Part shown: piece after piece, positions 1 through 64,000 of the stretch
How the letters are laid out: every line of letters starts with the position of its first letter
How positions within the stretch are numbered: the first letter of the stretch is position 1
From: Desulfonatronum lacustre DSM 10312
Lineage (GTDB): Bacteria; Desulfobacterota; Desulfovibrionia; Desulfovibrionales; Desulfonatronaceae
Length of the DNA stretch: 64,000 bases
Assembly: GCF_000519265.1 (NCBI RefSeq)
Contig: NZ_KI912608.1
Span: 1,129,665 to 1,193,664, forward strand
Direction: 5' to 3'
The notes under the pieces: model-generated
The model's input: only the letters and a program-made list of their open reading frames with translations
The model's database searches: none
What the model was told of the DNA's origin: nothing
Program-made: the position numbers and the translations under genes

Positions 1-1106
1 TCCATGACCGCTATCAGAATAATCCCGCTGACCACCGCGCTGGTGGTCGCCGCGCCCACGGCCCAGGCCCCCTGCCCGGTTTGCAGGCCGCGCACGCACC
101 CGATCCAGCCCACCAGGAGGCTGAAAACGAAGGATTTGAACAGTCCGTTGGCCAGGTCCCCCACGCCCACGGAAAGCGTCACCTGATTAGTGTAGCTCAC
201 CAGGGGATAGCCCAGGGAAAGCATGACCACGGCCCCGCCGATGAGGCTGAAGACGATGAACACCATGGTCAACAGCGGCGTCATGCACATGGCGGCCAGC
301 ATTCGGGGGACCACCAGCAGCCGGACCGGGTCCAGGCCCATGGTGGTCAGGGCGTCCAATTCCTGGTTGATCTTCATGGTGCCCAGTTCCGCGGCAAAGG
401 ACGCCCCGGACCGCCCGGCCAGGATGATGGCCGTGACCAGCGGGCCGAGTTCCCGGATCATGGACAGACCCAAAAGCCTGGCCACGTAGATTTCCGCGCC
501 GAACATCCGTAGGGGCATGGCGGACTGGAAGGAGATGATCAAGCCCATCAGAAAGCCGATGAGGATGATGATCAGCACGGCGTTGGCCCCCACGGTTTCG
601 CAGCTCAGCCAGAAGTCCCGCCACCGGATGCTCCCCGGACGCCTCAGGGCTTGGGCGAACCCGGAAACGAACAGCCCCACGAAGCCCACCAAATCCCGCA
701 CGTCCCGCCAAAATGCCTGGGCGCCGCGCCCAATCCGCTCCAGCACCCCGCCACGCCGCGCCGGAACGGCGGCGGCCTGACTCTGGGCTTGAAACCGCTC
801 CAGGCTTTGACGCAGTTCCTCGCGCATCCCGACCAGCTCCAGCCCCCCTCCCCTGCCTCGCAAATCCTCGTCGAGTTCCGCGAACAAGGCCAACCCCGAG
901 GCGTCCACGTACTCCACCTCTGAAACATCCAGACGCAAAACCACCGACCGGGCCTTGCCCACGAGAACCTGCAACCGCCCCCAGATTGCCCCCGTGCTTC
1001 GGACGTCCAGCCGACCGGTCAGGGTCGCGGAAAGCGTGCCGGAAGCAGTGGAGGGGTGTTCTTCAAGTTTTACTTGAGAGAGGAGTTCGGGCTGCACGTC
1101 GACCAT
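1..1106 (-). CDS. mlaE: STAS-domain MlaE-family lipid ABC transporter permease (partial, C-terminus cut by window edge)
   Basis: Inner-membrane permease of a phospholipid/lipid ABC transporter. Visible from ATG at 1106 to the window edge, about 368 codons. Residues about 20-100 form a STAS domain (VEYVDASGLALFAEL), the usual N-terminal extension of one MlaE subfamily. The permease follows, with the family stretches GPLVTAILAGRSGASFAAEL and VVPRMLAAMCMTPLL and a C-terminal part ending GAATTSAVVSG. Only about a dozen residues should be missing. It starts 21 bp after the Gdx gene, so it is probably the last gene of the solute-binding protein/kinase operon. A second MlaE lies at the other window edge. 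No ATPase or MCE partner is visible here, so its partners are unknown. Confidence 0.88.
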   Translation of the reverse strand, partial: MVDVQPELLSQVKLEEHPSTASGTLSATLTGRLDVRSTGAIWGRLQVLVGKARSVVLRLDVSEVEYVDASGLALFAELDEDLRGRGGGLELVGMREELRQSLERFQAQSQAAAVPARRGGVLERIGRGAQAFWRDVRDLVGFVGLFVSGFAQALRRPGSIRWRDFWLSCETVGANAVLIIILIGFLMGLIISFQSAMPLRMFGAEIYVARLLGLSMIRELGPLVTAIILAGRSGASFAAELGTMKINQELDALTTMGLDPVRLLVVPRMLAAMCMTPLLTMVFIVFSLIGGAVVMLSLGYPLVSYTNQVTLSVGVGDLANGLFKSFVFSLLVGWIGCVRGLQTGQGAWAVGAATTSAVVSGIILIAVM

Positions 1107-1127
1107 CGTGATTCGAGTTCGCGAATC

Positions 1128-1442
1128 TCAGGAAACCAGTTTCAACCCCAAAATTCCGGATACGATCAGCAGGATACAGCCGATCCGGGCCCAGGTCGCC
1201 GGTTCGGCGAAGAGGATGATCCCCAGGACGGCCGTGCCCACGGCGCCGATGCCGGTCCAGACGGCGTAGCCGGTGCCCACGGGAATAGTTCGCAGGGCCT
1301 GGGCCAGGAAGCCGAAACTGAAGATCATGGCCGTCAGCGTCAGCGCCGTGGGCCAGAGTCGGGTAAAGCCGTTGGAATACTTCAGGCCGATGGCCCAGAT
1401 TATCTCGAAAACACCGGCAACGGCCAGAAAAAACCAAGCCAT
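1128..1442 (-). CDS. gdx: Small multidrug resistance exporter, Gdx/SugE (guanidinium) type
   Basis: 104-residue four-helix SMR transporter that works as a dual-topology dimer. Glu13 in VFEIIWAIGLKYS is the conserved substrate/proton-binding acid. The segments GFTRLWPTALT and AVWTGIGAVGTAVLGI follow the Gdx (SugE) pattern rather than EmrE. Gdx proteins exchange guanidinium for protons in the characterised members; this specificity is assigned by family only. It lies 3 bp after the hybrid kinase stop and 21 bp before the STAS-MlaE start, so it is co-transcribed. No guanidine riboswitch is seen upstream because the gene sits inside an operon. Confidence 0.9.
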   Translation of the reverse strand: MAWFFLAVAGVFEIIWAIGLKYSNGFTRLWPTALTLTAMIFSFGFLAQALRTIPVGTGYAVWTGIGAVGTAVLGIILFAEPATWARIGCILLIVSGILGLKLVS

Positions 1443-1445
1443 TGT

Positions 1446-4262
1446 TTATCCTCGTGATTGGTTGCGGTTTTTCAGCACGTCGAGAATCGCCCGCCGCAAG
1501 GCCTCGATGCTGAACGGTTTTTGCAAAAACGCCCCGGGACGGTCGGCGGCGAAGCGCTGCTCCGCTTCCCGTGAACTGTATCCACTGCACAGGACCACCG
1601 GGACGTCCGGCGCGATCTTGCGCAGTTTCGTGAACGCCGTGACCCCGTCCATGTTCGGCATCATCAGATCCAGGACCACGCAGCCGATCCGCTGATGGTT
1701 TTCCTGAAAAACCCGGACCGCCTCGACGCCGTCCTTGGCCGTGATCACCGCATACCCAAGATGTCTCAAGGCTTCAACCGAGAGGTCCCGGACCATTTCC
1801 TCGTCGTCCACGACCAGGATCAGTTCCGGCTCTGGATGAACGTCGCTTCCGGCTTCGGCGACCGGATTCGAGGTCAACGACGGCTCCGGAAGCGGGGAGC
1901 TCTTCACTATTGCATCGTCCACCGGAAAAAGCACGTGAAACGTGGTCCCCGAGTCCGGAGCGCTGTCCACGATGATCGCTCCGCGATGACCGCGCACGAT
2001 GCCCAGGACCGCGGAAAGGCCCAGCCCGCGTCCGGTAAACTTGGTACTGAAGAACGGATCGAACAGTTTGGACTGGACCTCCTCGCTCATCCCCACGCCC
2101 GTATCCCGAACCTCCAGGTGGACGAACCAGCCGGGCTCGGGCTTTTCCTCGAGCCGGGAACGGCCCAGAAACGCGGCGTCGCAATGCGCCAGCCGGGTGG
2201 CGAGGGTCATGGTTCCGGGATGGTCGCCAATGGCTTCCGAGGCGTTGGTGATCAGGTTCATGATCACCTGCTGGATCTGTCCGGCGTCGGCCCGGATCGG
2301 GGGCAGGGACGAGGTCAGTTCCTGAACGAAGCGAACGTTCTTGCCCAGGGCGGTTTGGAAAATATGAGCGTTGTCCCGGACCAGGTCGTTAAGCACCACG
2401 GAACGGACATCGAATCCGCCCTTCCCCGAATAGGCCAGCATCTGACGAGTCAGGTCCGCGGCTCGCCGGGCGGCTAAAAGGGCCTGTTCCACGCGCTTGC
2501 GGCTCGGTTCCGCCAAGCCGGACATGGACAGAGCCAGTTCCATGTTGCCCATCATGGCCGCGAGAAGGTTGTTGAAATCATGGGCGATACCACCGGCCAT
2601 GACTCCCAGGCTTTCCAGCTTCTGGGCATGAAGCAGCCGCCGTTCCATTTCCAGGCGCTGTTCCTGCATCCAGGCGCGTTCGGTGACGTCTTCCAGCAGG
2701 ACCACGGTTTCGCCGTTGGCCGCTCGGGAATACCGAACCCGCAGGATGCGTTCCTCGGAGACGCGAATTTCTTCCGTGCCGACACCGAGGCGAAACATGT
2801 CCAGGTGTCGTTCCAACCAGTTTTCCTGCCGTCCAGGCTGATCCAAATTCGTGGATCGTTCGCGGGGAAGCATTTTGGCCTCCTGGATCACGGACAGGCA
2901 TTCGTGAAACGAAATGCCGGTGCGCAAGGCATTTTCCAGGGCCGGGAACATCCTGGTCACGTTGCGGTTCGCGGTGACCAGGCGTCCGTGCTTGTCGAAC
3001 AGGGCAAACCCTTCCTCAATGGACTCGATACCCTGGAACAGCCGATTCTGGGTCATTTCCATGCGCCGCTGCAGGTCGTGCATCAGCTTCGCGATGCGTT
3101 CGGCCATGGTGTTGAAGGTTTCGGCCAGTCGACCGATCTCGTCGCTGGATCGCACTTCGGCCCGGGCCTGGAGATTGCCGCCCCGGATCTGGTCCGCGGC
3201 GGCGGTCAGAACCGCGAACTTGCGAGAGATGGAGCGGTGCATGAACAGGGCTGAGGTCAATCCCAAAAGCACGGCGCAGACCACGGACGAGAGCAAGAGC
3301 ATGGAGGCGTTCCAGCGGGTCTTGGCGATGCTCATCCAGGCCCGATCCACCTCCTGCCGAGCCTGGGTCATCAGCTGTTCGGAAATGGGCAACAAGGCGT
3401 TAATCCGCAGATCGAACTCCCGTGACTTCGCCTCCAAAAGCCGGTCCAACTCGAGAATCCGCTCGGCGACGTATCCGTGATAGCGCAGCATGTTCTGCAG
3501 GTCCGAACGACTGACTTCCGGCAGGTCCGGGTCGAGGAGCAAGCGGTCTTCAAAGATTTTCAACACGTTCAGAGCGGACTGCATGTCCGAACGTTGCCGG
3601 GTGGCCAGGTAGCGGTTCTGCCAGGTCTGGGCCGTACGAAACAGCAGGAGCAGATCCCAATGCCGGAGCATCTCCATCCGCTCCGCCAGCACGTCGCCCA
3701 TCACGTACAGCGTGGTCTGTCGCCCGGTGTCTTCCTTGGCCAGTTCCGAAACCAGCAACACGGCTTCGGCAAACGCCTCGGCGTAGCGTTCCGCCGCGGA
3801 AAGATAAAAGTCCAGGTACAGCACCGTGTCCCGCAAGTCCTGGCTGATGGCCGGATCGTCAAGCTTGCCGCGCAATCTGGTGGTCAGGGCGATCACGTAC
3901 TCGATCCGAAGTTGCAGCGGTTCCCCGAAGGACTTCATGGCCTGGGAAAAACCGACTTTGGGCCATTGTTGAAAAAAACCCCGCTCAAGTTGGCGGGCGT
4001 ATTGCAGTTCCCGGTCGATTTCCAGGGTCAGCTCGCGAATGTCCGTGCTGGCGATGATCACGGATTCAACATGGTTCAGAGTCGCACGCAGGGCGATGGC
4101 CCCGGTCAGGGCGGTGAGCATGATCAAGAGCAGCATGAAGGCCATGATGGCCGCGAATTTGAAGCCGATGGACGACCCGCGCCACCATTGCCGGATCAAC
4201 GATCCGACGCCGTGTTTGGACTGCGGGGAAGGAACCATGGAATCAGGGGGCATACACGGCAA
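1446..4262 (-). CDS. Membrane hybrid sensor histidine kinase (HAMP-PAS-HisKA-HATPase-REC)
   Basis: 938-residue sensor kinase. Membrane helices at about 33-57 and 319-341 bracket a helical periplasmic domain. HAMP follows at 342-395, a PAS-like domain at about 405-530, the phospho-accepting His561 in GGIAHDFNN, an N-box around 668-677 (NLITNASEAI), a G1 box DTGVGM at 720, and a receiver domain at about 813-930 with Asp865 and Lys915. The last REC relay partner is not encoded nearby. The start overlaps the upstream binding-protein gene by 20 bp; an in-frame ATG at 4238, just past that stop, is equally possible. Together with the binding lipoprotein it probably forms a ligand-sensing pair (inference from adjacency). 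Confidence 0.9.
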   Translation of the reverse strand: MPCMPPDSMVPSPQSKHGVGSLIRQWWRGSSIGFKFAAIMAFMLLLIMLTALTGAIALRATLNHVESVIIASTDIRELTLEIDRELQYARQLERGFFQQWPKVGFSQAMKSFGEPLQLRIEYVIALTTRLRGKLDDPAISQDLRDTVLYLDFYLSAAERYAEAFAEAVLLVSELAKEDTGRQTTLYVMGDVLAERMEMLRHWDLLLLFRTAQTWQNRYLATRQRSDMQSALNVLKIFEDRLLLDPDLPEVSRSDLQNMLRYHGYVAERILELDRLLEAKSREFDLRINALLPISEQLMTQARQEVDRAWMSIAKTRWNASMLLLSSVVCAVLLGLTSALFMHRSISRKFAVLTAAADQIRGGNLQARAEVRSSDEIGRLAETFNTMAERIAKLMHDLQRRMEMTQNRLFQGIESIEEGFALFDKHGRLVTANRNVTRMFPALENALRTGISFHECLSVIQEAKMLPRERSTNLDQPGRQENWLERHLDMFRLGVGTEEIRVSEERILRVRYSRAANGETVVLLEDVTERAWMQEQRLEMERRLLHAQKLESLGVMAGGIAHDFNNLLAAMMGNMELALSMSGLAEPSRKRVEQALLAARRAADLTRQMLAYSGKGGFDVRSVVLNDLVRDNAHIFQTALGKNVRFVQELTSSLPPIRADAGQIQQVIMNLITNASEAIGDHPGTMTLATRLAHCDAAFLGRSRLEEKPEPGWFVHLEVRDTGVGMSEEVQSKLFDPFFSTKFTGRGLGLSAVLGIVRGHRGAIIVDSAPDSGTTFHVLFPVDDAIVKSSPLPEPSLTSNPVAEAGSDVHPEPELILVVDDEEMVRDLSVEALRHLGYAVITAKDGVEAVRVFQENHQRIGCVVLDLMMPNMDGVTAFTKLRKIAPDVPVVLCSGYSSREAEQRFAADRPGAFLQKPFSIEALRRAILDVLKNRNQSRG

Positions 4263-5514
4263 GAGTGTTGTTCAAGGCCTGTTCGAAATCCATGGACGCT
4301 TCCAGACGGACCAGCTTGAATCGCGGGACGCCGCAGTCGCCGAAGGCGTCGCAGCTTAGCGCTCCGGTCAGGGCTGGAAAACGGCGCAGTCCATGCAGGA
4401 CGTCCCGGATCCGCTGCCGCTCGATGCGCAGAGAGCCGTCCGGCTCCGGAAAAGAGGCCTGTTCCAGGGCGTGGAGCAGGATGGACGCGGCGTCGTAGCC
4501 GTGGGCATGAAAATAGCCCACGGGCCTCGTGCCGTGAGCCTGAACGTAACCGTCCCAAAACGCGGTATAGGCCGGGCTTTGGATCTGGTCCGGGGCAATG
4601 AAGAGCATGCCCCGGCAGACGTCGCCGCAGCCCTGAATGAATGGCTGGTTGAAGATGGAGTCCGCACTGAGCAGGATTAAATTGGAAAGTTCCGGTTCAG
4701 CCCGGATGGCCTGGATCAAGTATTCGGCTTCTGGAGAAAAAATCGGCAGAAAGAGCAATTCCGGACCATATCCGGCCATAGCCTGGGCCACGGGCCGCAT
4801 ATTGCGGTCTCCCGGAGCGACGGCGCCGATGAAGACCACTTCGCCGCCCTTGGCCAGAAAGGCTTCCGCAAAGGCCTCGGTCAGGCCTGCGGCATAGGGG
4901 CTTTGATCATGAACCGCCGCGACTCTGCGCAACCCCAGAAAATCGTAGGTCAAGGAGGCCGCGGCCACCCCTTGGAACTGATCATTGGCCGCGGTCCGGA
5001 AAAAGCCCGGCTGGTGGTGCTCGCCCCGCTTGCCGTTCTGGGAAGTCAAAGACGGGGCCGTGGCAGTCCCGGAGACCAGGACCATCCCCGCTTCAGAGAG
5101 AACGCGGGCCGCGGGAACCGCCGCGCTGGAACAATGGGGCCCGTGGATCGCGACCACGTTCGGGGCCGTGGCGATTTTCTGGGCCGCCACCAATCCCCCG
5201 GCCGTGGAACACTGTTCGTCCTCGCGCACGATGGTCACGGCCCGGCCGTGCAGCCCCCCGCGTTCAGCGATGCGCATTTCCAAAGTCCGAACGAGCTCCG
5301 CGCCGACCGTCTCCAAAGGGCCGCTGAAGGTCTGCAAGCTGACGAGCTTCACCGCCTCGTCCGGCTCGACCCAGACGCAGCCCAGGGCGTCCCGGCACGC
5401 CGACCGCGGCGCGGTCTCCGGAGCGCAACTTAGGATCACCGCGACCATGGTGCCAAGCAGCAGGCCAAGGAGAAGCCGGAGCGTCCAGAAGCGCAAAATA
5501 TCCGTTGTCTTCAT
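4243..5514 (-). CDS. Periplasmic-binding lipoprotein, LivJ/Peripla_BP_6 type
   Basis: 423-residue solute-binding protein of the branched-chain amino-acid/amide receptor family. The N-terminal hydrophobic stretch ends in a lipobox ILSC at Cys30, so it is probably a lipid-anchored periplasmic protein. The mature part begins with the family-type LVSLQTFSGPL and continues with two lobes, including AVHDQSPYAAGLTEAFAEAF and ALTGALSCDAFGDC. There are no LivHMGF transporter genes beside it. Instead the next gene is a hybrid histidine kinase overlapping its end, which suggests that it presents a ligand to the kinase rather than to a permease. Its ATG overlaps the stop of a kinase remnant (TGATG). The ligand cannot be told from sequence. 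Confidence 0.87.
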   Translation of the reverse strand: MKTTDILRFWTLRLLLGLLLGTMVAVILSCAPETAPRSACRDALGCVWVEPDEAVKLVSLQTFSGPLETVGAELVRTLEMRIAERGGLHGRAVTIVREDEQCSTAGGLVAAQKIATAPNVVAIHGPHCSSAAVPAARVLSEAGMVLVSGTATAPSLTSQNGKRGEHHQPGFFRTAANDQFQGVAAASLTYDFLGLRRVAAVHDQSPYAAGLTEAFAEAFLAKGGEVVFIGAVAPGDRNMRPVAQAMAGYGPELLFLPIFSPEAEYLIQAIRAEPELSNLILLSADSIFNQPFIQGCGDVCRGMLFIAPDQIQSPAYTAFWDGYVQAHGTRPVGYFHAHGYDAASILLHALEQASFPEPDGSLRIERQRIRDVLHGLRRFPALTGALSCDAFGDCGVPRFKLVRLEASMDFEQALNNTLAVYAP

Positions 5515-5705
5515 CAGGCTCCCGTGGTGTTGAGGCCAAACTTCTTCAACGTCTTCATCTCGCGCCCATCTCCCATGAACTCCAGCGGAATGATGCAGCG
5601 AACTTTCGTGCCTCGGTCGGTTTCACTGCACAAAGTCAGGGAGCCTTCCACCAGCGCTCAGGCGTTGCACGATGGCGGAGTTGGACATGCTGGCGGTTCG
5701 TGCAC
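5514..5705 (-). pseudogene. Remnant of a histidine-kinase ATPase C-terminus
   Basis: Between glnS and the binding-protein gene, two frames carry consecutive pieces of a GHKL ATPase tail: MSNSAIVQRL in one frame, then GSLTLCSETDRGTKV and CIIPLEF in the next. This fits the G2/C-terminal segment of a sensor kinase, broken by a frameshift and with no upstream coding part. The second frame ends in TGA sharing its A with the ATG of the binding-protein gene, the kind of overlap expected of a once intact kinase-receptor operon. No product is expected. The match is short, so the assignment is by pattern only. Confidence 0.55.
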
Positions 5706-5734
5706 GGTGGATCGCAAGGATGGACGAGGGCGGA

Positions 5735-7435
5735 TCAGGTCTTCTTCCCTTCCGCGGCCTGGACCTTGGCCCATGTATCGCGCAGGGAGATGATCCGGTT
5801 GAAAATCAGTTCCTCCGGAGTGCTTTCCACGGGATCCACGCTGAAATAGCCCAGACGCTCGAACTGCCAGCGGCTGCCCGTTTCCGCCGCGGCCAGATGC
5901 GGCTCCACCAGACAGTTTTCCAGGACTTCCAGGGAGTCGGGGTTGAGATTGTGGCGAAAATCCTTGCCTTCCGGGGCTTCGTTGGGGTTGAGCGTGGTGA
6001 AGAGATGGTCGTAGATCCGGACCTTGGCCCGCTTGGCCGTCCGGGCGCAGACCCAGTGCAGGGTGGCCTTGACCTTGCGCCCGTCCGGAGTGCCTCCGCC
6101 CCGGGAGGCCGGGTCGTAGGTGCAATGCAGCTCCATAACCTCGCCCAGGCTGTTTTTAATCACTTCCCGGCAGGTGATGTAATATCCATAGCGCAACCGG
6201 ACCTCCCGGCCCGGCGCCAACCGATAGAATTTCTTGGGCGGCTCCTCCATGAAGTCGTCCTGTTCGATGTACAGCTCCCGGCCGAAGGGAATCTTTCGCG
6301 AGCCCATCTCCGGGTTTTCCGGATGCAGGGGCGCTTCCAACTCCTCGATCTGGTCTTCCGGGTAGTTGGTGATCACCACCTTCAGAGGCCGAAGCACGGC
6401 CATCACCCGGGGGGCGCGGACATTGAGCACTTCCCGGACGCAGTGCTCCAGCATGGAAATGTCCACCGTGGAGTCGGCCCGGGCAACGCCGATCCGGTCG
6501 CAGAACGTCCGCAACGCCTCCGGAGGCACGCCCCGCCGCCGCAGGCCGGAGATGGTCGGCATCCGCGGATCGTCCCACCCGGACACAGCCTTGTCCTGAA
6601 CCAACTGGATCAGCTTGCGCTTGCTGAGCACGGTATAGCTCAGGTTCAGGCGGGCGAATTCGATCTGCTCCGGGTGACACGGGGTTTCCAGGGCGTCCAG
6701 GAACCAGTGGTACAGGGGGCGGTTGTTTTCAAACTCCAGGGTGCAGATGGAGTGGGTGATCCCCTCGATGGAGTCGGACAGGCAGTGGGCGAAGTCGTAC
6801 ATGGGGTAAATGCACCAGGCGTTTCCGGTCCGGTGGTGGGCGGCCTTCTTGATCCGGTAGATCACCGGATCGCGCAGGCTGACGTTGGGTGAAGCCATGT
6901 CGATCTTGGCCCGAAGCACATGCTCGCCGTCCTCGAATTCCCCGGCCCGCATCCGGGCGAACAGCTCCAGATTTTCTTCAACGGTTCGGTCGCGGTACGG
7001 GCTGTTCCGGCCCGGCTCGGTCAAGGTGCCGCGGTAGGCCCGGATATCCTCGGCGCTCAGACTGCACACGTAGGCCTTGCCCCGGCGGATCAGCTCCTGG
7101 GCGTAGTCGTGGAGCCGGTCGAAATAGTCCGAGGCGTAGAACAGGTTGTCGCCCCAGTCGAAGCCCAGCCAGCGCACGTCGCGCTTGATGGACTCCACGT
7201 ACTCCACGTCTTCCTTGATCGGATTGGTGTCGTCGAACCGCATATGGCAGGCCCCGCCGAATTCCCGGGCCAGACCGAAGTTCAGGCAAATGGACTTGGC
7301 ATGGCCGATATGCAGATAGCCGTTGGGCTCCGGGGGGAACCGGGTCGTCACCCGGCCGTCGTTTTTTCCGGCCCGCAGGTCTTCCTCCACGATGGTCTTG
7401 ATGAAATTGGGCGCAATAGTGTTGGTGCTTGTCAT
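5735..7435 (-). CDS. glnS: Glutaminyl-tRNA synthetase
   Basis: Charges tRNA-Gln with glutamine in the cytoplasm. 566 residues, close to the roughly 554 of the E. coli enzyme. The class I signature [14 protein letters not shown] gives HIGH at residues 42-45, and the KMSKS counterpart is VLSKRKL near residue 280. The catalytic core is followed by the anticodon-binding beta-barrels ([27 protein letters not shown]). A clear AAGGAG lies ahead of the ATG. It is 24 bp downstream of the DsbA-like gene and probably shares its transcript. Confidence 0.97.
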
Positions 7436-7459
7436 ATGATTGACTCCTTGATCGGTCCT

Positions 7460-8272
7460 TTAATTCGACCCGACCGAATCCCGCGTCTTGGCCAGTTCAA
7501 TGACGCGCTGAAACTCGGACAACGGCACGGCTCCGCGCAGCGGAATGCCGTTGACCAGAAACATGGGGGTACCGCTGAAGCCGAATTTCCGGGCCTCATC
7601 CATATCGGCCTGGATCAACTCGGCCAGTTCCGGGCGCTTGCGGTCCTCGGCGAACCGCTCCGAATCGATGCCCAATTCAGCGACGATCTCCTGAAGCACG
7701 GCCTCGGCCCCGCCCCGCAACCGACCCTGTTGTTCGAAAAGGCGATCGTGCAGCTTCCACGCCGCATCGTGGCTTTGCAGGGCCGCGGCCTCGAAAGCCA
7801 AGGCCAATTCCTGAGAAACCGGGTTCAGGGGCAGGTGCTTGAAAACCAGGCGCAGTTCCCCGGCTTGATCCAGGGCCATCAGGCGTTTGACGGTCTCCGT
7901 GGCCTGACTGCAATACGGGCACTGGAAATCCGAATATTCGACAATCGTCACCGCGGCATCCGCATTGCCCCGGATCGGACGCTGGTCGGAAACCTCCGGA
8001 TTGCGCTCCATGGCCAGGTCAGCCTGCTCCTGCCGACGGTGATCCGCCTCCCGCTTGGCCATCACGGCCTGTTCCAGAATTTCCACCAGTTCGAGGGGAT
8101 TGTCCCGCAGGACGTCCAACACCAGTTCAGGATGGGCTGTAAACAGCTCCCGAACCTCGGACGGCGCGATATTTCCGGCCATGTCTTGCGCATCGGCCGC
8201 CTGGGGGGCAAGACAGGAAAAAACAAACGCCAAGGCCGGAACGATAAACAAAAGCCGCAAGGTTTTGATCAT
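7460..8272 (-). CDS. DsbA-family thiol-disulfide oxidoreductase
   Basis: 270-residue exported thioredoxin-fold protein. The signal peptide covers about the first 28 residues (cleavage near ADAQ-D). A helical N-terminal extension (about 30-95) precedes the thioredoxin domain with the active site CPYC at 118-121 and the cis-proline loop GFSGTPMFLVNG. The extension plus DsbA/DsbG-like core is common among periplasmic oxidoreductases of the Com1/BdbD group. It probably forms or repairs disulfides in exported proteins, perhaps including multiheme cytochromes; this is inferred. The membrane recycling partner is not in the window. Confidence 0.88.
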   Translation of the reverse strand: MIKTLRLLFIVPALAFVFSCLAPQAADAQDMAGNIAPSEVRELFTAHPELVLDVLRDNPLELVEILEQAVMAKREADHRRQEQADLAMERNPEVSDQRPIRGNADAAVTIVEYSDFQCPYCSQATETVKRLMALDQAGELRLVFKHLPLNPVSQELALAFEAAALQSHDAAWKLHDRLFEQQGRLRGGAEAVLQEIVAELGIDSERFAEDRKRPELAELIQADMDEARKFGFSGTPMFLVNGIPLRGAVPLSEFQRVIELAKTRDSVGSN

Positions 8273-8373
8273 GGGTCAATGTGCTCCAATCCGAAGATGT
8301 AAAGGCAGTTTTCGGTTCGTTTAGGATTATTGGACGAAGTCATGCAAGCCCATCGGGACGGACAAGACTTCTT

Positions 8374-9390
8374 TTAAAACAGTAAGCCTCGACCATCAAA
8401 AAGTGAATGGAACGTCACGGCCAACACTGTCAAGCTTAGGAACACGATGACAACGTGCGCCAGCATCAGTCCTTTCAGGCGCATGGGGTTCTGGCTTCTG
8501 ATCAGCGGAATCAGGCTCAGCCAGGCCAGCAAGGATAAAACCAGAAACGCCAGTAGAGCCGCGAGGGCCGAAGATCCGGATACCGCCGCGAGGGCGGTCG
8601 CAAGCCAAGAGGACGGCCCCTGAAGCGCCAAATCGGCCCAGGGCACGCTGAGGGCGATGAACGTCGTCACGCCCCAAAGGGCTTGGACCACGCCGGAACT
8701 CAGGGCCCTGCCGGAGCAGGTCCGCGCGGCCCAGGCGTAGTAGTCTCGTCCATAGTCTTCCTTGTTGCGCCGGGCCACCAGGAACAGCAGTCCCGCCCCA
8801 CCGGCCAGGGTCATGGCCAAGAACAGGCCTTGGGCCCAGATCAGCCAGGCCGTGGGATTCATGAGCAGCAGCGGCAGGGTAACGGGATCCATCTTTTGGG
8901 CCATGCCCTCGACGCGCCCGCTCTCCAGCCAGCCGGTAATGAACAGCATCAAGGCGACCATCCAGGTCAGGCAGGATATGCCGCCGAGCATGAAGTGCAC
9001 GGCAGAGCCTTTCTTGTGTCGCCTCCAGGCTCGGGCGGTAATGATGGACGTCAGGACAGCCAGCATGCTCACGTGCCCGGGGATGTCGAAAAAGAGGTGG
9101 TAAAACCGTCGCAACGGTCCGGACACCGGCCAAATCTCGCTGATCCAGAGCCCCCACCTCGCTGAAACGAGCAACAGCCACACGCCCAGCACGAGCATCC
9201 CGAACTCGGACATCTGCTTGGCCAGCTTGTCCGCGAACACTCTGGACGATTTTCTGTATGTCACCGCCGTAAGCACGGCCACGAACACCGCCCCCACGGC
9301 GATCAGTCCGGGCAGGAGCAATGCCGCCAAGCCCAAGGCCGGAAGCAGAACGTCCGGCGTGATCAGGGCCGATATGTCTTCCATCCGCAT
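8374..9390 (-). CDS. Polytopic membrane protein of unknown function
   Basis: 338 residues with about eight or nine predicted membrane helices and short loops. I do not recognise a named family. The central part (FITGWLESGR, then MNPTAWLIWAQGLFLAMT) loosely recalls the helix arrangement of cytochrome bd subunit I, but the heme-ligating histidine expected there is replaced by WAQ, so heme binding is doubtful. It starts 21 bp before the end of the GT2 gene's downstream gap and lies 102 bp upstream of the DsbA-like gene. It is intact, with codon use like its neighbours. Function unknown. Confidence 0.72.
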   Translation of the reverse strand: MRMEDISALITPDVLLPALGLAALLLPGLIAVGAVFVAVLTAVTYRKSSRVFADKLAKQMSEFGMLVLGVWLLLVSARWGLWISEIWPVSGPLRRFYHLFFDIPGHVSMLAVLTSIITARAWRRHKKGSAVHFMLGGISCLTWMVALMLFITGWLESGRVEGMAQKMDPVTLPLLLMNPTAWLIWAQGLFLAMTLAGGAGLLFLVARRNKEDYGRDYYAWAARTCSGRALSSGVVQALWGVTTFIALSVPWADLALQGPSSWLATALAAVSGSSALAALLAFLVLSLLAWLSLIPLIRSQNPMRLKGLMLAHVVIVFLSLTVLAVTFHSLFDGRGLLF

Positions 9391-9411
9391 GATATTTGGC
9401 TCCCGATAGTC

Positions 9412-10341
9412 TTATCGTTCGATGATTTCGCGAATAATATAGGACTTATCCTTGGATTTCTCGTAGTACAGCTTGGACATCATGTCCGCGAGGAGGCCGC
9501 TGACAAAGAGTTGCAATCCAGTGATCACGGAAAAGGCGGACAAGAGCGGCCAGACCGTGTTGGAGAGGTTCTGCCCCTTCAGGAACAAGATCAACGTATA
9601 CAACGAGAAAAACATTCCGATACCCAACAGGACCATTCCGACTCCGCCCAGCAGATGCAAGGGCCGGACCGCATATTTGTTCCAGAACCACACGGAAACC
9701 ATGTCCACGAAGCCTTTCATGGCCCGCTTCCAGTTGTACTTGGAAACCCCGGCCACCCGGGGCCGGTGGTTGACCTCCACCTCGCCCACGGTGAAGCCCT
9801 TGATCTTGAGCAGGGCCGGAATAAAGCGGTGCATCTCGCCGAACAGATTGATGTTTTCGAAACATTCCCGCCGATAGACCTTCAGGGCGCAACCGCTGTC
9901 GTGAATTCTGTCCTTGACCAGCACGTCCCGCAACATTTTGGCCCCGTTGGAAAAAAACCGTTTGGAAAAATTATCCTTGCGGTTCTTGCGCCATCCCGAA
10001 ACCACATCGTAGTCATGCTCTTCCAAATAGGCGACCATCCGGGGGATGTCCCGGGGGTCGTTCTGCCGGTCGCCGTCCATGGTCACGATATACCGGTATC
10101 GAGCCTGCTTGATCCCGGCGTCGAAGGCGGCTGTTTGCCCGAAGTTGCGGCGAAAGCGAACAATTTTCGCCGGCGAACATTCCTTGGCCCGCTTCAGCGT
10201 CTCATCCTCGGACCCGTCGTCCACCAGGATGATTTCATACGTATACCCGTTGGCTTCGCAAACGTCCTTGATCTCCCGGTGCAGTTCCGCCACGTTGCCC
10301 TCTTCGTTGTACAAGGGCACCACAACCGATAATTCCGTCAT
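9412..10341 (-). CDS. Membrane-anchored GT2 glycosyltransferase, ArnC/DPM-like
   Basis: 309-residue polyprenyl-phosphate glycosyltransferase. The cytoplasmic GT-A domain (1-225) has VVPLYNEEGNV, the VDDGSEDET sugar-nucleotide loop, the metal-binding TMDGDRQNDP motif and the acceptor-side SGWRKNRKDN. Two C-terminal membrane helices (about 230-255 and 265-290) anchor it. Family members move a sugar from UDP- or GDP-sugar to undecaprenyl or dolichyl phosphate; the donor cannot be told here. It lies 62 bp after the double glycosyltransferase gene and fits the neighbouring glycan locus. Confidence 0.9.
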   Translation of the reverse strand: MTELSVVVPLYNEEGNVAELHREIKDVCEANGYTYEIILVDDGSEDETLKRAKECSPAKIVRFRRNFGQTAAFDAGIKQARYRYIVTMDGDRQNDPRDIPRMVAYLEEHDYDVVSGWRKNRKDNFSKRFFSNGAKMLRDVLVKDRIHDSGCALKVYRRECFENINLFGEMHRFIPALLKIKGFTVGEVEVNHRPRVAGVSKYNWKRAMKGFVDMVSVWFWNKYAVRPLHLLGGVGMVLLGIGMFFSLYTLILFLKGQNLSNTVWPLLSAFSVITGLQLFVSGLLADMMSKLYYEKSKDKSYIIREIIER

Positions 10342-10404
10342 GATGGCAACTCAACTTGTTTCATAGCTGTTCGATAATCAGATAAAATCAAATCGTACTC
10401 GTGT

Positions 10405-12840
10405 TCAGCCCAGCCCCATTCGATCCAACACCCGCTGAAATCGATCATGGAACCTCTCGGCCACGAAGGCTTCCCGACGCTCCCGTTGGGACTGGATCAC
10501 ACGTTGCCGGACCTGGTCGTCACGGATCAACACATGGGCCAAAGCGGCCAGCCGAGAAGTGCTCTCCACCCGATGAATCAGCGCTCCGGCGCCGCCCATG
10601 GTTTCCGGGACCGCGGAACTGGCTAAAGCCAGCACCGGGATATTGAACCACATGGCTTCGATCAGCGGCACGCCAAAGCCCTCGTGCTCGCTCATGGACC
10701 AAAACAGATGGGCCGTGCGGTAGCAGGACTGCAAGCTCGCATCCGGAATGCTTCCCAGAAACAGCACGTTGTTTCTGAGGCCGAACTTGTCCACCATCCA
10801 GGTCAGGCTGACATAATAAGGGTCCGCCGGGTCGTAGCCGCCCGCCAGGATCAGCCGGGCAAAAGGATCCAGAGTCCGGTACGCGGCAAAGGCCCTGATC
10901 AGTTGGTCCTGACGTTTGTTCGGCGCCAGTCGTCCCACAAACAGTATATTCGTCCGTCCGTCCTGAAACCGGGCCATCAGGGTCGGCCCGGGAGAGTTGT
11001 TCCACTGGCCGGGGTCCACGATCAAGGGCAGTACGCCCGGATCACGAAATCCGGCCTGGGCCAGTTCCTGGGCGTTGTAGGCGGAGTCTCCGACGCTGAG
11101 CGGAAACCGGTCCGCCAATGATCCCAGTTCGGCTCGACCGCCTTCCAGCAGACCGACCCGGGCATCGCTGTAGGGCGCATAAAAGTGCGCCGGGGTGACG
11201 TTGTGGTAGATCAAGCATTTCGGGCCGTTATGGTCAGCGGCAAAGGGCGTCAGATCCGAACCGATGGAATGGTGGTAGATCAGGCCGTCGCCGGGTTTGA
11301 TGCAGCCATCCTGAAAAGGATGGGCCAAGTGCCGGGCCGCGGAGTCCAGGTGTTGGCCGGGCAGATAAATTTCCGAGGCGAATCCGCGTGCAATGAGCTG
11401 TTGACGGATGGCTCGGGCATAGTTGGAAATGGCGTCGCCTAGGCGAAATCCGGCCACGATCTGATGGACCGACCGGCCCGAGGAGCGCACTTCGAGACGG
11501 CTTGTTTTCGGCCCCGGCGCAGGGGCCGAGGTCGGAATCAGGCCCAATGCCTGTTCATAGCGATCCACCACCCGCTCCCAGGAAGCGTGTTCCCGGGCAT
11601 AGGCTTGGCCCAGTCGTCCCAGAGAGCTCAGCTCGGCTTCGGACGCCTGCTCCACGGTCGCGAACAAATCAGCCCATTGGTCCAGGGTCTCCGCCAGCCA
11701 GCCGCCGCCACTGCGGCGGACCACCGTGGCCGTGGCCAGACAGCGTCCGTGGGCCGCCACCGGTCGCTCACTGAACCAGGCCTCCATGATCACCCGCGAA
11801 TAGCTCTCGTTTTCGCTGGGATGAAACAAGGCGCGGCATTTGGCCAGGAGAACGGCTTTATCCTCTTCGCTCACCAAGCCCAGATCCACCACGCCGCGTT
11901 CCCGGTCGTCGTAGGGATGGTCCCCCGGACCGGCAAGAACCAGTCGCAACCTGGACTCCGGGTGGCGGGACCGATAGGCTTGGTGGGCTTGAACCAGAAA
12001 GTTCGTATTCTTATGCAGGTCCCTCCGGCCCAGGCAGAGCACGAAGGCCTCGCCCGCCTGATCCAGAATCCGATTCGTGTCCGACCCGACATGCGGAGCG
12101 ACCAGTTCCACCCCCGCGCCCACCAGCACGCCCTTGGAGACGATCCCAGGGCCATAGAGCCGCTCGGCCAAGGCCTGTTCTCCGGCGGAGAGGTACAGAA
12201 TGCCCTTGGCCTGCCGAAAAATACGTTCCACCTGGGACAGATACGCATAAGCCTCGTCGTGCAGGCAGGGCATCAGAAAGGCCCGCTCCGCCACCAACGG
12301 CAGTCCGTTCAAAATCGGCCCGTACAGATAGGGCAAAAAAACTACGGCGGCGTAGTTTTGACCATGGCCGCGCAGATGGTTCAACAGCCCTTGGGCGTTG
12401 ACGCTGTCCGAGGCGAAAACCTCGGACGCATTGCCCGGCACCGGACTGACTCCGGGCTTCAGCATGTTCCGATCCAGGCGCAGCAAGTGACCGTTCAATG
12501 CGTTGAAATCCTGGAAGGAACTCCGGCGCAAGGCGAACCGCCGGACCACCATTCCATCCTCGCGGCTCATGCCTTCGGGGTAATGGTTCTCGGCCCAATG
12601 GTCCTGAAATGAACGACCGCAGGTGGTCAGCACCTCGACGCGATGGCCCCGAGCCGCCAGCCGACTGGCCATCTGCCAAGCCTGCTGCTCGGCCCCGCCC
12701 TTGAGGTCCTTGCCGAACCAGGGAATAACGATGGCGATGGTTCGTTCTATGGAAGTGGTATGCACGGTGAAATCGGATCGATGAGGTGATGAGGAGACGC
12801 GGTCCGGATCGGACCACGAAAGATCAGGCCGGGAACGCAT
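10405..12840 (-). CDS. Double-domain GT4 glycosyltransferase (two GT-B units in one chain)
   Basis: 811-residue protein made of two complete GT-B glycosyltransferases. The first (about 30-440) has the EX7E-type motif ENESYSRVIMEAWF. The second (about 455-811) opens with a new GT4 N-lobe and carries EHEGFGVPLIEAMW. Such tandems usually add consecutive sugars of one repeat unit. The chosen ATG at 12840 starts 35 bp after the coiled-coil gene; a longer open frame upstream overlaps that gene and looks non-coding. No clear Shine-Dalgarno precedes 12840, and a GTG further in is possible. It is the third gene of the gmd operon. Confidence 0.87.
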   Translation of the reverse strand: MRSRPDLSWSDPDRVSSSPHRSDFTVHTTSIERTIAIVIPWFGKDLKGGAEQQAWQMASRLAARGHRVEVLTTCGRSFQDHWAENHYPEGMSREDGMVVRRFALRRSSFQDFNALNGHLLRLDRNMLKPGVSPVPGNASEVFASDSVNAQGLLNHLRGHGQNYAAVVFLPYLYGPILNGLPLVAERAFLMPCLHDEAYAYLSQVERIFRQAKGILYLSAGEQALAERLYGPGIVSKGVLVGAGVELVAPHVGSDTNRILDQAGEAFVLCLGRRDLHKNTNFLVQAHQAYRSRHPESRLRLVLAGPGDHPYDDRERGVVDLGLVSEEDKAVLLAKCRALFHPSENESYSRVIMEAWFSERPVAAHGRCLATATVVRRSGGGWLAETLDQWADLFATVEQASEAELSSLGRLGQAYAREHASWERVVDRYEQALGLIPTSAPAPGPKTSRLEVRSSGRSVHQIVAGFRLGDAISNYARAIRQQLIARGFASEIYLPGQHLDSAARHLAHPFQDGCIKPGDGLIYHHSIGSDLTPFAADHNGPKCLIYHNVTPAHFYAPYSDARVGLLEGGRAELGSLADRFPLSVGDSAYNAQELAQAGFRDPGVLPLIVDPGQWNNSPGPTLMARFQDGRTNILFVGRLAPNKRQDQLIRAFAAYRTLDPFARLILAGGYDPADPYYVSLTWMVDKFGLRNNVLFLGSIPDASLQSCYRTAHLFWSMSEHEGFGVPLIEAMWFNIPVLALASSAVPETMGGAGALIHRVESTSRLAALAHVLIRDDQVRQRVIQSQRERREAFVAERFHDRFQRVLDRMGLG

Positions 12841-12875
12841 GGTCGAGACGACGTGGCCGGGACTATCCGGCGGCG

Positions 12876-13364
12876 TCAGCCCCGTTCCCGCAATTCCCGC
12901 AACTCGCGTTCCAGGCGGTCCACCATGGCCTGCTGGGCCGCGGCCCGGACCTGCATGTCGCGCAGCACCTCGGCCAGCTTGTGCTGTCCGCGCCGGACCT
13001 GCTCGTTGAGCTGGCGATTGACGGCCATGGACTCCCGTAAGGCCTTGATCAGGGCCAGATTCACCCCGCGCTGCTCCCGGAACAGCACCTCGTAGAATCT
13101 CAGGATGAAGCGATGCAGAAATCCAAGGTACTTCAGGGGAAACCGGCTCATCCTGGCCGGCAGCACGGTTCTGGACGGGAAACACTGGGCCGCTTCGTTG
13201 ACCAGGCCTTCCACGTGGTAGCTGCGCAAAGCGATGTCGTCCTGCAAGGCCTTGATCATCGGATCGCCCTGATCCGCGTCCATTTCCGCCAATACGGCGT
13301 CGATCTTGGCATTGAGTTCGTCGACGGAGATCCCCGCCACGGTGATATCGGTGGTTTCAGACAT
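12876..13364 (-). CDS. Coiled-coil protein of a glycan locus
   Basis: 162-residue soluble protein without a signal peptide. The N-terminal half has short helices (TVAGISVDELNAKIDAVL) and the C-terminal half, from about residue 95, is a charged heptad-rich coiled coil ending ERELRELRERG. The ATG overlaps the stop of the dehydratase gene (TAATG) with a GAAGGTGAAG ribosome site ahead, so translation is coupled. Proteins of this shape beside glycosyltransferases may act as scaffolds or chain-length rulers, but nothing in the sequence proves this. Function unknown. Confidence 0.75.
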   Translation of the reverse strand: MSETTDITVAGISVDELNAKIDAVLAEMDADQGDPMIKALQDDIALRSYHVEGLVNEAAQCFPSRTVLPARMSRFPLKYLGFLHRFILRFYEVLFREQRGVNLALIKALRESMAVNRQLNEQVRRGQHKLAEVLRDMQVRAAAQQAMVDRLERELRELRERG

Positions 13365-14329
13365 TACTTCACCTTCGCCTCGACCATCATCCGAGCCACG
13401 TCCGGCATGGCGAACTTGGCCCGCCACCCTAACTCTCGCGCGGCCTTGGTCGGGTCGGCGCGGCTGATCATGATGTCCGTGGGACGGATAAATTCGGGGT
13501 TGGTGCGCACATGACGGGTCCAGTCCAAGTCCAGGCGCTCGAAAACCATGCGCACGAAGTCTTCCAGGCTGAAGGTTTGGCCGGTGGCGATGACGTAGTC
13601 GTCCGGGGCGTCCTGCTGGAGCATCAGCCACATGGCCTCCACGTACTCCGGGGCCCAGCCCCAGTCCCGCTGGACGTCGATGTTGCCCAACGACAATTCC
13701 CCGCCGCCCTCTCGGGCGATCCGACAAGCCGCGGCCACGATTTTCTGGGTCACGAAGCGTTCCGGACGCAGGGGGGACTCGTGGTTGAAAAGGATTCCGG
13801 AGCAGGCATAGAGACCATACGCCTCGCGATAATTGGCCACTTCCCAGAACGCCGCGGACTTGGCCACGGCGTAAGGACTGCGTGGTCGGTACGGGGTCTC
13901 CTCGTTGGCGGGCACCCCCTGGGTGTTCCCGAAGCATTCACTGGAACCGGCGTTGTACAACCGCACCGGTCGTTCAAAGAACCGAATCGCCTCCAACAGA
14001 TTGATCACCCCGACGCTGATGCTCTCGAAGGTTTCCATGGGCTGTTCAAAGGACAGTCCCACGGAACTCTGCCCGGCGAGATTGTAAATTTCGTCCGGCT
14101 CGGAGCGGATGATGGCCTGCAGCACGCTGCGAAAATCATTCACGGCCACGGAGAAGAGCGTGACCCGGTCCAGCACGTCCAGCCGCCGCAGATTCGCGAA
14201 CGAGGACATCTGCACGTCCCGGGACGTACCGAAAACCTGGTAGCCTTTGTCCAGCAGCAGCTTGGTTAAATAGGCCCCATCCTGTCCGGAGATGCCCATG
14301 ATCAGGGCTTTTTTTTGTGGGTTCGACAT
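13364..14329 (-). CDS. gmd: GDP-mannose 4,6-dehydratase family enzyme
   Basis: 321-residue short-chain dehydratase/epimerase. The nucleotide-binding loop is GISGQDGAYL, typical of Gmd, followed by the NLAGQSSVGLSF and NAGSSECFGNT stretches and the catalytic YAVAK (YxxxK). HESPLRPERFVTQKI and GNIDVQRDWGWAPEYVEAMW are Gmd hallmarks. It should convert GDP-mannose to GDP-4-keto-6-deoxy-mannose, the precursor of fucose, rhamnose or perosamine donors. It is slightly shorter than the roughly 345-370 residues of many Gmd proteins. ATG at 14329 is chosen because it fits the family start; the longer frame runs toward the repeat upstream. First gene of its operon. Confidence 0.88.
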   Translation of the reverse strand: MSNPQKKALIMGISGQDGAYLTKLLLDKGYQVFGTSRDVQMSSFANLRRLDVLDRVTLFSVAVNDFRSVLQAIIRSEPDEIYNLAGQSSVGLSFEQPMETFESISVGVINLLEAIRFFERPVRLYNAGSSECFGNTQGVPANEETPYRPRSPYAVAKSAAFWEVANYREAYGLYACSGILFNHESPLRPERFVTQKIVAAACRIAREGGGELSLGNIDVQRDWGWAPEYVEAMWLMLQQDAPDDYVIATGQTFSLEDFVRMVFERLDLDWTRHVRTNPEFIRPTDIMISRADPTKAARELGWRAKFAMPDVARMMVEAKVK

Positions 14330-14377
14330 ATCCTTGGATCTGTTCGGGGTTACTTTTCGGGAGGGATATTCATGAAT

Positions 14378-14558
14378 CAGAGCAGATTTTTTCTCGATCC
14401 TCATCCGTTATCTGAATCGGCATCGAAATCGAAATCGCGATCGAAATCGAACCTCATGTCCAAAAAGATGACGTAATCCCGGGTGATGCACAACATTGTC
14501 CAATTCCGATTTCGATTTCGATTGCGATTTGGATTTTGATGAGAAAAAACCTGCCCTG
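14378..14558. repeat. Palindromic hexamer-repeat element, copy 1
   Basis: Intergenic inverted-repeat element between the divergent gmd and glycosyltransferase operons. The outer arms are CAGAGCAGATTTTTTCTC and, on the other strand, CAGGGCAGGTTTTTTCTC. Inside come runs of ATCGAA-like hexamers (left) and TTCGAT-like hexamers (right). The centre carries CTCATGTCC and GATGACGTAATC, shared with copies at 21089 and 50268. The palindrome can be extended outward on both sides through ATGA-containing ends (about 14369-14569). It would fold into a long cruciform or RNA hairpin and probably separates or carries the promoters of the two operons. Confidence 0.8.
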
Positions 14559-14631
14559 GCTCATGAATGCGGTGGTCTTGCGTGAAGCTGTTCTTTATGG
14601 TCAAATTTTCAGCTTGTCCACCTGGAACCCC

Positions 14632-15924
14632 ATGCACCACACCTCCCCTTCTTCATCCACCAAACCGGACGTCCTGCTGCTCACGGACCCCTTGCGCGAC
14701 ACGCCCTTGACCGGGATTGGCCGCTATGTCCTGGAGCTGGCTCGTGGGTTGCGATCCCACTCCGGGCTTGGTTCGGTGCGTTTTTTCGCCGGCCGCGGCT
14801 GGGTGGCTGATCCGTGTCGGCCCTTTGCGCCAAGTGTTGCCAAGGGTGCCGCAGCGGATGCGCGGACAGGTTCGGATCAAACCGGACGCCTGCGGTCACT
14901 GCGCAAGGCCCTGCCCTGGCGATGCTTGCAGGACCGAATCAGTTTCAGCTTGAAAAAGGTTTCTTTTTGGACAAAAACTCGCCGGGGTGCAACCCCGATC
15001 GTACATGGCCCCAACTATCTGCTCCTGCCCTACGACGGCCCGAGCGTGGTCACGATCCACGATCTCTCCTTCATTCATTACCCCGAATATCACCCCAAGG
15101 AACGCCTTGCCCTGCTGGACCGGGAGCTACCCAAAACCCTGCGCCGGGCGGACCATGTGCTCACGGACTCGGAGTTCGTTCGCCGGGAAATCATCGATAT
15201 CCTGGGCGTGGCCGCGCACCGAATCAGCGTCACGCCCTTGGGAGTGGACCCCGTCTTCCAGCCCATGTCCGCGCAGCGTACCCAGCCTGTCCTGAAAAAG
15301 TTGAGCCTTGAACACGGACGCTACCTGCTTTGCGTGGCCACACGGGAACCGCGCAAGAACCTGGCCCGATTGCTCACGGCCTTTTCCGGACTTCCAGCCG
15401 GAATCAGGTCCACTTTTCCTCTTGTCCTGGCCGGATCCGGCGGATGGCTGACCGAAGACCTGGAACGGCTGATTCAGCCTTTGGAATCCTCCGGGCTGGT
15501 CCGTCGCCTGGGCTATGTTCCGGAACCCAGCCTGCCCGCCCTGGTCGCCGGAGCTTGCGGACTGGCCATGCCCTCGTTTTACGAAGGATTCGGCCTGCCC
15601 GTCCTGGAAGCCATGGCCTGCGGTGTGCCGGTGCTCACCGCCAACCGCGCAAGTCTGCCCGAAGTGGCCGGAGACGCGGCCCTACTGGTGGATCCCGAGG
15701 ACGAGCAGGCCATCCGCGAGGGCCTGGAGCAATTGCTGACGGACGAACAGTTTCGCCTAACGGCCACGGAACGTGGATTGCGACAGGCCACGCGGTTCAG
15801 CTGGGCCGCATGCGTGGACCAAACCGTGCGGGTCTACCAGCAAGTCGCCGGTCATCAGGCTTCCCCCTCTTTCTCCCAACACCCCTCCCCGGCGTCTCCG
15901 GGAGATTTACGAGTGGCACCATGA
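14632..15924 (+). CDS. GT4 family glycosyltransferase 1 of the plus-strand operon
   Basis: 430-residue GT-B glycosyltransferase. The N-lobe begins PDVLLLTDPLRDTPLTGIGRY, with an HGPNYLLLPYDGPSVVTIHD core typical of mannosyltransferase-like GT4s. The C-lobe has ATREPRKNLARLL and the EX7E motif YEGFGLPVLEAM. The ATG at 14632 is preferred because the upstream in-frame ATG at 14536 lies inside the repeat element. No strong ribosome site is visible at either. Its stop overlaps the next start by 4 bp (ATGA). The C-terminal tail is Ser/Pro-rich and probably disordered. Donor and acceptor are unknown. Confidence 0.87.
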   Translation: MHHTSPSSSTKPDVLLLTDPLRDTPLTGIGRYVLELARGLRSHSGLGSVRFFAGRGWVADPCRPFAPSVAKGAAADARTGSDQTGRLRSLRKALPWRCLQDRISFSLKKVSFWTKTRRGATPIVHGPNYLLLPYDGPSVVTIHDLSFIHYPEYHPKERLALLDRELPKTLRRADHVLTDSEFVRREIIDILGVAAHRISVTPLGVDPVFQPMSAQRTQPVLKKLSLEHGRYLLCVATREPRKNLARLLTAFSGLPAGIRSTFPLVLAGSGGWLTEDLERLIQPLESSGLVRRLGYVPEPSLPALVAGACGLAMPSFYEGFGLPVLEAMACGVPVLTANRASLPEVAGDAALLVDPEDEQAIREGLEQLLTDEQFRLTATERGLRQATRFSWAACVDQTVRVYQQVAGHQASPSFSQHPSPASPGDLRVAP

Positions 15925-17042
15925 AGCGCACCACAAAACGCCTTTTGGTCGACCTCAGCCTGACGGCCCAAACCGAGGCCGGTTCCGCGGTGTACGCCTG
16001 GGAAATCTGTCACCGCCTGATGCGTCAGGCCATGCCCATGCAGGTCATGCCCCTGACCAGCCCTTTCCGCGTCCAGGGCCGAACCGGCATCCGGCGCAAG
16101 CTCAACGGCCTGCTCCGTGATCTGCTCTGGCGGCCCCTTCTGGCCGGTCTTGAAGCCCGGCCCGACGACTGTTTTCTGTTCACCAACGCTTTTGTGCCCC
16201 GGAAATTTTGGCGTCGAAAATTCGGAGTGGTCATCCTGGACCTGGGCGCATGGCACGACCGGGCCTTGCTCTCCTGGCGCGGACGCCTGGGCACCCGCTC
16301 CCTGCCCGCGGTCCTGGCCGGCGCGACCCATATTTTCGCCATCTCGGAACACACGGCTCAGGATGTTGCCCGCGAATTCGCCATTCCCCTCCATCGGATC
16401 ACCCTGGCCCCCTGCGGGCTCTCCGAAGCCTTCTCCGCTCCGGCGGCTCCCTTGGCGACAATCAACGGCATCCCTCTGCCCCCGCGCTACCTGCTCCACG
16501 TGGGCAGCCTGGAGCCCAAGAAGAACATCCCCTTTCTGCTCCAGGTCTTTGCCCAGCTTCGACAGCAGGACGACAACCCGGCCTCGCCGCCAACCGGCAC
16601 ACGGCCCCCTTGCAAACTCGTCCTCACGGGCGGCGAGTCCTGGCACGACGCATCTCTGCGCCAGGCCGTCGCCGACCACCCCTATGCCGAGGACATTCTC
16701 ATCCTTGGCCGGGTGGCTCCGGAAGAACTGCCCGCGCTCTACCACCAGGCCGCGGCCCTGGTCTTCCCCTCCCTGCTGGAAGGTTTCGGCCTGCCGGTAA
16801 TCGAAGCCCTGTCTCAAGGCACTCCGGCCCTGGTCCAGGCCAACAGTTCCCTGACCCAGTTCGGGGCCTACGGAGCCACGGTCCTGGACAGCTTCGAGCC
16901 CGAACTCTGGGTCCGTCGGCTCCAGGAAATACTTGCATCAGAAGCCGGAATACCCGAGAAACAGAGACAGGCCATTCAGGAAACATTCAACTGGGACCGC
17001 ACAGCCGCTATTATTCATCGGGCCATGCTTGGAGCGACATGA
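15921..17042 (+). CDS. GT4 family glycosyltransferase 2
   Basis: 373-residue GT-B enzyme. It starts MKRTTKRLLVDLSL, contains a Rossmann N-lobe with VVILDLGAWHDRALLSWRG, the hinge HVGSLEPKKNIPFLL, and the EX7E motif LEGFGLPVIEAL for nucleotide-sugar binding. The same frame is open further upstream inside the preceding gene; that extension is rejected because ATG 15921 forms a 4-bp ATGA overlap with the preceding stop. The end overlaps the third transferase the same way, so the three form one translationally coupled series. Confidence 0.88.
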   Translation: MKRTTKRLLVDLSLTAQTEAGSAVYAWEICHRLMRQAMPMQVMPLTSPFRVQGRTGIRRKLNGLLRDLLWRPLLAGLEARPDDCFLFTNAFVPRKFWRRKFGVVILDLGAWHDRALLSWRGRLGTRSLPAVLAGATHIFAISEHTAQDVAREFAIPLHRITLAPCGLSEAFSAPAAPLATINGIPLPPRYLLHVGSLEPKKNIPFLLQVFAQLRQQDDNPASPPTGTRPPCKLVLTGGESWHDASLRQAVADHPYAEDILILGRVAPEELPALYHQAAALVFPSLLEGFGLPVIEALSQGTPALVQANSSLTQFGAYGATVLDSFEPELWVRRLQEILASEAGIPEKQRQAIQETFNWDRTAAIIHRAMLGAT

Positions 17043-18394
17043 CCGCCACATCGCTTGATCTCGGCACCCACCGCCCCATGCGCGTCGGCCTGAACCTCCT
17101 TTATCTTCTGCCCGGCATCGTGGGCGGTACGGAGACGTACGCCGCGGGATTGCTGCGGGGTTTGGCCGAGGTCGAGGACGGGTTGGAGTATGTGGTTTTC
17201 CTGAACAGGGAGAGCGCGGACTGGCCTTTGCCCGATATTCCGGCCTTTCAGCGGGTGGTCTGCCCGATACGGGCTTCGAGCCGGGCTTGGCGGCTGCTGT
17301 ACGAGCAATTCCGGCTCCCCGCCCTGGCCCGCCGTCACGGCGTGGACGTGCTGCACTCCCTGGGCTACGTGGCCCCGGTGCTGGGCCGCTGTCCCGGAGT
17401 GGTCACCATTCACGACATGAACACCAGGGGCCATGGCCGGAGTATGCCGCTGTTCAAGCGTTTGACCCTGGCCTTTCTGGTCCGTCTCGGCGCCCAGGCG
17501 GCCCGCCAGGTGATCACGGTTTCCGAATTTTCCCGCCAGGAAATCCACCGCCATCTCGGCCTGCCCCTGGAACGGATCCATGTGGTCCACGAAGCCCCGC
17601 TGTCGCCGACATCAGTGCATCAAGAAGCAACAGCGTCTCCTGTTGCCCATGCCTCCACCGATCAACAGCCTCGCCAGCCGGACGCGCCCTTCATCCTGGC
17701 CTTTGCCAGCCAGTCCCCGCACAAGAACATCCCCCGGCTGGTCGAAGCCTTTGCCCGGATCGCGCCTTCCGTGCCGCACCATCTCGTCCTGGCCGGGCAC
17801 CTGCCCGGGGACGGGGCCGTGGACCGGGCCATCCACCGCTGGGAAATTGCCCACCGGGTCCGACTGACAGGCTATCTGCCACGGGCCGAGGTGATTCGGC
17901 TGCTGTCCGAGGCCGCGCTGTTCGCCTTTCCGTCCATGTATGAGGGGTTCGGCTTGCCCGTGTTGGAAGCTCAGGCCGCAGAGACGCCCGTGGCCTGCGC
18001 ACATCGCGGAGCCCTGCCCGAAGTGGCCGGTGAGGGCGCGGTGTTTTTCGATCCGGAAAACGTCCTGGACATGGCCGCGACCCTGGCCCACGCCCTCACG
18101 GACGAGGATCTTCGCCACAACCTCGTGGCCCAGGGACGCCTCAACCTGGAGCGCTTTTCCTGGACCGAGGCGGCCCGCCAAACCCTGAACCTTTACGCCC
18201 GGGCCGCTTGGCGCGGTGGGAACAGGTACGTCGGATCTCCGGCCAAACCTTCGGCCGTCCTTGCACACGGCGCTCCAGCGACTTCCCTTGATCACTCAGC
18301 GGACGAACCGTCGGACGTCGCCGATGAAGAGTTCTCGCTCGGCGATCATGCACTCCCGCCTCCCCGCGCCGGGTCCAAACCAAAGCAGCCCTGA
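17039..18394 (+). CDS. GT4 family glycosyltransferase 3
   Basis: 451-residue GT-B glycosyltransferase. The N-lobe has LNLLYLLPGIVGGTETYAAG (glycine-rich acceptor loop) and VVTIHDMNTRGHG. The C-lobe has FASQSPHKNIPRLVEAFA and the EX7E motif YEGFGLPVLEAQ. A roughly 60-residue acidic, Pro/Ser-rich tail follows the fold from about residue 395 and is probably disordered. ATG 17039 overlaps the previous stop by 4 bp; the frame open upstream is a shadow of gene 2. Its specificity cannot be read from sequence. Confidence 0.87.
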   Translation: MTATSLDLGTHRPMRVGLNLLYLLPGIVGGTETYAAGLLRGLAEVEDGLEYVVFLNRESADWPLPDIPAFQRVVCPIRASSRAWRLLYEQFRLPALARRHGVDVLHSLGYVAPVLGRCPGVVTIHDMNTRGHGRSMPLFKRLTLAFLVRLGAQAARQVITVSEFSRQEIHRHLGLPLERIHVVHEAPLSPTSVHQEATASPVAHASTDQQPRQPDAPFILAFASQSPHKNIPRLVEAFARIAPSVPHHLVLAGHLPGDGAVDRAIHRWEIAHRVRLTGYLPRAEVIRLLSEAALFAFPSMYEGFGLPVLEAQAAETPVACAHRGALPEVAGEGAVFFDPENVLDMAATLAHALTDEDLRHNLVAQGRLNLERFSWTEAARQTLNLYARAAWRGGNRYVGSPAKPSAVLAHGAPATSLDHSADEPSDVADEEFSLGDHALPPPRAGSKPKQP

Positions 18395-18397
18395 TCC

Positions 18398-19240
18398 ATG
18401 ACCGCTCCCTCCGCCATGGCCCCCGGGAACGACGTTTCTCAACTGGAACGGGAACGCGCCCCTGAACACTTTCCTGAACACTTTCGGGTCAGCATCGTCA
18501 CCGCGGTGCTCAACGGCGAAGCGCATCTGGCCGACGCCATCCAGAGTATTCGCAACCAAACCTATCCCCATATTGAACACATCATCGTGGACGGCGGCTC
18601 ACGGGACGGGACAATCTCCATCATCCAGGCCAACGCGGACGGGATCGCCAAATGGATTTCCGAACCGGACCAGGGCATTTACGACGCCATGAACAAGGGC
18701 ATCCGCATGGCCACCGGGACCATCGTCGGCACGCTCAACGCCGATGATTTCTACCCCCGACCGGACGTCATCGCCGACGTGGTCCAAGCCTTCGCGCGAA
18801 CCAAGACTGACGCGGTGTTCGCCGATTTGCTGGTGGTGGACCGGGCCGACCCGCACAAGGTCGTCCGGTATTACGACTCTTCCGAGTTCCATCCCGGACG
18901 CTTTTGCCAGGGCTGGATGCCGCCCCACCCCACCTTTTTCACCCTGCGGGAACACTACCGGCGCTTCGGGCTCTACCGCACGGACTACCGCATCGCCGCG
19001 GACTACGAACTGCTGACCCGCTTCCTGGCCCGCCACGGCCTCGCCTATACCCGCATACCCAAGGTACTGGTGCACATGCGTTCAGGAGGGGTCAGCTCCA
19101 GGAACCTCAAGAGCAACTGGGTGCTGAACCGCGAAATCGTGCGAGCCTGCAAGGAAAACGACATCCACACGTCCATGCCGCGCCTGCTCTGCAAGTATCC
19201 GCGCAAACTGCTGGAGTATGTTCGCAGGCCAGGGCGCTAG
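18398..19240 (+). CDS. GT2 family glycosyltransferase, WcaA-like
   Basis: 280-residue GT-A glycosyltransferase without membrane helices. VSIVTAVLNGEAHLADAI and the IIVDGGSRDGT sugar-nucleotide loop are followed by the metal-binding LNADDFYPRPD. DYRIAADYELLTRFL near residue 205 is typical of WcaA/colanic-acid type GT2s. It begins 3 bp after the stop of the third GT4, so it is the fourth gene of the coupled operon. It probably adds a sugar in the same surface polysaccharide. Confidence 0.87.
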   Translation: MTAPSAMAPGNDVSQLERERAPEHFPEHFRVSIVTAVLNGEAHLADAIQSIRNQTYPHIEHIIVDGGSRDGTISIIQANADGIAKWISEPDQGIYDAMNKGIRMATGTIVGTLNADDFYPRPDVIADVVQAFARTKTDAVFADLLVVDRADPHKVVRYYDSSEFHPGRFCQGWMPPHPTFFTLREHYRRFGLYRTDYRIAADYELLTRFLARHGLAYTRIPKVLVHMRSGGVSSRNLKSNWVLNREIVRACKENDIHTSMPRLLCKYPRKLLEYVRRPGR

Positions 19241-19315
19241 GTCCGGGCGTCTCGGGTTGGGCGACTTGGCGGCCCAGCTTGTCAGGACAACGTCCGGATG
19301 ATAGAAAAATACATC

Positions 19316-19495
19316 GTATCTACTCAGCACATTTTGTATCCGCCCTTGCTCCGACAATCGGAGTCGGGGTCGCTATCGGAATCGGAATCGGAACAGGAAA
19401 AATTTGAACGCTTCCCAGCGTTTTCGATCCCGATAGCGAAGCGCCGATCCCGACTCCGACCCCGACAACGGCATTACTCTATGCTGAAAAGTTAC
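19316..19495. mobile_element. MITE of the GTAACTACTCAGC family, subtype A copy 1
   Basis: 180-bp non-autonomous element. The left end is GTATCTACTCAGCACA and the right end, read inward, is GTAACTTTTCAGCAT. It is flanked by AATACATC on the left and AATACTTC on the right, an 8-bp target duplication with one mismatch. The interior is palindromic, made of GGAATC/GATTCC-like hexamers around a CCCAGCGTTTTCGATCCC core, almost the same as the copy at 63321. It sits between the glycan operon and the toxin-antitoxin pair. No transposase is in the window. Confidence 0.82.
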
Positions 19496-19531
19496 AATAC
19501 TTCGCCATTCATAAATCGATGGAGGAAAGAT

Positions 19532-19810
19532 ATGGCCACTGTAACGCATCAGAAAACCGAACGAATCGATGTCCGTGCCAGCTATGCGGTCAAACAGTTA
19601 CTCCAGGAAGCCGCTCGGGCCTCCCATAAAAATGTCAGCGAATTCTTGCTGGACGCTGGAGTGACCGTCGCCAACCAAGCTTTGGCGGATCGTCGCCGCT
19701 TCGTCCTTGATGATACGCAATGGGCCGCTTTTCAACAGGCCTTGGACCGGCCCGTCCAAGCCAAGCCCCGCCTTGCCAAACTGCTGGCGGAACCCGGGGT
19801 GCTGGATTGA
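19532..19810 (+). CDS. DUF1778 (TacA-type) antitoxin
   Basis: 92-residue ribbon-helix-helix antitoxin. The N-terminal RHH is QKTERIDVRASYAVKQLLQE; SEFLLDAGVTVANQALADR then leads to the C-terminal toxin-wrapping segment with LDDTQWAAFQQAL and AEPGVLD. It binds its own operator and neutralises the acetyltransferase toxin encoded next. A perfect GGAGGAAAG ribosome site lies 4 bp before ATG 19532; the longer open frame upstream runs through the mobile element and is not used. It overlaps the toxin start by 4 bp. Confidence 0.9.
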   Translation: MATVTHQKTERIDVRASYAVKQLLQEAARASHKNVSEFLLDAGVTVANQALADRRRFVLDDTQWAAFQQALDRPVQAKPRLAKLLAEPGVLD

Positions 19811-20307
19811 ACGAATACGACCCGGTTCGAAAACTTCTGCCCGAAGACAAGATTGACGGGTTTGATTGCGGCGAACCGGCATTGAACCACTTCCTGAAGC
19901 GCTATGCCCTCGTAAACCAAAAGGCGGACAGCGCTCAAACGTACGTCGTTTGCTGCTCGGGAGCCGTTGTCGGATTTTACAGCCTTGCCGTCGGCAGCGT
20001 GCATCATGAACTCACTCCAGCCAGAGTCGCCAAGGGCTTGGCTCGCCACCCCATCCCGGTGATGATTCTGGCTCGCTTGGCCGTGGACAGGGGACACCAA
20101 CGCAAGGGGCTGGGCCGGGCTCTCCTTCGGGACGCCTTGTTACGTACCTTCCAGGCATCGGATATCGCGGGGATCCGATGTCTGCTTGTCCACGCCAAGG
20201 ATGACAAAGCCAAGCATTGGTATACATCCTGGGATTTCGAACCAAGCCCCACCGCTCCCAACCATCTGTTTCTGATGCTCAAGGACGTAAAAGCGCTGCT
20301 TTCGTGA
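19807..20307 (+). CDS. GNAT acetyltransferase toxin, TacT-like
   Basis: 166-residue GNAT enzyme. Family members acetylate the amino group of charged tRNAs and stop translation. Visible are the FDCGEPALNHFLKRYA start, the acetyl-CoA loop RGHQRKGLGRALLRDAL, and the C-terminal YTSWDFEPSPTAPNHLFL, all TacT hallmarks. Translation starts at TTG 19807, overlapping the antitoxin stop as TTGA, which gives a full-length N-terminus and couples toxin to antitoxin synthesis. The pair stands alone between an insertion element and tpx, consistent with acquisition by transfer. Confidence 0.88.
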   Translation: MNEYDPVRKLLPEDKIDGFDCGEPALNHFLKRYALVNQKADSAQTYVVCCSGAVVGFYSLAVGSVHHELTPARVAKGLARHPIPVMILARLAVDRGHQRKGLGRALLRDALLRTFQASDIAGIRCLLVHAKDDKAKHWYTSWDFEPSPTAPNHLFLMLKDVKALLS

Positions 20308-20377
20308 GCCGTCACGAAGAGTCGTGCCGCCTCGTTTTTTCCTGCCGCGTCATTTCGTTCCCAGCCCCTTGAAAAGC

Positions 20378-20444
20378 AGTGCCGCATGGCTCCCCTCACG
20401 GCAAGGACGAAAAGCCCTTGTATTGAGGGGAGTCATGCGGCACT
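20378..20444 (-). terminator. Long hairpin, probable tpx terminator
   Basis: A 21-bp inverted repeat with one mismatch (AGTGCCGCATGGCTCCCCTC left, its complement at 20424-20444) encloses a 25-nt loop with an inner AAGG/CCTT. Read on the minus strand it ends in GCTTTTC, a short T-run, so it may end tpx transcripts. On the plus strand no T-run follows, but it also lies 71 bp after the tacT stop. The stem is longer than most intrinsic terminators need. Confidence 0.55.
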
Positions 20445-20481
20445 CCGGAAAACGGCTTGGTCGATCGGCGAGAGATGTCGG

Positions 20482-20997
20482 CTACAGAAGCTTCTTGGCC
20501 GCATCCAAGGCCAGTTCGTAATTCGGCTCCTGCCCTACTTCCTTGACCAACTCCATATACCGAACGATTTTCTGACGATCCACGACGAACACGGCCCGGG
20601 CCAGGAGGCGCAGCTCCTTGATTAACACGCCGTACTCGGTGCCGAAGGAGGCGTCTTTGTGATCGGAGAGGGTCAGGACGTTGTTCACCCCGGCGGCGGC
20701 GCACCAGCGTTTTTGAGCAAAGGGCAGATCCATGCTGATGACCAGGATCTGGACGTCGTCTCCCAATTTGGCCGCTTCCTGATTGAAACGACGAGCCTCG
20801 AGGTCGCAGACCGGGGTGTCCAGGGACGGAACCGATGTGATGATCGCCACCTTGTCCTTGAGGGACGAAAAACTGAACGGCTTCAGGTCGTTGTCCACGA
20901 CCTGAAAATCCGGCGCGGCGTCACCTTCCTGAACCGTGTTGCCCGTCAGCGTTATGGGCTGGCCTTTCAACGTGATCAATCCAAAACGTTCCTTCAT
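20482..20997 (-). CDS. tpx: Atypical 2-Cys peroxiredoxin, thiol peroxidase
   Basis: 171-residue periplasm- or cytoplasm-located peroxidase reducing hydrogen and lipid peroxides with thioredoxin. The peroxidatic Cys64 lies in PSLDTPVCD and the resolving Cys99 in KRWCAAAGV, the spacing of Tpx. The length matches the 168-residue E. coli Tpx. AAGGAG precedes the ATG. It is a single-gene unit, with a hexamer-repeat element upstream and a hairpin downstream. In anaerobes Tpx is part of the oxygen-exposure defence. Confidence 0.96.
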   Translation of the reverse strand: MKERFGLITLKGQPITLTGNTVQEGDAAPDFQVVDNDLKPFSFSSLKDKVAIITSVPSLDTPVCDLEARRFNQEAAKLGDDVQILVISMDLPFAQKRWCAAAGVNNVLTLSDHKDASFGTEYGVLIKELRLLARAVFVVDRQKIVRYMELVKEVGQEPNYELALDAAKKLL

Positions 20998-21088
20998 GAT
21001 CGGCTCCTTGTTATAGTTATGTTTTCCAAAAGCACGTCCATCGGGGTGGACTCGGCGAAACGGGTGTTCGTCGACGGCGATTCCCGGG

Positions 21089-21286
21089 CAGGGCAGATTT
21101 GTTCTTGATACTCACCCGCTATCTGAATCGGTATCGAAATCGTGATCGAAATCGTGATCGAAATCGTGATCGAAATCGAACTCATGTCCACGAAGATACC
21201 GTAATCACGGGATGATGCCGGCATTTTCCAATTCCGATTCTGATTTCGATCGCGATTTGGATTTTGATGAGAACATATTTGCCCTG
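21089..21286. repeat. Palindromic hexamer-repeat element, copy 2
   Basis: 198-bp inverted-repeat element in the 412-bp gap between tpx and the DNA glycosylase gene. The outer arms are CAGGGCAGATTTGTTCTTGA and, reverse-complemented from the right, CAGGGCAAATATGTTCTCAT. The left inner arm has four ATCGTG/ATCGAA-type hexamer repeats; the right has TTCGATCGCGATTTGG. The centre CTCATGTCCACGAAGATACC is close to copies 1 and 3. The tandem hexamers create an open frame rich in Ile/Ser, which is not a gene. The rest of the gap shows nothing else. Confidence 0.82.
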
Positions 21287-21410
21287 TATTCCCGGGTCAT
21301 CATCTCTTGGCATTCTGGTTTCGTAAGAGTATCCTTCACGATTCGGAGTTGCAAGGACCTCCCGCAATTCTTATGAACATCTTCAAGACGGCAATCAATC
21401 ACCCAATCTC

Positions 21411-22082
21411 ATGCCCGCTTCCACCACCCGACTCCTCATCGACATGTACGACGCCATGCTGGCCCGACTCGGGCCAAGCGGGTGGTGGCCGGCCAAGAGT
21501 CCGTTTGAAGTGGCCGTGGGCGCGATTTTGACCCAGAACACCAACTGGTCCAACGTGGAAAAAGCCATTGCCAACCTACGCCTCCACGACCTGCTCAAGC
21601 CGGAACAGCTCCGCTCAGCCCGGCCGGAGGTCGTGGAGGAATGCGTTCGGCCATCGGGATTCTTTCGGCAAAAAGCCAAAAAACTACGAAATTTTCTGGA
21701 CTTTCTGGATCGGGAGCAGGCCTTGGATCTAAAGAGTCTTGCCCTCCTGGACACCGTCGAACTCCGCGTACGGTTGCTGGCCGTCAATGGCATCGGTCCG
21801 GAGACAGCGGACAGCATTCTGCTCTACGCATTGGACCGCCCGGTGTTCGTGGTGGACGCCTACACGGCCAGGATCTGCAATCGACATGGGCTTGTTCCCG
21901 AAGACGTGGATTACGACGCTTTGCAAGATTTGTTCCTGTCCCACCTCCCTGAACGGGTTGAACACTACAACGAATACCACGCCTTACTGGTTCGAGTCGG
22001 CAAGCAATGGTGTCGAAAACGAGAGCCGCGCTGCGATGGGTGTCCCCTCCGACCGTTTCTCCCGCACTCACACCTCTCATAA
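21411..22082 (+). CDS. HhH-GPD DNA glycosylase, endonuclease III-like (MagIII-type)
   Basis: 223-residue base-excision-repair glycosylase. The helix-hairpin-helix reads VNGIGPETADSILLYALD and the catalytic Asp is in FVVDAYTARI. Endonuclease III has a catalytic Lys in the HhH (GVGRKTA); here the position is Glu (GIGPETA). It should therefore lack beta-lyase activity, as in the Helicobacter 3-methyladenine glycosylase MagIII, whose HhH it resembles. The C-terminal cluster CX6CX2C is present, but the usual fourth Cys five residues later is missing (CPLRPFL), so an iron-sulfur cluster may be incomplete. It stops 38 bp before envC. Confidence 0.87.
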   Translation: MPASTTRLLIDMYDAMLARLGPSGWWPAKSPFEVAVGAILTQNTNWSNVEKAIANLRLHDLLKPEQLRSARPEVVEECVRPSGFFRQKAKKLRNFLDFLDREQALDLKSLALLDTVELRVRLLAVNGIGPETADSILLYALDRPVFVVDAYTARICNRHGLVPEDVDYDALQDLFLSHLPERVEHYNEYHALLVRVGKQWCRKREPRCDGCPLRPFLPHSHLS

Positions 22083-22120
22083 GCCCTGGCTCTCCATCTA
22101 CCGTGCACTCCACGCATCCC

Positions 22121-23263
22121 ATGAAAGCGTCGCCCTTTGCCCTTCCTCGACTCCGTTGGACCATGATTTGGTTTTGGACGGTCATGATCGGACTTCTTCT
22201 GAGCGGTCCGAACCCGGCCGCGGCCACGACCACGGGAACCATTCAACGCACCCTGGAAGAGCGTGAGCGCGATGTTCGGGCCCACGAAGAAATTCTGAAA
22301 GGCCTGTCGGAGCAGGAACGCGCCTTGTTCGCCGACCTGCAGGAAGTGGAAGCCCGGTTGCGGGCCACCGCGGACGAGATTACGGACCTGGAAACGCATT
22401 TGGACCGACTGCGTCAGGAAGAACGCGTCCGGCTGAAGGACTATCAGGAACTGGACCTGGCCCGGGCCCAAACCAGCGAGGAATTGGGGCGTCTGCTGGC
22501 CCTGCTCTGGCCGGTGCATTTGCAGGGCGTGGAACACAATCTCCAATCTTTAACCTCCTGGGACGAGGCTGACCGGCAATACCATTGGCTGTCCCGGATC
22601 TACGACTTGGTTCAGGACCGGATCGATCAACTCCGCCGACAAGGGCGGGAATTGGCCCAAGGACAGGCCCGCCTGGAGCGGGCGCGAGAAGAAATCACCG
22701 CGCAGATGCTCCGGATCGATGCCGGCAAGGACCGGCTTCTCAAGCAAAAGCTGGATTTCCTGCGCCGCGTCCAGGAAGTGCGTGCGCAACAAGTCTCCGC
22801 TGAGGAGCAGATTAAGGAAATCCTGCAAAGCATCGCCGAGCTGAACTACCGACTCCAAACCCTGACCTCCAGGAACTTTACGGATTTGCGCGGTCACATG
22901 CCTTGGCCGACCCAGGGCCGGATCGTGGAGCGGTTTCGGCCTCAGACTGATCCTCCGCACCGCGGTTTGAGTTTCGCGATGTCCGAGAACGCACCGGTAC
23001 GCGCCATCTCCTGGGGCAAGGTGGTCCATAGCGATGTGCTCCGAGGATATGGCCACGTGGTCATTCTCTACCACGGTGAAGATTACTACAGCCTGTACGC
23101 CTTTCTGAACAACCCTCTGGTCGCCGTGGGCCAGGAAGTGGAAAAGGATGAACAGATCGGCGTAGCGGGGCTTTACCCCAAAGTGGATGGTCCGGGGCTC
23201 TACTTTGAATTGCGTTTTCAGCAAAATCCCGTTAATCCTGATATCTGGCTTGTCGCCGATTAA
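22121..23263 (+). CDS. envC: Murein hydrolase activator, EnvC-like (degenerate M23)
   Basis: 380-residue exported protein. The signal peptide runs to about residue 37 (PAAATTTG). A long coiled coil (about 40-250) with many RQEE/LERAREE heptads follows, then a LytM/M23 domain (about 265-380). In active M23 enzymes the HxH motif gives YAHL; here the line reads YSLYAFLNN and the upstream metal site is also missing, so it should activate amidases rather than cut peptidoglycan, as EnvC does. It is followed by ctpA and yibQ, the conserved envelope-maintenance order. Confidence 0.88.
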   Translation: MKASPFALPRLRWTMIWFWTVMIGLLLSGPNPAAATTTGTIQRTLEERERDVRAHEEILKGLSEQERALFADLQEVEARLRATADEITDLETHLDRLRQEERVRLKDYQELDLARAQTSEELGRLLALLWPVHLQGVEHNLQSLTSWDEADRQYHWLSRIYDLVQDRIDQLRRQGRELAQGQARLERAREEITAQMLRIDAGKDRLLKQKLDFLRRVQEVRAQQVSAEEQIKEILQSIAELNYRLQTLTSRNFTDLRGHMPWPTQGRIVERFRPQTDPPHRGLSFAMSENAPVRAISWGKVVHSDVLRGYGHVVILYHGEDYYSLYAFLNNPLVAVGQEVEKDEQIGVAGLYPKVDGPGLYFELRFQQNPVNPDIWLVAD

Positions 23264-23385
23264 CGGCGGCAGTGGCGAAACCCGTCGTCACCAAGCCGCA
23301 CCGGAGCTTATATCCCCCTGCACGGCGCTTTCGGGCGCCGTCCACCATACCAGCACACGCTTTCAAAATGCATTCGGAGGTCATT

Positions 23386-24660
23386 ATGCGGGTTGTCCAC
23401 TGGGTCGGCACCGTTACACTTCTTTTCTTGCTGGCCGTCACCTTCGGCCAGAGCATGGCCACGGACGAGGAACGCTACTCGCCGCTCAAGCGCTTCAGCC
23501 AGGTTTTGGACTTGGTGGAGCGCTATTACGTTCAGGACGTGGATCGCAACGAGATGATCCAGGGCGCCATCCGGGGCATGCTTCAGGAACTGGATCCCCA
23601 TTCCAGCTTCATGACCCAGGACGCCTTCCGGGAAATGCAGATCGACACCTCCGGCGAGTTCACGGGGATCGGCATTGAGATCAGCCTCGTGGAAGGCAGG
23701 CTGACTGTCGTGTCCCCCATCGAGGACACCCCGGCTTTCCGTGAGGGGCTCAAATCCGGAGATCACATCCTGGAGATCGACGGCCAGTCCACCCAGGACA
23801 TCACGATCATGGACGCCGTGAAGCTGATTCGAGGCCCCCGGGGCACCACCGTGGATATGACCATCCTGTCCAAGGGCGAGACCGTTCCCCGCACCGTGAC
23901 CATCACCCGGGACGTCATCCCGATGCACACGGTCAAGCTGTTCGAATTGGAACCCGGCGTGGTCCTGATGCGACTGACCAGCTTCAAGGAAACCACCATG
24001 GACGACCTGCGGGAAGCCCTGGACCGATTCGACCTTGATCAGCGCGTCGGCCTGATCCTTGATCTGCGCAACAACCCCGGCGGATTGCTGAACCAGGCCG
24101 TGGCCGTGGCCGACGCCTTTTTGCACGAGGGCAAAATCGTCTACACCAAGGGGCGGTCGGCTCAGGCGGAAATGAATTTCGACGCATCCCGAAACGTGCT
24201 GGACAAGGAAACCCCCATGGTGGTGCTGATCAACGCCGGCTCCGCCTCTGCCTCGGAAATCGTCGCCGGGGCCCTGCAGGACCACGGACGGGCGCTGATC
24301 CTGGGTGAGCAGACCTTCGGCAAGGGGTCCGTGCAGACGATCATCCCCCTGGCCGACGGCTCCGGGATCAAGCTGACCACGGCGGTCTACTATACGCCCA
24401 ACGGCCGCTCCATCCAGGCCAAGGGCATCGACCCGGACATTTCCGTTCCCTTCGTCGCCTTGAATGACGACCAGCGAGAAGGACGCATGCCTTTGGTTCG
24501 CGAAGGCGACCTGATCCGACACCTGGAAACCGGCCCGATTCCTCCGGACCAACGCGATCAACCCAGGCCTCAAGCTCTGGAAATGCTCGAACGGGACAAT
24601 CAGCTGCGCCTGGCCTTGGAAATGGTCAAAGCCATGCCCAGGCTCAAGGCGCTCCGTTAA
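23386..24660 (+). CDS. ctpA: S41 carboxy-terminal processing protease
   Basis: 424-residue periplasmic protease with a signal anchor (VGTVTLLFLLAVTFGQSMA), an N-terminal helical bundle, a PDZ domain (about 90-170, GIGIEISLVEGRLTVVSP), and the catalytic core with Ser in INAGSASASEIVAGAL and Lys in GEQTFGKGSVQT. It trims exported proteins, often peptidoglycan-linked hydrolases. The start at 23386 is chosen for CGGAGG at the right distance; an ATG at 23368 lacks one. Second gene of the envC-ctpA-yibQ set. Confidence 0.93.
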   Translation: MRVVHWVGTVTLLFLLAVTFGQSMATDEERYSPLKRFSQVLDLVERYYVQDVDRNEMIQGAIRGMLQELDPHSSFMTQDAFREMQIDTSGEFTGIGIEISLVEGRLTVVSPIEDTPAFREGLKSGDHILEIDGQSTQDITIMDAVKLIRGPRGTTVDMTILSKGETVPRTVTITRDVIPMHTVKLFELEPGVVLMRLTSFKETTMDDLREALDRFDLDQRVGLILDLRNNPGGLLNQAVAVADAFLHEGKIVYTKGRSAQAEMNFDASRNVLDKETPMVVLINAGSASASEIVAGALQDHGRALILGEQTFGKGSVQTIIPLADGSGIKLTTAVYYTPNGRSIQAKGIDPDISVPFVALNDDQREGRMPLVREGDLIRHLETGPIPPDQRDQPRPQALEMLERDNQLRLALEMVKAMPRLKALR

Positions 24661-24685
24661 CCACGCAAACCGACATGGGTCGGCG

Positions 24686-26188
24686 ATGACCGGTAAAACA
24701 GCGAAAAAAAGCGGCAAGCCCTCCCGCTCTTCCACTTCCACGAAAAGTGGTGGTAAGAGCGGGGGCAAGCCCAAGAAAACCACCGCCAAAACCAGCCGCA
24801 AACGATCATCCCGCAGGGGTTTTTCCAAGCTCTGGGTGATGCTCATGGCCGCGGCCACCGGGTTGACCGCCATCACCCTTGTCTGGGCCTTGAGCCTCTC
24901 CCCCGTGGATACCTTGTCCACGGACGTCGCGACTATCGACAAGCCTGTCTCCGCTCCACCCCCAACCTCCGCTGCACCGTCCGCTTCCCGCTCCACCCCC
25001 CGGTCCGCGCCTGCGCAGCCGGACAGGGTCGCCAGTTTGACGACTCCTGCCCCCACAAACCACATCCGCGCCCGAATCGCGCCCGATGCCGCCCCCCCGG
25101 CTCCCTCACGGCGCCAAGGCTTGGTTTACGAAATATTCGATACGGAACTGCTGGAACAGCAGGTCAAGGAAGTCGACCTGGCCCTGGTCCAGACCATCAT
25201 GGAGTTGAACCTGGACCCTCGTTCGGTGCGTCATCTGGATATTCAGATGAAAACCCGCAACGGGCAGAAATATCATACCCAATCCTTGGCCATCGGATTG
25301 GACCGGGACGCCCGAAGCTTTGAGCAGACCTTGCGCCGGAATCTGGAACTCTGGGTCCAAAGCGCGGAACTGCGTCAGATCAACAAAAAATCCGGCAAGC
25401 AAGAGTGGCGAATAACCCTGCTCAACCTGCCCACACACACCCTGTTCCTGGAGGAACACGGTCGCAAACCATCCCCGCCTCCCCCGCCGGCCTCGCCGGG
25501 AATCGGGCCGCGGCTGGTGGTGGTGATCGACGACCTTGGCGAGAACGTACACCAAGCCCAGGAACTGGCCGCCCTCTCCTTCCCGGTGACCTTCGCCGTT
25601 TTGCCCAATATTTCCAAAAGTCGGGAAGTGGCCCGGATCGGGGCCGCGGCGGGTCGCGACGTGCTCCTGCACCAGCCCATGGAACCCCTGGACTACCCCC
25701 ACCGGGCCGACCCCGGCCCCGGGGCCCTGTTCGTGGGCATGGAGGACGAACAAATCCTGAGAATCCTGCGGGACAATTTGGCCCAGGTTCCTCAGGCCAT
25801 CGGCATCAACAACCACATGGGCTCCCGGTTCACCGCCGACGAGTCGGGCATGTCCACGGTGCTCCAGGAATTGAAGCGCCGCGACCTCTTTTTTCTGGAC
25901 AGCCTGACCACCGGAAGCTCCGTCGCGGACAAACAGGCCCGCAAAGTCGGCCTGGAGCACCTGCGCAGACATATTTTCCTGGACAACATTCCCAATGTCC
26001 AGGCAATTCTGTTTCAACTACGCAAAGCCGAGCAACTGGCCCATAACCAGGGCCAGGTGATAGCCATCGGCCACCCCTACCCGGAAACCCTGGAAGCCTT
26101 GAAGCTCTGGGAGCGGGAACGTGATCAGCGGATCAACGTCGTCTCCCTCGGCTCCCTGCTCTCACGCCGATCATTGGCCGAGCGTTGA
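24686..26188 (+). CDS. Divergent polysaccharide deacetylase (YibQ-like)
   Basis: 500 residues. A basic, Ser/Lys-rich cytoplasmic tail (1-45) is followed by one membrane helix (about 48-70), a Pro/Ala-rich linker and a mixed domain (about 145-255). The C-terminal divergent polysaccharide deacetylase domain (about 268-495) has VVVIDDLGENV, FPVTFAVLP, LLHQPMEP and INNHMGSRFT. These give the NodB-like Asp and His positions seen in the PF04748 family. YibQ sits with envC and ctpA homologues in many Proteobacteria. The substrate is not known with certainty. Confidence 0.86.
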   Translation: MTGKTAKKSGKPSRSSTSTKSGGKSGGKPKKTTAKTSRKRSSRRGFSKLWVMLMAAATGLTAITLVWALSLSPVDTLSTDVATIDKPVSAPPPTSAAPSASRSTPRSAPAQPDRVASLTTPAPTNHIRARIAPDAAPPAPSRRQGLVYEIFDTELLEQQVKEVDLALVQTIMELNLDPRSVRHLDIQMKTRNGQKYHTQSLAIGLDRDARSFEQTLRRNLELWVQSAELRQINKKSGKQEWRITLLNLPTHTLFLEEHGRKPSPPPPPASPGIGPRLVVVIDDLGENVHQAQELAALSFPVTFAVLPNISKSREVARIGAAAGRDVLLHQPMEPLDYPHRADPGPGALFVGMEDEQILRILRDNLAQVPQAIGINNHMGSRFTADESGMSTVLQELKRRDLFFLDSLTTGSSVADKQARKVGLEHLRRHIFLDNIPNVQAILFQLRKAEQLAHNQGQVIAIGHPYPETLEALKLWERERDQRINVVSLGSLLSRRSLAER

Positions 26189-26202
26189 AAGCGCGACTCG
26201 CC

Positions 26203-26556
26203 ATGCTCAACCTGTTCGCCATCCCAAAGGGCCCCATGCCCGAGGAACGCGTCGATCTGCTGGCGCGTGGGGACGGGTTGCGCATCGAACGAATCATCTC
26301 GCTGGGCCATGTTTCGCCTCCCGATTTCTGGTATGACCAAGAATTGGACGAATGGGTCGTCCTCTTGCAGGGCGAGGCGGAAATCCGCTTCGCGGACGGG
26401 CGGACCAAGGCCCTCAAAGCCGGAGACTGTCTCTTTCTCCCAGCCGGCCTGGGACATCGAGTGGACCGCACCACCGACGACCCGCCTTGCATCTGGCTTG
26501 CCGTGCATGGCCGGATGACCGACGGACCATGGTCCCGCGCCACATTGAACGATTAG
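26203..26556 (+). CDS. Small cupin-domain protein
   Basis: 117-residue single cupin. The barrel has FWYDQELDEWVVLLQGEAEI and LKAGDCLFLPAGLGHRVD, matching cupin motifs 1 and 2 with metal-binding His/Glu partly present. A TTG at 26185 overlapping the yibQ stop (TTGA) would add six residues; the ATG at 26203 fits the family start better. No good ribosome site is seen for either. Proteins of this type are often found with envelope or detoxification genes. Its ligand is unknown. Confidence 0.8.
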   Translation: MLNLFAIPKGPMPEERVDLLARGDGLRIERIISLGHVSPPDFWYDQELDEWVVLLQGEAEIRFADGRTKALKAGDCLFLPAGLGHRVDRTTDDPPCIWLAVHGRMTDGPWSRATLND

Positions 26557-26592
26557 GCTTCCCCCGCATCGAAGACCAAAGGAGATCCGATC

Positions 26593-27120
26593 ATGCGCCG
26601 AATACGTTTTTCCCTGGCTCTTATCCTGTTCGCGCTCCTGGCCGTCGGTTGTTCCTACTCCAGCGTCGGCCACTTGCAGCGCCAGCCCTGGGTATTGAAC
26701 GCGGAACAACAATTGGAGATGCGTTTCTGGCGGTTTTCCTATGTCGCGGAATCCTTCGGCGGACAGTACAGAGTCAAGGGGCGGGCGACGCCCAAGACGG
26801 AAAGCCTCCCCGCCGACCTGGGTTGGATCGAGGACTTGTGGCTGGCCGCTTATCTCAGTGATGATCAGGGACGGGTGTTGGCTCAGGATTTGCGGGTTTA
26901 TTCCAGCCTCCTACTGGACCCCGACCAAGGCGTGTCCTTCACTTTTACCCTGCGTCCGGACCGACTGAACCGCACGGCCTCCCTCCAGATCACCTTCGGC
27001 TACAACATGACCCTCACCCCGGATGAACACTACATGGCCCAGGAAACCCCGGAAAAGAAACACGCTGGGGAGCGCGGCGCGGTGTTCTTCGCCCATGAGG
27101 GGGCATTGACCAGGTTTTAA
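26593..27120 (+). CDS. Putative outer-membrane lipoprotein
   Basis: 175-residue exported protein with a signal peptide ending LLAVGC at Cys20, probably acylated and sorted to the outer membrane. The rest is a compact beta-rich domain with FRFSYV-like aromatic strands, VLAQDLRVYSSLLLDP and a GYNMTL segment near the end. GGAGATC precedes the ATG. I do not recognise a family. It ends the envC-side gene run; 396 bp holding a riboswitch follow. Confidence 0.75.
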   Translation: MRRIRFSLALILFALLAVGCSYSSVGHLQRQPWVLNAEQQLEMRFWRFSYVAESFGGQYRVKGRATPKTESLPADLGWIEDLWLAAYLSDDQGRVLAQDLRVYSSLLLDPDQGVSFTFTLRPDRLNRTASLQITFGYNMTLTPDEHYMAQETPEKKHAGERGAVFFAHEGALTRF

Positions 27121-27279
27121 GCCGCAGGCTGGTGGCAAAGTCGGCGATTATTCCGTCCAGTCGTCCACGTGCCAATTCCGCCACTTCGTCGCGACTTCTG
27201 GACATTGTCACGGATTCTTTTTAAGTACGTCACACGCATGGTTGAACTCGTTTTCAACGAACGACCACGCCACGTCTCC

Positions 27280-27447
27280 TTGCTTCAGGTCGCCGCATGG
27301 CGCCAAGAGGGAACCCGGTGCGATTCCGGGACGGTCCCGCCGCTGTAAGTCCCATTCAACCTGACTGGCTTCGCATGGCCACTGGAACCGTGTTCCGGGA
27401 AGGCCCGCCAAAGTCGGGGGGACAAGTCAGAAGACCTGCCTGAAGCG
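27280..27447 (+). promoter_or_regulatory. Cobalamin (B12) riboswitch
   Basis: Adenosylcobalamin-type riboswitch. It shows GAGGGAACCCGGTGCGATTC, GACGGTCCCGCCGCTGTAA, GCCACTGG and the closing B12 box GTCAGAAGACCTGCC. The P1 stem pairs CTTCAGGTC near 27283 with GACCTGCCTGAAG at 27433-27445. A GGGGC-loop-GCCCC hairpin at about 27493-27508 lies just before the nrdG ATG and could be the expression platform hiding the ribosome site or ending transcription. It controls nrdG-nrdD; bound cobalamin should turn the B12-independent reductase off. Confidence 0.93.
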
Positions 27448-27515
27448 CATTTGTCGCGGGACACGCGGATGTCCAGGCGGCCGTTCCCCGGGGCTTTTCA
27501 GCCCCATCGCTGACT

Positions 27516-28178
27516 ATGCGGAACCACCCTTCCCCCTGGTCCAGGCTGCGCGGCCTGGAGCCGCTGAGTTTGTGCGACTGGCCGGGTCGCGTCTGCGCCG
27601 TGCTGTTTCTTGGCGGCTGCGACCTGCGCTGCCCCACGTGCCACAACTTCCATCTGGCCTGGAACTCCGAAGACGATCCCCGTATCTCTCGCGACCACGT
27701 TCTGAACTTTCTCGACCAGCGAGCCCCCTGGTTGGACGGCCTCGTGGTCACCGGCGGAGAACCGGCATTGTCCACGGACCTTCCCGAATGGCTCGCCGAA
27801 CTCCGAAACCGGTTTGGCTTGCCCGTCAAGCTGGATACCAACGGCATGCACCCCGACATCGTGGAGCGGATTTTGGACAACCAAGCCGCAGACCTGGTGG
27901 CCGTGGACGTCAAAGGCCCGTGGTCCAAATATCCCGCGTTGACCGGAAACAAAATTTCCGCTCGTGAAGCCAAGGCAACCCTGGGCCGGATCTTCAAGCT
28001 CGCCGAAGGCCACCCGAAACACTTTCTCTTCCGAACCACCCTGGTCCCCCTGTTGACGCCGGAAGACCTCCGGGAGACCCGGTCTTTCCCGCCTTCCGGA
28101 TTTCTCCTGCAGACCCAGCCTTTTCGCCAGCCATCCCGCCCTTTCCAGGGCCATCATCACAAGGAGCAATCATGCTGA
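27516..28178 (+). CDS. nrdG: Anaerobic ribonucleotide reductase-activating protein, radical SAM
   Basis: 220-residue radical-SAM activase that makes the glycyl radical on NrdD under anaerobic conditions. The cluster motif CX3CX2C is CDLRCPTC in GGCDLRCPTCHNF, preceded by PLSLCDWPGRVCAVLFL, and the SAM-binding VVTGGEPALS follows. No strong Shine-Dalgarno precedes ATG 27516; the end overlaps nrdD by 7 bp. A His-rich tail closes the protein. It is first downstream of the cobalamin riboswitch. Confidence 0.92.
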   Translation: MRNHPSPWSRLRGLEPLSLCDWPGRVCAVLFLGGCDLRCPTCHNFHLAWNSEDDPRISRDHVLNFLDQRAPWLDGLVVTGGEPALSTDLPEWLAELRNRFGLPVKLDTNGMHPDIVERILDNQAADLVAVDVKGPWSKYPALTGNKISAREAKATLGRIFKLAEGHPKHFLFRTTLVPLLTPEDLRETRSFPPSGFLLQTQPFRQPSRPFQGHHHKEQSC

Positions 28179-30247
28179 CCCACATTTGCAAACGTGACGG
28201 CCGCACCGAAACCTGGGCCGTGGACAGGATCGCTGCGGCCGTTCTCAAGGCATTGAGATCCTGTGGAATCCAGGACGCGCTTTTGGCCGACCGCCTGGCC
28301 CGCAAGGTGGAGGAACGCCTGGCCGAAGCCGGCCTGACCGTCCCGGACCAGGAGCAGGTTCAGGATCAGGTCGAAGCCGTGTTGATGCAGTCCCGCTTGT
28401 TCGACGTGGCCAAGCGCTACATCCTGTACAGAGAGAAACGCCGCCAAATCCGGGAACAAAAGGCCGCGTTCCTGGACATCATGGAAACCATCGACGCCTA
28501 CGTAAACAAATCCGATTGGCGGGTGGCCGAAAACGCCAACATGTCCCACTCCTTCCAGGGCCTGATGCTGCACCTTTCCGGCACGGTTCAGGCCCGTTAC
28601 GCCCTGGAAAAATATCCCCTGGAAGTCCGTCAGGCCCATGAACACGGCTACCTGCACATCCACGACCTGTCCTTCGGCCTGGCCGGATACTGCGCCGGGT
28701 GGAGCCTGCGCGACCTCCTTCTGGAAGGCTTCAACCTGGAAGGCCGCTCCTCCTCCGGTCCGCCCAAACACTTCGACTCCGCTTTGGGCCAGATGGTCAA
28801 CTTCCTGGGCACCCTGCAAAACGAATGGGCCGGGGCACAGGCCTTCAACAACGTGGACACCTATCTCGCGCCCTTCGTCCGTCATGACGAATTGGACTAC
28901 CGACAGATTCGTCAGGCCGTCCAGAAATTCGTCTTCAATCTGAACACCACCTCCAGATGGGGCGGTCAGAGCCCGTTCACCAACCTGAGCTTCGACCTGG
29001 CTCCGCCCAAGCACCTGGCTTCCGAAGCAGTGATCATCGGCGGTCGGCTCCATGACAGCCAGACCTACGCGGACTTCGGACCGGAGATGGAGATGATCAA
29101 CCGGGCCTTCCTGGAAGTCATGCTTCAGGGTGACTACCACGGCCGTATTTTCTCCTTTCCCATTCCGACCTACAACGTGACCGAGAACTTTCCTTGGGAG
29201 ACCGAGGTGGGCGAGCTGCTGCTCCAGCTTACGGCCAAATACGGGGTGCCGTACTTCCAGAACTTCATCAATTCAGACTTCAAGCCCGAGGACGTCCGCT
29301 CCATGTGCTGCCGGTTGCAGATGGACCTGCGCGAACTGCGCAAAAAGGTCGGCGGGTTGTTCGGTGCCGGGGATTTAACCGGGTCCATCGGCGTGGTCAC
29401 CCTGAACCTGCCCAAGCTGGCTTTTCTGGCCCACGACGAGGCGGACTATCTGGACCTGCTCACCGAGTACGCCGAACTGGCCCGGGACAGCCTGGAGTTC
29501 AAGCGCAAGCTGATCAACGACAACCTGGAACGGGGCATGTTTCCCTTCACCCGGCGCTACCTGAAAAACGCCTACCGCGGGCATTTTTCCACCATCGGCG
29601 TGGTGGGCGGTCACGAGGCGTGCCAAAATCTGCTGGGCAAGGGCATCGAAACCCCGGCCGGGATCCGGCTGATGCGGACCACCCTGCTCCACCTCCAGGA
29701 CCTGACCCGACGCTTCCAGGAAGAGACCGGCAACCTGTACAACCTGGAGGCCACCCCGGCCGAAGGCGTGAGCTACCGGCTGGCCAAGCTGGACAAGACG
29801 CTCTACGCCGGGATCAAGGCCTCGGGCAACGGCGTGCCGTACTACACCAACTCCACGGCCCTGCCCGTGGACCTGGGGCTGGACGTCTTCGCGGCCCTGG
29901 AGCACCAGGACCAATTGCAGACCCTGTACACCGGCGGGACGGTCTTTCACACCTTCCTGGGCGAGGCCGTGGCCGATCCCCAATCCTTACGAGCCTTCCT
30001 GGTCAAAGCCATGACCCGGACCAAGCTGCCCTACATCTCCATCACCCCAACCTTTTCCGTGTGCAAGGACCACGGATACCTCCGAGGCGAGCATCCGGAA
30101 TGCCCGGAATGCGGCAACCCGGCGGAAGTCTACACCCGGGTCGTGGGCTACTACCGCCCGGTCCAACGCTGGAACCAGGGCAAACAGTCCGAATACGCCC
30201 AGCGCCGCGTCTTTGCCGGGCTGGGAGGCGAAAGCGCCGCAAGCTGA
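28172..30247 (+). CDS. nrdD: Anaerobic (class III) ribonucleoside-triphosphate reductase
   Basis: 691-residue glycyl-radical enzyme reducing NTPs to dNTPs without oxygen or cobalamin. The N-terminal ATP cone (about 3-95) starts LTHICKRDGRTETWAVDR. The barrel has SHSFQGLMLH and NTTSRWGGQSPFTNL. The C-terminal zinc motif is CKDHGYLRGEHPECPECG, and the radical Gly659 lies in TRVVGYYRPVQRWNQGKQ. AAGGAGCAATC gives a good ribosome site. It shares a B12-controlled transcript with nrdG, meaning that a B12-dependent class II reductase is probably encoded elsewhere (inference). Confidence 0.95.
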   Translation: MLTHICKRDGRTETWAVDRIAAAVLKALRSCGIQDALLADRLARKVEERLAEAGLTVPDQEQVQDQVEAVLMQSRLFDVAKRYILYREKRRQIREQKAAFLDIMETIDAYVNKSDWRVAENANMSHSFQGLMLHLSGTVQARYALEKYPLEVRQAHEHGYLHIHDLSFGLAGYCAGWSLRDLLLEGFNLEGRSSSGPPKHFDSALGQMVNFLGTLQNEWAGAQAFNNVDTYLAPFVRHDELDYRQIRQAVQKFVFNLNTTSRWGGQSPFTNLSFDLAPPKHLASEAVIIGGRLHDSQTYADFGPEMEMINRAFLEVMLQGDYHGRIFSFPIPTYNVTENFPWETEVGELLLQLTAKYGVPYFQNFINSDFKPEDVRSMCCRLQMDLRELRKKVGGLFGAGDLTGSIGVVTLNLPKLAFLAHDEADYLDLLTEYAELARDSLEFKRKLINDNLERGMFPFTRRYLKNAYRGHFSTIGVVGGHEACQNLLGKGIETPAGIRLMRTTLLHLQDLTRRFQEETGNLYNLEATPAEGVSYRLAKLDKTLYAGIKASGNGVPYYTNSTALPVDLGLDVFAALEHQDQLQTLYTGGTVFHTFLGEAVADPQSLRAFLVKAMTRTKLPYISITPTFSVCKDHGYLRGEHPECPECGNPAEVYTRVVGYYRPVQRWNQGKQSEYAQRRVFAGLGGESAAS

Positions 30248-30280
30248 ATGTCGCGGTGAAGATCACTTTGGAGGTACGAT

Positions 30281-30970
30281 ATGGACACTACTGCGTTTCT
30301 TGCCGCCCTGAAGACGGTCTTTTCCGTCCAGGAAATGACCAAGCCCACGGATTTTCGCTTCGATCCGCTGCCCAATGTCCAGGGCAAAACCGCTCCCAAA
30401 GTACAGCGGCTGCTCCAGCTCGGGGTACGCTGCCTGCCGCCTGAGGAATGCTATTTCGAAGTGGGGACGTTCCAGGGCAAGACGCTGATTTCCGCGGCCC
30501 TGTTCAATGAAGACAAGCACCTGGCGGCCTGCGATGATTTTTCGGAGTTTACGGACAACCCTGAACAGGCCCTGGATGTTCTCCGTCGCAACATCAGCCG
30601 CCACTGCCCTCCGCACCAGTGCATCGACTTCCACATGGCCGACTTCCGCCGGGTGCTGCGCGAAGGCCGCCTGTCCAAGCCCATCGGCTTCTACTTCAAC
30701 GACGGCGCTCATGACTACGCCAACCAGTTCGATGGAATGACGCATGTTGAAGATCATCTGGCAGACGAAGCGCTGGTCCTGGTGGACGACTGGCGCTTTA
30801 CCCCGGACTCCCGCTCCCAGGCCCGGCAAGCGACACTGGACGCCATTGCCCGTTCCAAACGCAAATGGGAACTGATCTACGAACTTCCCGCCCGTTTCAA
30901 CGGCGACGCAGCAATGTGGTGGAACGGCCTCGGCCTGCTGCGGACATGGGTGTCTTCACTCTCGGCTTGA
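30281..30970 (+). CDS. Class I SAM-dependent methyltransferase (Methyltransf_24 type)
   Basis: 229-residue protein with a Rossmann SAM-binding fold. Motif I reads CYFEVGTFQGKT at about 64-75 and the acidic post-I residue is in LAACDDFSEF. GFYFNDGAHDYANQFDG and LVLVDDWRFTP are typical of the Methyltransf_24 group. It begins 33 bp after nrdD with a GGAGGT ribosome site, so it may be read from the riboswitch operon. The target is unknown; members often act on small molecules or sugars. Confidence 0.78.
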   Translation: MDTTAFLAALKTVFSVQEMTKPTDFRFDPLPNVQGKTAPKVQRLLQLGVRCLPPEECYFEVGTFQGKTLISAALFNEDKHLAACDDFSEFTDNPEQALDVLRRNISRHCPPHQCIDFHMADFRRVLREGRLSKPIGFYFNDGAHDYANQFDGMTHVEDHLADEALVLVDDWRFTPDSRSQARQATLDAIARSKRKWELIYELPARFNGDAAMWWNGLGLLRTWVSSLSA

Positions 30971-30998
30971 TCAAGAAACGACCGAGTTCCCTGGACGG

Positions 30999-32198
30999 TC
31001 ACGACGGCTTTCGGAAACCGAAGACGCGTCCCCGGACCATAGCCCCGGGACCGAACTTCTCCCGGATTGCGTCCAGGGTCGTGTCCAGGGTTTTGTCCAG
31101 ATCGGTTTCGTTTCCGGGGAAAAGAGAAAGCTGACGCCTTGCATTGGAAAAATTGGACACGCTCAGTCCGATCAAACGGACTTTATTGGGGAGTTGCTCG
31201 GCGTCCAGCAGTTGGGCGGCGGTCTGGAAGATCATCCGCGTGGACGCGGTGGGCTCGCGCAAGGTTTTCGCGCGCGTGATCACCTTGAAGTCGCTGAACT
31301 TGACCTTCAGGGACACGGTGCGCCCGGCATGACCGTCCCGGCGCAACCGGCGTCCCACGCGCTCGGCCTGATCCAGCAGCCAGCGCTTCAACTCCTCCCG
31401 GTCGTCGTGGTCCTCGGCAAAGGTGTTTTCCGCGCCTTCACTTTTGGCTTCGGACTCCGGAACAACCGGCCTGGGGTCAATGCCCCTGGCCCTGGCATAG
31501 AGGACCTCCCCCCACTTTCCGAACCGCTCGCGCCAGAATCGTTCCGAATACCTCGTGACATCGCCGACCCGACGCACTCCGAGCAGCGCGAGCTTTTCCA
31601 CAGCCTGCCGCCCCACGCCCGGAATCTTGGAGACCGGCAGGGCCTCGAGAAAAGCCGGTACGTCATTCGGAGCGAGGATGAACAGACCGTCCGGCTTGTT
31701 CTGGTCCGAGGCGATCTTGGACAGAAACTTGACCGGAGCCATGCCCACGGAGCAAGTCAGCCCGGTTTCCGCGGCCACGGCCTGCTTCAACACGATCCCC
31801 AGCCGTTGCGGAGGTCCAAAAATACGTTCCAGACCGCTGCCATCGAGATAGGCCTCGTCCACCGAGGCCTGCTCCACCAACGGTGAAAACCGCTCCAGGA
31901 CGGCCATGACCAGCTGGGAGACCTGGGCATAGCGTCCCATGCGCACGGGCACGAACGCTCCGTTTGGGCACAAGCGCCTGGCCTGGACAATGGGCATGGC
32001 CGAATGCACGCCGAATTTTCGGGCTTCGTAGCTGCACGCGGAAACCACCCCGCGCTGGGACCCGCCGACGATCACGGCTCTGCCGCGCAACTCGGGATGG
32101 TCCAGTTGCTCCACGGACGCAAAAAAGGCGTCCATGTCCACATGCAGGATCAGGGGGGCAGTGGAAGATGGAAGGGAAGCGGGAACGGCGGTGCTCAT
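30999..32198 (-). CDS. dinB: DNA polymerase IV (Y-family)
   Basis: 399-residue translesion polymerase. The catalytic metal sites are in HVDMDAFFASVEQ and SVDEAYLDGS. Helix-hairpin DNA binding follows (KIPGVGRQAVEKLALLGV), then the little-finger domain. The ATG at 32198 is chosen for the family start MSTAVPASLPSS; the open frame to 32252 adds an unlikely tail. The C-terminus (RRQLSLFPG) holds a QLSLF beta-clamp-binding motif. It faces the methyltransferase end to end. Confidence 0.94.
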   Translation of the reverse strand: MSTAVPASLPSSTAPLILHVDMDAFFASVEQLDHPELRGRAVIVGGSQRGVVSACSYEARKFGVHSAMPIVQARRLCPNGAFVPVRMGRYAQVSQLVMAVLERFSPLVEQASVDEAYLDGSGLERIFGPPQRLGIVLKQAVAAETGLTCSVGMAPVKFLSKIASDQNKPDGLFILAPNDVPAFLEALPVSKIPGVGRQAVEKLALLGVRRVGDVTRYSERFWRERFGKWGEVLYARARGIDPRPVVPESEAKSEGAENTFAEDHDDREELKRWLLDQAERVGRRLRRDGHAGRTVSLKVKFSDFKVITRAKTLREPTASTRMIFQTAAQLLDAEQLPNKVRLIGLSVSNFSNARRQLSLFPGNETDLDKTLDTTLDAIREKFGPGAMVRGRVFGFRKPS

Positions 32199-32264
32199 GG
32201 CCCGAACTGTCCGCAAGAAAGAAGACGGGACGGAATCGTCGTCGCCGAGCAACGAAAAAGAACG

Positions 32265-32699
32265 CTACTCGGCGAAAACGATCTCCAGGATGTTGCTGTC
32301 GCCCTCCCGGCGATACCGCTGGGAGGCGCTCATCTCTTTGGTCAGCAGAATGCCCAGCCCACCCTGAACACGCTCGTCCATGCCCAGGGTGACGTCCGGA
32401 GGAGGCTTGGAAAGCGGGTCAAAGGGAGGCCCCTGGTCCGTGAAGCGCACCAGAAACCGCCCCTCCTCCGCCAACTGTCCGCACGCCACGGAGACCATTC
32501 CGGTCTGGTCCGGACCGTAGGCGTAATCAAAAATATTCAGGAGCACCTCTTCCAAGACCAGATCGATCTTGAGCTCCAACGCCGGAGACAACCCGGTGGA
32601 TTCGAAACGCTCCAGGACAAAGCGCCGCAGAGGCTCCAGAGAGGATTTGTCCGCCGGCAGCGAAAGACCGGCCACATCCTCGGCGCTACTTGGCCGCAA
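32265..32699 (-). CDS. Serine-protein kinase RsbW-like anti-sigma ATPase
   Basis: 144-residue GHKL-fold kinase. The N-box helix is LKIDLVLEEVLLNIFDYAY, and the G1 site VRFTDQGPPFDP and GLGILLT lid are typical of RsbW/SpoIIAB switch kinases. Partner-switching ATPases phosphorylate a STAS antagonist and hold a sigma factor or other target. The next upstream gene, overlapping by 14 bp, is that STAS antagonist. No sigma factor or PP2C phosphatase is adjacent, so the output target is unknown. Confidence 0.87.
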   Translation of the reverse strand: MRPSSAEDVAGLSLPADKSSLEPLRRFVLERFESTGLSPALELKIDLVLEEVLLNIFDYAYGPDQTGMVSVACGQLAEEGRFLVRFTDQGPPFDPLSKPPPDVTLGMDERVQGGLGILLTKEMSASQRYRREGDSNILEIVFAE

Positions 32700-33018
32700 G
32701 GGCCGCCTCCAGGGAATCGTACACCGGGAAAATGGACGCGAAGCCGGAGATGTCGAAGACTTCCTTGACCATGGAACTCATCCCGCCGAAAGCCAACGAG
32801 CCTCCCTGGCTTTTCAGCTTCTTGCCCACGCCCAGAATGACCCGCAATCCCGCGCTGCTGATGTATTCCAGGCCGGTGAAGTCCACGATCAGCTTGGAAT
32901 CGCCCTGCTCCATCCAGCGCAGACATTCCTGCTCGAAAGACGGGGCCGTTACCGCGTCCATGCGGCCCGTCGCTTTGATCGTCACGCCCTGCTCCACCTT
33001 GGTACTCGTAAATTCCAT
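32686..33018 (-). CDS. Anti-sigma factor antagonist (STAS, SpoIIAA/RsbV-like)
   Basis: 110-residue STAS-domain protein. The phospho-accepting serine lies in DFTGLEYISSAGLRVILGVG, the standard antagonist signature. It starts at ATG 33018 after an AGAGGAG ribosome site; the longer frame upstream has no homology to the fold. It overlaps the RsbW-like gene by 14 bp and forms a partner-switch pair with it. Unphosphorylated antagonist should bind the kinase and free its target. Confidence 0.9.
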   Translation of the reverse strand: MEFTSTKVEQGVTIKATGRMDAVTAPSFEQECLRWMEQGDSKLIVDFTGLEYISSAGLRVILGVGKKLKSQGGSLAFGGMSSMVKEVFDISGFASIFPVYDSLEAALAAK

Positions 33019-33061
33019 GCTGTCACTCCTCTTGTTGTTTTGAAAATTTTTCAACGACCCA

Positions 33062-33811
33062 CTACATGCCCATGAATCGTTGTCGCGTGTACCCCTCTGG
33101 AATATCAAAACTTCCGGAGGGAGCGGCCATTTTTTTGTGCTCCAGAAGTTCTTCCCGGGTCACCACCGTCGCGCCCATGACATTGGCTCTGCTCACGGTC
33201 AGCACGGCGACTCCCCGAATCTTCTCCATTTCCCGAAGCAGCTCCTCGAAACCATGCTGCCCGGCCATCATGGCATGACCGATCTTGTTGTACATGCTCA
33301 CGTTCACGTCGATCTGGTCCGTGGCGCAGATTTCAGCAGCCGTTTGCCCCATGGGCATGTTCAAGGTCAGCTCATAAACCCGGCAGGTCCAGTCGTTGAC
33401 GTTCTTCACGGTCCCGGTTTCCACGACCGAAGCCTGCATCTGCATCATCCCCCCCATCATCTGAGCCATCATCTGGGCCTTTTCATGTCCCCCTTCCTCG
33501 CCCAGCATGCCGGCCATGGCTTCGGACAGGTTCAGCGGCACCTCGGTATACGTCCGCTCACCGTGGTCCAGCATGTACATAGTCTGCTTGTCGCCATCGA
33601 AAATCACCGACGTCTTGTCGGAAGAGTTCATTCGGGCCTTGTTGCCGCTCAGCCATGTCTCGACTATTTCCTCGCTGCCCGCCTGCTTTTGCCCCATGAT
33701 CTCATACGGCTCACTGACATGGAGAATCTTCAGGTAATCCTCGGCCCAGACCCAGCCCCCCTGAAGCAATACAACCAGAATAGTCGTCAAACAAATCGTG
33801 GTTCTTTTCAT
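33062..33811 (-). CDS. Exported DUF4412-type protein, Met-rich
   Basis: 249-residue periplasmic protein. The signal peptide reads TTILVVLLQGGWVWA-ED. The body contains EETWLSGNKARMNSSDKTS-like beta strands, YMLDHGERTYTEVPL, and an unusual Met-rich patch QMMAQMMGGMMQMQ at about residues 113-126. The end has a C-X(n)-C pair (WTCRVYELT, AEICATDQID). It best resembles the DUF4412 group of exported beta-rich proteins. The Met-rich patch could bind copper, but this is only a suggestion. It stands 43 bp upstream of the STAS gene. Confidence 0.75.
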   Translation of the reverse strand: MKRTTICLTTILVVLLQGGWVWAEDYLKILHVSEPYEIMGQKQAGSEEIVETWLSGNKARMNSSDKTSVIFDGDKQTMYMLDHGERTYTEVPLNLSEAMAGMLGEEGGHEKAQMMAQMMGGMMQMQASVVETGTVKNVNDWTCRVYELTLNMPMGQTAAEICATDQIDVNVSMYNKIGHAMMAGQHGFEELLREMEKIRGVAVLTVSRANVMGATVVTREELLEHKKMAAPSGSFDIPEGYTRQRFMGM

Positions 33812-33943
33812 CTCTGCTCTCCAGTTCTGAAGTTGAAACCGGCCCAGGCCGGAACGCGTTCGGTCTCCAACGCAAACCGTCGCCACCTCTGTACGAAGCC
33901 AAGCGGAAAAAGTCCATATGGTCGGTGACCACCTCCTGAATGT

Positions 33944-35980
33944 TTAATCCGGCTCCAACCGACAACACTGGCTGTACAGGGCCGCGCAGTCGCCCATGTC
34001 CGTAATTTGAGGCTCGATGATCGCGTTGGGGCCGTGGCCCAGACTGACCCAGCCGTCGCGGCGGATCAGGACGACCAGGGGATGCAGGGATGCGTCCAGA
34101 CGCAACCGAACAGCCATGCGTCCCAAAGGAGTGGCCAGGAAAGTCGGGCCTTCGGGGTCCAGGTCGTCCAGATCCGGGTTGTCCGGGGAGACCAATATCT
34201 CGGGCAGCCCCTGCTGCTCGCTCTCCGGAATCTGGGAGTGCATGTATTTGCCGCGGACCAGGGAGAGCAGGCGCAAAGGGAATTCGGGGTCGTCGTCCTG
34301 ATCAAATTCCAGAGGTTCCGGGTCGAGCGTTTCAGGAAACCGATACAACCCGTCCGGATGGGCGAACGTCAACCCCGCGAAGGCAACGGGAGGATGGTCG
34401 GCCCTGACAAAGCCCCTGGCTCGGAACGATTCCAGGTCGACGCCCAGCGGGCCAAGGCCGATACGCAGGCACTCGTCCGGCTCCGGGAAGCCCACCGGCG
34501 GATTCAATCGTGCGCCCAGGTCACGAAGGATGTCGAAATCCGAACGACAATCTTCCCGGGGTGGGATCGCCTGGCCGGAATAGTTGACGTAGTGATGCAG
34601 ACAGGAACCCACTATTTCTTCGCGCTCCAGCATCAACGCGGGCGGCAGAACCACGTCCGCACAACGAGCCGTGTCGGTCAGAAACGCATCCACGCAGACC
34701 ACGAAGGGCCGTTGCAAGGCCTTGGCCATGGCCAGACCGTCCGGAACCTGATTGACCACGTTGTGCCCGTCCACCCAGACGAACTCCACCGGCGGGTCGG
34801 CCCATTCCAGTTCCCAGGCCAGGGAGGGCAACAGGAAGGAGCGCCTGCCGGCGACATCAGGTCGTCCCGGTGAATCAGCCCGCCAGCGCCCCAGATTCCG
34901 GCCCGAGGCGATGTTGAAATACGAGCCTCCCCCGACGCGACCGATATTGCCCGACAACAAGGCCAGGGCATTGATGAACCGCACATTCTGACCACCGAAC
35001 AGATACCGCTGCACGCCCCAGCCGATCAGCGTGGCCGTGGGGTCGCCAAGAGCGGCACCCAAAACAGCACCAGAAACAGGATTTGCCGCAACCCAAGGCG
35101 CGTACCACTCCAGCAGTTCTTGCGCCGAACCACGATCCACGTCGCACGTCCGCAACAGATCGTCGTCGTTCAAGCCGTGCATCAGCGCTTGCAACGCATC
35201 CCAATCGGCGCAGGCCCGAACGACTTCCGGAGAGACGGCGTCCTGCTCCAAGAGCCTTCGGATCAGCCATGCCGCCAGGAAACGGTCCGTACCGGGGCGG
35301 ATGCGGACCGTCCGGTCGGACCACCCTTCGCTGCCATCCCCGCCAGGGGAAATGGTCAGCACCCGCGTTCCCTTTTTACGCGCCTCGCGGACCAAAAGGC
35401 CGATATGCGGGGAAGAACGACCCAGGTCCTTGCCCCAATTCACGATCCGGGCCGCATTGAGCAAATCCAACGGATCGTTGTGCTCCAACGCGCCGAAGTC
35501 GCGGATGCAGGCCTCAATCCCCGCGTCGTCGCACAAGGAGCCATGGATGGTGGAGGAGCCGAGAGCCGCGAAAAAGTTCAGACTGGCCTGAGCCAGAACC
35601 CCGCGATACCCGTAGCCGCGCACGTGCAGCACGGCCTCGGGCCGGTCCGCCAAAGCGTTCAGCTTGGCCGCGATCAAATCCAAAGCCGCGGCCCAGGAAA
35701 CCGGCTCAAACCCCTCATGGCCCGCCTCGACGGCTTTCCCGCGCCGCAAGCCGCGCTTGGCCTTCGTGCGCACCAAGGGCCGGGTGATGCGCTCCGGAGC
35801 GTCAAGCCGATCAAAACAACGAGCACCCTTGCGGCAAATGAACCCATTGGTGAACGGATGCGCCGGATTTGCCCGGAGAGTTCGAGCCCGAGAATCCACA
35901 AGAAACGAACAGGCATCCGGACAGTCCAGAATACAGGCGGAAATCCGCGATGTCTCACCGTTGTTCTTCAACATTTCCAT
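33944..35980 (-). CDS. Molybdopterin-dependent oxidoreductase with N-terminal 4Fe-4S
   Basis: 678-residue bis-molybdopterin enzyme of the DMSO-reductase superfamily. The N-terminal cluster reads CILDCPDAC followed by ICRKG. The probable Mo ligand is Cys in HGSLCDDAGIEA. GGQNVRFINALALLSGNIG and AFLTDTARCADVVLPP are typical of the BisC/thiosulfate-reductase branch. The ATG at 35980 has an AGGAGG ribosome site. No signal peptide, electron-transfer subunit or anchor is adjacent, so it may be a soluble orphan catalytic subunit. Its substrate is unknown. Confidence 0.88.
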   Translation of the reverse strand: MEMLKNNGETSRISACILDCPDACSFLVDSRARTLRANPAHPFTNGFICRKGARCFDRLDAPERITRPLVRTKAKRGLRRGKAVEAGHEGFEPVSWAAALDLIAAKLNALADRPEAVLHVRGYGYRGVLAQASLNFFAALGSSTIHGSLCDDAGIEACIRDFGALEHNDPLDLLNAARIVNWGKDLGRSSPHIGLLVREARKKGTRVLTISPGGDGSEGWSDRTVRIRPGTDRFLAAWLIRRLLEQDAVSPEVVRACADWDALQALMHGLNDDDLLRTCDVDRGSAQELLEWYAPWVAANPVSGAVLGAALGDPTATLIGWGVQRYLFGGQNVRFINALALLSGNIGRVGGGSYFNIASGRNLGRWRADSPGRPDVAGRRSFLLPSLAWELEWADPPVEFVWVDGHNVVNQVPDGLAMAKALQRPFVVCVDAFLTDTARCADVVLPPALMLEREEIVGSCLHHYVNYSGQAIPPREDCRSDFDILRDLGARLNPPVGFPEPDECLRIGLGPLGVDLESFRARGFVRADHPPVAFAGLTFAHPDGLYRFPETLDPEPLEFDQDDDPEFPLRLLSLVRGKYMHSQIPESEQQGLPEILVSPDNPDLDDLDPEGPTFLATPLGRMAVRLRLDASLHPLVVLIRRDGWVSLGHGPNAIIEPQITDMGDCAALYSQCCRLEPD

Positions 35981-36118
35981 GCTCCTCCTGAGCAACCTCG
36001 CTTCCGTGCTCCTCTCCGCAATCTTCGGTAGCGTATTGAAATTGCGAACCGTGTCATTCCGACGGCATCCGCTATATTTCGTCACCATGGAAGCGGTCAA
36101 CAATCCAGACGCCGTTTA

Positions 36119-36679
36119 GCGTTTCCACGCGCCAAGACGACGCTCCACCGCCGATCCGGATCGGCGGTGACAGCGATACGGTTTCTTGTATCGCGGAGAA
36201 ATTTGAAATATGGAGGTACAGCACGGTCAGCAGCGTAGCAGCGTCCTGCCCCGGCTCCAGTCCAGGCTGAAGAAGGAAAGGCGCTTCGGAGAAGGGAGGA
36301 TTCGGTGAAAAAAAAGATATGCCCCCTGTTCGACTTCCGGGATAGCCTTGTTCAGTGAATACCCTTGTATTTGGATTGCAATTCGGCAGGAATCGCCTTC
36401 ATCTAAAATCTCCCTTCTTCCGGACAACCTTCATTTTTGACATGATATACAGAAGAAGGTGTTGAAATGTTTTCCAAATCCATGTCGATTGTTTTACCTT
36501 GACAGTTGGTTAATTGGAAGCTGGGGTGCCCGGTGAACCGTGATCCACACGATTTCTGGAAAAATACCTGTAGCCCCCAACACCTGAATCTTGAGATTAT
36601 CCGGGAACTGGTGAATCACTTGTTGGCTGCTTTCGGCACCTGATGACAAAATGCACACTTTCATGCTACGCTTTATTGT
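36119..36679. other. Gene-free stretch with a palindrome and a possible toxin promoter
   Basis: No convincing gene. A perfect 24-bp palindrome CACCGCCGATCC-GGATCGGCGGTG lies at 36146-36169, upstream of the molybdenum enzyme gene and possibly its operator. From about 36420 the base composition shifts to AT-richer, announcing the foreign-looking island. TGACAA at 36642 and TACGCT at 36667, about 19 bp apart, could be the promoter of the toxin gene. A minus-strand 66-codon frame at 36227-36427 has no recognisable content. Confidence 0.4.
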
Positions 36680-36958
36680 ATGAAAATCTACAATTGGAAC
36701 CCTGGTAAAAATCAGGAGCTTATAGTCGGGCGGGGCGTTTCCTTTGAAGAGGCGATCTTTCATATTGAACATGGCGGCCTATTAGATGATATTGCTCATC
36801 CAAACGCCTCCGATTATCCCAATCAACGGATTTTCGTCATTTGCATTAAAGAATACGTTCACCTCGTCCCGTATGTGGAAAGCGAAGATGAAGTGTTTCT
36901 GAAAACAATCATTCCCAGCAGAAAATTTACCAAGCTGTACCTTGGAGGCGGATCATGA
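36680..36958 (+). CDS. BrnT-like type II toxin
   Basis: 92-residue protein with the BrnT/RelE-like layout: KIYNWNPGKNQELIVGRGVS, FEEAIFHIEHGGLLDD, a central FVICIKEYVHLVPYV strand pair, and the C-terminal FLKTIIPSRKFTKLYLGG seen across the family. BrnT toxins are ribonucleases that stop translation. No Shine-Dalgarno is visible. The ATGA overlap with the next gene is standard for toxin-antitoxin pairs with the toxin first. AT-richer than neighbours, suggesting acquisition. Confidence 0.8.
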   Translation: MKIYNWNPGKNQELIVGRGVSFEEAIFHIEHGGLLDDIAHPNASDYPNQRIFVICIKEYVHLVPYVESEDEVFLKTIIPSRKFTKLYLGGGS

Positions 36959-37269
36959 GCAAAGGCAAGTTATCGAAAGAAGAGAAAACTCTGCTTGATG
37001 CCGTGGAGGCTGGCGAGTTTGAATCAGTATTAACTCAAGCCCGCAAAAAGGAATTGGAGGCAATTGCCAGCAACACGTTTAAAAAAGACAAAAGAATAAA
37101 TATTCGAATCTCAAACAGGGATTTAACTGCTATCCAGTCAAGAGCATCGGAAGAGGGTATTCCGTACCAAATTTTTGTGTCGAGTATCATTCACAAGTAC
37201 ATTTCGGGCTCACTGCAAGATCTCACAGCGAACAAGCAAATGCAGCCGACGCAAAATACGCGCGGCTGA
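36955..37269 (+). CDS. CopG/BrnA-like ribbon-helix-helix antitoxin
   Basis: 104-residue antitoxin. The C-terminal half has the ribbon-helix-helix KRINIRISNRDLTAIQSRA followed by YQIFVSSIIHKYISG. The N-terminal half, GKLSKEEKTLLDAVEAGEFES, is the toxin-binding tail typical of this group. The last residues, NKQMQPTQNTRG, are not antitoxin-like; they are a read-through of an attC-like hairpin, a feature of genes carried on integron cassettes. Overlaps the toxin by 4 bp. Confidence 0.8.
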   Translation: MSKGKLSKEEKTLLDAVEAGEFESVLTQARKKELEAIASNTFKKDKRINIRISNRDLTAIQSRASEEGIPYQIFVSSIIHKYISGSLQDLTANKQMQPTQNTRG

Positions 37270-37279
37270 TTTGGGCGTT
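37231..37279 (+). other. attC-like cassette recombination hairpin
   Basis: Left arm AACAAGCAAATGCAGCCGACGC (22 bases, 37231-37252; written in two parts AACAAGCAAAT and GCAGCCGACGC), 7-nt spacer, right arm GCGCGGCTGATTTGGGCGTT. The right arm pairs with AAC...CAAAT-CAGCCG-CGC on the left, leaving single extra bases at 37242 and 37249, as the extrahelical bases of attC sites do. The outer ends are AAC and GTT. The R' core is GTTCCCC rather than GTTRRRY, so it may be a decayed site. It lies at the 3' end of the antitoxin gene, as attC does in a cassette. Confidence 0.6.
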
Positions 37280-37331
37280 CCCCGGCGCTGACTTCGTCCG
37301 CCGCGATTGGGCATTAAAAAGGAAAAACTAA

Positions 37332-38435
37332 ATGCTAATCTCTAATCACATTGAAAAAGTTCGGAATGGACTCCGTGAAGGCAGATTCACTTCAGAAGCC
37401 GCTGTATCACAGGGGATACTTTTACCAGCTTTACATGAACTAGGATGGCCAGTTTTCGATACAGCAATCGTAATTCCGGAATTTTCTGTTGAAGGACGAC
37501 GTGTTGATTATGCATTGTGCCATCCTGAAAACAGACCATCGGTGTTTATCGAGGTTAAGAAGGTAGGGTTATCCGAAGGAGCAGATCGACAACTGTTCGA
37601 ATATGCTTTCCATCTTGGCGTACCGATGGCGATTCTGACGGATGGTCAGGAGTGGAGTTTCTACCTTCCTGGTGAACAAGGCCGTTACGATGAACGTAGA
37701 GTTTATAAACTCGATCTTCTGGAACGTGAGATTTCGGAAGCAGAAAGTAGACTTGACAGATACTTAAGCTACAGAAATGTCTGTTCAGGCGCCGCATTAA
37801 AGGCTGCGCGGTCAGATTATCAGAATGTGGCACGAGTACGAATTATCGAAACCAACCTTCCCAAAGCATGGGAAGCGTTGCTTAAAGATCAAGACTCATT
37901 GTTGTTGGATCTACTTTCTGAAAAGGTTGAAGATATTTGCGGTTATAAACCGGATTTGGATATATGCAGTCAATTTCTGGAAATGCAAATTCAAAATAGC
38001 AAGCATCATGATAAATATGAACCTGAAATAAATAATCCGATAAAACAAACGAAGCCATTCACTCCAGAGACCGGCACCATTCGCGCTCGAACTGTTGATA
38101 ATTTTAATTTCGTATTTAAAGGTAAAAATTTTCCGGCTCGTTCGGCGCGAGACGTCATGACAAAGCTTTTCCAGTTATTGTCTCAGGAGGACAGTGGTTT
38201 TCTTGATAGATTTGCATCACGCAAACATGGCAAGAAGAGGCGGTATATTGCAAGGGAAAAAAGTGATCTCTACCCTGGTCGTCCTGATTTGGTAGAGCAA
38301 CATTCTGTTGAAGTTGTGGCAGGATGGTGGCTCGGAACCAATTATAGCCGACGAAATATACAGGACATAATCGAATTAGCACTTGAAGTTGCTGGGCCGC
38401 AACTTCGCAACAGGGTCAAGGCAAATGTATTGTGA
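37332..38435 (+). CDS. PD-(D/E)XK nuclease-like protein (HsdR N-terminal type) with SeqA-like C-terminus
   Basis: 367 residues. The N-terminal domain resembles the type I restriction HsdR N-terminus: VDYALCHPENRP then FIEVKKVGL give the D-(E)xK core, and GVPMAILTDGQEWSFYLPG closes it. A middle helical region follows. The C-terminal 75 residues (RKHGKKRRYIARE, GWWLGTNYSRRNIQDII) resemble the hemimethylated-DNA-binding domain of SeqA by eye. AT-rich, with weak codon match to its surroundings, and located 53 bp past the attC-like hairpin, it looks acquired. No methyltransferase or specificity subunit is nearby. Confidence 0.72.
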   Translation: MLISNHIEKVRNGLREGRFTSEAAVSQGILLPALHELGWPVFDTAIVIPEFSVEGRRVDYALCHPENRPSVFIEVKKVGLSEGADRQLFEYAFHLGVPMAILTDGQEWSFYLPGEQGRYDERRVYKLDLLEREISEAESRLDRYLSYRNVCSGAALKAARSDYQNVARVRIIETNLPKAWEALLKDQDSLLLDLLSEKVEDICGYKPDLDICSQFLEMQIQNSKHHDKYEPEINNPIKQTKPFTPETGTIRARTVDNFNFVFKGKNFPARSARDVMTKLFQLLSQEDSGFLDRFASRKHGKKRRYIAREKSDLYPGRPDLVEQHSVEVVAGWWLGTNYSRRNIQDIIELALEVAGPQLRNRVKANVL

Positions 38436-38545
38436 TCCATTTCCCAACCAATCACTAGACTTTTAACGTACCGAACATCGCGCGTTCTTGCAAGCTCGGT
38501 CCGACCTCAAGCCCCAAGCCACAAGGCACACCCCCGACACGCCAA

Positions 38546-38588
38546 AGCAAAACGGCCTCGGCACGTAACGTGCCGAGGCCGTTTTGCT
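38546..38588. terminator. Perfect long hairpin, bidirectional terminator
   Basis: A 21-bp perfect inverted repeat (AGCAAAACGGCCTCGGCACG and its complement) around a tiny loop. On the minus strand it follows nrfA by 30 bp and ends in TTTTGCT. On the plus strand it also ends in TTTTGC after the PD-(D/E)XK gene. It should stop transcription from both sides. Confidence 0.82.
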
Positions 38589-38617
38589 TATGCATTCAAT
38601 GAGCTGAAACCGCGCGT

Positions 38618-40168
38618 TTACTGAACGCGACGATTCAGATCCCAGATCAGATCCGCTTCCGGAAGCAGTGGGAGATAGCCCAGCCACTCGTGGGAATCCA
38701 GATGCTCCTGGCTTTGTTGCAGTTTGCGGCTGTGCTCCGTGATCGGCGGGACGATGTCCTTGATGTCGCCTTCCAGGTTTTGGGCGATGCCGTAATTGGT
38801 GGCCTGCATGGCATAGTCCACTGCCTGTTGGCTGTATTGGATGGAACGGGAAAGCGTTTCCAGGGCTTTAGCCGGGTTATGGAATCCGGCGCTGTTTTCC
38901 GCCGAGACCCAATCCCAAAACATTTGCCCCTTCCGAATCCGTTCGCGAGCATTGATCATCAATTGATCAAAATCAGGTCGTTTGTACCCCTGATACTCGC
39001 TGGCAAGTCGAACGGCTTCGTGAGCCTTGACCGAAATATCCTGGGCGGCAAGCAATTGACCCCAAACTTTTTGTTGACTGAAAACAACACGTTCCTTGAG
39101 ATATTCCGGAGATTTGTCCGCATGGCATTGCCCGCAGGCGCTCTTGATCATTTCCGCGGACTTGAGCGGTGAAGTCCAGCGATGGGATGAAATCTTCTTT
39201 TTTCCATCCAGCCGACGATAGTTCATGTGACAATCCGCGCAGGCCACGCCGGCCGCACCATGCGGACTATCATACCACATCTCGTATTCGGGGTGCTGGA
39301 TTTTGATCATCGGCGTGTCGGACACCGCATGGGTCCAGTCGATGAAATGCCCCTCAAAGCCTTCTCGTGTGGTCGATCCATGATCCTTGTAGTATTCATA
39401 CATATCTTCCGGATCCTTGCCCAGGTCCCAAGGAAAGATCGGCTTGGCCGCAGCGCCGAATTTCTTGTCCTGAAAATAGTACTCCACGTGACACTGGGCG
39501 CAGACCAGGGAGCGCATCTCGTTGCGCGAGGCTTCCCGCCAATCCTTGCCCTGACGCTTCAGCGCCTCATCCAGAGGAACGCTGGTAATTCGCAGGTCCA
39601 TGGTTTGCGGGTCATGGCAGGTGGCGCAGCCGATGGTGTGGTCGTCCAAGTCCAATTCTTCCCGGAACTGGTTGAATTCCATGATCCAGAAATCGTCGCC
39701 GTATTTGGGAATCCACTCCACCATCTTGGGGGTTTTGCAGTTGTAGCAGGTGGAGGGCAACCCGGCCTGTTCGCTGTAGCGGTTGATCCGGTCGATTTCC
39801 AAAACGTCGTGCAGGGCGTAGGTATGTCCGCGGGCTCGGTTGTATTCGTAACTGAAGGGGTAGCCCATCCAGAGGTTTTTCAGATATGGCTGACAGTATT
39901 TCCAGCCTTTGGGCGGATCTTCGCAAAGATGCTTTTCATGAGGGATCGAACCGGAGTACTCGGTCATCTGGCTGTCGTCGTTGTTTTCCAGGAACGTTTG
40001 GTAGTGAATGGGAAAAAACTCTTCAAACGCGCTGTTCTTGATTTCCGTGGCCGCCAGCGTGGTCGTGTAGGACGGCGTGACCGGCTCAGGCACCTCGGTA
40101 CAGCTCACCAGGGCCATGACCCCAAGGGCTATGGCCGCACAACAGACCGTGACAAGCATTCTATTCAT
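38618..40168 (-). CDS. nrfA: Cytochrome c nitrite reductase, ammonia-forming
   Basis: 516-residue pentaheme enzyme that reduces nitrite to ammonium in the periplasm. The active-site heme has the Lys-ligated CYNCK motif at 141-145; the other four are CXXCH motifs (CATCH, CAQCH, CADCH, CGQCH). The signal peptide ends in the lipobox LVSC at Cys23, so it is lipid-anchored next to NrfH, as in other Desulfovibrio-type complexes. Start and NrfH stop overlap by 8 bp. Together they draw electrons from menaquinol. Confidence 0.96.
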   Translation of the reverse strand: MNRMLVTVCCAAIALGVMALVSCTEVPEPVTPSYTTTLAATEIKNSAFEEFFPIHYQTFLENNDDSQMTEYSGSIPHEKHLCEDPPKGWKYCQPYLKNLWMGYPFSYEYNRARGHTYALHDVLEIDRINRYSEQAGLPSTCYNCKTPKMVEWIPKYGDDFWIMEFNQFREELDLDDHTIGCATCHDPQTMDLRITSVPLDEALKRQGKDWREASRNEMRSLVCAQCHVEYYFQDKKFGAAAKPIFPWDLGKDPEDMYEYYKDHGSTTREGFEGHFIDWTHAVSDTPMIKIQHPEYEMWYDSPHGAAGVACADCHMNYRRLDGKKKISSHRWTSPLKSAEMIKSACGQCHADKSPEYLKERVVFSQQKVWGQLLAAQDISVKAHEAVRLASEYQGYKRPDFDQLMINARERIRKGQMFWDWVSAENSAGFHNPAKALETLSRSIQYSQQAVDYAMQATNYGIAQNLEGDIKDIVPPITEHSRKLQQSQEHLDSHEWLGYLPLLPEADLIWDLNRRVQ

Positions 40169-40634
40169 CCGACACCCTCCTTTCGGAAATCGGTAATTTG
40201 GACATGTGTGGCACGGAGCGATGACAATCCGTGCAGTACGGCTTGGCTTCGACCATTTTCTCGGAAACGTTCAAAATCGTCATGAAATGACAACGGATGC
40301 AGCTGTCGTTGACCACGTCCTTGGTCTTGTCCGATGCATGGATGACGTCGTAAACGTCACCCAGGGTATTTTGGTAAATATCCTTGGTACCGGCCCTGGC
40401 CTTGAATACAATCTTGGGCACCCCCGTCTCCGGGGCATGGCATTCGTTGCAGGCCAGATTGGCGTGGGGCGACACTTGATGCGTCCGAACGGCCTCGTAC
40501 ATCACGTGACAACTGCCGCAGAACTCCGGCTGATCCGTGACCTTCATGGAAAAGGCTATTCCGGCATACAGTCCGGCGCCGATGAGCAGCAGCACGAGTA
40601 CGGCCACCTTTCCTCTACCGAGGGGTTGTACCAT
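40161..40634 (-). CDS. nrfH: NrfH tetraheme quinol dehydrogenase subunit
   Basis: 157-residue NapC/NirT-family cytochrome. One N-terminal membrane helix (about 8-28) and four CXXCH motifs (CGSCH, CNECH, CIRCH, CTDCH) bring electrons from menaquinol to NrfA. A GGAGGTGG ribosome site precedes the ATG. First gene of the two-gene nrfHA operon. Such two-gene operons belong to the epsilon/deltaproteobacterial type rather than the enterobacterial nrfABCD type. Confidence 0.95.
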   Translation of the reverse strand: MVQPLGRGKVAVLVLLLIGAGLYAGIAFSMKVTDQPEFCGSCHVMYEAVRTHQVSPHANLACNECHAPETGVPKIVFKARAGTKDIYQNTLGDVYDVIHASDKTKDVVNDSCIRCHFMTILNVSEKMVEAKPYCTDCHRSVPHMSKLPISERRVSDE

Positions 40635-40998
40635 GATCCACCTCCTTGCAGGATGACGAGAGAAGATTCACATGCCGATCGACAACTCAGATAAGAAAAG
40701 ACTCCATCGATTTCAACTGCTGCGAGTTTAAGCATGAAACAAAAATGAAGGTCAAGGAAAAATTTAGTATCGAAAATTTGGCACAACTCGCCTTGCCCCT
40801 TCTTTTTGCTTAGCCATCTTTCTCGTTTGATGCCTGGACAAGCTTCACTAAACCCTGAATATCCAGGATTGACCGTCAGGCTTGTCCGTCGCGCCGATCT
40901 TCGGCAAAGTAGCGAGAAAACGTATTGGCTTACATGCTGGCACATGCTCCCCAGCGTACCGCCTTTCCAATACTTTTTCAAAACCAGGAGAAATCACC
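40635..40998. other. Divergent promoter region between nrfH and nnr
   Basis: 364 bp without a gene. It must hold the promoters of nrfHA (minus) and nnr (plus). GGACAAGC at 40836 and GCTTGTCC at 40880 form an 8-bp inverted repeat with an inner CCTG/CAGG, possibly a leader hairpin. No clear FNR, HcpR or sigma-54 site could be read with confidence. CAGGAGAAATCACC is the nnr ribosome site. Confidence 0.4.
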
Positions 40999-42525
40999 AT
41001 GTACCGCCCGTTACCCACACCGGATGAAATGGCCCATTGGGACTCCGCGGCCCAGCGCGACTACGGCTTGTTGCAGGAACTGCTCATGGAAAACGCCGCA
41101 CGGGAGGCATTGGCCGTGCTGCTCCAGGAGTACGGGCCAGTGGAGGGAAAGCAGGTCGTGCTGCTGGCCGGACCGGGAAACAACGGCGGGGATGCCTTTG
41201 CCCTGGCCCGGCACCTGGCCGACCGCGGCGCCTGGGTCAGCACGTTTCACGTCAAGCCGCTCGAAGCCTATACCGGCGCGGCGGCCTATCATTTGAATTT
41301 ACTGAACAAGCTGAGCCTGCCTCTGATCCCGCTGTCCGAGGCCCACATCGACCACCTGCGCCAGCCGGACGTTCTGGTGGACGGCCTGCTGGGCACAGGC
41401 TTCCAGGGAGATTTGCGACCGGATTATCGGCAATGGATCGAATACATCAACCGTCTGCCCAGGGAGGTCTTCATCCTGTCCCTGGACATCCCCACGGGCT
41501 TGAACGGACTGACCGGACGTCCTTCGCCCATTGCCGTCCGGGCTTCGGCCACGGTCAGCTTCGAGGCGACCAAGCTCGGCCCGGCCCTGCCGGAAGCCGC
41601 TTCGTACGTGGGCCGAGAACACGCCCGCCCCATCGGGATTCCGTTTCGGGTCAAACAGGCCCAGCCGCCGGGACAATTTCTGCTGGAGAGCGGCGTTTTG
41701 AATCTCCTTCCTCAATCGAACGACCTGCTGCATAAAGGCACGGCCGGCCACGTGCTGGTGGTCGGCGGCTCACCAGGGCTGACCGGAGCGCCCCTGCTCT
41801 CGGCCCTGGCCGCCTTGCGTTGCGGAGCCGGACTGGCCTCCGTGGCCTGTCCGACCAAGCTGGCGAGAGAGATCAAAGCCGGATGCCCCGAAGTGATGCT
41901 CCTGCCCCTGGGCCACGGAACCTCCTGGAGCCGGGACTGCCTCGACGACCTTTCCGGAGCTCTGGAGCGCTTCGACGCGGTGATACTCGGGCCGGGTCTT
42001 GGCCGCTCCCCAGAGACGGGCGCCTTTTGTCGAACCCTGCTGGCCCACGACCTGCCCTCCTTGATCGGCGACGCGGATTTCCTGTACGCTTTGGCCCAGG
42101 ATTCGAACCTTTTCACCCAACTCCCTCCGAACACCATCCTCACCCCGCATCCGGGAGAAATGGCGATGCTGACCGGACTGACCATCGACCAGGTCCAGGC
42201 AAGCCGTATCGAAACGGCCCGGGAGTACGCCCGGAAATGGAACGTCGTCCTGGTGCTCAAAGGGGCCGGGACGGTCATTGCTTCCCGCGAAGGTGCCGTG
42301 TATGTATCTCCGTTTGCCTGCCCAAACTTGGCGGTGGGAGGTTCCGGCGACGTGCTCTGCGGCGTCCTGGGCGCCCTGCTGGCCGCGGGCCTCGCCCCGC
42401 TGGCGGCCGCCAACGCGGCCGTGTACTGGCATGGCTTGGCGGGAACGGAGTTGAGGAAGCGCTTTCCCCGGCGGGGCAATTTGGCCCGGGAAATCGCGGA
42501 CATGCTGCCACATGTGGCGGACTGA
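40999..42525 (+). CDS. nnr: Bifunctional NAD(P)H-hydrate repair enzyme
   Basis: 508-residue fusion repairing damaged NAD(P)H hydrates. The N-terminal epimerase (about 1-215) has AGPGNNGGDAFALARHL; the C-terminal ADP-dependent dehydratase (about 225-505, ribokinase-like) has GHVLVVGGSPGLTGAP and the catalytic NLAVGGSGDVLCGVL. The length agrees with E. coli Nnr (515). The start at 40999 is set by CAGGAG; the open frame upstream does not match the family. It precedes a CBS gene and tsaE, a common gene order. Confidence 0.94.
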   Translation: MYRPLPTPDEMAHWDSAAQRDYGLLQELLMENAAREALAVLLQEYGPVEGKQVVLLAGPGNNGGDAFALARHLADRGAWVSTFHVKPLEAYTGAAAYHLNLLNKLSLPLIPLSEAHIDHLRQPDVLVDGLLGTGFQGDLRPDYRQWIEYINRLPREVFILSLDIPTGLNGLTGRPSPIAVRASATVSFEATKLGPALPEAASYVGREHARPIGIPFRVKQAQPPGQFLLESGVLNLLPQSNDLLHKGTAGHVLVVGGSPGLTGAPLLSALAALRCGAGLASVACPTKLAREIKAGCPEVMLLPLGHGTSWSRDCLDDLSGALERFDAVILGPGLGRSPETGAFCRTLLAHDLPSLIGDADFLYALAQDSNLFTQLPPNTILTPHPGEMAMLTGLTIDQVQASRIETAREYARKWNVVLVLKGAGTVIASREGAVYVSPFACPNLAVGGSGDVLCGVLGALLAAGLAPLAAANAAVYWHGLAGTELRKRFPRRGNLAREIADMLPHVAD

Positions 42526-42555
42526 ACAATACGGAGCCGAGAGGAGGCGCACAGG

Positions 42556-43014
42556 ATGCGGACAGCTAAGGACATTATGACCCGGGACGTGGTCACCGTA
42601 ACCCCGGATACGGACGTCAACGCGGCGGCCAAAATTCTGCTGGAAAAGGACTTCAACGGGCTGCCCGTGCTGGATGAAGACGGCAAGCTGGTGGGCGTGC
42701 TCTGCCAGAGCGACCTCGTGGTCCAGCAACGCGAATTCCCCCTGCCCTCTTTTTTCACCCTGCTGGGCGGCTTCGTGGCCCTGACCTCCCTGAGTCAGCT
42801 TCAACGCGCCGTGGACAAAATGGCCGCCACCAAGGTCAGCCAGGCCATGACCCCGGACCCGGTCAGCGTCTCCCCGGACACCCCGGTGAACAAACTGGCC
42901 GACCTGATGGCCGAAAACAAATATCACACCATCCCGGTGCTGGAAGATGGAAAACTGGTCGGCGTGGTGGGCAAGAAGGACATCCTTCGTCTTTTGGCCA
43001 GTTCCGAGGAATAA
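42556..43014 (+). CDS. Tandem CBS-domain protein
   Basis: 152-residue protein made of two CBS domains (about 5-62 and 94-150: IMTRDVVTVTPDT and AMTPDPVSVSPDT), separated by a short hydrophobic insert (FFTLLGGFVALTSL). CBS pairs bind adenine nucleotides and sense energy status. It lies 30 bp after nnr and is probably co-transcribed. What it regulates is unknown. Confidence 0.88.
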   Translation: MRTAKDIMTRDVVTVTPDTDVNAAAKILLEKDFNGLPVLDEDGKLVGVLCQSDLVVQQREFPLPSFFTLLGGFVALTSLSQLQRAVDKMAATKVSQAMTPDPVSVSPDTPVNKLADLMAENKYHTIPVLEDGKLVGVVGKKDILRLLASSEE

Positions 43015-43070
43015 ATCAGCAAACACGAAACCAACCGAATCGCCCGCCTCACGTCGAGGCTCTCCTCCTC

Positions 43071-43619
43071 ATGCCTTCACCGTCAGCACCGCTTCATCTC
43101 CACCTCAAGGATCACGACGCCACCATGGCCCTTGGTGTCTGCTTCGTCGACGCCATGCGGGCCTTGGGCGCATATCCGGCGCTGTTGCTGGACGGCGAGT
43201 TGGGGGCCGGGAAGACCACGTTTACCCGGGGCGCGGTTCAGGCCCTGCCCGACGGCGACCAGGCCGAGGTGGCCAGTCCCAGCTTTAATTACCTGAACGT
43301 CTACCCCACTGAGCCGGAAACGTATCATTTCGACTTTTACCGGTTGCAAGGCCGGGGATTGGACGACGAATTATTCTGCGCCCTGCACGAACCGGCCCGG
43401 CTGATCATCGCGGAATGGGCCGCGTATTGCCGATCCGGAGACCTGCCCGGGGATCATCTGGCCGTCCGGTTCAGCGTGGTTCCCGGCGGTCGCGAAGCCG
43501 CGGTCCAGGCCCATGGAGCCATGGCCGAGGCGGTGCTTCGGCGGTTGCGCGACAGCCTTTCCACTCATTTTCCGTTTCACGACGCCCTGCAAGGAGGAGA
43601 TCCGAGATGCGGATCGTAG
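43071..43619 (+). CDS. tsaE: tRNA threonylcarbamoyladenosine biosynthesis ATPase
   Basis: 182-residue ATPase needed for the t6A modification of ANN-decoding tRNAs, working with TsaB/C/D. The Walker A loop is GELGAGKTTFTRG, the switch region VASPSFNYLNVYP, and the Walker B-like acid is in HFDFYRL; EWAAYC closes the domain. A C-terminal tail of about 40 residues is family-variable. It overlaps lysC by 13 bp. TsaB/D are not in the window. Confidence 0.92.
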   Translation: MPSPSAPLHLHLKDHDATMALGVCFVDAMRALGAYPALLLDGELGAGKTTFTRGAVQALPDGDQAEVASPSFNYLNVYPTEPETYHFDFYRLQGRGLDDELFCALHEPARLIIAEWAAYCRSGDLPGDHLAVRFSVVPGGREAAVQAHGAMAEAVLRRLRDSLSTHFPFHDALQGGDPRCGS

Positions 43620-44847
43620 TTCAGAAATTCGGCGGCACGTCCGTGGCCAACCTGGAGTGCATGCGCCAGGTCATGGCCAAAAACCAAAAAGTCCTGGACC
43701 AGGGAGCCAAGCTGGTCGTGGTCCTCTCGGCCATGGCCGGGGAAACCAACCGTCTCCTGGGCATGGCCAAACAGTGGAGCACCCGTCCCGACCCCTGGGA
43801 GATGGACGCCCTGGTGGCCACCGGGGAGCAGGTTTCCGTGGCCTTGTTCGCCATGCTGCTCAAGGACCACGGCATCCGGGCCCGTTCCGTGCTCGGCCAT
43901 CAGGCTGAAATCCTGACCGACTGCTCCGCCGGACGGGCCAGAATTTTGGGGATCAACACCGAACGACTCATGGAACTGCTGGAAAAGCACGATGTCCTGG
44001 TGGTCGCAGGATTTCAGGGCTGCGATATCCGGCAACGGATCACCACCCTGGGCCGGGGAGGCTCGGACACCTCCGCCGTGGCCATGGCCGCCGCGCTGCA
44101 CGCTGATCTGTGCGAAATTTTCACGGACGTGGACGGCGTGTACACCACGGATCCGAACATCTGCCCCAAGGCCCGCAAGATCAACCGGATTACCTACGAC
44201 GAGATGCTGGAGATGGCCAGCATGGGGGCCAAGGTGCTCCAGATCCGATCCGTTCAGTTCGCCAAAAAATATTCGGTCCCGGTGCATGTCCGCTCGACGT
44301 TTTCCGACGAACCGGGAACCATCGTCACCAAGGAGGAGGAAGGCATGGAAGAAGCGCTGGTATCCAGCATCGCCTACGACAAGGATCAGGCCAGGGTCAC
44401 CCTGATGGACGTGTACGACGAACCGGGCGTGGCGGCGACGATCTTCGCGCCCATTTCCGACGCGGACATCGTCGTGGACATGATCGTCCAGAACCCCAGC
44501 CGGGAGGGCCGCACGGACATGACCTTCACCGTGCCCCGGGGCGACCTGGACGGGACCATCCGCATCCTGGAGCGCATGAAGACCGAGATCGGCGCCCCGG
44601 CCGTGGTCTCCGACGCCCATGTCAGCAAGGTCTCCATCATCGGCGTGGGCATGCGCAACCACTCCGGCGTGGCGGCCATGGCCTTCACGGCCCTGAAGAA
44701 CGAAAGCATCAACATCCTGATGATCAGCACCTCGGAGATCAAGATTTCCATTCTTCTGGACGAAAAATACACCGAGCTGGCCGTGCGCACCCTGCACGAG
44801 GCCTTTGGTCTGGACAAAGCGGCAACTCCGACGCACTGTGAGCAGAC

Positions 44848-44851
<4 letters not shown>
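43607..44851 (+). CDS. lysC: Aspartate kinase
   Basis: 414-residue kinase for the first step of the Lys/Thr/Met pathway. The substrate loop is VVQKFGGTSVANL, the ATP-site stretch LGRGGSDTSAVAMA, and IFTDVDGVYTTDP marks the catalytic domain. Two ACT domains at the C-terminus (about 265-405) carry the feedback site. AAGGAGGAGATC sets the start at 43607; the frame is open further up inside tsaE. It overlaps cimA by 4 bp (ATGA). Confidence 0.95.
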
Positions 44852-46449
<1,598 letters not shown>

Positions 46450-46451
46450 GA

Positions 46452-46476
46452 GATGGTTCAGAATTGGTTGACAGTT
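46452..46476. repeat. Isolated end of the GGGATGGTTCA element family
   Basis: GATGGTTCAGAATTGGTTG followed by ACAGTT matches the reverse complement of the right end of the element at 54564-54739 with a few differences. The other end is not found downstream, so this is a decayed or truncated copy. A GGGAGCGAGGGCGTCTCGCC palindromic repeat follows at about 46490-46520. Confidence 0.6.
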
Positions 46477-46668
46477 TTGCGCACACCCCCTGGGAGCGAG
46501 GGCGTCTCGCCTTGGGAGCATTGGAGCTTGTCCCAAGCATAGGCTTTTTCAGGTCTTTCTCGACGAAGCGAAAATGATGGGGCTCAATCAGACGTGCGAG
46601 GAATTCTGGTCCCGGTTGCCACTGACCGGCAACCGGTCCAGGTTCGATTCATCATTTCAGTGCTCAGA

Positions 46669-46743
46669 CTAGAATACGCCGAGCAGCCACAGTATAATAA
46701 GCAATGTAAACGGCACTCCGAGAAGCCATAAGAGAATAGGCAT
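46669..46743 (-). CDS. Tiny hydrophobic membrane peptide
   Basis: 24-residue open frame MPILLWLLGVPFTLLIILWL plus LGVF, one membrane helix with almost no loops. A textbook AAAGGAGTAAC ribosome site lies 6 bp ahead of the ATG, and the frame ends in TAG. Similar single-helix peptides are seen next to BON and stress genes in related genomes. It is below usual gene-calling length. Its coding status rests on the ribosome site and composition only. Confidence 0.62.
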   Translation of the reverse strand: MPILLWLLGVPFTLLIILWLLGVF

Positions 46744-46853
46744 AACGTTACTCCTTTATTGTTGAGGGTGAATGCGCTTCCGACAGCCATGCTTCCGGAT
46801 ATGCTTGATCATTTTGCTGTCGGAAGCGAAAATTAATGCAACAAGCCAGGAAT

Positions 46854-47171
46854 CTACTTGTTCCGGACAACGATCTCGTTGTTGACCGAATGAACACCTT
46901 CCACATTGGCGGCCAGTTCTTCTGCTCGCTGTTTCTGCTGCCGCGTATCCGCCGCGCCGGTCAGATTGACCTGACCTTCAAAAGTCTTGACGCCTATTGC
47001 GAGGCCTTTCACCGAGTCATCAGCCAACAGTGCCGCCTTTACTCGCGTCGTGATGGCTGAATCGTCAACAAATTCGCCTGGCGTGCGTCCCGCTGGGGTT
47101 TGGCATCCAAGCAGGGATGCAAGCATGATCAGAACGAAACCGAATCCCAGAATTTTCTTGAAATTTAACAT
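46854..47171 (-). CDS. BON-domain lipoprotein
   Basis: 105-residue exported lipoprotein. The signal ends LASLLGC at Cys23, followed by one BON domain with VDDSAITTRVKAALLADDSV, IGVKTFEGQVNLTG and VEGVHSVNNEIVV. BON domains bind phospholipid membranes and are tied to osmotic-shock responses (OsmY family). AAGGAGATCG is the ribosome site. It lies between the tiny peptide and the cyclase in the stress island. Confidence 0.88.
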   Translation of the reverse strand: MLNFKKILGFGFVLIMLASLLGCQTPAGRTPGEFVDDSAITTRVKAALLADDSVKGLAIGVKTFEGQVNLTGAADTRQQKQRAEELAANVEGVHSVNNEIVVRNK

Positions 47172-47323
47172 GACGATCTCCTTTTTATAATGTGAATAAA
47201 GATGGACGGCAGTTTATGGATGATGCGTTTTGGATGCACGCATTATTTTTTCATGGCATCTTTTCTGATACCCGGGAATTCACTCTCTCGCCCCCCCTCT
47301 TCCATTAACCGTTCCCCCTTGAT

Positions 47324-47959
47324 TTACGTATTGCATGGTTCGCCGTCCGGCTGAATCAGGATGGCTCTGGCCGGTGCGCCGTCCGCTTTGATCCGCAACG
47401 GCAGACCGACGAAAATGTATTTCCCCGCGGACACCTCCCGCAGATCGAGCCCCTCGAAAACCGTCATCGCCGGAACCAGGGCCTGATGGACCTTCATACC
47501 GCTGTCAAAGGGCTCCACGCTCAGATAATCCACGCCCACGGTCTTTACCCGCTGCTCCGCCAGGTAGGCGGCTCCGTCCGCGGTCAGATGGGCGTAATCC
47601 TTACGGAACCGGACGTAGCCCTTCAGGGAATTTTCCGTTTTGAGCAGCACGATGAGGTCTTTGTGGATGTCTTCATTTTTCAGATGCTCCGCGGTGATTT
47701 CCCGCCCATGCCGCGTCATGTCCAACACCACGCAGGGGCCGTAGAAACTTTCCAGGGGCAGGTCGGCTACGCTGCCGCCGTCCTCTTTGATGTGCAGTAA
47801 CGCATCCACATGGGTTCCGGTATGCATGCCGAGAAACAAGGACGACTCGTTTATGCCCTCATCCTGAATACTCTTGTATCGATCAATGCGCGGCGCCGGA
47901 TTGCCCGGATAGACGAGCAAGTCCGGGTGAATCTCCATGGAGATGTCGTGAATTTTCAT
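47324..47959 (-). CDS. Cyclase/kynurenine formamidase-family hydrolase
   Basis: 211-residue metal-dependent hydrolase. HTGTHVDALLHI is the HxGTHxDxxxH zinc-binding motif. YPGNPAPRIDRYKSI and TVGVDYLSVEPF are typical of the family. It starts 18 bp downstream of the GH15 gene. The substrate is unknown; family members open amide or lactone rings. Kynurenine formamidase itself is not supported by any tryptophan-pathway neighbour. Confidence 0.86.
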   Translation of the reverse strand: MKIHDISMEIHPDLLVYPGNPAPRIDRYKSIQDEGINESSLFLGMHTGTHVDALLHIKEDGGSVADLPLESFYGPCVVLDMTRHGREITAEHLKNEDIHKDLIVLLKTENSLKGYVRFRKDYAHLTADGAAYLAEQRVKTVGVDYLSVEPFDSGMKVHQALVPAMTVFEGLDLREVSAGKYIFVGLPLRIKADGAPARAILIQPDGEPCNT

Positions 47960-47977
47960 TGGTTGCTCCTTCGGCGT

Positions 47978-49885
47978 TCATTGATTCCCGGCAGTATCCC
48001 CGTTGTTCCGGAATTCCCTGTGTCCGGGAGTGCCGATTGGATCATGCACCGGCACATCCAACCCCTTGGCGTAGGCCAGATACAAAATGCTGTTGATCAG
48101 GCCGATGTGCGTGAAGGCCTGGGGGAAATTCCCGAGAAACCCGCCTGTCTTCGGATCCACCTGTTCAGAAAAAAGGCCGAGATGATTGGCGTATTGGACA
48201 ATGTTCCTGAAGATCTTCTCGGCTTCCTCGATCCGCCCGGAAAGGGCCAGTACGTCCACCAACCAGAAGGTGCACAACCCGAACGCCCCCTCTTCTCCGG
48301 GGAGGCCGTCGTCGGCGATGTAGCGTCGGATCAGGCAGTCGCTCATCAACTCCTTCATGATCCGGTTCACGGTGCCCTGGATCTTGGAGTCGTCCGCAGG
48401 CAGAAATTCCACCAACGCCAGGCGAAGATTGGCGGCATCCATGTCCTTGGAGCCGTAGGACTGGACAAATGCATTCAGTTCCGAATCAAAACCCTTCTCC
48501 ATGACCTGTTCCTGGATCCTGGTCCGGGTTTCGTCCCAGAGTTCCACATTGCCCTTGAGTTTGTAATGCTTGGCCAGCAGCAGGGCCTTGTCCAGGGCGA
48601 CCCAGGCCATGGCCTTGGAGTAGACGAAATGGCGCGCCTCTCCCCGGAACTCCCAGATTCCAAAATCGGGACGCTCCCACACTTCCACCACGTGGTCGGC
48701 GATCCAGGTAATGAATTCGGATATGTCGTCGGTGAGCGGATGTCCTCTGCGGGCCAGTTCGTACGCCGTACTGACCAGCTCGCCGTAGACCTCGAGCTGG
48801 AACTGACCGTATGCCTCGTTGCCGATGTTCACCGGCCTTGACCCCTTGTAGCCTTCCAGATGTTCAAGCTGCTGCTCGGTCAGTTCCAATTCCCCCTGCA
48901 GGCCGTACATGATCTGCAGGTCCCGCTTGCAGGACTTGCAGGTTTTGGAAACTTCCTCGAACCAGCGCATCAGGTCCACGGATTCCGCTTCATGGCCGAT
49001 GGAAATCAGGGCCTGACCGGTCATGGCCGCATCCCGGATCCAGGCATAGCGATAGTCCCAGTTGCGCACCCCGCCGAGCACTTCCGGCAGGGAGGTGGTG
49101 GGCGCCGCGGCAATGGAGCCTTGATCGCCGATGCACATCAGCTTGATGACCAGCGCCGAGCGGATGACCATGTTGATCTGATCCCCGGCCCAGACCTGCT
49201 TCATGACGCTGCCTTCCTGATGCAGCCAGCCGTTCCAGCACTCCAGGGTGGATTTGAGCGCGAGTGCTGTTTCATAGCCGTTCTTTCCGTCCTCCGCGCC
49301 CCAGCGCACGACAATGGCCTTGCTCTCTCCGGGATTGATCCGGAACCTGGCCCGGATCAGCGGGCCGTGATCGTCCTCGCCCGGTTCCGCGCTTTCCAAG
49401 CCTTCCAGGCGCATGGCATCCTCTTCGGATCGGGCGATCCATCCGCCGGAAATGCGTTCCAGGGCAACGGACTTTCCGGCGTAATCGAATCGGGGACACC
49501 ACAGGAGTTCAACATCCACGGAACCGCCGCGGCACTCGATCAGCCGGTGAATCTCCGGAGGGGCGTAGGCGTCGTTGCGCCCGTTGATGTCTCCGTCCAG
49601 GGGCATGAAGTCGGTCACCGTCAGGACGGCGCCCTCCAATTCAAAGCTGGTCTTCAGGACATTGCTTTCCTGGACATACTCCTGATTGCCGCGGCCTCCG
49701 CCCGCGGGACCGATCCGAAAAAAACCACCGCGCCGGGCATCCAGGAGAGCTCCGAAAACGCTGGGACTGTCCATCCTGGGCAGGCAACACCAGTCGATGG
49801 CCCCGTCCCTGGCGATCAGGGCGACGCTTTTCAGATTACCGATGATGCCGTAATCGGAAATGGGCTTGTAATCCTGGATGTTCAT
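47978..49885 (-). CDS. Glycoside hydrolase family 15 glucoamylase/trehalase-like enzyme
   Basis: 635-residue GH15 enzyme. The N-terminal beta-sandwich (1-about 230) opens with ISDYGIIGNLKSVALIARDG and AIDWCCLPRMDSPSVFGALL. The catalytic (alpha/alpha)6 barrel has GGVRNWDYRYAWIRDA and GIWEFRGEARHFVYSK, with catalytic acids in the expected segments. No signal peptide, so it should act on internal glycogen, maltodextrin or trehalose. It neighbours a debranching enzyme and TreZ. A 180-bp insertion element lies 96 bp upstream of the start. Confidence 0.93.
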   Translation of the reverse strand: MNIQDYKPISDYGIIGNLKSVALIARDGAIDWCCLPRMDSPSVFGALLDARRGGFFRIGPAGGGRGNQEYVQESNVLKTSFELEGAVLTVTDFMPLDGDINGRNDAYAPPEIHRLIECRGGSVDVELLWCPRFDYAGKSVALERISGGWIARSEEDAMRLEGLESAEPGEDDHGPLIRARFRINPGESKAIVVRWGAEDGKNGYETALALKSTLECWNGWLHQEGSVMKQVWAGDQINMVIRSALVIKLMCIGDQGSIAAAPTTSLPEVLGGVRNWDYRYAWIRDAAMTGQALISIGHEAESVDLMRWFEEVSKTCKSCKRDLQIMYGLQGELELTEQQLEHLEGYKGSRPVNIGNEAYGQFQLEVYGELVSTAYELARRGHPLTDDISEFITWIADHVVEVWERPDFGIWEFRGEARHFVYSKAMAWVALDKALLLAKHYKLKGNVELWDETRTRIQEQVMEKGFDSELNAFVQSYGSKDMDAANLRLALVEFLPADDSKIQGTVNRIMKELMSDCLIRRYIADDGLPGEEGAFGLCTFWLVDVLALSGRIEEAEKIFRNIVQYANHLGLFSEQVDPKTGGFLGNFPQAFTHIGLINSILYLAYAKGLDVPVHDPIGTPGHREFRNNGDTAGNQ

Positions 49886-49980
49886 CCTTGAAGACTCCTT
49901 TCAGTGCTTGCGACCGGGTATTCCGTATTCTTCCATGATTGCCAGCTTATCTTCCTGAACACCGCTGGCTGTTGGAGGAA

Positions 49981-50160
49981 GTAACTACTCAGCAAACAAA
50001 CTACTCATAAAGATAGGGCTCGTGAGACCACGGAAAACAACTGGATTCCGGCCTTCGCCGGATGACTGACGAAGGAGGCCGTTTTTCGTGTTGACGTCAT
50101 ACCGGCGAAGTTCGGCGACCGCTATCCAGGTTCTTTTCTCTGGCTTTGCTGAGTAGTTAC
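49981..50160. mobile_element. MITE of the GTAACTACTCAGC family, subtype B copy 1
   Basis: 180-bp element with a perfect 16-bp terminal inverted repeat, GTAACTACTCAGCAAA at 49981 and TTTGCTGAGTAGTTAC at 50145-50160. Inside is a common REP-like unit CTGGATTCCGGCCTTCGCC. The flanks share TGGAGGA but are offset, so the target duplication is imperfect. The paralogous site at about 57706-57720 lacks the element. It sits in the 5' region of the GH15 gene. Confidence 0.85.
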
Positions 50161-50162
50161 AC

Positions 50163-50256
50163 CTGGAGGATACCCTTTTAAGCATCCCTGTCTGTAGGGG
50201 AATCGCATGTTTATCGTGGGGAGAAATCACAGGCGGCGGGAATAATTCCCGAGATG
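50163..50256. repeat. Duplicated upstream module, copy X (GH15 side)
   Basis: About 95 bp nearly matching 57718-57824. Shared landmarks on the plus strand are CTTTT-AGCATCCC, GTCTGTAGGG, GGAGAAATCACAGGCG and the palindrome CGGGAATAATTCCCG. It is placed upstream of the minus-strand GH15 gene; without the inserted element it would be about 100 bp from the start. Its twin stands about 130 bp from the metallopeptidase start. It looks like a shared promoter/operator. Confidence 0.75.
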
Positions 50257-50267
50257 GACGAGCGGAG

Positions 50268-50566
50268 AATCGAAATCGAAATCGTGATCGAAATCGAACC
50301 TCATGTCCAAGAAGATAACGGGATCACAGGATGATGCACAAAAAATTACGAGTAACTACTCAGCTCATCCGAGTAAAAGCGTCCTGGATAGCGGCAACGC
50401 TCCCGCCTTCGCGGGTATAACAGACTCGGGGGACGGCATTGAAAATACGTCATTCCCGCGAAGGCGGGAATCCAGCCCCGGTATGAGGCTCTACTCAGGC
50501 TGTGCTGAATAGTTACAATCCAGATTTCGATTTCGATCGCGATTTCGATGAGAATAGATTTGCCCT
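50268..50566. repeat. Palindromic hexamer-repeat element, copy 3, interrupted
   Basis: Left arm of ATCGAAATCGTGATCGAAAT hexamers, centre CTCATGTCCAAGAAGATAAC, and right arm TTCGATTTCGATCGCGATTTC ending in GATTTGCCCTG (the right arm is written as the positions 50525-50548). The outer CAGGGCAG part of the left arm is missing, so the copy is truncated. A 165-bp insertion element splits it at 50352. Compare copies at 14378 and 21089. Confidence 0.8.
50352..50516. mobile_element. MITE of the GTAACTACTCAGC family, subtype B copy 2, nested
   Basis: 165-bp element inside the hexamer-repeat copy 3. The ends are GTAACTACTCAGC and GCTGAATAGTTAC, an inverted repeat with one mismatch. The interior holds two REP-like CCCGCCTTCGCGGG palindromes. 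The flanking bases AATTACGA and AATCCAGA match at 5 of 8 positions. The nesting shows that this family moved after the hexamer element was already in place. Confidence 0.82.
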
Positions 50567-50605
50567 GATTTGCGGGCGGTACTGGATTGAGGCGTCGCGG
50601 AAGTA

Positions 50606-52636
50606 TCAGTCCGTATTCACCCAGCTGCGCAGAACTTCCGCCACGCTCCACGCCTGCGCCACGCAACCACGCGGAGTGTATGGCGCTTCCGCGTCAAATA
50701 CCTCGCTGATCGAACCGATGCAGGCTTCGTCCAGGTGCGCCACAAAGCCCGTCAGAAACCTCCGGGCGTCCATCCCCTTGCCCGGATTCAGTTTGAGCCA
50801 CGCATCCACATACGGCCCGATGAGCCATGCCCACACGGTCCCCTGATGATATGCGGCGTCGCGGGAGCGCAGGTCGCCGTAGTATTTTGCCTTATAATCC
50901 GGATGTCCGGGCGCCAGAGACCGCAATCCAACGGGCGTAAGCAGCTGATCCGTCACTACATCCATTACGGGTTTCCATCGCGCGACATCAAGCACCGGGT
51001 GATCGAGGGAAATCGCGAATATCTGGTTCGGCCGACATGCGTCGTCATTGCCGCCGTTTTCCACATCCACCACATCAAAGAGATATCCCCCCTTTTCATG
51101 CCAGAACCGCTGATTGAAAGATGCCTGCACGCGATCCGCCGTCTCGTTCATGCGGCGCATGTCCGCCTCCTGGCCTTCTTCCCGCAGCCACTCGGCCATC
51201 AGGCGCAGCGCGTTGTACCAGAGCGCATTTATTTCCACCGCCTTGCCCCGACGCGGCGTCACCACCCAGTCCCCCACCTTGGCGTCCATCCAGGTAAGCT
51301 GATATCCCTGCTGCCCCTGGCGCAGCAACGCGTCTTTCGGGTCCATGCCGATGCCGAACCGCGTTCCGTTCCGGTGCTGCGCGATGATTTCCATCAGCAT
51401 GGGCAACACCTGCTTCAGCGTCGCGAGATCGTTGGTAATCCGCACGTACCGGTGGATTGCGTGAAAAAACCACAGTGTCGCATCCGCGGTATGATAGAGT
51501 CCGTCCCGCTCGCCTTCGGGAAACATATTGGGAATCAGTCCATCGCGAACGTATTGGGCGAACATTCGCAATATCCGGCCCGCCTCGTTCAGTCGCCCTG
51601 TCATCAGCGTGAGTCCTTCCAGACTGATCATGGTATCGCGACCCCAGTCCGTGAACCAGTGATATCCGGCGATAACGGTGCACATTTCATCTCCGGAACC
51701 CTCGACGCGTGCGTCTTCCAGTCTGGCAACGGGGGTGACGAGGAACTGATCGGCGGCAAGCACCAGTTCAGCGGCAGGTCCAGTCCGTGCCTGGGGCGGA
51801 GCGGCATCCAGCAGCATTTTGCGACGATCCAGCTCCGCACGGAACGCGCCTTCCGGTGACAGCCCCCGGATCGTGTCCCACTCCTCGGTGGATGCCACGA
51901 GCGTCGTCCGGTCGCCTTCGCCCAGGTCGGCGCGAAAGTACCCGGGACTCCAAAGAGACCCCTGCCATTCATATCCGCGATCGCGCTCGGTGCGATAGGG
52001 AATCAGGGAGGTTTCCTTGTGGTCGAACGTAAATGCCGTCGAGGGGCCGTGGACAATGAGCCGCAGCACGGGCAAATCCGCGGCGCCGCTGATTTCAAAC
52101 TGGTCTTCAGAGACGGATAATTTGTAGTACGGCGCAGGCGGTTCACTGACCGGGGCATCGTGCGAACGGAAATGCATCGCCGGCCGCAGCCCCAAGCGCA
52201 GCTTGCCTTTCCCCGAGAGCAGCAGATACGTCACGTGCACGGTGTTCTGCCGGTACGGAAGAATCAGGCGTTTTTCGAGAACGAACCCATCCACTTCATA
52301 GCGCCACACCGGCAGTCCGGCTTCCAGCCGGAACTCCGTCAGGTCAAGGGTTGCCTCCGGGGAGATGTCCGCAAGCTCCTTCGCCCCCGTATACACCACG
52401 CGGCGGTCCGGCAGACGCAGGCGTTCGGAAAGTCCGTTCAGCATCATCGTGCGGCCCAGCGGATTGGGCAAAGCGGCAATCAACAGTCCGTGATACCGAC
52501 GTGTGATGGCGCCCGTCACGGTTCCCGACGCATATCCGCCAAGGCCGTTGGTAACCAGCCATTCTTTCCGCAAGTGGGGATCCGATTCCGGATCGCAGAA
52601 TGCGCAGTTGTCCAGAACCCGAATCAGATCATCCAT
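50606..52636 (-). CDS. Glycogen debranching enzyme (amylo-alpha-1,6-glucosidase type)
   Basis: 676-residue GDE. The N-terminal glycogen-binding domain has EWLVTNGLGGYASGTVTGA and RRYHGLLIAALPNP. The catalytic barrel has GYHWFTDWGRDTMISLEGL, the family active-site segment, and YHQGTVWAWLIGPYVDAW. It removes alpha-1,6 branch stubs from glycogen or limit dextrins. The start at 52636 fits the family and overlaps treZ by 8 bp; the longer frame is a treZ shadow. Second gene of a treZ-GDE unit. Confidence 0.93.
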   Translation of the reverse strand: MDDLIRVLDNCAFCDPESDPHLRKEWLVTNGLGGYASGTVTGAITRRYHGLLIAALPNPLGRTMMLNGLSERLRLPDRRVVYTGAKELADISPEATLDLTEFRLEAGLPVWRYEVDGFVLEKRLILPYRQNTVHVTYLLLSGKGKLRLGLRPAMHFRSHDAPVSEPPAPYYKLSVSEDQFEISGAADLPVLRLIVHGPSTAFTFDHKETSLIPYRTERDRGYEWQGSLWSPGYFRADLGEGDRTTLVASTEEWDTIRGLSPEGAFRAELDRRKMLLDAAPPQARTGPAAELVLAADQFLVTPVARLEDARVEGSGDEMCTVIAGYHWFTDWGRDTMISLEGLTLMTGRLNEAGRILRMFAQYVRDGLIPNMFPEGERDGLYHTADATLWFFHAIHRYVRITNDLATLKQVLPMLMEIIAQHRNGTRFGIGMDPKDALLRQGQQGYQLTWMDAKVGDWVVTPRRGKAVEINALWYNALRLMAEWLREEGQEADMRRMNETADRVQASFNQRFWHEKGGYLFDVVDVENGGNDDACRPNQIFAISLDHPVLDVARWKPVMDVVTDQLLTPVGLRSLAPGHPDYKAKYYGDLRSRDAAYHQGTVWAWLIGPYVDAWLKLNPGKGMDARRFLTGFVAHLDEACIGSISEVFDAEAPYTPRGCVAQAWSVAEVLRSWVNTD

Positions 52637-54521
52637 GACGTTCTTGCTCCGTAGGGGTTGGGCGCAATGCAGCCGCGGCATGCCCCGGGATGCGCCAGTT
52701 GTCTTCGGAATCGAAACCGGGCGTACCGGTACCACCGTACCGGGGATCCTCGCTCGACCACAATATCTGCCATCTCATCCCCTCCGGCGGTGCAAGCAGC
52801 GGCTCCGGCGCCGGATCCAGATGCAGATCCGTTCCGAAATTGACCAGGAGCAGGCGATCACTACCCCCTTGGCCGAAAAAACGCAGCAACAGGCACGCAT
52901 CGGCAAGCACGGCCCCATCCACACCGCCCGAAGTTTGGGCGCTGAAAACGGGATCTTCGCGGCGCAGCCGCAGCAGGTCCCGATGCATATCATATACGCC
53001 GCGGTTGCGATCGCGCTCGCTAAAATCCAGCTTGCACCGCTCGAAGGTAGCGGGATTTGCCGGGTCGGCCAGATACGGCGCCATCTCACTCGTGGCCAGG
53101 CTGCGGAATTCCGCCAGGGACTTGGCCCGCCCATCCCGCACCAGTCTGGCCAGCTCCGGCTGGTGGTGGTCCGCAAAATAGAAGAACGGGCTGGATGCCG
53201 CGAACTCCTGCCCCTGAAAGAGCATGGGAGTCCCCGGCGCAAGCAGCATAAGCGCGGTCATCGCCCTGAGCCGGCCGGGGCTGGTCAGGAACTGCACCCG
53301 CTCACCGCGACCGGCATTGGCGATCTGGTCGTGATTCTGAATATAATTTACGAATTTGATCGGCGGCAGCCCGAGGCCGGGCGTGCCCCGGCGCTGCTTC
53401 TGCCACTTGTACCGCTGCCCCTGGTAGAGATAGCCGTACTTCACCATTGAGATGAACTCCTGGGGCTTGCCCAGGTAGTCGGTGAAGTAGGCTTCGTTTC
53501 GTCCGGTCATCGCAACCATGGCGCTGTGGTGGAAATCATCATTCCACAGAGCGTCCAAGCCGTAGCCGCCGCTCTCGACCGGACGCACCAGCTTCGCGAC
53601 TTGCGGCTCGTTCTCCGCCAGGATGATGGTCTTTCGCCCGCGCGCGGCTTCCCGCACGCGTTTGCCGATGGCTGTCAGGATGTGTTCAGCAGAGGCGTCA
53701 AACATATCCTGAGTGGCGTCCAGCCGAAGCCCGTCGACATGGTACTCCTCAATCCAGTACGCGGCGTTGGTGAGAAAAAATTCGCGGACCGGATTTGCCT
53801 TTTCGCCATCGAAATTGATGGCCTCCCCCCAATTGTTCTCGTACCTGTCGGTGAAATAGTCGGTGGAAAATTCCTTCAGATAATTTCCGTCCGGTCCGAC
53901 ATGGTTATAAACCACATCCAGAATCACCCCCAGGCCGACGCGATGCGCCGCGTCCACGAAACTGCGGAAATCGTCCGGCTCGCCGTACAGCCGAACCGGA
54001 GCAAACTGCCCAACTCCGTCGTAACCCCATCCGAAGCGGCCCGGAAAATCAGCCACGGGCATCACTTCCAGGATGGTGATTCCACAGTCGGCCAGTTCCG
54101 CAAGTTCTTGCCGGGCGGCCTGCCATGTCCCTTCCTGCGTGAAGGTCCCGATGTGCATCTCGTAAATGACCTGGCCTTCGATGCCGACGCCCTGCCAGCC
54201 GTTGTCGTTCCACCTGAATCGTGAAGGATCCACAACCTGGGAAGCTCCATGGGGTCCGTCCGGCTGAAACCGCGACGCCGGGTCGGGAAAAGAGCCGGCG
54301 TCATCGAGCCGGAAGCGATAGCAAGTGCCCTCGGCGGCCTCCCTCACAAGGCCCGCAAAGTAACCATCCGCTCGCGGCTGAAGTTGAAAGGCCGCCGGGG
54401 CACCGGGACCCGCCTCCAGCACCACTTCCACTTTCTTCGAGCGAGGCGCCCAGACGCAAAAATGCGTGCCCCCGGCCGTCTGCAATTCGGCGCCGATCGC
54501 GAATCGTCGTTGAAGGTTCAT
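52629..54521 (-). CDS. treZ: Malto-oligosyltrehalose trehalohydrolase
   Basis: 630-residue GH13 enzyme that frees trehalose from maltooligosyl-trehalose. An N-terminal CBM48-like domain starts with RFAIGAELQTAGGTHFCVWA. The barrel has VIYEMHIGTFTQEGT, VILDVVYNHVGPDGNY, the nucleophile Asp in VDGLRLDATQDMFD, the acid Glu in TIILAENEPQ, and NYIQNHDQIAN. The partner synthase TreY is not in the window. It overlaps the debranching enzyme gene, so it draws on the same glucan pool. Confidence 0.93.
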   Translation of the reverse strand: MNLQRRFAIGAELQTAGGTHFCVWAPRSKKVEVVLEAGPGAPAAFQLQPRADGYFAGLVREAAEGTCYRFRLDDAGSFPDPASRFQPDGPHGASQVVDPSRFRWNDNGWQGVGIEGQVIYEMHIGTFTQEGTWQAARQELAELADCGITILEVMPVADFPGRFGWGYDGVGQFAPVRLYGEPDDFRSFVDAAHRVGLGVILDVVYNHVGPDGNYLKEFSTDYFTDRYENNWGEAINFDGEKANPVREFFLTNAAYWIEEYHVDGLRLDATQDMFDASAEHILTAIGKRVREAARGRKTIILAENEPQVAKLVRPVESGGYGLDALWNDDFHHSAMVAMTGRNEAYFTDYLGKPQEFISMVKYGYLYQGQRYKWQKQRRGTPGLGLPPIKFVNYIQNHDQIANAGRGERVQFLTSPGRLRAMTALMLLAPGTPMLFQGQEFAASSPFFYFADHHQPELARLVRDGRAKSLAEFRSLATSEMAPYLADPANPATFERCKLDFSERDRNRGVYDMHRDLLRLRREDPVFSAQTSGGVDGAVLADACLLLRFFGQGGSDRLLLVNFGTDLHLDPAPEPLLAPPEGMRWQILWSSEDPRYGGTGTPGFDSEDNWRIPGHAAAALRPTPTEQERHG

Positions 54522-54563
54522 GACTATTTCCTTGCGTTGCGCTCGATGACACCGAAATTATCT

Positions 54564-54739
54564 GGGATGGTTCACCCTGACGGAAATTACAGGTTGACAC
54601 TTTCCGGCACCCGGCATTCATTCCGGTGCCAAGGTGTAGGGACGGTTCGCGAACCGCCCCTACGGCAGGCCGTGCATCCGCATGGAGTTGCTCAACGCAC
54701 CTGTCGACCGTCAACTGCCAACCTGTTCTGAACCATCCC
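54564..54739. mobile_element. Small mobile element with GGGATGGTTCA ends
   Basis: 176-bp element with 11-bp terminal inverted repeat GGGATGGTTCA / TGAACCATCCC, flanked by a perfect 8-bp duplication AATTATCT (54556-54563 and 54740-54747). Both ends continue as CAGGTTGACACTT and, on the other strand, CAGGTTGGCAGTT. The interior carries the palindrome GTAGGGACGGTTCGCGAAC plus its partner at 54636-54663. It lies in the 318-bp gap upstream of treZ. A truncated end is at 46452. Confidence 0.83.
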
Positions 54740-54839
54740 AATTATCTTAAACCCCAGCCCCCCTTTCCTGTTTTCTGAAGCCGACACAAGACGGATCTGG
54801 CGATCTGTGACCGTTGGTCGCTGTCCTCCTTTAGTCCGG

Positions 54840-55367
54840 CTACCGTTCCTGAAGGCTCAGCAGTTCCTCCGCCTGGCGCCGCGGATCGACATTCTCCGGC
54901 ATATGGGTGGTGTCGCCGCGAATCATCTTGAGGGCATGGCGCTCCTGCTCTATTTCCTGACATGTTCTGATTCCCATCCGCCGGAGGATCGGCAAGGGCG
55001 GGCACCATCCCTGCAGGGCATGCTGGACGAGGAAACCCGACACTCCCAGGGACAGATAAAGCCACTTGCGGTTGACGTATTTACCGAGGACCACGCCGGT
55101 CAAGATCAGCAGCGAGGCGTTGAGCTCCAGCACGCGTTCGACATCCCATTCCCGGTCGAGTTCCCTCAAGCGGGTATCGATCGTCTCTGGCGAGGAGATC
55201 GCCCGGGCAATATTCTCCACGGTGCGCAACCGGATCCTTTCCTGCACGTGGGAAGCGGTACGTTTGGCAACCCGGACGGCCGAAGGAGGAATTATCTGTT
55301 CGAATCTGATCTCTGTTTCTTCGGAGGGGGAAGTTACACGATTATCGGTTACCTGTGTCTGATTCAT
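54840..55367 (-). CDS. DUF2892/YgaP-membrane-type protein
   Basis: 175 residues. An N-terminal soluble part (about 1-85) contains AISSPETIDTRLRELDREWD. The DUF2892 membrane hairpin follows at about 85-135 (VLELNASLLILTGVVLG and KWLYLSLGVSGFLVQHAL), then a C-terminal cytoplasmic helix. The RCAxxGW-like Cys in LQGWCPP and RTCQE are typical of the family. Its function is unknown. GGAGATCG is the ribosome site. It sits between treZ and the ATP-grasp gene, probably in the island operon. Confidence 0.82.
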   Translation of the reverse strand: MNQTQVTDNRVTSPSEETEIRFEQIIPPSAVRVAKRTASHVQERIRLRTVENIARAISSPETIDTRLRELDREWDVERVLELNASLLILTGVVLGKYVNRKWLYLSLGVSGFLVQHALQGWCPPLPILRRMGIRTCQEIEQERHALKMIRGDTTHMPENVDPRRQAEELLSLQER

Positions 55368-55429
55368 GATCGATCTCCTTTTAATTGATTTATGTCTCCA
55401 AACAGGGACGGACGGGACGTTGGGATGGT

Positions 55430-56542
55430 TTACGCATTCCGCTCCATGGCCAATGCGACTATCTTCTCGATCAGGTCCGGGTAATTCAGCCCGTGCTTCT
55501 GGGCGGCCACTGCAAACTCACTGTTCTTGTCCAGGTGCGGGTTCGGATTGACCTCGATAACGTAGAACTCCCACGCATCAAGTTCCGTCGTTGCCTTTTC
55601 CACGCCCGTGGATTTTTCGGCGACACCTTTTCCGCCGATTTTCTTTCCGGCCTTGCCCTTGGATTTTTCATCCGGACGCATCGGCGTCACCCTGCGCAGA
55701 CGCATATCGACCCGGCCGTAATCCCGAAGTCTCAGCGCCTTGAAGGCCTGAACCGCTGTTTCCTGAATCCGTTTGCAGACCGTATCCGGGATATCGGTCG
55801 GAAAAACCTCTGGTGCGTCTTTATAAGGAGAGTCCTCGTCCCACTTGGCTTCACTGGAGGCAATCCTTGGCATGCCGTCTGCTACCCCGGAAAAATCCCA
55901 CTCCAAAATGGGTAGAGCTTCCGGTTTGTCGTTGCCGAGAACTCCTATGTAGATCTCCCGCCCCTCGATGAACTCCTCGATCAGGGCCGGGGCGTTGAGC
56001 TCGGTCTGGAGGTAGGAGATTCGTTCCATCAGCTCCTTGACGGTATGGACAACCGAGCCGCTGTCGATTCCGATGGAAGCATCCTCATTGAGTGGTTTCA
56101 CAAAAAGAGGGAATCGCAAATCGTCCGACCACTCCACCTTGCCGCTGTCCATGCTCGAAAACCTGGGGTATCGAATCCCGTGGAAATGGTAGATTTTTTT
56201 GCTGAGTTCCTTGTCCTGGGCAAGTGCCAGACCTATGGATCCCGCGCCTGTAAATTTTTTGTCCAGCACTTCCAGCAGTGCGGCCACCGTCTGCTCGAAT
56301 TGGCTGACCCCGCCTATTGATTCGCACAGATTAAAGATCAGGTCCCCATCGTCCTGGCCTATCTGGGTGGCGAAAGCCCGGATCTTGCTTTCGGCGGCAA
56401 GCCTCTTTACGTCGTGCCCGCGCCGGATGAGTACCTGCTCCACCTGTTCGCAAACCAGAGATGCCTTTTTTTTGCTTTCGGCTTCCTGTCTGAGCTCATC
56501 TTCGACGGCATCATAAATTATTGTAATTTTTAATTTTTTCAC
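55430..56542 (-). CDS. ATP-grasp ligase, D-Ala-D-Ala ligase-like
   Basis: 370-residue ATP-grasp enzyme. The N-domain has LIFNLCESIGG, the central part FTGAGSIGLALAQDK and FPLFVKPLNEDASIGIDSGS (ATP-binding Lys), then LIEEFIEGREIYIGVLG and the metal site VIEVNPNPHLDKNSE. A lysine/glycine-rich insert (about residues 290-322, KSKGKAGKKIGGKGVAEK) interrupts the fold just before the metal site. It couples two acids or amino acids with ATP. The metallopeptidase gene 15 bp upstream suggests a peptide product (inference). Confidence 0.86.
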   Translation of the reverse strand: MKKLKITIIYDAVEDELRQEAESKKKASLVCEQVEQVLIRRGHDVKRLAAESKIRAFATQIGQDDGDLIFNLCESIGGVSQFEQTVAALLEVLDKKFTGAGSIGLALAQDKELSKKIYHFHGIRYPRFSSMDSGKVEWSDDLRFPLFVKPLNEDASIGIDSGSVVHTVKELMERISYLQTELNAPALIEEFIEGREIYIGVLGNDKPEALPILEWDFSGVADGMPRIASSEAKWDEDSPYKDAPEVFPTDIPDTVCKRIQETAVQAFKALRLRDYGRVDMRLRRVTPMRPDEKSKGKAGKKIGGKGVAEKSTGVEKATTELDAWEFYVIEVNPNPHLDKNSEFAVAAQKHGLNYPDLIEKIVALAMERNA

Positions 56543-56557
56543 ACTGCCCCCATGGTT

Positions 56558-57589
56558 TCACTTTATGATAAAGTCGCCTTTGAACAGCTTGTTCATGCAC
56601 AGCGTCGTTGCATAAGCGCTCATTTCCATCAGGACTTCAAGACGCTTCTCGGGGTTCAGATAGAGCTCAAGCATTTCACACCGATTGATGAAGTGCTGAA
56701 TGAGCGATCTGACAGCGGCATCGTTGAGCCCGGTCCAGTAGGTGATATTTCGGACAAGGCTCTTCCTGTGCTTGCTCAGAAACTGGTGTGCCGGGAGCCA
56801 GTCATCTTCCTTCCCCGGGGGGACCTTCCTTTCGAAGATGTCTTTTAAGTCTCCGTCAAAATACGCAGGCACCTCGCTTTCTTCGGCCCGGAATTTCTCA
56901 TAGTGTTCGGTGATAGAGCCGCGCAGGTCGCAAGCCACGTCGTAGTTTTCGGCCGTAACCAAGGGGTCCATGGGCCCGTACTGGGCCACGATCCTGTCCA
57001 CGTAGACGAGTTTTTTGTAACAGCCCCAATCTTTATAGGTCTCCTGCCAATTGGAATCCGGGGTGATCCAGACGGCAAAGGTTTCGGCAAAATCTTCATC
57101 AGGATGCTTCTGGGCATACCAGCCCGGAATGTGTCGAACGAAGTTCAGCGAAAAGGGATCCGGCCTGTAATCTTCGCTATACGGACGGGAGTAGGGACCG
57201 AACACGTCTTGCCATTCCTCGGTCTCGTAAAGTTTGTATGCGTAGTTGAAGGCGTGCCCCGCTTCGTGCCGCAGGTAGCGCAGGATCTCTTCGTCGGACT
57301 CGGCTTCTATGTCTTCCATGATTTCGTCTTCAATGCGGGAAAGCTTTTCATCGGCAAGATAAAAAGGGATCCCTATGATTGGCAGCCCCTCGGGGCAGCC
57401 CCATTCATCGGAAAGGTATACCTTCGGTTTGAGCCGTATTTTCGCGCTCTCCAACTCTTCGTAGAGGTCCTCCACAATTTTTTCCAAGCGCGTTCCTTCA
57501 AGCTTCAACCCCAAGTCGCACAGCTTGCTCTGAAGCAGCCTTTCACGCTCGGTATGCCAATCATCCGCCGGATTTTCCGTAACCATCAT
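56558..57589 (-). CDS. Putative zinc-binding metallopeptidase
   Basis: 343-residue cytoplasmic protein of the putative zinc-binding metallopeptidase family (PF15887-like). The zinc motif is LRHEAGHAFNYAYKLYE, an HExxH variant (HEAGH), and a distal Glu may be in DEDFAETFAVW. VYLSDEWGCPEGLPIIGIPFYL leads into it. ATG 57589 or 57586 follow a GAGGTCG ribosome site; the longer frame upstream is not used. It is the first gene of the ATP-grasp/DUF2892 unit and has a duplicated upstream module about 130 bp before its start. Confidence 0.86.
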   Translation of the reverse strand: MMVTENPADDWHTERERLLQSKLCDLGLKLEGTRLEKIVEDLYEELESAKIRLKPKVYLSDEWGCPEGLPIIGIPFYLADEKLSRIEDEIMEDIEAESDEEILRYLRHEAGHAFNYAYKLYETEEWQDVFGPYSRPYSEDYRPDPFSLNFVRHIPGWYAQKHPDEDFAETFAVWITPDSNWQETYKDWGCYKKLVYVDRIVAQYGPMDPLVTAENYDVACDLRGSITEHYEKFRAEESEVPAYFDGDLKDIFERKVPPGKEDDWLPAHQFLSKHRKSLVRNITYWTGLNDAAVRSLIQHFINRCEMLELYLNPEKRLEVLMEMSAYATTLCMNKLFKGDFIIK

Positions 57590-57717
57590 TCGACCTCGAA
57601 CAGTTTGTTGATCAGGCGATCCTGCGACAGCATCGAATAGCACGGAAGGCATACCGGCCAATTGTCCGTCCCTGTCCGTCAGCCGAGTGTCTTTGGTTCA
57701 ACACCAATGGCTCCATA

Positions 57718-57824
57718 ACTGGAAAGATACGCTTTTGAGCATCCCGGTCTGTAGGGTAATCTCATATTTTATGTGAGGAGAAATCACAGGCGACGGGAAT
57801 AGTTCCCGGCATCGGCGAGTGGAT
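57718..57824. repeat. Duplicated upstream module, copy Y (metallopeptidase side)
   Basis: About 105 bp matching 50163-50256: GCTTTTGAGCATCCC, GTCTGTAGGG, GGAGAAATCACAGGCG and the palindrome CGGGAATAGTTCCCG. It lies upstream of the minus-strand metallopeptidase gene. Just beyond its outer side AACACC-TGGCT also matches the GH15 side, so the shared block is larger than the core. Confidence 0.75.
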
Positions 57825-57939
57825 GAACGGACACTGCACGGAAGTTTGGAAGAGAGCGACGGCGATCCTGCCTGACCCTCGCGAAATTCCGGCCCGGATT
57901 TAGACCGGCGTCACGAAAAGCGACAGAGGGATCAATGGC
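57825..57939. repeat. Direct repeat copy A with mlaA 3' fragment
   Basis: 115 bp matching 59938-60110: GGACAC, GGAAGTTTGGAAG, GAGCGACGGCGAT, then a jump to GGCGTCACGAAAAGCGACA and GGGATCAATGGC. The last part corresponds to codons of the MlaA C-terminus (IDPYVAFRDA), but here it has no gene attached. Relative to copy B about 55 bp are deleted between GGTGTCGC-like sequences. It borders the transporter gene. Confidence 0.8.
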
Positions 57940-57976
57940 CAAACCGCAAGGAGGGTGCGGGCCGCCTGCAGATCAA

Positions 57977-59785
57977 TCAGAAAGGCCACATCAGGGGCAC
58001 GAGCACTGCAACGACTGCCAGGGTGATCACCACCAGCCCGGTCCCGAACTTGAGATAATCCCTGGTCGCATATGACCCGGGACCCTGGACCATCAGGGGC
58101 GCCGGATGGCCTTCAGGCAGCAGGTAGGTGGCCGCGGCCCCCACAATAACGGCGACGGCAAACGCTTTCGGCTCGACCCCGAGCAGGCCGGCTGTATCCA
58201 ATGCGACCGGGATCATGATCACCGCCACGGCTGCCCCGTGCAGGGACTGCGTCAGGAGCAGGGCGATCAACGTGATCCCGATCATGGTGACATGCGGGCC
58301 GAGTGTACCCAACGTATCGGCTATCAGGCTGGAAACCAGTCCGGCAGCGCCGCTTTTCTCCATGGCCAAGCCCAACGGGAACATCCCGCCGACCAGGACA
58401 ATCGTCCGCCACTCCACATGTTCATAGACCAGCCGGAGAGGCAGAATGCCGATAAGGACCATTAACGCCGCGCCCCCCAGCGCCGCCACGGCAATCGGAA
58501 GCAGATTGAAACCAGCCAAGGCAATCACCCCGGCCATAATCAAGGCGGCCCACTTGCCCAGATGGCGCAGCTTCCGGGGAGCTTCCTGCGGGTGTGGCTC
58601 ATGCAGCCACAAGAAACCCGGCCTGGGATCGTAGCTGCGCGTCTGATCGCCCGGACCATAGAGCAGCAGCGCGTCACCTTCTTGCAGGGGAGTGGTTCCC
58701 ACATCGGTTCGAATGGGGCTGTCCGCGCGCCAGATCGCTACGCCCGTGAGGCAGGTTTTCCTGCGCAAATCCAAATCAGTCAGGGTCTTGCCGACCACCG
58801 GTGAACGCGGTGGGACAACCACTTCGATCAGCTCTCCACTGGATGACGGAAATTGTTCAGGTTCGCTGGGATGTCCCAATACTTTGAGTCCCGGATGTTC
58901 CTGGACCAGTTTTTCGACCCTTGTCCTGCGTCCGCCCACCAGCAGCATATCGTCCTTCTCCAGGACAAAATCCACTCGTTTAACAAGGTGGGGTTCGTCA
59001 TGGCGCACAACAGACAAGACCGTAAGCCCGTGCTCATTACCGATTGCGATTTCTTGCAACGTCTTCCCCACCCAGGAAGAATCGTTCAGGAGCAAGACCT
59101 CCCAGAGACGATCTTCCAAATGGTATGTCCGCATTAAATCAGTATGATCTCCCCGGCTTTCCACGGCGCCCTTTTCGCCCGGCAACAGGCGCTGCCCAAT
59201 GACCAGGGTGTAGACAGCGAAAGAAATGATCAGGGCAATGCCTACCGGCGCAATTTCGAAGAAACCAAGCGCTGACTGTCCCGAGGATCGAAGCAGATCG
59301 TTGACCACAAGGTTATGCGAGGCCCCGATAATGGTCAGGCTTCCACCTGCCAGGGCAGCCATGGCGATGGGCAGGAGCAGCTTTGAACGGTGGATATCGT
59401 TCTTACGGGCCAGTCGGAGGACCACCGGGATGAATAACGAAACCGTGGCAATATCGCTCACAAAACCCGACAGGACGCCGGGGACCAGGGTGCTCATCCA
59501 AGTCAACCGTTTGCGGCTCCCTCCGGCGATGTCGTTCAGACGCTCCGCGATCCACCGGACCACCCCGCTGCGTACCAACCCGGCGCTCAAGATCAACAAG
59601 CCGGCGATGGAGATGACGGCTTCGCTGCTGAAGCCGAGCAAAACCTCCTCCACCTCCAATACGCCGGTAGCCGCCAGCGAAACGAGTACCAATACCGCGA
59701 CGATATCCGCACGGATCCAACCGGTTATAAACAACAGCATGGCGGTTCCCAGTATTGCGAAAACCACCCCGATTTCCATGGTCAT
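57977..59785 (-). CDS. SLC13/DASS-family anion transporter with two RCK_C domains
   Basis: 602-residue permease. N-terminal helices (1-about 195) contain GFSSEAVISIAGLLILSAGL and SGFVSDIATVSLFIPVVL; two TrkA-C-like (RCK_C) domains lie at about 215-385 (WVGKTLQEIAIGNEHG, PVVGKTLTDLDLRR); the second membrane half follows, with TLGPHVTMIGITLIALLLTQ. This SLC13-RCK_C layout carries sulfate, phosphate or dicarboxylates in other bacteria; the substrate is not clear here. The gene is enclosed by direct repeats and separates the island from mla. Confidence 0.9.
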   Translation of the reverse strand: MTMEIGVVFAILGTAMLLFITGWIRADIVAVLVLVSLAATGVLEVEEVLLGFSSEAVISIAGLLILSAGLVRSGVVRWIAERLNDIAGGSRKRLTWMSTLVPGVLSGFVSDIATVSLFIPVVLRLARKNDIHRSKLLLPIAMAALAGGSLTIIGASHNLVVNDLLRSSGQSALGFFEIAPVGIALIISFAVYTLVIGQRLLPGEKGAVESRGDHTDLMRTYHLEDRLWEVLLLNDSSWVGKTLQEIAIGNEHGLTVLSVVRHDEPHLVKRVDFVLEKDDMLLVGGRRTRVEKLVQEHPGLKVLGHPSEPEQFPSSSGELIEVVVPPRSPVVGKTLTDLDLRRKTCLTGVAIWRADSPIRTDVGTTPLQEGDALLLYGPGDQTRSYDPRPGFLWLHEPHPQEAPRKLRHLGKWAALIMAGVIALAGFNLLPIAVAALGGAALMVLIGILPLRLVYEHVEWRTIVLVGGMFPLGLAMEKSGAAGLVSSLIADTLGTLGPHVTMIGITLIALLLTQSLHGAAVAVIMIPVALDTAGLLGVEPKAFAVAVIVGAAATYLLPEGHPAPLMVQGPGSYATRDYLKFGTGLVVITLAVVAVLVPLMWPF

Positions 59786-59826
59786 GGTACCTCTCTCTCC
59801 CCAGACCTTCCATGGACAAATATCAG

Positions 59827-59859
59827 AGCTTGGTGCAAAAAGTTATATTACACCAAGCT
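59827..59859. promoter_or_regulatory. Inverted repeat upstream of the SLC13 gene
   Basis: AGCTTGGTG (59827-59835) and CACCAAGCT (59851-59859), a perfect 9-bp inverted repeat with a 15-nt AT-rich spacer, 42-74 bp upstream of the transporter start on the minus strand. No T-run follows, so an operator is likelier than a terminator. The regulator is unknown. Confidence 0.4.
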
Positions 59860-59937
59860 TGTTGAAAGTTGATGGTTGAAAGCTTATTCAAAACGATGTG
59901 TTATGAATTACGGTTTTGTCCCGGCAAGATGGTTAAG

Positions 59938-60110
59938 GAATGGACACCGCATGGAAGTTTGGAAGGGAGCGACGGCGATTCTACCTGACGCCTCGCGAAA
60001 TACAGCCCGGATTCAGACTGGTGTCGCCTTTTGCTCCCAGGTCAATCCTGAACCAGTGCGTGGCGGTACTGGATATAGGCGTCGCGGAAAGCGACATAGG
60101 GATCAATGGC
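59938..60110. repeat. Direct repeat copy B overlapping the mlaA 3' end
   Basis: Second copy of the repeat at 57825-57939, with the intact mlaA end. It covers the intergenic GGACACCGCATGGAAGTTTG stretch and the last codons of mlaA (stop at 60042). The two copies face the same way about 2.1 kb apart and bracket the SLC13 gene. Confidence 0.8.
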
Positions 60111-60866
60111 TGATTCCTTCATGTCCTCGTACTGTCCGATCCTGAATGATAAAGAATTGATGCGTTCATGGGCCTTCAGGGCCCATCCCAGTTCATGAGG
60201 TTCAAGGTAGGAGAGTGGTGAAAGGAAGAAATCGCCTGTCATGCCCACCGAATCGCGCAATGTCGATGGACCGAGCAACGGCCAGACAATATACGGACCG
60301 TTGCCGATCCCCCAGACGCCGAACGTTTGTCCGGCATCCTCGTGAGTGACGTTCAGGACCGGGAAGGCATCCGATATTTTGACCAGGCCGAGGAAGCCGA
60401 AGGTCGTGTTCAAAACGAAACTTCCGGTTTCCTTGGCGACCTTGTCGCCCTTGCCCTGCAACAGACTGTTCACGGCGCGCACGGGATAAGCCAGGTTGGT
60501 GAAGAAGTTTCCGATGCCGATCCTGAAGAGTTCGGGAACAACCATGGCGTACGCCTGGGCGACCGGTTTGAGCAGATAGAGGTAGAGCTTGTCGTTGACG
60601 GTGAACATGGCCCTGTTCCATCCTTCCAAGGGATCGACGACGCGCAAAGGCTTGTGCTCCTCGGCCAGGGTTTCCCATTCCTCTTCCCACCAATCGTCAT
60701 CGTCAAAATCGTCATGCCGATCCGGGCCGCCCTCTCCTTTTGCGGCAACGGTTCCCCCGTCCGCGATCATTGCGGAACCGGGACTGTTCTTTCCGGCGCA
60801 TCCGGTCGTGACAACCAGGCACGTCAGCAAAAGAACCAACGCCGCGGATGATATTTTTTTCGGCAT
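60042..60866 (-). CDS. mlaA: Outer-membrane lipoprotein MlaA (VacJ)
   Basis: 274-residue lipoprotein that removes phospholipid from the outer leaflet of the outer membrane and passes it to MlaC. The signal ends VTTGC. An acidic linker (DDFDDDDWWEEEW) is followed by the VacJ domain: DPLEGWNRAMFTVNDKLYLY, GNFFTNLAYPVRAVNSLLQG, TFGVWGIGNGPYIVWPLLGP. ATG 60866 follows GGGAAG; a TTG overlapping the mlaC stop is the alternative. Last gene of the mla operon; its 3' end is copied at 57907. Confidence 0.93.
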   Translation of the reverse strand: MPKKISSAALVLLLTCLVVTTGCAGKNSPGSAMIADGGTVAAKGEGGPDRHDDFDDDDWWEEEWETLAEEHKPLRVVDPLEGWNRAMFTVNDKLYLYLLKPVAQAYAMVVPELFRIGIGNFFTNLAYPVRAVNSLLQGKGDKVAKETGSFVLNTTFGFLGLVKISDAFPVLNVTHEDAGQTFGVWGIGNGPYIVWPLLGPSTLRDSVGMTGDFFLSPLSYLEPHELGWALKAHERINSLSFRIGQYEDMKESAIDPYVAFRDAYIQYRHALVQD

Positions 60867-60883
60867 ATCTTCCCGTCCTCTTC

Positions 60884-61510
60884 TCAATTCGCGGCCTCAA
60901 CGCCGTCTCGCAGGCTCGCGACCTTGCTCCGCAGTGATTCGAGCAATCCGTCCACACCGCTTCGATGCAGAATTTCTTCGAACTGGGTCCGAAAATTCTG
61001 GGCCAGGCTTATCCCCTCCCCATGGATGTCGTAGACCAGCCATTTTCCATTTTCCTCATAGAGCCGATACAAGACCAGGACAGGACCCTGCCTGGCCATG
61101 ACCTGGGTTTCCACTTCGGCCTTGGGGATGCGCGCCCCTGCTTCCGTGAGCAACGTTTCCTTGACGTAAATGACGTCTTCGTCGGAATAGGCGGAAATGT
61201 AATTTCGGTAGGTGCGCTCGATCAACTCCGAATACAGCGCGACGAATTGTTCTTTCTGCGAATCATTCAACTGTCTCCAGCCTCGACCGAGGGTGACGCG
61301 GGAAAGAACCTCGTAGTCAAAGGCTGCATCAACAACCTGCTTGATGCGCTCGAATTTTCCATCGATGATGTTCTGCTCCGGACTATCCGGTTCACCCAGA
61401 ATGCCGAGAACCTGATCGACCGCGGTCTGAACGGTCGCCATCGGTGAAGCGGCCAGGGCCGTGGACGCAAAAAGCAGCAGGCAGACCATCAAAATAATTT
61501 GTTTCAACAT
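60884..61510 (-). CDS. mlaC: Periplasmic phospholipid-binding protein MlaC
   Basis: 208-residue exported carrier shuttling phospholipid between MlaA and the MlaFEDB complex. The signal peptide is LMVCLLLFASTALA-ASP. FDYEVLSRVTLGRGWRQLND, YISAYSDEDVIYVKETL and WLVYDIHGEGISLAQNFRTQF are MlaC (Tgs toluene-tolerance family) hallmarks. It lies 69 bp after mlaD and 17 bp before mlaA. Confidence 0.93.
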   Translation of the reverse strand: MLKQIILMVCLLLFASTALAASPMATVQTAVDQVLGILGEPDSPEQNIIDGKFERIKQVVDAAFDYEVLSRVTLGRGWRQLNDSQKEQFVALYSELIERTYRNYISAYSDEDVIYVKETLLTEAGARIPKAEVETQVMARQGPVLVLYRLYEENGKWLVYDIHGEGISLAQNFRTQFEEILHRSGVDGLLESLRSKVASLRDGVEAAN

Positions 61511-61579
61511 ATCGTCCTCGCGGTTTGACGTTTTCGATGCGGCATAGCCATCCTCGCCGTTTTTCCTCCCCTTCCGCCC

Positions 61580-62032
61580 TTATTTCTCAACGTCGCCAAA
61601 GGCGAACCGTCCGATCAGTTTTTCGATGTCCAGGGCCGGCACGGTATCCACGATGGTTTCTCCCGGACCGAGTTCGAAATCCGACCCCCCGGGAGCGATG
61701 TCGACGTATTTGTCTCCGATCAAACCGCGGGTTTTGATCGCCGCGACGGCATCATCCGAAACCGGGACCTCCTTTTCGATCCGCAAGGTCACAATGGCCA
61801 CCAGATCCGTGGGATGCAGGCGGATGCTCTCGACCTTGCCGATCCCGACTCCGGCCATTTCCACGACACTGCCCCGGTTCAGCCCGGCGGCCGAAGTGAA
61901 TCTCGCGTTGAGCAAATAGGTGTTGCCGCGCAGCAGTTCCAAATCTCCCAGCCTGATCGTCAGATACCCGACGCACAGCAGTCCAATGAGCATGAACACG
62001 CCCACGCCCGTTTCCATGGCGTACTTCTTCAT
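61580..62032 (-). CDS. mlaD: MCE-domain protein MlaD
   Basis: 150-residue inner-membrane protein with one N-terminal helix (about 3-25, ETGVGVFMLIGLLCVGYL) and an MCE domain containing FTSAAGLNRGSVVEMAGV and KTRGLIGDKYVDIAPGGSD. Six copies form the periplasmic ring of the transporter. ATG 62032 overlaps the mlaF stop as ATGA; an upstream in-frame ATG inside mlaF is less likely. Confidence 0.94.
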   Translation of the reverse strand: MKKYAMETGVGVFMLIGLLCVGYLTIRLGDLELLRGNTYLLNARFTSAAGLNRGSVVEMAGVGIGKVESIRLHPTDLVAIVTLRIEKEVPVSDDAVAAIKTRGLIGDKYVDIAPGGSDFELGPGETIVDTVPALDIEKLIGRFAFGDVEK

Positions 62033-63258
62033 ATCGTTTCCTTTTTTTCGCGTACCGGACAAACCGTTTGCTGCTCATTGTCACGAGCCACCAGGACCAA
62101 TGCCTGCAAGTCGGGGTATGCATCCACCTCCGCAACCCCCAAACTGATGCAGAAATTTCTGTAGCCGGGATGTTCCGCTCCGGATGTGCGTTTCCCCATG
62201 GTGCTGATCCGTTCGAGCATTGCCGCGCGGAAAGCGTCGATCTGATCGGAATCGGCTACCGGGAAATACGCCGCGACCTCATTTTTCCCGATCCGCACGG
62301 CTCGCCCTTGGCCGTTCAATTGGGCGATCAGTCCGTCGGAGAGGTTTTGGATGGCTCGTTGCGCCGCGATTTGGCCCACATGCTCATCCACTTCATCCAG
62401 GCCATCCAACAAAAAGAGGATGAAACCATACCGCTCGCCGAGTTGGATGCGAGGGCCAAGGCGTCTCAAACCGGCCATGAACTCCTTGCGGTTGTCCAGC
62501 CCGGTCAGGTCGTCCTTGAGCATCTCCACGCTGTTCAGAAAGGCCTGGATGTCCGGGTCGTCGGACTGCTCCAGGACAACCGGCGTGTCTTCAAAAATGA
62601 TCCCGCTGGAATCGATGATGGCCACCTTGTCCGCGATGTAGAACACATCAGGGATGTCATGGCTGACGACAACGGCCGTGAACCCCAGCTGCCGCTGATA
62701 ATGAGCGATCATGTTCAGCACGGCGTTTTTTCTGATCGGGTCGAGCCCGGTGGTGGGCTCGTCAAAGAGAACGATCTCCGGATCGGTGATCAAGGCCCTG
62801 GCCAGGGCCACGCGTTTTTGCATCCCTCCCGAGATCTGCGAGGGATATTTGCTCAGGACATCGGAGATCTCCAACTGTGTCGTCCGCTGAATGACCTTCT
62901 CCCGAATCATCGCGGACGCCAGACTCGTCTTTTCGGTCAGGGGCAGGGCGATGTTCTCGTACACGGTCATGGAGTCGAACTGGGCGTTGCTCTGGAACAT
63001 GTAGCTGAAACAACTCTTCAACTCGGACATGCTCTTCCGGCTCATGCTGGAAAGAGGTTTGCCCTTGAAGAAAATATCCCCGGAATCCGGCTTGAGCAGT
63101 CCGATGACGTGCTTCAGCAAGACGGACTTGCCGACCCCGCTCTTCCCGATGATCACCGTCACCTGTCCGCCAAGGATATCCAGACTGACGTCCTTCAGGA
63201 CGACCTTGTCGTTGAAGCTCTTGCAGACCTTTTCGAAGCGGATGACGGGTTCGGGCAT
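62029..63258 (-). CDS. mlaF: MlaF ATPase fused to a degenerate GGDEF domain
   Basis: 409 residues against about 270 for ordinary MlaF. The ABC ATPase (1-235) is complete: Walker A GKSGVGKS at 38-45, signature ISGGMQKRVALARAL, Walker B IVLFDEPTTGLDP, and switch His200. Residues about 247-395 are GGDEF-like: DDLTGLDNRKEF opens it, RIGKNEVAAYFP replaces the R-x-GGDEF-like signature, and FCISLGVAEVDAYPDL closes it. The catalytic GGDEF loop is lost, so it should not make c-di-GMP but may bind a nucleotide or protein. Overlaps mlaD by 4 bp. Confidence 0.9.
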   Translation of the reverse strand: MPEPVIRFEKVCKSFNDKVVLKDVSLDILGGQVTVIIGKSGVGKSVLLKHVIGLLKPDSGDIFFKGKPLSSMSRKSMSELKSCFSYMFQSNAQFDSMTVYENIALPLTEKTSLASAMIREKVIQRTTQLEISDVLSKYPSQISGGMQKRVALARALITDPEIVLFDEPTTGLDPIRKNAVLNMIAHYQRQLGFTAVVVSHDIPDVFYIADKVAIIDSSGIIFEDTPVVLEQSDDPDIQAFLNSVEMLKDDLTGLDNRKEFMAGLRRLGPRIQLGERYGFILFLLDGLDEVDEHVGQIAAQRAIQNLSDGLIAQLNGQGRAVRIGKNEVAAYFPVADSDQIDAFRAAMLERISTMGKRTSGAEHPGYRNFCISLGVAEVDAYPDLQALVLVARDNEQQTVCPVREKKETI

Positions 63259-63320
63259 AATCGTCCCAACTGTTTATTCAACGGACAGCTAACTGTGAAA
63301 AAACCTTATCTTGCTGTTCG

Positions 63321-63487
63321 GTATCTACTCAGCACATTTTATGTCCGCTCTTGTTCCGGCAATCGGGGTCGGGGTCGGGATCGGAATCGAAACAGGAAAA
63401 AATAAGAACGCATCCCAGCGTTTTCGATCCCGATTCCGATTCCGATTCCGACCCCGACAACAGCATTGCTTTGTGCTGAGTAGTTAC
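63321..63487. mobile_element. MITE of the GTAACTACTCAGC family, subtype A copy 2
   Basis: 167-bp element with ends GTATCTACTCAGCACA and TGTGCTGAGTAGTTAC (one mismatch), flanked by a perfect 8-bp target duplication GCTGTTCG (63313-63320 and 63488-63495). The interior GGGGTCGGGATCGGAATC / GATTCCGATTCCGATTCC palindrome and CCCAGCGTTTTCGATCCC core match the copy at 19316. It is inserted between mlaF and mlaE. Confidence 0.9.
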
Positions 63488-63610
63488 GCTGTTCGTTCAA
63501 AAACCCCAAGTGCAAGGAGAAAAAACCCAATGTCGAAGCGTATTTATTCATACATGAGAGTTTGAGCTTTTTGCAACGACACAGCAATTGGGAGTTTTTC
63601 AACGGACAGC
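63488..63610. repeat. Second palindromic repeat next to mlaE
   Basis: The ends GCTGTTCGTTCAAAAACCCC and, reverse-complemented from the right, GCTGTCCGTTGAAAAACTCC form an imperfect inverted repeat. The inner part has CCCAATGTCG and its partner CGACACAGCAATTGGG. The 16-base TTCAACGGACAGCTAA occurs at its right end and again at about 63276. The right end runs into the mlaE stop codon. The MITE at 63321 landed in its left end. Confidence 0.65.
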
Positions 63611-64000
63611 TAAAGCAGAAACGAGGTCAGAACATAGTCCACCACCAGCACGGCCACGCAGGACATGACCACCGCGGTGGTCGTGGACATGCTCACCCCT
63701 TTGGCCCCGAAGCCCCCGGCGCGCATATGGGTGAAATACCCCTGGAAACAACAGATGACCGTAACGATAAATCCGAAAACCACCGCCTTGACGAAGCCCC
63801 CGGTAATGTCCTGCATGACCACGCTGGCCTCGATCTGGGTGAAGTAGGTTCCGGCGCTCAGGTGGAGCAGCACCACGCTGGTTATGTAGCCTCCAAAGAT
63901 GCCCACCACGTCGAACAAGGCCGTCAAAAGGGGAAAGCTGATCAGGGAAGCCACGATTCGGGGACTCACCAGAAACTTGATGGGATTGATGTTCATGGTG
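63610..64000 (-). CDS. mlaE: MlaE phospholipid ABC permease (partial, N-terminus beyond window)
   Basis: The C-terminal ~130 residues of the Mla permease: INPIKFLVSPRIVASLISFP, FDVVGIFGGYITSVVLLHLS, TGGFVKAVVFGFIVTVICC and the closing KGVSMSTTTAVVMSC then VVDYVLTSFLL, all family signatures. The frame stays open through the window edge; the ATG at 63996 is internal. The stop TAG at 63610 abuts a palindromic repeat. It should pair with MlaF, MlaD and MlaC downstream. Confidence 0.94.
   Translation of the reverse strand, partial: TMNINPIKFLVSPRIVASLISFPLLTALFDVVGIFGGYITSVVLLHLSAGTYFTQIEASVVMQDITGGFVKAVVFGFIVTVICCFQGYFTHMRAGGFGAKGVSMSTTTAVVMSCVAVLVVDYVLTSFLL

Follow-up and report, generated by a model that had tools for sequence, protein, structure and literature searches.

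A BrnT-like toxin-antitoxin cassette with an attC-encoded antitoxin tail, beside the probable attI site of a decayed chromosomal integron

A toxin-antitoxin gene pair of the BrnT/BrnA type

The 64-kb stretch of DNA analysed here (the window) carries on its plus strand a toxin gene at 36680-36958 (92 aa), followed by an antitoxin gene at 36955-37269 (104 aa) that overlaps it by 4 bp. Both reading frames are intact, and the toxin-antitoxin pair that a first-pass annotation had recognised at this place is thereby borne out. The order of toxin before antitoxin is likewise that of brnTA (PMC11980606). The antitoxin is of the BrnA/CopG type and passes the curated cut-off of the CopG_antitoxin family (PF12441; 29.6 bits vs. 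28); its C-terminus reads NKQMQPTQNTRG. The toxin matches PF04365 at E 2e-5 with 25.3 bits, which does not reach the curated Pfam cut-off of 34.5, and the protein is therefore named only a "BrnT-like" ribonuclease. All 41 aligned toxin homologues match PF04365 at E <= 0.01.

The AlphaFold model of the toxin (pLDDT 94) resembles BrnT. It superimposes on Brucella abortus BrnT (3u97) with Z 9.7 and rmsd 2.5 over 75 of 77 residues and on a Salmonella toxin (7vd7) with Z 10.2; these two structures were tied, and the other matches listed scored lower. The toxin fold, the toxin-then-antitoxin order and an antitoxin of the ribbon-helix-helix type are shared with the B. abortus BrnT/BrnA system, whereas the window toxin is only 11% identical to its counterpart in the structural alignment, its activity is a prediction, and the window antitoxin has a tail encoded by an attC site. 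By analogy with the family, the toxin would be toxic through ribonuclease action and the pair may have a DNA-holding (stabilising or addiction) role. A tblastn search with both proteins against plasmids returned distant BrnT/BrnA relatives only, for the most part from Piscirickettsia.

The attC site at the 3' end of the antitoxin gene

The last codons and the stop codon of the antitoxin gene lie within a 57-nt attC site on the plus strand (37227-37283). The features that define attC sites, which integron integrases recognise as a folded bottom strand, were taken from the literature (PMC2727003). The site has an R'' box ending in AAC (37227-37233), an R' box beginning with GTT (from G37277, crossover G37277^T37278), paired L'' and L' arms, an unpaired central spacer and extrahelical bases on the R''-L'' arm. 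When the segment 37226-37286 was folded, the bottom strand gave -17.2 kcal/mol (z -3.6), a value equalled by none of 200 shuffled sequences, and the top strand was weaker (-15.4 kcal/mol, z -2.3, two of 200 shuffles equally good). In the bottom-strand fold AAC and GTT pair together with their neighbours, followed by stems of 5 bp and 6 bp and an inner stem of 4 bp. The single unpaired bases, G37242 and A37249 in top-strand numbering, share the R''-L'' arm, in agreement with the earlier description, which placed two extra bases on one arm of the hairpin.

Two covariance models were built, R1 from eight trimmed attC sites, applied to this genome and nine relatives, and R2 from 19 attC sites, with the attC of the window cassette and two congeneric copies left out. 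A scan of this kind had been proposed in the first-pass annotation, and R2 placed 37227-37283 at 39.9 bits and E 8e-8 (a rough value, as the calibration was short), the sole match at E <= 10 in the window; both models are home-made from few seeds, and the R2 seeds were found through a first model that did include the toxin-antitoxin attC sites. Hand-made attC scores had been too crude, their last version ranking the window site below its threshold, and were replaced by these models. Over 48 bp the window attC is 96% identical to a site on the Citrobacter freundii plasmid pLNU-11 (NZ_KX863568), which is likewise scored as attC by both R1 and R2; its neighbours differ, being genes for hypothetical proteins, DUF488 and DUF4326 and not a toxin-antitoxin pair.

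The antitoxin tail as attC read in frame

The antitoxin frame crosses R'', L'' and the loop and ends in L', and it is this course of the reading frame to a stop in L' that gives the protein its tail. The crossover lies 3' of the stop codon, and the antitoxin protein is therefore identical wherever the cassette sits.

With an antitoxin alignment 84,980 species genomes were scanned and the best 80 loci (genome contigs), at 55-94% identity, were examined. In 31 of these 80 an R2 attC overlaps the 3' end of the antitoxin gene, its start falling nearly always 272 nt into the gene, and the attC matches in the best 80 loci were without exception on the antitoxin strand (75/75). The AAC codon of R'' is kept at 59 of 76 antitoxin loci. 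Stem variants between species still pair (AAAT/ATTT, CATT/AATG, CGCT/AGCG, AGGC/GCCT), changes on one arm being mostly compensated on the other; in the test of stem pairing the spacing was picked per sequence for most pairs, by which its shuffle control leans in favour of pairing.

Where paralogues of the antitoxin in the same genus and order lie outside cassettes, the protein stops short of the tail and no attC adjoins the gene. Together with the overlap at 31 of the best 80 loci, this absence identifies the odd C-terminal tail, as judged from the sequences, as attC translated in frame. The first-pass annotation had read the tail in the same way and had named its conservation in antitoxins outside cassettes as the contrary case; such conservation was not seen among the genus and order paralogues. 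It is doubtful that the attC-encoded tail is also a working part of the antitoxin, in which case one stretch of DNA would be selected both as hairpin and as protein, although a working tail would account for the persistence of tail codons where the attC no longer scores.

A discrete cassette in different surroundings

Toxin gene, antitoxin gene and attC together form a gene cassette of 655 bp on the plus strand (36623-37277). A homologous unit of about 640 bp occurs in two congeners (G003, 641 bp, 91% identity; G001, 639 bp, 83%), and the flanking DNA differs on both sides. The similarity between the window, G003 and G001 ends on the 3' side exactly at the crossover GTT (37277-37279), past which G003 and G001 share nothing; on the 5' side GTTRGCTGC is common to all three, with a conserved cassette leader after it. 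The unit is thus discrete, bounded by G^TT and found in different surroundings. In G003 it stands within a run of attC-bearing genes, and in G001 a short gene pair, which we take to be of the DUF4160/DUF2442 type, begins directly after the toxin-antitoxin attC. No convincing candidate for a sigma-70 promoter was detected inside the cassette.

A search for the same pair inside cassettes, another suggestion of the first-pass annotation, located it in cassettes of other genomes, and the toxin-antitoxin cassette was found across many unrelated bacteria of water and sediment. The hosts of the best 80 loci include Spongiibacter, Pseudomaricurvus, Halomonas, Parahaliea, Nitrosomonas, Marinobacter and a Spirochaetales MAG, with Gammaproteobacteria among them.

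These observations bear on the reading of the pair as an ordinary chromosomal BrnTA operon, in which the hairpin would be a terminator or a product of chance and the tail the antitoxin's own C-terminus. BrnTA pairs are indeed common on chromosomes, and several related antitoxins retain the AAC codon though the attC no longer scores. The hairpin, however, is matched by R2 at the E-value given above, no T-run follows it and a terminator scan passes over it; edges of the cassette type recur in two other genomes, paralogues outside cassettes are tail-less, and most interspecies changes in the stem are matched by a compensating change on the opposite arm. An ordinary operon is accordingly given a negligible probability.

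Two further sequences were noticed in G003. At a separate locus (L036, 4314-4867) there is a broken antitoxin copy with a decayed tail, and near the toxin-antitoxin cassette (L034, 7729-7971) lies the N-terminal remnant of a different type of integron integrase (DVEVFKRHLEWKQSY).

An integrase remnant and an attI-like leader upstream

Immediately upstream of the cassette, a repeat at 36315-36624 is present, whole or in part, in the congeners G005 and G004 (two copies each). Its right part is an intI-attI leader on the plus strand (36403-36624) conserved in the copies L092-L095, which are 70-84% identical to the window over 200 nt as far as GTT; beyond GTT the similarity falls to 0.60-0.63, vs. 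0.58 for shuffled sequence. The five copies are thus alike before GTT (ATT in one of them) and unlike after it, as is expected of an attI, with the crossover at G36622^T36623; this attI was called from its position and the pattern of the copies and not from any known attI sequence. Downstream of the leader, attC sites in the right orientation follow in three of the four other loci (L092, L094 and L095).

On the minus strand, the leftmost part of the repeat codes for an integrase N-terminus. In G004 it reads MEAISAELQSKYKTYLLNKASRKGEQGAYLKWLRHYLDYC, and the congener copies match full-length integrases at E values of about 1e-7 to 5e-11. In the window, tblastn with the congener fragments revealed a decayed N-terminal intI fragment (36314-36402, minus strand), of which one frame (36402-36322; E about 2e-4) has MKAIPAELQSKYK.. 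and a second (36367-36314; E 1.8e-5) has ..SLNKAIPEVEQGAYL. The remnant is small, about 90 bp, frameshifted and cut at 36314. It belongs to a long integrase type (about 450-530 aa), of which one full-length relative, the single protein tested, passes TIGR02249 (397.6 vs. 265 bits), and genes of this type adjoin divergent attC arrays in five genomes, an arrangement that matches the one in the window. The earlier statement that no integrase is visible therefore stands for an intact gene and fails for the decayed fragment.

An arrangement of intI on the minus strand, attI, and cassettes on the plus strand is the standard integron geometry. This geometry and the split and cut intI argue that the locus is an inactivated integron with the toxin-antitoxin cassette directly at its attI. 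The upstream repeat might instead be the end of an insertion sequence or MITE, with the cassette beside it by chance, since copies of it are scattered through several genomes of the genus and it borders on a second dispersed repeat (36146-36314). Against this, its congener copies encode the N-terminus of an integron integrase, and a different sequence follows every copy on the same side, attC-bearing in three of four cases; a mobile-element end is therefore considered very improbable.

Two candidates in this region were rejected. An inverted repeat at 36572-36631 was considered as a second attC; the models gave it no more than 14.3 bits, and that on the opposite strand, and the copy pattern fits attI better. 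L092 was considered as a precise empty site, because TTCCCCGGCG follows GTT there as it does after the window cassette; another cassette occupies that locus, and the ten-base match may be due to chance.

Behind the attI-like leader of L092 in G005 (3299-4874) come a CYTH-like gene, which has an attC, and a gene resembling class D beta-lactamases, both named by eye. The dispersed repeat at 36146-36314, which contains the palindrome CCGCCGATCCGGATCGGCGG, has about five other copies in its own genome and about eight in G005, and one copy stands beside an integron integrase in G006.

Integrases and attC sites elsewhere in the genome

A genome-wide search with TIGR02249, which had also been recommended with the first reading together with a search for other attC sites, yielded no integron integrase above the cut-off, the only matches being of the XerC/XerD type. 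Where a complete integron has an intact intI beside attI, the window locus has the 90-bp frameshifted fragment only, and no intact cognate integrase for the window attI was found in the genus. The congeners G001, G005 and G006 carry integrases over the TIGR02249 cut-off, one of those in G005 with adjoining attC sites. Several further attC sites form a second array without integrase in the same genome, at 3.48-3.49 Mb.

This second array (L037, 4035-10373; G000:C1, about 3484.0-3490.4 kb) holds several short genes of the cassette type. A block, GGATTGACACGACCTGAAAGGTCGTTTCAATCCATTGTTCAAG, is repeated within cassette arrays, at L037 3720 and 7396 (minus strand) and in G005 at L095 4580.

The overall reading that follows is that 36623-37277 is very probably a toxin-antitoxin cassette at the attI of a chromosomal integron whose integrase has decayed, in a bacterium of Desulfovibrionales type. 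The bottom strand of attC would fold into the hairpin with its two extrahelical bases and be bound by an integron integrase, which would cut at G^TT in the R' box, joining the cassette to attI (36622^36623); the integron would afterwards have lost its integrase, leaving the frameshifted N-terminal fragment beside attI. No intact integrase is present in the genome, and the cassette would therefore be fixed unless an integrase arrives from outside. The first-pass annotation had proposed a stranded cassette, and this is upheld as regards an integron cassette with attC and G^TT edges, with the correction that it does not lie alone but at the attI of a decayed integron.

A lone cassette at a secondary site of the attG type, brought in by an integrase from elsewhere and resembling integron leaders upstream only by accident, would fit the single scoring attC and the lack of a surviving integrase gene, and there is precedent in the literature for insertion at attG (mentioned in PMC12444791). 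It leaves unexplained, however, that the upstream repeat breaks at the same place in four other loci, with attC sites following in three, and that the integrase N-terminus encoded at its left end is directed away from the cassette. Such a lone insertion is judged improbable, and the decayed integron is preferred.

Relation to known cassettes and inactivated integrons

BrnT/BrnA pairs are known as integron cassettes from a metagenome catalogue (PMC7370490), from a CALIN of Halorhodospira halochloris (PMC7923331) and from a review (PMC8876359). The window pair agrees with them in being a BrnTA cassette and differs in that it occupies a decayed attI in a genome of Desulfovibrionales type, that its toxin stays under the Pfam BrnT cut-off, and that the overlap of attC with the antitoxin reading frame is here followed over many genera. 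Chromosomal integrons that have been inactivated are known as well, as are CALINs, e.g., in Xanthomonas (PMC12444791), and the loss of intI through frameshift or deletion with cassettes left behind is common to both cases. In contrast to these, the window locus has one scorable attC and about 90 bp of intI, and its integrase belongs to the long type, which has an additional N-terminal region. A CALIN has at least two attC sites without intI (IntegronFinder 2 default; definition in PMC9024848), and a single attC was scored at the window locus with filters off, so that the locus does not qualify as one.

BrnTA cassettes and dead integrons are thus both already known, and the locus is a further example that documents the death of an integron in place in a Desulfovibrionales-type lineage. 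The most useful by-product is that one cassette, with an attC belonging to the antitoxin gene, could be traced over a long range: a single cassette family can be followed over several phyla and its attC from intact to decayed, and toxin-antitoxin pairs on chromosomes that have an odd C-terminal tail become recognisable as cassettes even after the integrase is lost.

Neighbouring DNA

Directly after the toxin-antitoxin attC follows a gene for an HSDR_N-type nuclease (37332-38435, plus strand; PF04313, 30.2 bits, cut-off 25.1), which makes 37278-38435 a possible second cassette. In a different genus (G053, L101) a homologue is preceded by two attC sites of like orientation. No attC was scored 3' of the gene in 38435-38700 with filters off, and the gene is likely a second cassette that has lost its attC. 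For the greater part of 36200-38400 the GC content is 0.40-0.47, compared with about 0.63 on the left and 0.55 on the right, consistent with the AT-rich region noted earlier.

Synteny breaks in the interval 36103-38618, which separates a molybdopterin oxidoreductase gene from nrfA; in G005 its two sides are on different contigs. Between the HSDR_N gene and nrfA (38547-38587) there is a terminator-like element, a long palindrome around CGGCCTCGGCACGTAACGTGCCGAGGCCG with TTTTGC after it. Elsewhere in the window, a Cobalamin riboswitch was detected at 27270-27457 (113 bits).

Follow-up and report, generated by a model that had tools for sequence, protein, structure and literature searches.

The assembly and regulation of Mla transporters are not fully understood; in E. 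coli they involve a short tail on the ATPase together with a STAS protein. In the E. coli MlaFEDB complex (PDB 6xgy, 6xbd) the 269-aa ATPase MlaF carries a C-terminal extension of ~25 aa and has the STAS protein MlaB bound to it. According to PMC7367683, this extension forms a reciprocal handshake that serves MlaF dimerisation and MlaB contact and is needed for assembly, and the function of extension-less E. coli MlaF was substantially restored by the fusion of a GCN4 dimerisation domain. The same paper states that the association of ATPase domains is regulated by C-terminal domains in other ABC ATPases, and it includes a survey of 379 ABC structures which names C-terminal hairpin, ferredoxin-like, R and TOBE domains, with GGDEF not being mentioned in that part of the text. 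One such design is MetN of the MetNI methionine transporter, in which an ABC ATPase is likewise followed by a small alpha/beta regulatory domain, ferredoxin-like and responsive to methionine.

LapD, FimX and similar proteins are degenerate GGDEF receptors. Such receptors have a GGDEF fold in which the GG(D/E)EF signature and, by inference, catalysis have been lost, and degenerate GGDEF domains are known as c-di-GMP or GTP sensors (PMC7288161). In these receptors the domain is joined to EAL, PAS, REC or membrane sensor parts, whereas in the protein described here it is joined to the ATPase of an ABC transporter. Both elements are of known kinds: GGDEF receptors of the degenerate type (PMC7288161), and regulatory domains at the C-terminus of ABC ATPases (PMC7367683). 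No description of their combination as an MlaF-GGDEF fusion was found in the literature searched, which was largely without subscription papers and preprints; within that literature, the view of the initial annotation that there is no characterised example was upheld.

The window (the whole stretch of DNA that was analysed, 64,000 nt from Desulfonatronum lacustre DSM 10312) was found to carry an mla operon with the gene order mlaE - mlaF - mlaD - mlaC - mlaA (Table 1), in which the start codon of mlaD lies inside the end of mlaF (10 nt overlap). It had been proposed from the sequence that the mlaF gene encodes an MlaF-type ATPase covalently joined to a GGDEF-type domain without a catalytic signature, and Pfam matches, predicted fold and individual residues all agree with this.

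Table 1. Features of the mlaF-GGDEF locus (positions are those of the window).
Feature	Position	Strand	Basis or remark
mlaF-GGDEF fusion ORF	62029-63258	(-)	ATG 63258 to stop 62029, uninterrupted, 409 aa
MlaF-type ABC ATPase part, residues 1-238, core reaching ~246	62545..63258	(-)	Pfam ABC_tran 1.8e-32, residues 21-170
Degenerate GGDEF domain, residues 248-399 of the fusion	62062..62517	(-)	Pfam GGDEF and AF2 fold
DDLTGLDNR, N-terminal GGDEF motif (DxLTGLxNR), retained	62488..62514	(-)	Sequence
RIGKNEV where R-x-GG(D/E)EF is expected, catalytic signature lost	62275..62295	(-)	Sequence
mlaE, permease, C-terminal part; 268-aa gene runs past the window	63610..64000	(-)	Pfam MlaE 3.9e-38
mlaD, MCE domain protein	61580..62038	(-)	Pfam MlaD 8e-21
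mlaC, periplasmic lipid chaperone	60884..61510	(-)	Pfam MlaC 2.9e-40
mlaA, outer-membrane lipoprotein	60042..60887	(-)	Pfam MlaA 1.6e-67

The identity of the ATPase as MlaF is indicated by its intact motifs, by its mlaE, mlaD, mlaC and mlaA neighbours and by its nearest solved structures. Walker A, the signature SGGMQ, Walker B (FDEP) and the H-loop (His200) are all present, and among 65 homologs, the window protein included, 64-65 retain each of these motifs. The model of the full-length fusion (pLDDT 88.7) is closest to the MlaF structures of E. coli, P. aeruginosa and A. baumannii, with that of E. coli being the best match. The NCBIfam MlaF equivalog NF008809 was the best-scoring family, yet its score of 194.2 bits is below the curated cut-off of 441; this model describes the 270-aa protein of the E. 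coli type. The ATPase had initially been described as complete and as ending near residue 235. Its completeness was confirmed, but the border had to be moved, as MlaF structures superpose up to residue 246 of the window protein (residue 248 of P. aeruginosa MlaF). This end approximately coincides with the start of the extension of E. coli MlaF. The likeness to the E. coli system thus covers the ATPase fold, the motifs and the mlaE/mlaD/mlaC operon, while from the junction onwards a GGDEF domain of ~160 aa is found in place of the short extension, and MlaB was not found in the operon.

The second domain was matched by Pfam GGDEF (PF00990) over residues 248-388 (1.2e-8, 35.3 bits), and its scores of 35-38 bits are above the gathering cut-off of 23.8. 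Fifty nine of 63 homologous C-terminal domains matched this family individually (best 5e-25), and a joint profile of these domains matched solved diguanylate cyclases (E 7e-25). Because the fold list of the full-length model was filled by ABC ATPases and said little on the second domain, the domain was folded alone by AF2 on a 63-sequence alignment (pLDDT 89.3, pTM 0.84). All of the best 50 PDB rows returned by Foldseek for this model were GGDEF or diguanylate-cyclase structures, structure comparison with GGDEF structures gave Z scores of up to 16.0 over ~150 residues, and the top VIA matches were GGDEF throughout. The comparison of a predicted structure with GGDEF folds, a check put forward in the initial annotation, therefore confirmed that the isolated domain is predicted to adopt the GGDEF fold. 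MetN was aligned by Foldseek with the full-length fusion over part of both domains; its regulatory domain belongs to another family and was not among the best 50 rows for the GGDEF domain alone.

The three sequence features initially noted in this domain, namely the GGDEF start motif, RIGKNEV and ISLGVAEV, are all present in the translated ORF. Residue statistics were taken from 65 aligned full-length fusions. In none of the 65 has GG(D/E)EF kept its GG pair, and the window protein reads GKNEV. The column of the first metal-binding Asp holds T, S or R and that of the guanine-binding Asn holds scattered residues, both columns having been assigned by hand to what we take to be the PleD pattern. 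An active diguanylate cyclase is ruled out by the loss of the GG pair together with these unconserved positions, and on alignment evidence the cyclase is judged to be catalytically dead in all 65 members. What has been retained includes the T (48/65) and G (60/65) of the DxLTGL motif, the Gly of 'GH', the Arg preceding the signature and the Gly of the last strand. Two cysteines, near window residues 366 and 400, are conserved over much of the phylum, in 35/56 and 43/56 of the non-gap members, respectively, the first of them being displaced in the window protein (C370). The pair is a possible metal or redox site.

The fusion is not peculiar to a single genome: the search of related genomes which the initial annotation had suggested revealed a phylum-wide architecture. 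Of the 297 genomes sampled in the phylum (Desulfobacterota according to record titles), 34, belonging to 16 families, had the fusion when rows with a query_to of at least 350 were counted. Among 247 genomes sampled in the order, 37 carried full-length fusions and a further three carried fusions cut by contig ends. The relatives are ~390-415 aa in length, and fusion-bearing loci are labelled Desulfobacterales, Desulfobacteraceae, Desulfovibrio, Desulfohalobiaceae and delta-proteobacteria. Among the best 80 loci of a contig search the clear fusions are Desulfobacterota or delta-proteobacterial; an Opitutales protein from the same search (L106) ends in a longer tail in which no GGDEF motif can be recognised. 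The fusion is an old phylum-wide architecture in sulfate-reducing bacteria and their relatives; in its place other bacteria have a short tail plus a helper protein that is separate. In much of one bacterial phylum an unrelated domain, built into the ATPase, seems to take the position of the E. coli tail.

A quick tree of the ATPase part required four changes of label between fused and plain forms, against 40.8 in shuffles, and grouped 54 of the fused rows into a single starred clade. Since the fused forms cluster strongly and plain MlaF proteins are nested among them or sister to them, the tree fits a single old fusion followed by losses. In ten usable close pairs (two further pairs were saturated) dN/dS was 0.02-0.18 in the ATPase part. 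The GGDEF part gave 0.06-0.59, with a value of 0.135 for the window protein and its genus ortholog. By this measure purifying selection acts on the GGDEF domain, which diverges more quickly than the ATPase. Plain MlaF proteins very close to the fused ATPases (L209-L220) are solitary in several genomes of one family (f5), which includes a Desulfovibrio-titled record, and no mlaE, mlaD, mlaC or mlaA was recognised within 3 kb of them. One locus (L176, G378:C15:1-12000) has two MlaF-GGDEF genes in a single Mla operon, one after mlaE and one after mlaA.

GGDEF domains tend towards dimer formation. As an integral part of the pump that moves phospholipids between the two cell membranes, the dead GGDEF domain probably serves in its assembly or control. 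In the reading that we prefer, and to which we assign a probability of about one half, the domain is an assembly or regulatory part that holds the two ATPases together and replaces both the MlaF extension and MlaB. Each domain would pair with its counterpart on the second ATPase, the pair would keep both ATPases together on MlaE, and the domain would offer a surface for adjusting ATPase activity, so taking over the work of the E. coli 'handshake' and of MlaB. This reading is favoured by the location of the junction, about where the dimerising extension of E. coli MlaF begins, by the ability of GCN4 to stand in for that extension and by the governing of ATPase association by C-terminal domains in other ABC ATPases (both PMC7367683), as well as by the retention of the domain across the phylum under apparent purifying selection. 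If the domain does hold the ATPases together, it would be a natural counterpart of the GCN4 rescue experiment. Its rapid divergence and the presence of only three nearly invariant positions weigh against assembly, as these could reflect a loose structural role only.

The replacement of MlaB was considered from the gene neighbourhoods. At 41 fusion loci mlaE adjoins mlaF and is followed by mlaD and usually by mlaC and mlaA. The MlaE proteins of fusion operons are ~260-320 aa, the full 268-aa mlaE product of the window operon is without a STAS domain, and in a STAS_2 search none of the matches listed lay inside fusion operons, which is in keeping with the assembly reading. A very divergent MlaB in these operons is still conceivable, given that the STAS_2 result refers to the matches listed. 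Some plain MlaF systems of the phylum likewise have no STAS partner; for this reason the absence of MlaB is no more than suggestive of replacement. In the same genomes paralogous MlaE proteins carry a fused STAS domain. These systems, too, are MCE-type ABC transporters equipped with a cytoplasmic accessory domain, the difference being that the STAS domain is attached to the permease, and the GGDEF domain of the fusions to the ATPase. One of them lies at the start of the window, where a STAS-fused MlaE (G000:C1:1129646-1130689, window ~1-1025) adjoins a plain MlaF (G000:C1:1128859-1129584) situated just before the window.

Assembly or regulation is better supported than its main rival, the coupling to a second messenger that was suggested initially. 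In the latter case the degenerate domain would bind c-di-GMP at the I-site, or GTP or (p)ppGpp in the old active site, and would switch phospholipid transport on or off, much as the C-terminal domain of MetN acts with methionine. The existence of degenerate GGDEF sensors (PMC7288161) lends this some weight, and the domain occupies the same position as the C-terminal regulatory domains of other ABC ATPases (PMC7367683, and the MetN matches). The I-site motif RxxD, the inhibitory site for c-di-GMP, is complete in seven of the 11 members of one clade, and its Asp is kept in all 11. It is missing ahead of the signature from the 54 other members, the window protein among them, so that an I-site common to the whole family is ruled out, and here the fusions differ from the known degenerate receptors. 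The RxxD of the one clade may itself have been inherited from the donor domain. The metal- and guanine-binding positions are unconserved, and the window protein does not have these residues. A c-di-GMP-type site is plausible, by its motif, only in the clade that keeps RxxD. Gating of the Mla ATPase throughout the phylum by a cyclic dinucleotide or guanine nucleotide acting directly on the pseudo-cyclase is accordingly a tentative proposal, with the RxxD clade as its likeliest setting. Were a nucleotide sensed, second messengers would be linked directly to the lipid balance of the outer membrane. The fusion is also of interest in being old and conserved, and since the ATPase is soluble and its two domains are cleanly delimited, it is directly testable.

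It is doubtful that the domain serves as a docking platform, recruiting a partner such as an EAL, STAS or cytoskeletal protein with neither a ligand nor a role in ATPase dimerisation. A poorly conserved old active site and fast divergence would suit a lineage-specific partner, but nothing points to a given one in neighbourhoods that were searched for Mla genes only. More improbable still is a relic of a one-time fusion, tolerated without a present role: the faster divergence of the domain and its apparent loss in lineages with nested plain MlaF would fit, but an intact frame and a GGDEF fold over 16 families are unexpected for an unused domain, and dN/dS is well under 1 in most usable pairs. 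A frameshift or a mistaken joining of mlaF to an adjacent GGDEF gene, named in the initial annotation as grounds for refutation, has nothing in its favour and can be dismissed, because the gene sits in a single-contig genome, a 78%-identical ortholog of equal length occurs in one other genome of the genus, and the same architecture and length recur in frame across dozens of independent genomes.

Upstream of the fusion gene, mlaE and mlaF are separated by an insert of ~320 nt (window 63274-63613) bounded by a 19-nt near-perfect direct repeat which includes the end of mlaE. The ~168-nt core of this insert contains GGATCGGAATCG-type inverted repeats and, because it has about 40 genomic copies, the insert looks like a dispersed MITE-like repeat.
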